Notes under the pieces: generated by a model
Told to the model about the DNA's origin: nothing
Database searches by the model: none
What the model saw: only the letters and a program-made list of their open reading frames with translations
NCBI GenBank assembly: GCA_043817485.1
Contig: JBDRGX010000125.1
Location: 1 to 14,223, forward strand
Source of the DNA: JBDRGX01 sp043817485 [NCBI: bacterium]
Lineage (GTDB): Bacteria > JBDRGX01
DNA length: 14,223 nucleotides
Reading direction: 5' to 3'
Position numbers and translations under genes: made by a program
In this document: piece after piece, positions 1 to 14,223 of the stretch
How the letters are laid out: every line of letters begins with the position of its first letter
How positions within the stretch are numbered: position 1 is the first letter of the stretch

Positions 1-1
1 T

Positions 2-367
2 ATTTTTTCTTTATTATTATGTGGATTTTGTATAGGAATTTTACAAGGACTAATGGGTGTTGGTGGTGGCTTTATATTAGTTCCTATTCTAATATATATA
101 TTTCATATACCTGCAGCAATTGTTATAGGAACAAGTTTATTTATTATCTGTCCATCAAGTGCTTTTGGTTCAATAAGTCATATTCTTAAAGGTAATGTTA
201 ATTTTATCTTGGTTTTATTAATTCTTTCTGGCTCTATTTTAGGAAGTTTTATTGGCTCTCAATTAACAGAAAAAATAAGAGGCAAAAAAATTCGTTTCTA
301 TTTTATATTTATAATTTTAGTTGGGATAATTATGGTACTTATAAAAATGTTATCTCAATTAAAATAG
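2..367 (+). CDS. TauE/SafE-family membrane permease, C-terminal part (5' end outside window)
   Basis: The reading frame is open from the left edge, so the N-terminus is missing; the ATG at 53 is internal. The visible 121 or so residues contain the glycine-rich GLMGVGGGFILVP segment typical of TauE/SafE (former DUF81) permeases, followed by hydrophobic stretches broken by short polar loops, and end in a final transmembrane helix. The family exports or imports small sulfur compounds or other organic anions across the cytoplasmic membrane; the substrate cannot be read from sequence. A sulfatase gene follows 68 bp downstream on the same strand. Export of sulfate or sulfite released by that enzyme is therefore a reasonable inference, not a demonstration. 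Family assignment is good, substrate unknown. Confidence 0.8.
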   Translation: MFSLLLCGFCIGILQGLMGVGGGFILVPILIYIFHIPAAIVIGTSLFIICPSSAFGSISHILKGNVNFILVLLILSGSILGSFIGSQLTEKIRGKKIRFYFIFIILVGIIMVLIKMLSQLK

Positions 368-435
368 TAATATTATATTTTAAAATTGAAATAGTTTGTT
401 GCTTATTATTCGTAAAAAGTTGAAGGAGAAAAAAT

Positions 436-1920
436 ATGCCAAATAAAAATGTTATTTTAATAACATCTGACCAATTTCGTTGGGATGTTCTTGGTTGTTG
501 TGGGAATAAAGCTATTAAGACTCCTAATTTTGATAAATTAGCAAAACAAGGAGTTATTTTTACAAATGCTATGAGTTCAAACCCTATTTGTGTTCCTGCA
601 AGAGCAACTATTACAACTGGAAATCATTCTCATAAATGTACTGGGTTTAAATCAAATAGTGGGAGAATTAAGGATGACCAGATAAAAATAGCAGAATATT
701 TCAATAAATTTGGTTATGAAACATATGCTATGGGGAAACTTCATTATGTGCCTTATTTAAAAAATCGTTTAGTACATGGTTTTAAAAACTGGTAAATGAC
801 AGAATCAGGAAGAATTTTATGGCAAGAGGAATTAACAGGTAAAGATTTAGGTGGAGAAGATTATCATTCTTACCTTAAAAAAGTGGGTTTTGAAAATATG
901 GCTCGAGCACATGGAATTGGTAATAATGATGTAAGAGCCACTATATCTCCTGTTCCATTTGAACATTATGTTGATGTATGGATAATGAACAGGTCTTTAT
1001 TTTATCTAAAAGAACATTTAAAAAGATATGCTAATAAACCATTCTTTATTTGGATATCTTTTCCAAAACCACATTCTCCTTATGACTCTCCAGAACCATA
1101 CCATAAAATGTATAATCCTAAAGAAATTCCAGAACCTTTTGGTAGTATAGATAAACTTGAAAATAGAAATCCAGAACTTAAATTAAGACCTAATAAATAT
1201 GGCTGGAATTTACTGTCAAAAGAAGCAATTCAATTATCTCGTGCTAGATACTATAGTTTAGTAAGTCTTCAGGATTATGTTATAGGAGAACTTCTTAAGT
1301 TTTTAAAAGAATATAATTTAAAAAATAATTCTTCTATACTTTTTACTGCTGACCATGGAGATATGTTAGGCGATTTTGATCTTTTTTTTAAAGGATTATT
1401 ACTTAATGGTTCTGTTCGTGTGCCTTTTATAATTTCTTCTCCTTTTTTGAAAAACAATGGAATTAAACTGGAGCATCTTGTAGGATTAGAAGATGTTTTA
1501 CCAACCCTTTGTGAATTAGGTGATATTCCTATTCCAGAAAATATTGAAGGTAAAAGTGTATTACCTACTATTATAGAATCTAAAAAGAATTTACGAGAAA
1601 TTTATATTTCTCAATGTCAGGAAGAGCCAAATCAATTATATATGGCATTTGATGGTAAGTTTAAATATTGTTATGCAGAATGGCATGGAATTGAAGAATT
1701 GTATGATTTAAAAAATGATCCTAATGAATTACATAATTTATCCAAAGATAAAAGATATAGAAACAAACTTTCAGATTTTAAAGATGCTGTTATAGAATGG
1801 TGTAAGAAAAATAATGATTATAAAATGTTAAATGAAAAAGGAAAACTTAAAATTTCGGATCCAAATTCAAATTTATTTATTAAAGAAACTGCAAAAGTAA
1901 TGGGTTGGCGTAAATATTAA
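436..1920 (+). pseudogene. Type I (formylglycine) sulfatase interrupted by an in-frame TAA
   Basis: Two fragments in the same frame, 119 aa (436-795) and 374 aa (796-1920), are separated only by TAA at 793-795. Read through, they give 494 residues, a normal sulfatase length. The first half has the N-terminal ILITSDQFRWD strand with metal-binding Asp12 and the activation motif C52-V-P-A-R with T58 and G62, where C52 would be converted to formylglycine. The second half has KPHSPYD, the ADHGD metal/catalytic segment, a Lys in FFKG and the YDLKNDPNELHNL C-terminal signature. Neither half alone holds a complete active site. No signal peptide is visible, so the intact enzyme would be cytoplasmic. 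A good SD (GAAGGAG, 422-428) precedes the first ATG. The second ATG at 796 directly follows the stop but has no SD. It could be a recent nonsense mutation (for example GAA to TAA), a sequencing error, or two chains made by reinitiation. Confidence 0.8.
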
Positions 1921-1987
1921 TTTTAAAAAAAATATAATTAGAATCAGTAAAAAATGCTAAAGAAAAATGTGAAAAAATAATAAAGCC

Positions 1988-2007
1988 AAATTTATATTTA
2001 TAAATTT
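1988..2007. terminator. AT-only inverted repeat between convergent genes, possible weak terminator
   Basis: A perfect 9-bp inverted repeat (AAATTTATA / TATAAATTT, 2-bp centre) lies in the 102-bp gap between the convergent sulfatase and hypB genes. T-rich sequence follows on the + side. The position suits a bidirectional terminator, but the stem has no G-C pairs and would be weak, so in this AT-rich background it may be chance. Nothing else is recognisable in 1921-2022. Confidence 0.25.
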
Positions 2008-2022
2008 TATTTTCAATAAATA

Positions 2023-2727
2023 TTAAAGGAGTTTTTTATTTGATATTGAAATTGATTTGTAAGAAATTATTTTATCTTTAATCGCTTCTATTAAATTAAC
2101 TATATCCTTTTTATTTTTCACAGATGTTTTAAATATTTTAGCTTTTGGATTTATTTTTTCTATATTTTTCTCAACTTGCTTAATATTATATTTAAAATAT
2201 GGAAGTAAATCTGTTTTGGTTATTAAAACCATATCACTATTATAAAATATGGGTGGATATTTACTAACTTTATCATCACCTTCAGAAATAGAAGTTATGG
2301 AAATTCTTAAATTTTCCCCTAAATCAAATTCAGCTGGACAGACAAGATTTCCTATATTTTCAATAAACAATATATCTATATTGCTTTGTTTTAATGATTT
2401 AAAAGCTAATGAAATCATTCTGGAATTAAGATGACAAGCATTTCCAATATTGTCAGTATTTATCTGCACAACAGGAATTCCAATTTTTTTGATTCTACAA
2501 GCATCTTTATCAGTGGAAAGATCGCCTTCTATTACTGCTATTTTGAAAGTTTTTTTCATCAATTTTATAAGAGATTCAAGAATAGTTGTTTTTCCACAAC
2601 CAGGTGATCCCATTATATTTATAACAAAAATATTTTTATCTTTGAACAATTTTCTATTTTTTTTAGCATCTTTTTCATTTACTTCTAATATATTTTTTGA
2701 TAAAATAATTTTTTCCATTTGTATCAT
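2023..2727 (-). CDS. hypB: HypB, hydrogenase nickel-insertion GTPase
   Basis: HypB is a cytoplasmic GTPase that works with HypA to load nickel into the [NiFe]-hydrogenase large subunit. The 234-aa product has the P-loop GSPGCGKTT (residues 40-48), the EGD segment (67-69), the metal-site pair C98-H99, the ENIGNLVCP motif with C130 (third ligand of the G-domain metal site) and the TKTDLLPY guanine-specificity region. It lacks the N-terminal CxxCGC high-affinity nickel motif of E. coli HypB and has no histidine-rich stretch, so it is the short form. The start at 2727 is supported by an AAGGA site just upstream; the Met three codons later has none. It lies 43 bp downstream of hypA, so the two are probably cotranscribed. 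Confidence 0.95.
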   Translation of the reverse strand: MIQMEKIILSKNILEVNEKDAKKNRKLFKDKNIFVINIMGSPGCGKTTILESLIKLMKKTFKIAVIEGDLSTDKDACRIKKIGIPVVQINTDNIGNACHLNSRMISLAFKSLKQSNIDILFIENIGNLVCPAEFDLGENLRISITSISEGDDKVSKYPPIFYNSDMVLITKTDLLPYFKYNIKQVEKNIEKINPKAKIFKTSVKNKKDIVNLIEAIKDKIISYKSISISNKKLL

Positions 2728-2748
2728 ATTAATTCCTTTTTAATATTA

Positions 2749-2768
2749 TGCAGACCATATAGTCTGCA
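2749..2768 (-). other. Intercistronic hairpin between hypA and hypB
   Basis: A perfect 7-bp stem (TGCAGAC / GTCTGCA) with a 6-nt loop fills most of the 43-bp hypA-hypB spacer, just upstream of the hypB ribosome-binding site. It is the only G-C-containing stem of this size noticed in the hyp region. No T-tract follows in the transcribed direction, so it is not a standard terminator. It could be an RNA processing or stability element, or tune hypB translation. Confidence 0.4.
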
Positions 2769-2770
2769 AT

Positions 2771-3121
2771 TTAATTGTATTCTACACTATCTATAAGAAG
2801 TTCATTTCCACATAATAAATTCAAATTTGTACTTCCGCATTTTTTACACAAAAAGTGTATGTTAAAAGTATTATTAAAAGTTATATTATTTTTACATTCA
2901 TTGCATTTCATTTTAACAGGAATAATTTTTATTATTAATTTTGTATTTTCATACTTAGTTTTTTTTGATAAAATTTCAAACGCAAAATTTAAAGATTCAG
3001 GCATAATTGTTTTTAAAATTCCTATTTTTAAATTTATTTTTTTTATTTCAGATATTTTTTCTTTTTTACATTTTTTATTTAGTATATTTATTAAGCTTTT
3101 AACTATTGAAAATTCATGCAA
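2771..3121 (-). CDS. hypA: HypA, hydrogenase nickel-insertion metallochaperone (TTG start)
   Basis: HypA binds nickel at its N-terminus and passes it, with HypB, to the large-subunit precursor. The 116-aa product has the invariant MHE start, in which His2 is the essential nickel ligand, and the structural zinc site C73-x2-C76 / C92-x2-C95. It ends with the family's GNELLIDSVE strand. The start codon is TTG at 3119-3121: only this start yields Met-His-Glu, and a good SD (GGGAG, 3128-3132) lies 6 nt upstream. The gene begins 158 bp after the HypC-HydE fusion and is followed by hypB. It could be a continuation of the hydrogenase operon or a separate hypAB unit; I see no convincing terminator or promoter that decides this. 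Confidence 0.94.
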   Translation of the reverse strand: MHEFSIVKSLINILNKKCKKEKISEIKKINLKIGILKTIMPESLNFAFEILSKKTKYENTKLIIKIIPVKMKCNECKNNITFNNTFNIHFLCKKCGSTNLNLLCGNELLIDSVEYN

Positions 3122-3149
3122 ACTATTCTCCCTCTATATTAAATTTAGC

Positions 3150-3164
3150 CTTTTAAGTTAAAAG
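3150..3164. repeat. Short palindrome upstream of hypA
   Basis: CTTTTAA-G-TTAAAAG is a perfect 15-bp palindrome with a single central base, 29 bp upstream of the hypA start codon in the 158-bp gap after the HypC-HydE gene. It could be an operator for a separate hypAB promoter. It does not resemble the GTGATA-N2-TATCAC sites near rex. The rest of the gap is low-complexity A/T sequence with no clear promoter or terminator. Confidence 0.25.
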
Positions 3165-3279
3165 TATTTGTTTTCAGAATATTAACTAATTTTTTATTTT
3201 GAATTCTCACTTTTATGAAAACAAGGGATAGGACAATTACTTTTTTAAAAAAATTACACAAATTCTATTTTACAGAAGT

Positions 3280-4461
3280 TTAATTAATTCCTAAATCAGT
3301 TGGTGCTCTACCAATTGAATATAATAAATCAAGAACATATTTAATTCTTGTTTTTACATTTTCATTTGCACATACTCGTTCTGGATAAATTTCATAGAGT
3401 TCCTTGTATTTTTTGGGAGTTACGTTTATCATAAGAGAATTTGCTCCTGCCATTAATCCATTTTTTGCCCCATTATTTTTGTCTATAGTTTCCATAGCAG
3501 TGGTTACTACTATTTTACTTTCTGGATATAATATTCTTGTTCTTGCAATTGTATTTAAGCACTGTTCTATACTTGGAGTTTTTTCAATAGCAAGTGGAGT
3601 ATCTTTATGCGGAATAAATGGACCAAAAGAAAACATTTCTGTTTGAAGTTCTGCAGTAAGATGTATATCATTTATTATATTATCTTCTGTCTGATCAGGT
3701 AACCCAAATAAAAAACCAGTAAGTACAAGAAATCCCATTTTATTTAATTTTTTTATAATGTTTATTCTATTTTCTAATTTAAAACCAGGTTTTAATTTTT
3801 CATATAATTTTTTTTTGCTTGTTTCAAAACGCATAAGCACACCTCTTGCACCTTCATTATATATTTTTTCATATGTAGATATGTCTCTTTCTCCTATGCT
3901 TACAACAAGAAGCGTATTGCTTTTTACTCTTATTTTTTTTATTATATTAACAAGTATTTCATCTGTATACCAATCATCTTCTCCTGATTGTAATACAAGA
4001 GCTTTAAATCCTAATGCATTAACAGCGTAATTTGCAGCAAAAATAATTTCATCCACTGTCATTCTATATCTTTTTATATTTTTATTACTTTTTCTTATTC
4101 CACAATATAAACAATCATTTTTACAATAATTAGAAAATTCTATTATACCGTGAACACAACATGAATTTCCTGAATGCTGTTGTCTTACTGAATTTGCAAT
4201 TTGATACAATGTTTTTGGTTCTTGTGCAAGCCTTAAATCAGTTTCTTTTAACTTCAAAAAAATTTCTTTCCATGTTTTAAGTAATTCCAATGCCTTTTTT
4301 TCAGGCACTTTGCTTATAACAAAACCTCCTTGAGCATAAACATATTCACCAGAATTTACTTCAAAAAATTCATTTCTGGCTTTTCTTAATTCTCCAAAGT
4401 AATCAACAATAACAAATTTGCCATTTACTTCTTTTATTTTTCCTGGGATTGAATAGCACAT
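3280..4461 (-). CDS. hydE: HypC-HydE fusion: [NiFe] Fe-carrier domain joined to a radical SAM hydrogenase maturase
   Basis: One 393-aa chain joins two maturation proteins. Residues 1 to about 70 resemble HypC/HupF: the MCYSIPGKI start keeps the Cys2 that binds the Fe(CN)2CO precursor in HypC, followed by the beta-barrel segment SGEYVYAQGGFVISKV. The conserved HypC His in that segment is Gln44. From about residue 100 on it is HydE: IIEFSNYCKNDCLYCG carries the radical SAM cluster motif C113-x3-C117-x2-C120, followed by LQSGED, RFETSKKKLYEKLKP, GPFIPHKDTPL, TTAMET and the GANSLMINVTPKKYKELYEIYP C-terminal block. HydE finishes the mononuclear Fe-CO-CN unit made by HydG in [FeFe]-hydrogenase maturation. 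Fusion to HypC in a [NiFe] operon suggests it hands an iron-diatomic unit to the [NiFe] large subunit (inference). It starts 6 bp after the hydG stop with no visible SD, so it is probably translationally coupled. Confidence 0.9.
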   Translation of the reverse strand: MCYSIPGKIKEVNGKFVIVDYFGELRKARNEFFEVNSGEYVYAQGGFVISKVPEKKALELLKTWKEIFLKLKETDLRLAQEPKTLYQIANSVRQQHSGNSCCVHGIIEFSNYCKNDCLYCGIRKSNKNIKRYRMTVDEIIFAANYAVNALGFKALVLQSGEDDWYTDEILVNIIKKIRVKSNTLLVVSIGERDISTYEKIYNEGARGVLMRFETSKKKLYEKLKPGFKLENRINIIKKLNKMGFLVLTGFLFGLPDQTEDNIINDIHLTAELQTEMFSFGPFIPHKDTPLAIEKTPSIEQCLNTIARTRILYPESKIVVTTAMETIDKNNGAKNGLMAGANSLMINVTPKKYKELYEIYPERVCANENVKTRIKYVLDLLYSIGRAPTDLGIN

Positions 4462-4467
4462 GTTTTT

Positions 4468-5856
4468 TTAGATAGATATATCTTTAATGAATATATCTAT
4501 GCTTCCTTTTTTAATTTTTTTTAAGTATTTTTTTGTTTTATTTGCTATAATAGGATTATCTATTTTTTCAAGATAATAATTTATAATTTCATAACCCTTT
4601 TGGTACAATTTTGGAGATGCAAAATTTTCAAGATATTCAGCAAAAGTTAAAAGTCCATTAGGTCTGCAAAATTTATGAATTTCACCAGATTTGGAAAGTT
4701 TCATAAAATCCTTACCTATTCTACCTGTGCGATAACATGCAGTACAAAAGCTTGGAAGAAGTTTGTCGTTCAATACATCAAAAATAATTTCTTCTACTTT
4801 TCTTTTATCATTAATAACAAATTGAACTCTATCATCTTTTTTTCCATAACCATCTGTAACTGTTACTGAACCTGCTGATGTTTGAGAAATACCTATTTTA
4901 AAAGCTATTTTTCTTATGTTAGGAGTTTCTCTTGTACTTATAATAAGTCCAGTATAAGGTATGGCTAATCTTAAAATAGCAATAAGTTTTAAAAAATCTT
5001 GATCCGAAACAAGATATTTAGGTTTATATTTAACTGATGGAGCAGAACAAAATCTAGGAACAGATATAGTATGAGGTCCTATTTCACTGATTTTGTCCAT
5101 ATATTGAGCATGTGAAACAAGTCCAAGTATTTCAAATCTCCAGTCATAAAGTCCAAATAAAACTCCTAACCCTCTGTCATCAAGTCCTGCTTCTAAAGCT
5201 CTATTATGAGCTGTAATTTGCCTATTATAATCAGATTTTGGTCCTTTATGTAGTTTTTCGTATGTTTGGCGATGATAAGTTTCTTGAAATAATTGATAAG
5301 TTCCTATATTTGTCTTTTTCAATTTTTTGTAATTATCTACTGTAGTAGCGGCGATATTTACATTTATCCTTCTTATATTTCCTTTTTTTGTTTTTACTGA
5401 GTATATTGTATCAATAACTTGAACAACATAATCAATATCATTTACTTTTGGATCTTCTCCAAATTCAAGAAGTACTCTTTTATGCCCCATATTTATAAGT
5501 ATTTCCACTTGTTTTTTTACTTGCTCAATGGTGATTTTTTTTCTTTTCAATTCCATATTACTTATGTGGAAATTACAATATTCACAATCATTTACACAAA
5601 AATCAGAAACATAAAGCGGAGCAAAAAGCACTAATCTTTCACCATAAATTTCATTTTTTATTTTTGCTGCTACTTCAAAAAGTGCTTGTTCTAATTCCGG
5701 TATTTTTAAATTTACCAGATATCCAACATCTTTAAGATTTAATCCTTTTTTGTCTTTTGCTTTATTTAAAATATCATTTATAATTTCTTTTGAAGGATTT
5801 TCAGTTTTTTTTAATAACTCATTTATTTTTAATTCATCAATTATATTTTGATTCAT
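4468..5856 (-). CDS. hydG: HydG-type radical SAM tyrosine lyase (CO/CN- synthase)
   Basis: HydG cleaves tyrosine with SAM and assembles an Fe-CO-CN synthon on a second, iron-bearing cluster. The 462-aa product has the N-terminal radical SAM motif C87-x3-C91-x2-C94 (FCVNDCEYCNF) and the C-terminal auxiliary-cluster motif C371-x2-C374-x22-C397, which separates HydG from the thiamine enzyme ThiH. It also has QLFQETYHRQTYEKLH, LFGLYDWRFE and GPHTISVPR; His262 in the last is a candidate ligand of the labile 'dangler' iron. Length matches the family. It sits between the [NiFe] maturation protease (10 bp upstream) and the HypC-HydE fusion (6 bp downstream), not with HydF or an [FeFe]-hydrogenase. 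No SD precedes the ATG. This is not the hydrogenase gamma subunit, which is also called HydG in archaeal literature. Confidence 0.94.
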   Translation of the reverse strand: MNQNIIDELKINELLKKTENPSKEIINDILNKAKDKKGLNLKDVGYLVNLKIPELEQALFEVAAKIKNEIYGERLVLFAPLYVSDFCVNDCEYCNFHISNMELKRKKITIEQVKKQVEILINMGHKRVLLEFGEDPKVNDIDYVVQVIDTIYSVKTKKGNIRRINVNIAATTVDNYKKLKKTNIGTYQLFQETYHRQTYEKLHKGPKSDYNRQITAHNRALEAGLDDRGLGVLFGLYDWRFEILGLVSHAQYMDKISEIGPHTISVPRFCSAPSVKYKPKYLVSDQDFLKLIAILRLAIPYTGLIISTRETPNIRKIAFKIGISQTSAGSVTVTDGYGKKDDRVQFVINDKRKVEEIIFDVLNDKLLPSFCTACYRTGRIGKDFMKLSKSGEIHKFCRPNGLLTFAEYLENFASPKLYQKGYEIINYYLEKIDNPIIANKTKKYLKKIKKGSIDIFIKDISI

Positions 5857-5866
5857 ATATTTTTAT

Positions 5867-6331
5867 TTATTTTTTTTGAAAATTAGAAATAAGTAATTCT
5901 ACTTTTTTTACCATATTAGGAATTTTTTGTTTTATTAAGTTTGTTAAATTCAAACCAAATTCTGTATTAGACGGTTCAATCCCAACAACCATAATATTAT
6001 ACTCATGATTTATTTCAAAAGCAATTTTTAACGTTTCATGAAGAGCCAATCCGTGTGTTGTAACTCCAGAATCAGCATTTATAAAATTTACATTTTTGGG
6101 ATTAAATACCTTAATAGTTCCTGGTTTTTTATTCATTTTAACAGCATCTATAATTATAATAAATTCATAATCAAAATATTTGATAACATCAAGTCCTGAT
6201 ATATTTTTACATATAAATCTTACATTAGCAAATGTATTTTTTTTTTCAAGATATTCTACTACATGTATTCCAATAGCATCATCTTTTCTAAAAATATTTC
6301 CTACTCCAATAACAGATATGCCTTTTTTCAT
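5867..6331 (-). CDS. [NiFe]-hydrogenase maturation endopeptidase (HycI/HyaD/HoxM family)
   Basis: This protease removes the C-terminal tail of the large subunit once nickel is in place, locking the active site. The 154-aa product has the N-terminal GVGNIFRKDDAIG motif (canonical GxGN-x4-DDG-x-G, here with Ala in place of the first Gly) and the nickel-sensing positions Asp17, Asp62 and His93; the last two fall at exactly the numbering known for E. coli HybD. It starts 3 bp after the large-subunit stop and ends 10 bp before the HydG-type maturase, so it is certainly in the hydrogenase operon, and its substrate is presumably that large subunit. No SD is visible before its ATG, so translational coupling to the large subunit is likely. 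Confidence 0.94.
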   Translation of the reverse strand: MKKGISVIGVGNIFRKDDAIGIHVVEYLEKKNTFANVRFICKNISGLDVIKYFDYEFIIIIDAVKMNKKPGTIKVFNPKNVNFINADSGVTTHGLALHETLKIAFEINHEYNIMVVGIEPSNTEFGLNLTNLIKQKIPNMVKKVELLISNFQKK

Positions 6332-6334
6332 TTA

Positions 6335-7669
6335 TTAAACAAATTCAACATTAAGATAATGACATGAGCAAGAAATACACGGATCATAAGCTCTAATAAG
6401 CATTTCTGCTTGAATTGTTATTTCTTCTTTTGACTTATTTAAAATTTCTGGAATCATTTTTTTCAAATCCATATCGATATTTGCTAAATTTTGGTTTGTT
6501 GGAATTACACAATTTGCTTTTTCTATAAGTCCTTTGGTGTCTATTGTATAATCGTGGAATAAAATACCCCTTGGTACTTCTACTGCACCAACACCTTTTC
6601 CAGGTTTTATTTTAAATGTTTTTTGTTCTTCTATTGTTGGCCAACTTGATACTGCTTCATTTGCATTTATTCCATTTATAAGAAAATCTTCTATTATGGA
6701 AAGTGTGTCTCTTAAGCAATAAGCAGTTTCTACAACTTGAGCAATAGTATTCATAAATGGATTATAACATGGAGATTGTAATCCTAAAGAATCAGCTAAA
6801 TCAAGTTCTTTTTTTGAAAGTTTTTTATGATTAATATTAAACCTTGCTAAAGATCCTACCATATATGAATTTTTTTTATTTTTTGAATGTTTTGAAGTGG
6901 AATGTTCTACATAAAATTCATGAACAAAATTAAGATAATCTTTTGGATGGATTACTCCTTCTTCAGATGAAGCAATATTTCCATCAAGAAAAGCATATTC
7001 ATCAGAATGTGTTAATGCAATATATTCTGTTTTTCTTTCAAAAGATGGAAGTTTTAAAGTTTTAACAATTCCAATAACAGTATCTAAATCTTTTTCAAGA
7101 TTTAGAAGCAATTTTTTCATTTTTTCAAGTTCTTTTTTGGTTGGTATTTTTGTAAAACCTCTAACACATAAAGTAATAGGATGTGTATGTCTGCCTAATA
7201 ATAAATCACATAAATCACTACATATTTTTTTCATTTTCAAAGCAAGGATTACAATATCAGGATGAGTTTTAATAAGCGGAAATACACTTTCTACTCCAAG
7301 ACAATCAGGTGCAACAAGAAAAAGTACATGAAGTAAATGGCTGTCTAATGTTTCAAGATGCAATGCAACCTTTCTTAATTTTTTAGTTTGTTCAGTAGGA
7401 CTAAATCCTATGGCATCTTCTGTTGCTTTTATGGATGCAAGACTATGTCCTGTAGAGCAAATACCACATATTCTCGATGTAATATGTTGTACTTCAAACA
7501 TTGACCTGCCTTTTACCATCACTTCAAAAAATCTCGGAGCTTCTATTACATTTAGATGACATTCTTCAAGTTTGCCGTTTTTTATATTAATTTTAATGTT
7601 TCCATGTCCTTCAACTCTTGTAAGATATTCTACATTTATATTTAAATCTTTTTTAAGTTCCTGACTCAT
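6335..7669 (-). CDS. hydA: [NiFe]-hydrogenase large (alpha) subunit, group 3b type
   Basis: The catalytic subunit of a cytoplasmic bidirectional [NiFe]-hydrogenase. The 444-aa product has the L1 motif RICGIC (ligands C68 and C71) and the L2 motif DPCISCSCH (C431 and C434), so all four Ni/Fe cysteine ligands are present; VPRGILFHDYTI and NLANIDMDL are also typical. Processing after His437 would release only the seven residues YLNVEFV, a short tail. Cys436 between the last ligand and the cleavage site is an additional cysteine. I chose the ATG at 7669 because GGAGG lies 6 nt upstream; an in-frame ATG at 7702 would add 11 residues inside the small-subunit gene and has no SD. It overlaps the small-subunit gene by 17 bp. 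Subunit set and order match archaeal NADP-dependent sulfhydrogenase I. Confidence 0.95.
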   Translation of the reverse strand: MSQELKKDLNINVEYLTRVEGHGNIKINIKNGKLEECHLNVIEAPRFFEVMVKGRSMFEVQHITSRICGICSTGHSLASIKATEDAIGFSPTEQTKKLRKVALHLETLDSHLLHVLFLVAPDCLGVESVFPLIKTHPDIVILALKMKKICSDLCDLLLGRHTHPITLCVRGFTKIPTKKELEKMKKLLLNLEKDLDTVIGIVKTLKLPSFERKTEYIALTHSDEYAFLDGNIASSEEGVIHPKDYLNFVHEFYVEHSTSKHSKNKKNSYMVGSLARFNINHKKLSKKELDLADSLGLQSPCYNPFMNTIAQVVETAYCLRDTLSIIEDFLINGINANEAVSSWPTIEEQKTFKIKPGKGVGAVEVPRGILFHDYTIDTKGLIEKANCVIPTNQNLANIDMDLKKMIPEILNKSKEEITIQAEMLIRAYDPCISCSCHYLNVEFV

Positions 7670-8426
7670 TCTTTTCCTCCATCCACATTTTAACTCCTTC
7701 ATAAATATTGAATTTATCTTTAAGCATTTCTAATGTGAAACCATATTTTTTAAGTATATCTATTTGTCCTTGTTTATTATAATCTTCAAGTAGTCCTCTG
7801 CAATTATAGCATGTATTTCCATTAGACGGACACCATGCATCACATCCGGCTCTAGTTACAGGACCCATACAAACTTGACCTTTTTCAAATAAACATACAT
7901 TTTCTTTTAATTTGCATTCAACACAAACAGCATGAGTTGGAATTTTATATGGTACGCCTGTTAAAAGTCCTTTTAATACTAATGCAAATTCATTGTTATT
8001 TGTAGGACATCCATGTACATATGCATCTACTTTAACAACTTGGTCTACTGGTTTAATAGAGCCTGTTTCTATTTTATCTTTTCTTCCTGGATAAACAATT
8101 TCTAATGCATTTTCTATATTATGTTTTTTAATTATTCCATTAATTCCACCTGTACAAGCACATGCACCATAAGCTACAAGTATTTTTGCTTTATTTCTTA
8201 TATCTTTTATTCTTTCTTCATCATGTAGTCTTATTATGGCTCCTTCTATTATTGCAACATCATAATTTTCTGACCTTTCATGCATAACTTCTCTAAAATT
8301 TACTATGTCAATATGTTCAAGAATATCAAGAAGAGCAGTGTTTAAATAAGTTAATTGAAGTTGACAACCTTCACAATCTGAAAAATCAAAAAATGCAACT
8401 CTAACTTTTTTTTTTATTTCAATCAT
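7653..8426 (-). CDS. hydD: [NiFe]-hydrogenase small (delta) subunit
   Basis: The electron-transfer subunit that binds the large subunit and carries three iron-sulfur clusters. The 257-aa product has the proximal-cluster pattern DCEGCQ (C18, C21), GACACTGG (C89) and HGCPTN (C140). It is followed by a cysteine-rich C-terminal region with CVEC (C168, C171), C178, C186, C195, C199, C206 and C209, enough for two more [4Fe-4S] clusters. There is no twin-arginine signal, so the enzyme is cytoplasmic. The ATG overlaps the gamma-subunit TGA (ATGA) and has an AAGGAG site upstream. Its 3' end overlaps the large-subunit start. In group 3b enzymes it links the active site to the FAD- and Fe-S-containing gamma and beta subunits. 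Confidence 0.94.
   Translation of the reverse strand: MIEIKKKVRVAFFDFSDCEGCQLQLTYLNTALLDILEHIDIVNFREVMHERSENYDVAIIEGAIIRLHDEERIKDIRNKAKILVAYGACACTGGINGIIKKHNIENALEIVYPGRKDKIETGSIKPVDQVVKVDAYVHGCPTNNNEFALVLKGLLTGVPYKIPTHAVCVECKLKENVCLFEKGQVCMGPVTRAGCDAWCPSNGNTCYNCRGLLEDYNKQGQIDILKKYGFTLEMLKDKFNIYEGVKMWMEEKNESGT
7676..7680 (-). promoter_or_regulatory. Ribosome-binding site that sets the large-subunit start
   Basis: GGAGG, 6 nt upstream of the ATG at 7667-7669 and inside the 3' end of the small-subunit gene. It decides in favour of the shorter large subunit (444 aa) over the in-frame ATG at 7702. Confidence 0.75.
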
Positions 8427-9274
8427 ATTGCTCCTTCTATTTCTTTAATTTTATCGTAAGAAAATACCGGTCCATCTTGACAACAGTAATAATTATTTAT
8501 TTGACAATGTCCACATTTTCCAAGTCCACATTTCATATGTCTTTCAAGAGAAAGAAAAATTTGATTGTCTGGAATTTTTTTTTCCATAAGCTTAATAATT
8601 ACAAATTTATACATAATAGGTGGACCACATATTATACAATAAGTTTGTTTTATATCTATATCAACTTTGGGAATTAGTTCTGTAATTAATCCTATATTTC
8701 CTTTCCAATCAGGAGCAGTTTTATCAACTGTGCATTGAAAATGAATATCTGTGAGTTTTTCCCATTTTTCTATTTCATCAGTATATAAAAGCTGTTTTGG
8801 TTCTTTACAACCAAGGAGTATAACAACTTTACCAAAATCTTTTCTTTTATCTAACACAAAATTAATTAATGACCTTAACGGTGCTATTCCAAGTCCTCCA
8901 GCTATAAATAATAAATCTTTTCCCTTTAATTCATCAACAGGAAATCCATGTCCAAATGGACCTCTTATTCCTATTTTATCTCCTTCTTTTAAGGTATGTA
9001 AAACTGATGTAAAATTACCTGCTTTTCTTACACAAATCTCAAAAAATCCCTTTTGAGTAGGAGAGGAAGAAATAGAGATAGGAGCTTCTCCAACTCCAAA
9101 TATGGATATTTCAGCAAATTGTCCAGGGGAATGTTCAAGGTTTTTGTTCTCTTCTAATTCAATTTTAAACCATTTTTCCATAGCAGTCATTTGTTTTATA
9201 TCAGTAATGATTCCTATTTTTGGAATATAAAGAGATTCCATATTTTTGTATTTTTCTGTTATTATATTATTCAT
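8423..9274 (-). CDS. hydG: Hydrogenase gamma subunit, FAD/NAD(P)-binding with [2Fe-2S] (not the HydG maturase)
   Basis: A ferredoxin-NADP reductase-like flavoprotein that exchanges electrons between NAD(P)(H) and the hydrogenase Fe-S chain. The 283-aa product has the FAD-binding segment APISISSSP (64-72), the phosphate-binding GPFGHGFP loop, the nucleotide-binding FIAGGLGIAPLRSL (123-136) and the CGPP motif near 216. A C-terminal [2Fe-2S] motif follows with C249, C254, C257 and C264 or C265. Organisation matches the sulfhydrogenase gamma subunit and dihydroorotate dehydrogenase electron-transfer (PyrK-like) proteins; the surrounding beta, delta and alpha genes select the former. It overlaps the beta stop and the delta start by 4 bp each (ATGA junctions) and has an AAAGGA site. 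NAD versus NADP preference cannot be read here. Symbol follows the Pyrococcus hydBGDA naming, which clashes with the maturase at 4468-5856. Confidence 0.9.
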   Translation of the reverse strand: MNNIITEKYKNMESLYIPKIGIITDIKQMTAMEKWFKIELEENKNLEHSPGQFAEISIFGVGEAPISISSSPTQKGFFEICVRKAGNFTSVLHTLKEGDKIGIRGPFGHGFPVDELKGKDLLFIAGGLGIAPLRSLINFVLDKRKDFGKVVILLGCKEPKQLLYTDEIEKWEKLTDIHFQCTVDKTAPDWKGNIGLITELIPKVDIDIKQTYCIICGPPIMYKFVIIKLMEKKIPDNQIFLSLERHMKCGLGKCGHCQINNYYCCQDGPVFSYDKIKEIEGAI

Positions 9275-10302
9275 ATATTTTCCTTTGCTAAAGAGTTAAT
9301 AGTTTCATATAAATTAATTTTTGCCATACAAGCTCTTGTACAACGTCCACAACCTACACAAAAATTTCTATTATATTTTTCAACACAATATAAAAATTTT
9401 CTGAAAAATCTATGTTGTTGTCGACTTTTTCTTTCTTCTCTGAAATTTTCACCACCAGCAACTTCAGCAAAATTTTTCAATTGACATGAATCCCATGTTC
9501 TGTATCTTTTTCCTTCTTTTAAATTTAATTCAATGTCATCTTTTACATCAAAACAATAACAAGTTGGACATACATTTGTACAATTACCACAGGATACACA
9601 TTTTTTTCCGATTTCATCCCATAATGTATTTTTTTTTGTTTTACTTAATATTTTTCCTATTTCATCATGATTTGGGATAAGATTTTTTTTCCATTTTTCA
9701 TCTTTTTCCTGTCTATTTTTACTTAATTTATATTCAATGTCTGAAATATCTTTAAAAACAAATTTATAATTGTTAACAAGATTTTCGCCTTCAGGCGAAT
9801 TAATCTGAATAGCATATTCTTCCCCAATATCAGTAAGCATAAGGTCATATCCACCCTTTGGATTATTGGTTCCCATAGTAATGCAGGTTGCATGTTCATC
9901 ACATGGTTCAAGACATTCAATGCCTATTATTATAATATTTTTTTTTCTTTTAAAAAAAGTTTTATCAATAGGATTTACTCCACATGCATTATCAAGACAT
10001 AATATTCCTGCAATATCACATGTATGAGCACCGAAAATAATTAAAGGAGTTTGATCTATATTCGATGTTTCTGCTTTTATATTTTCAATTTTAAAAGAAA
10101 ATAAAGTTTCTTCTTGTGGAAGATAATATTTTTTCAAAGAAAGAATTGGAGGTTTGTGAAGAAGAATAAGTTCTTCAGGCGAATCAAGAAAATTTATTAC
10201 ATATTGATTTTCTTTTCTTGTTGGACCTGCTATTCTGTACTTGTTTTTTAGAGATTCAAACAAATTTTTTATTTTTTGTTTTTCTATAGTATAGTATTTC
10301 AT
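9271..10302 (-). CDS. hydB: Hydrogenase beta subunit, 4Fe-4S dicluster protein (sulfhydrogenase beta / AsrA type)
   Basis: An iron-sulfur subunit that wires the flavoprotein to the hydrogenase and, in sulfhydrogenases, is linked to sulfur or polysulfide reduction. From the ATG at 10302 the product is 343 aa. The N-terminal two thirds carry the family's GAHTCDIAGI and GIECLEPCDEHATC cysteine segments. The C-terminal part has two ferredoxin-type motifs: C235-x2-C238-x2-C241-x3-C245-P and C315-x2-C318-x2-C321-x3-C325. It also resembles subunit A of anaerobic sulfite reductase, but the neighbouring delta and alpha subunits identify it as hydrogenase. A GTG at 10308 two codons earlier is possible; I prefer the ATG. 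Three AAGGTG repeats lie upstream. It follows the FNT gene by 27 bp and overlaps the gamma gene by 4 bp. Confidence 0.92.
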   Translation of the reverse strand: MKYYTIEKQKIKNLFESLKNKYRIAGPTRKENQYVINFLDSPEELILLHKPPILSLKKYYLPQEETLFSFKIENIKAETSNIDQTPLIIFGAHTCDIAGILCLDNACGVNPIDKTFFKRKKNIIIIGIECLEPCDEHATCITMGTNNPKGGYDLMLTDIGEEYAIQINSPEGENLVNNYKFVFKDISDIEYKLSKNRQEKDEKWKKNLIPNHDEIGKILSKTKKNTLWDEIGKKCVSCGNCTNVCPTCYCFDVKDDIELNLKEGKRYRTWDSCQLKNFAEVAGGENFREERKSRQQHRFFRKFLYCVEKYNRNFCVGCGRCTRACMAKINLYETINSLAKENI

Positions 10303-10305
10303 AAA

Positions 10306-10325
10306 CACCTTTCACCTTTCACCTT
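10306..10325 (-). repeat. Tandem 7-bp repeat of SD-like sequence upstream of the beta subunit
   Basis: On the coding strand the unit GGTGAAA recurs so that AAGGTG appears three times within 20 bp, ending 3 nt before the ATG at 10302 and overlapping the alternative GTG at 10308. Each copy resembles an AAGGAG ribosome-binding site. The middle copy has the best spacing to the ATG. It may raise ribosome loading or allow copy-number slippage; it may also be incidental. Confidence 0.6.
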
Positions 10326-10329
10326 AAAT

Positions 10330-11214
10330 TTATTTTGGGAATGTTTTGTTTTCCTTTTTTTCTGTGTCTTTTACATAAGTGGTCCAATAAAATAATCCTA
10401 CAAAAATTGCTCCACCAATAATATTTCCAATTGTTACTGGAATTAAGTTATTTACAAAAAACCCTTTCCATGTTAATTTTACTAAATCTAAACCATCAGT
10501 TACTAAAGCAGAACCTTTTAAGAAAATTCCTAATGGAATAAAATACATATTAGCAATAGAGTGCTCAAAACCTAATGCTGCAAATGTCATTATGGGAAAA
10601 AATATAGCAAATATTTTTCCTATAACTTGTCTTGAAGCAAGAGCCATCCATATAGCTAAACACACAAGCCAATTACATAAAATACCACGAGTTAAACATT
10701 CTGTAAAAGTTAATCCAACCTTTGTATTAGCTATTTTAACTGCACTAAGACCTACTGCCATATCTCCCATTTTCCAAAGATTTGTTTTATAATAAAGAGC
10801 AGCTAAAAGCATAGCACCAATAAAATTAGCTATATAAACAATCATCCATTTATAAAGCATTTTTTCAAATCTTAATTTTTTATCTGCTACACTCATTAAC
10901 ATTAAGGTATTGCCAGTAAAAAGTTCTGCACCGCAAATTACTACAAGCATAAGTCCTACAGAGAATAAAGCACCAGTTATAAATCTTGCTAAACCTAATC
11001 CTAAATATTTTGCAACATCATGACCACCTAAAGTCGAAATGCAACCTCCGAAACCAATGTAAGCACCAGCTAAAATTCCTAAAATAATTATTTTAGCATC
11101 AATCATCATTGCTTTTTGTATGCCTACAGTTCTTGTAAGTGTTTCTGCAACAATAGCACCAGTACGACAATCTACATTTACTACTGGTATTATTGCTGGT
11201 TGTTGTTTTTCCAT
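10330..11214 (-). CDS. Formate/nitrite transporter (FNT) family channel
   Basis: A pentameric inner-membrane channel for small monovalent anions (formate, nitrite or hydrosulfide in characterised members). The 294-aa product has six predicted transmembrane segments, the GAELFTGN motif (95-102), conserved Lys165 and Thr169 in KVGLTF, and the pore histidine H218 in GFEHSIANMYFIPLGI, all FNT hallmarks. Substrate is not decided by these residues. It lies 27 bp upstream of the hydrogenase beta gene on the same strand and appears to be the first gene of the hydrogenase unit. It could therefore move formate, or hydrosulfide if the group 3b enzyme reduces sulfur (inference). The 72-bp gap to rex carries a tandem Rex-type operator. 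Its own SD is weak. Confidence 0.93.
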   Translation of the reverse strand: MEKQQPAIIPVVNVDCRTGAIVAETLTRTVGIQKAMMIDAKIIILGILAGAYIGFGGCISTLGGHDVAKYLGLGLARFITGALFSVGLMLVVICGAELFTGNTLMLMSVADKKLRFEKMLYKWMIVYIANFIGAMLLAALYYKTNLWKMGDMAVGLSAVKIANTKVGLTFTECLTRGILCNWLVCLAIWMALASRQVIGKIFAIFFPIMTFAALGFEHSIANMYFIPLGIFLKGSALVTDGLDLVKLTWKGFFVNNLIPVTIGNIIGGAIFVGLFYWTTYVKDTEKKENKTFPK

Positions 11215-11238
11215 GCTTTTTACTCTTTTCTTTTTTTT

Positions 11239-11267
11239 GTGATAAATATCACTGTGATATTTATCAC
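11239..11267. promoter_or_regulatory. Tandem Rex-type operator upstream of the FNT-hydrogenase operon
   Basis: A 29-bp perfect palindrome with one central base: GTGATAAATATCAC and its exact complement GTGATATTTATCAC. Each arm is itself a palindrome, GTGATA-N2-TATCAC, so this is two 14-bp operators with centres 15 bp apart. The pattern fits the TGTGA-N6-TCACA core known for Rex operators, and rex is the adjacent gene. It lies 25 bp upstream of the FNT start codon, where the promoter should be. A possible -35 (TTAACC) and -10 (TGATAT) 17 bp apart would be covered by it, but that promoter call is weak. A terminator role is unlikely because A, not T, follows in the transcribed direction. Confidence 0.75.
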
Positions 11268-11286
11268 TGGTTAAAATAAAAAAAAT

Positions 11287-11913
11287 TTATTTTACTACTG
11301 AAAAATAACGAAGTGCTTTAATTTCAATTGTTAAATCTACATTTCGTAATGTAATTTCTTTAGGAACATTTAAAACTACAGGTGCAAAATTTAAAATACT
11401 AAAAACACCAGATTCAATTAATTTATCTGCAATCATTTGAGCATTATCATATGAAACAGCGATAATTCCAATATGAATATTATTTTTTTTAACACTTTCT
11501 TTAATATTACTTATATCTTCTACTATAATATTTCCACATAATTTTCCAATTTTATTTTTATCTTGATCAAATGCAGCTACGAATTTCAAACCTTCTTGTT
11601 CAAATCCTTTATAATTTAAAAGAGCAGATCCTAAATTACCTACACCTACAATAGCAAGATTACACATTTTTTTTGCATTAATAATATCTAACAAGTATTT
11701 TTTTAAATTTAATACATTGTATCCTTTTCCTGGTTGTCCAAATTTCCCAAAATTAGCTAAATCTTTTCTAATTTGAAAAGCATTAATATTTGTTATTTCA
11801 GCAAGTTCTTCAGATGAAATATTTATTTTTTCTTGTTCAATTTGTTGAACAATTCTTAAATATTGTAAAATTCTTGGAATAACTATTTCAGAAATTTTTT
11901 TCTCTTCTAACAT
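11287..11913 (-). CDS. rex: Rex, NADH-sensing transcriptional repressor
   Basis: Rex binds DNA when NAD+ dominates and releases it when NADH rises, controlling fermentation and hydrogen genes. The 208-aa product has the N-terminal winged-helix domain with ISSEELAEITNINAFQIRKDLANFGKFGQPGKGYNV (residues about 32-66, recognition helix included; motif quoted in parts: QIRKDLANFGKFG, then QPGKGYNV), a Rossmann domain with GVGNLGSA (90-97) and the acidic FDQD end of strand 2 (115-118) that favours NAD(H) over NADP(H). Length is normal. The ATG at 11913 has an AAGGA site. Its own promoter carries one GTGATA-type operator and the next gene has two, suggesting autorepression and control of the FNT-hydrogenase unit. 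Confidence 0.95.
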   Translation of the reverse strand: MLEEKKISEIVIPRILQYLRIVQQIEQEKINISSEELAEITNINAFQIRKDLANFGKFGQPGKGYNVLNLKKYLLDIINAKKMCNLAIVGVGNLGSALLNYKGFEQEGLKFVAAFDQDKNKIGKLCGNIIVEDISNIKESVKKNNIHIGIIAVSYDNAQMIADKLIESGVFSILNFAPVVLNVPKEITLRNVDLTIEIKALRYFSVVK

Positions 11914-11936
11914 TTATTTATTCCTTTTTTAAAAAT

Positions 11937-11954
11937 TTGTGATAAATATTACAA
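11937..11954. promoter_or_regulatory. Rex-type operator in the rex promoter
   Basis: TTGTGATAAATATTACAA, an 18-bp near-palindrome with one mismatched pair. It shares the core GTGATAAATATYAC with the tandem site at 11239-11267. It overlaps the -10 box of the rex promoter, so Rex bound here should block its own transcription. Confidence 0.7.
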
Positions 11955-11973
11955 TTCAATAAAAATATGTCAA
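11946..11973 (-). promoter_or_regulatory. Sigma-70-type promoter of rex
   Basis: On the minus strand, TTGACA (11968-11973, perfect -35), a 16-bp spacer and TAATAT (11946-11951, 4 of 6 for -10). Transcription would start about 30 bp upstream of the rex ATG. The -10 lies inside the Rex-type operator. It may also drive the downstream FNT-hydrogenase genes by read-through. Confidence 0.65.
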
Positions 11974-11997
11974 GATTTTTTTAAAAATTGTGAAAAA

Positions 11998-12846
11998 TTA
12001 AAATATTATTTCTTCTTGTCTTAAAGCATAACAAGAAAAATTTACTGCTACTGGTAAGCCAGCAATATGAGTAGGAAAAACTTCTATATTAACTCCTAAA
12101 CAAGTTGTATCTCCACCTATTCCCTGAGGACCTATATTGAGTTCATTAATTTCATTATAAAGTTCTTCTTCTAATTTTTTTATATGCTTTAAAGGATTAG
12201 AAGAATTTAAAGGGCGAAGTAAAGCTTTTTTAGATAAAAAAGCTGCATATTCCATAGTCCCACCAATGCCAATTCCTAATATAATGGGTGGACAAGGAGA
12301 AGCTCCAGCATCTTTAACTGTTTGAATTACAAAATCCTTTATTCCTTGTGTTTCTTGTGAAGGATTTAATAAAGCAATTTTACTCATATTTTCTGCTCCA
12401 AATCCTTTTGGTAAAAGAGTAATTTTAATTTTATCACCCAACACTTGCTCAATATGAATAACTGCAGGAGTATTATCGCCAGTATTAATTCTAATTAAAG
12501 GATCATTTACAACAGATTTTCTTAAATATCCTTTTATATAGCCCTTTTTTACTCCTTGATTTATTGCTTGAGAAATATTTCCTTTTATATACACATTTTC
12601 ACCTATTTCAACAAATACTGTCATCATTCCAGTATCTTGACATACTGGCATTTTTTCTTTTTTGGCTAAAGAAATATTTTCTAAAATCATTTCTAAAACT
12701 TCTTTTGCTTTTATATTTTTTTCTTTTTTATAAGATTTTTTTAAAGATAAAACTACATCTTTTCTGATTGAAATATTTGCTTCAATACACTTATTAGATA
12801 TAGAATCTATTAAATCAATAGCTTTAATTTTTCGAAATGACTTCAT
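11998..12846 (-). CDS. Class I (iron-sulfur) fumarate hydratase / tartrate dehydratase alpha subunit
   Basis: The catalytic alpha part of the oxygen-sensitive two-subunit fumarase (fumarate to malate) or L-tartrate dehydratase. The 282-aa product has the three cluster cysteines in PVCQDTG (C69), GASPCPP (C185) and GGDTTCLGV (C249), with GIGIGGTMEYAAFLSKKALLR and NTGDNTPAV between them. I chose the ATG at 12846 because AAGGA lies just upstream; the in-frame ATG at 12864 adds six residues and has no SD. Fumarase is more likely than tartrate dehydratase in a general anaerobe, but the sequence alone does not separate them. The matching beta subunit, usually the next gene, is not here: rex follows after 84 bp. 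Confidence 0.92.
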   Translation of the reverse strand: MKSFRKIKAIDLIDSISNKCIEANISIRKDVVLSLKKSYKKEKNIKAKEVLEMILENISLAKKEKMPVCQDTGMMTVFVEIGENVYIKGNISQAINQGVKKGYIKGYLRKSVVNDPLIRINTGDNTPAVIHIEQVLGDKIKITLLPKGFGAENMSKIALLNPSQETQGIKDFVIQTVKDAGASPCPPIILGIGIGGTMEYAAFLSKKALLRPLNSSNPLKHIKKLEEELYNEINELNIGPQGIGGDTTCLGVNIEVFPTHIAGLPVAVNFSCYALRQEEIIF

Positions 12847-12923
12847 ATTATTCCTTTTTATCATTTGTTATTGCAAATCTATAGACAAAATAATACAAAT
12901 TGTTTTATTTCGTTCATAATGAT

Positions 12924-12952
12924 ATTATAATAGACATTTTACTAAATTTTAA
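12924..12952 (-). promoter_or_regulatory. Candidate promoter of the fumarase gene
   Basis: On the minus strand, TTAAAA (-35, 4 of 6) and a perfect TATAAT -10 (12924-12929) 17 bp apart, overlapping the stop of the upstream ATPase gene and about 80 bp before the fumarase ATG. A/T-rich background makes chance matches common, so this is tentative. Confidence 0.35.
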
Positions 12953-14223
12953 AAAGAAGTTTTTTTGTTTTTTATCATTTTGCTTAATTCAACAATCCAT
13001 AAAGAAATACTTGATAATATAATAACAAATATCCAATCAATAAAATTAAGTGATTCTACTTTAAAAATGGATTTAGTAAATCCAAAACAAACAATTCCTA
13101 TTTGAAGTAAAGCAGAACCTAAAACTGCATATACTAAATTTTTATTTGTTAAAAATCCAAGTTTAAATATTGATAAGGTATTGCTTCTACAATTAAATGC
13201 ATGAAATAATTGTGATCCTGAAAGAACCATAAAAACCATTGTTCTTGCTTTAATTAAAGTTCCTTTTTCAATAAATAAAATATATCCAAATATCAATAAA
13301 GCAGATATTGACATCATTAACCCTAAAATAGATATTTTAATAATAATTTTTTTATTAATAAATTTTTTTTTAAATTGTTCTGCTGACTTAAACATTAACC
13401 CAGGTTCTGCTTTTTCTACTCCAAGTGCAAGTGCTGGCAATCCATCTGTTATAAGATTTATCCAAAGTATTTGAATTGGTAAAAGTGGAATTGGCCAACC
13501 TAAAATAGAAGAGAAAAACAATAAAAAAAGTTCTCCTATATTACAAGAAAGTAAGTAAAAAATAAATTTTTTAATATTTTCATATATATTTCTTCCTTCT
13601 TCAACTGCTGAAACAATTGATGCAAAATTATCATCTGTAATAACTATATCTGCTGCTTCTTTTGTTACATCTGTTCCAGTTATTCCCATAGCAATACCTA
13701 TGTCTGCTTCTTTTAAAGCTGGTGCATCATTGACACCATCACCAGTCATTGCAATTATAGCATTTCTTTTTTTCCATGCTTTAATAATTCTAAGTTTATG
13801 TTCTGCTGAAACTCTTGTAAAAATTTCTATTTTATCTATTTTACAAGCAAGTTCTTCATCTGATATTTCATCAAGTTCTGTTCCAGTAATAGCAATATAA
13901 TCTTTTCCTATCATATTAAGTTCTTTTGCTATAGCAATAGCTGTATTTTTATGATCACCAGTAATCATAACACTTTTAATTCCAGCACTTTTACACAAAG
14001 CAAGAGCATTTTTTACTTCTTTTCTAGGGGGATCTATCATTCCTAACATTCCTACAAAAATTAAATCTTTTTCAATATCTTCAAATTTATAGTTATGAGG
14101 AATTTTATCTAAATAACGAAAACCAAAAGAAAGCATTCTAAGTGAATCATTTGCAAGATTTTCATTAACTAAACTAATTTTTTCTTTATCTTTTTCTTTA
14201 AATGTTTCAATTTTATCGTTATT
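12949..14223 (-). CDS. P-type cation ATPase, Ca2+-transporting (P2A) type, C-terminal part
   Basis: The frame is open to the right edge, so the N-terminal half (actuator domain and the DKTGT phosphorylation site) lies outside the window; 424 residues are visible. They contain MLGMIDPPR, MITGDH, the hinge motif TGDGVNDAP and then membrane helices M5 to M10. M5 has Asn and Glu in SCNIGELFLLF, and M6 has Asn, Thr and Asp in WINLITDGLPALALG. These are the positions that bind Ca2+ in SERCA-type pumps, which favours a Ca2+ exporter over K+, Cu+ or H+ pumps; Mn2+ is possible. It ends in a basic cytoplasmic tail. About 100 bp separate it from the fumarase gene, and no functional tie to the hydrogenase is evident. 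Confidence 0.9.
   Translation of the reverse strand, partial: NNDKIETFKEKDKEKISLVNENLANDSLRMLSFGFRYLDKIPHNYKFEDIEKDLIFVGMLGMIDPPRKEVKNALALCKSAGIKSVMITGDHKNTAIAIAKELNMIGKDYIAITGTELDEISDEELACKIDKIEIFTRVSAEHKLRIIKAWKKRNAIIAMTGDGVNDAPALKEADIGIAMGITGTDVTKEAADIVITDDNFASIVSAVEEGRNIYENIKKFIFYLLSCNIGELFLLFFSSILGWPIPLLPIQILWINLITDGLPALALGVEKAEPGLMFKSAEQFKKKFINKKIIIKISILGLMMSISALLIFGYILFIEKGTLIKARTMVFMVLSGSQLFHAFNCRSNTLSIFKLGFLTNKNLVYAVLGSALLQIGIVCFGFTKSIFKVESLNFIDWIFVIILSSISLWIVELSKMIKNKKTSF

Follow-up and report, generated by a model that had tools for sequence, protein, structure and literature searches.

Why should HydG and HydE, which are maturation proteins of [FeFe] hydrogenases, be encoded inside a [NiFe]-hydrogenase operon, when the [NiFe] and [FeFe] maturation systems are treated as separate? 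The window, that is, the whole stretch of 14,223 nucleotides analysed here, contains the following features in this region.

9271 to 10308, minus strand: 4Fe-4S electron-transfer subunit (PF17179)
8423 to 9274, minus strand: FAD/NAD(P) diaphorase subunit of the hydrogenase (PF00175, PF10418, PF00970)
7653 to 8426, minus strand: [NiFe] hydrogenase small subunit (PF01058)
6335 to 7702, minus strand: [NiFe] hydrogenase large subunit (PF00374; RICGIC and DPCISC ligand motifs, C-terminal tail beyond CSCH)
5867 to 6331, minus strand: [NiFe] large-subunit maturation protease, HycI family (PF01750; TIGR00072 above the cut-off)
4468 to 5856, minus strand: HydG, 462 residues (TIGR03955; matches to 4wcx and 4rtb)
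3280 to 4461, minus strand: HypC-HydE fusion protein, 393 residues (PF01455 at residues 1-64, PF04055 at 107-267, PF06968 at 282-360; TIGR03956)
4270 to 4461, minus strand: HypC domain of the fusion, residues 1-64, N-terminus MCYSIP (Cys2 codon at 4456-4458)
3280 to 4224, minus strand: HydE radical-SAM barrel of the fusion, residues 80-393 (CxxxCxxC at residues 113-120)
4150 to 4158, minus strand: Cys102-x-His104, specific to the fusion and just ahead of the radical-SAM motif (residue comparison)
2771 to 3121, minus strand: HypA, nickel metallochaperone, TTG start (PF01155; TIGR00100 88.0 bits, cut-off 88.1)
2023 to 2727, minus strand: HypB, nickel-insertion GTPase (TIGR00073 249.7 bits, above the cut-off)

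The order of transcription is small subunit, large subunit, protease, HydG and HydE (the fusion), with hypA and hypB downstream. The gaps are 3 bp between the large subunit and the protease, 10 bp between the protease and HydG, and 6 bp between HydG and HydE, followed by 158 bp to hypA. Coordinates and profiles therefore agree with the initial annotation, which had placed HydG and HydE on one strand behind the large subunit and its protease with a spacing of 3-10 bp. The hydrogenase is of the group-3b [NiFe] type. The sulfhydrogenase alpha models score best for its large subunit, yet remain below their cut-offs, and the cysteine ligands of the Ni-Fe site are intact. The Pfam scan of 16 open reading frames in the window, Rex included, gave no match to the [FeFe]-hydrogenase or HydF families, as had been stated from the first reading of the letters. 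The Rfam scan gave nothing at the gathering threshold, and a promoter scan gave 75 matches, near the 69.7 expected from shuffling.

HydG was described at the outset as a true HydG, and this is borne out: it scores 517.9 bits with NCBIfam TIGR03955 (cut-off 312.15), and both cysteine motifs, C87-x3-C91-x2-C94 and C371-x2-C374-x22-C397, are present in the translation. Its best match among solved structures is 4wcx (481 bits, query residues 5-456). In an alignment of 10 fusion-linked and 12 classical HydG, the radical-SAM cysteines, the cysteines of the C-terminal cluster and His262 are kept. By its family, this protein is likely to be a tyrosine lyase yielding CO and CN-.

The assignment of the following gene as HydE was correct in part. 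The protein exceeds the TIGR03956 cut-off (278 against 254.6 bits) and has the HydE fold; however, it is not a plain HydE but a fusion of HypC and HydE, which had been overlooked. PF01455 (HupF_HypC) matches residues 1-64 with 47.2 bits (cut-off 28.5), solved HypC chains match residues 1-68, and the N-terminus MCYSIP has the M-C-x-x-I/L-P pattern; its 34.1 bits with the HypC subfamily model TIGR00074 stay below the cut-off of 48. Cys2 and Pro6 are invariant across 14 aligned fusions. The AlphaFold2 model (pLDDT 95.6, pTM 0.93) superposes on HydE 3iiz with a Z score of 42.8 and an rmsd of 1.9 over 311 aligned residues, residues 1-76 being barely covered by the fold search. Identity as PylB (146.3 bits, cut-off 348.2) or HmdB (84.3 bits, cut-off 320.9), members of the same radical-SAM subfamily, was rejected; both scores are far below the cut-offs. 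Because a HypC domain is fused to HydE, this HydE is tied directly to [NiFe] maturation.

The fusion recurs in MAGs named for many phyla and in one archaeon. The order large subunit, protease, fusion, HydG is seen in loci L280, L282, L283, L284 (where the contig ends within HydG), L289 and L291. Since the same arrangement recurs in other genomes, it is not due to chance. No relative was found in viral contigs. Among 15 plasmid records with HydE or radical-SAM matches, the HypC part was in none of the eight listed, whose matches start at query residue 41 at the earliest.

The HydE domains of the fusions also differ from ordinary HydE in the residues of the pocket. In the tree, 32 fusions lie on one side of a 100/100 branch and 37 HydE-only sequences on the other. 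The radical-SAM cysteines and many barrel residues are kept. In T. maritima numbering, R155 is Arg in 37/37 HydE-only sequences and Gly or Ala in 32/32 fusions, T134 is Thr in 36/37 and Phe, Tyr, Val or Ile in 32/32, and R54 is Arg in 37/37 and replaced in all 32. The window counterparts of R54, R155 and T134 are His104, Gly207 and Val186. R155 and T134 are the residues that we take to hold the substrate carboxylate in HydE. Conversely, Cys102 and His104 (window numbering) are present in every one of the 32 fusions and in none of the 37 HydE-only sequences.

The genome check proposed initially was run on relatives of the window that encode the fusion, mostly MAGs with no completeness given. 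Fifteen of them were profiled for HypD, HypF, HypE, HydF, HydA, the large subunit and HydG, and 23 more for HypD. The outcome favoured the proposal: HypD was found by the profile search in 0/38 (0/15, 0/3 and 0/20), HypF, HypE and HydF exceeded their cut-offs in none of the 15, and [FeFe] HydA was found in one (G015, a holder of [FeFe] hydrogenases), whereas the [NiFe] large subunit was found in 14. Several candidates were rejected. Those for HypF were short, separate sub-domain matches, each covering one part only of the 741-position profile; those for HydF covered the GTPase part only, up to position 182 of 392. HypE needs a C-terminal Cys, and the HypE candidates from three Margulisbacteria-like genomes (88-103 bits, below the cut-off) all lack it.

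We consider it likely that this cluster encodes a HypDEF-independent route, in which an iron-CO-CN unit made by HydG is delivered by the fusion to the [NiFe] large subunit. HydG would cleave tyrosine and assemble the unit at its auxiliary cluster. The fusion's HydE domain would receive it from HydG, like ordinary HydE but with a rebuilt pocket, and would present the iron to the fused HypC instead of dimerising it for HydF. Cys2 of HypC might then carry the unit to the apo-large subunit, as HypC supposedly does in the standard route, and Cys102 may give a second thiolate, the counterpart of Cys41 of HypD in HypCD. HypA and HypB would add nickel, after which the protease would close the site. 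At some point one CO would have to be exchanged for CN- to reach the standard ligand set. The route is based on the gene content, the fusion, its single grouping, the changed residues, the absence of HypD, HypE, HypF and HydF from the relatives and the intact ligands; from these we infer the reaction itself, the passage of the unit to Cys2 and the CO-for-CN- exchange. The initial suggestion that tyrosine-derived CO, and possibly CN-, may serve the [NiFe] site is in this respect supported by comparative genomics. A broader claim, that this is a fourth kind of hydrogenase maturation, the other three being HypABCDEF, HydEFG and the [Fe]-hydrogenase route, with all diatomic ligands from tyrosine and with HypC-HydE radical chemistry, perhaps using Cys2 and Cys102 thiolates, in place of HypD, HypE and HypF, is one toward which we lean slightly.

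It should be mentioned that cleaving two tyrosines yields two CO and two CN-, and the standard [NiFe] site has one CO and two CN-. The HydG ligand ratio does not fit this site without exchange, which counts against the route. The fallback offered earlier, that HypE and HypF still supply cyanide, is unlikely in the fusion lineages, because HypD was not found in these genomes and HypF and HypE did not exceed their cut-offs. Alternatively, the route might be real and its product non-standard, the fusion delivering Fe(CO)2(CN) or another ratio to give a different [NiFe] ligand set. The HydG product is Fe(Cys)(CO)2(CN) in the accessible text of PMC11736057, and no HypE or HypF above the cut-off is there to add cyanide. 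However, the large subunits fall in known families and have retained the usual Cys ligands, and no sequence feature demands a changed site; we regard this alternative as unlikely, though worth keeping in mind.

HydG might also be dispensable, the fusion obtaining its iron-ligand unit elsewhere and HydG being an extra in some lineages. HydG was detected in 10/15 fusion genomes and not in G006, G008, G010, G014 and G015, four of which belong to two CPR subclades in the tree of fusions and HydE. On the other hand, HydG directly adjoins the fusion in 7/15 loci and in 7/20 further stretches, the fusion-linked HydG cluster together (one ordinary HydG is nested within), and G003 and G005, close relatives of G006, do have HydG. 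These observations make a dispensable HydG rather improbable.

It is very unlikely that HypD, HypE and HypF are present and were missed, in which case the fusion would only strengthen the standard route or add CO to it. Most of the genomes are MAGs with no completeness given, and outside the fusion genomes some HypD matches are incomplete or sit at the end of a contig; nevertheless, the profile that gave 0/38 here did exceed its cut-off in genomes belonging to the same phyla (13/379 and 6/74) and in 4/14 controls. Moreover, one fusion genome, G452 (about 1.7 Mb), is nearly a single contig, with the fusion on a contig of 1.67 Mb, and HypD was not found in it. That HydG and the fusion, as relatives of known [FeFe] maturases, ended up in this operon by chance and work for an [FeFe] hydrogenase encoded at another locus, such as the HydA of G015, is scarcely credible in view of the HydA and HydF counts, the HypC fusion, the repeated [NiFe] neighbourhood and the changed pocket.

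The proposed HypDEF-independent route shares features with both known systems. With HydEFG it has in common the fold, the radical-SAM motif, the full C-terminal cluster motif of HydG and, likely, tyrosine-derived CO and CN- on iron; it differs in the fused HypC, the replacement of R54, T134 and R155, the clustering with [NiFe] genes and the near absence of HydF and HydA. With HypC/HybG/HupF and HypCDEF it shares a HypC domain with Cys2, HypA, HypB, the protease and a standard large subunit; it differs in lacking detectable HypD, HypE and HypF and in the covalent joining of HypC to a radical-SAM enzyme. Passages of PMC11565642 propose HypC alone as a carrier of Fe(CN)2CO through Cys2, and in those available from PMC11736057 the HydG product passes directly to HydE. 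HypX, which makes CO specifically for the [NiFe] site in aerobic organisms (PMC6802093, accessible portion), is comparable as a dedicated CO enzyme; its CO comes from formyl-tetrahydrofolate according to the accessible part of PMC11565642, in contrast to the tyrosine cleavage proposed here. The nearest hint in print is Mvol_1348 of Methanococcus voltae, a HydE/HydG-like radical-SAM protein near an ORF called HypD, with a suggested role in its cofactor biosynthesis (PMC9431491). The likeness is by description only; HypD is present there, and the available text describes no HypC fusion or HydG pair.

In the open literature, with preprints and most subscription papers outside its scope, no description of a HypC-HydE fusion in [NiFe] maturation was found, and none of the papers naming HydE and HypC, including PMC9431491 and PMC9431212, is titled on such a fusion. 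Within this scope, the result points to a so far undescribed HypC-HydE/HydG route for the iron-CO-cyanide site. If true, it would supply [NiFe] hydrogenases with CO under anaerobic conditions, and the accessible text of PMC11565642 treats the CO source under anoxic conditions as open. The cluster offers a concrete enzyme set for tyrosine-derived ligand supply, and the fused protein, a single group, links two hydrogenase maturation systems. It is predicted that several uncultured lineages build [NiFe] hydrogenases without HypDEF.

Among 59 Patescibacteria-like genomes with a large subunit, 40 have neither HypD nor the fusion, and the association between the fusion and HypD in such genomes is not significant (Fisher, p = 0.33). 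Therefore, a genome that lacks HypD is not by itself proof that the fusion has this role, and a further HypD-less route may exist.

The [NiFe] hydrogenase operon on the minus strand of the window has the order 4Fe-4S subunit, diaphorase, small subunit, large subunit, protease, HydG, HydE, hypA and hypB, with gaps of 3 bp (large subunit/protease), 10 bp (protease/HydG) and 6 bp (HydG/HydE). The presence of HydG and HydE in this operon, noticed in the initial annotation, is confirmed and is stronger than was stated. From the subunit set and the best-matching models (sulfhydrogenase alpha, scores below their cut-offs), the hydrogenase seems to be of group 3b.

Genes of the window
436-1920, plus strand: sulfatase gene with a single in-frame TAA at 793-795 and a PF00884 match in both halves
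3280-4461, minus strand: HypC-HydE fusion protein, 393 aa
4468-5856, minus strand: HydG, 462 aa
10330-11214, minus strand: formate/nitrite transporter, upstream of the hydrogenase genes
11287-11913, minus strand: Rex-like regulator, upstream of the hydrogenase genes

The hydrogenase genes in the contig stretches L277, L279, L282 and L291 are likewise preceded by a Rex-like gene, an arrangement that may point to redox regulation of the operon.

The gene first read as plain HydE begins with a complete HypC domain, which had been overlooked. PF01455 covers residues 1-64 (47.2 bits) and solved HypC chains match residues 1-68; the stricter HypC model TIGR00074 was not reached (34.1 vs 48). The AlphaFold2 chain, from an alignment of 49 sequences, was confident (pLDDT 95.6, pTM 0.93). 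In a fold search, residues 80-393 matched T. maritima HydE (Z 42.8, 40% identity), and complex-B-bound HydE structures were among the top rows. The HypC part was barely tested by this search, so that its assignment rests on sequence.

HydG is genuine, with a model score of 517.9 against a cut-off of 312.15 bits, two cysteine motifs and solved relatives. The catalytic and C-terminal cluster residues of fusion-linked HydG agree with those of classical HydG (10 vs 12 rows; the truncated L157 was omitted). In a tree of 33 rows, the 21 labelled fusion-linked cluster together with one ordinary HydG nested within (L026:6265-7689, a Pseudothermotoga record), and the remaining 11 classical rows are separate. 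The nested HydG and the [NiFe]-linked HydG may share an origin. It should be mentioned that one of the 21, L232, comes from G041; the HydE of this genome is only a fragment that lacks the HypC part, and G041 was left out of the fusion-genome count.

A genome-contig scan gave 234 related loci; of the best 80, 15 have the fusion (L001-L013, L016 and L028, with L001 and L016 truncated at contig ends). The record titles name Planctomycetota, Endomicrobia, Margulisiibacteriota, an archaeon, Nitrospirae and several CPR groups; three read just "bacterium". When searched with a profile built from 14 fusions (the window and 13 loci), 7 of 379 Patescibacteria-like genomes (the phylum of G012) and 23 of 74 Margulisbacteria-like genomes (the phylum of G003) proved to hold a full-length fusion, both phylum labels being readings of record titles. 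For a tree, 33 of the 39 known fusions, including that of the window, were used and 32 passed the filter. A 100/100 branch placed these on one side and 37 HydE-only rows on the other (33 of 65 classical rows, every second one, and four of five from the phylum of G003). Two Patescibacteria-like genomes have a separate gene for HypC immediately upstream of the fusion (L218:3292-3522, for which Pfam was run, and L221:7601-7831).

The genome search for hypD, hypE, hypF, hydF and [FeFe] hydA suggested in the initial annotation was run in the 15 fusion relatives. HypD was found in none, and HypE, HypF and HydF over their cut-offs in none; HydA was absent from 14 and present in one. HypD was also missing from 3 further Patescibacteria-like and 20 further Margulisbacteria-like fusion genomes (0/38 in total), the other families having been checked in the first 15 only. 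In the 74-genome set, the fusion is in 23, HypD in six and both in none; five of the six HypD genomes have ordinary HydE. In G452, a genome of about 1.7 Mb, the fusion sits on a 1.67-Mb contig.

The [NiFe] large subunit occurs in 14 of the 15 genomes, and both CxxC ligand motifs are present in all 14 as well as in the genomes G038, G144 and G145. Of the 20 stretches that surround the additional Margulisbacteria-like fusions, 11 hold a large subunit with both motifs, L287 holds the C-terminal motif alone, at the stretch end, and no large subunit was seen in the other 8. HydG is in nine of these stretches and adjoins the fusion in seven, as it does in 7 of the 15 first-set loci.

Residues were compared between 16 fusions and 65 HydE-only proteins, and again between 32 and 37. 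The radical-SAM cysteines, Q107, R159, E161, R180, M224, M291 and Y306 are kept in the fusions, the last two in 31/31 with letters at those positions. Cys102 and His104 of the fusion are present in 32/32 fusions and 0/37 HydE-only proteins, which have Y/H/F and R, respectively. R155 (T. maritima numbering) is G or A in all 32 fusions and R in 37/37 HydE-only proteins; at position 134, all 32 fusions have F, Y, V or I, and 36/37 HydE-only proteins have T. R155 and T134 presumably hold the carboxylate of free cysteine in HydE, and their loss would fit a switch from free cysteine to protein thiolates. Cys2 was found in 30/30 fusions with letters there; since the 16 later-added rows were assigned to the fusions by a motif containing Cys2, the fair count is the 14 profile proteins.

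It is most likely that the iron unit of the [NiFe] site is made via HydG and HypC-HydE, without HypD, HypE and HypF. In the standard system, iron is bound by Cys2 of HypC and Cys41 of HypD, and delivery by HypC alone has been proposed (PMC11565642). In the [FeFe] route, the HydG product [Fe(Cys)(CO)2(CN)]- is passed to HydE (PMC11736057). The same handover could supply the fused HydE, where Cys102 might substitute for HypD Cys41. Two tyrosines give two CO and two CN-, whereas the standard [NiFe] site has one CO and two CN-. This means that one CO would be swapped for CN-, or that the site is unusual. No description of this route was found in the open-access literature searched; the nearest printed hint is a HydE/HydG-like protein near HypD in Methanococcus voltae (PMC9431491).

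Some results go against a simple form of this picture. HydG was found in 10 of the 15 fusion genomes (partial in G007) and not in five, four of which belong to two CPR subclades of the fusion/HydE tree; HydG might therefore be lost or missed there, or the ligands might have a different source. Of 59 Patescibacteria-like genomes that encode a large subunit, 7 carry the fusion, 12 carry HypD and 40 carry neither (Fisher, fusion vs HypD, p = 0.33). In 20 inspected of these 40, all large subunits hold both cysteine motifs. HypD-less maturation thus extends beyond the fusion system, and absence of HypD is insufficient evidence for the fusion route.

A DUF6390 profile matched close to the hydrogenase in 9 of the 20 inspected stretches without HypD or fusion; its own seeds account for six of these matches.

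Seed proteins of the DUF6390 profile
L197:1502-2239
L201:2701-3423 (Pfam run)
L208:9852-10583
L211:6973-7716 (Pfam run)
L213:6782-7582
L214:9989-10708

The profile had no match in 55 stretches that were counted as fusion-bearing (three of them are from G041 and G074, without a full fusion, and many genomes contribute several) or in 18 HypD loci, mostly short. The DUF6390-bearing loci possibly represent a further HypD-less route. The L211 protein has a weak HypC-like C-terminal match below the cut-off (E 1.6e-4), and an EamA-type transporter often accompanies these loci (Pfam run on L201 only).

In the fusion genome G015, [FeFe] hydrogenases share a contig with the [NiFe] large subunit, and neither HydG nor HydF was detected. 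Its [FeFe] genes encode a group-A6-like hydrogenase (L126:829-2568) and a short [FeFe]-like protein (L127:1432-2310).
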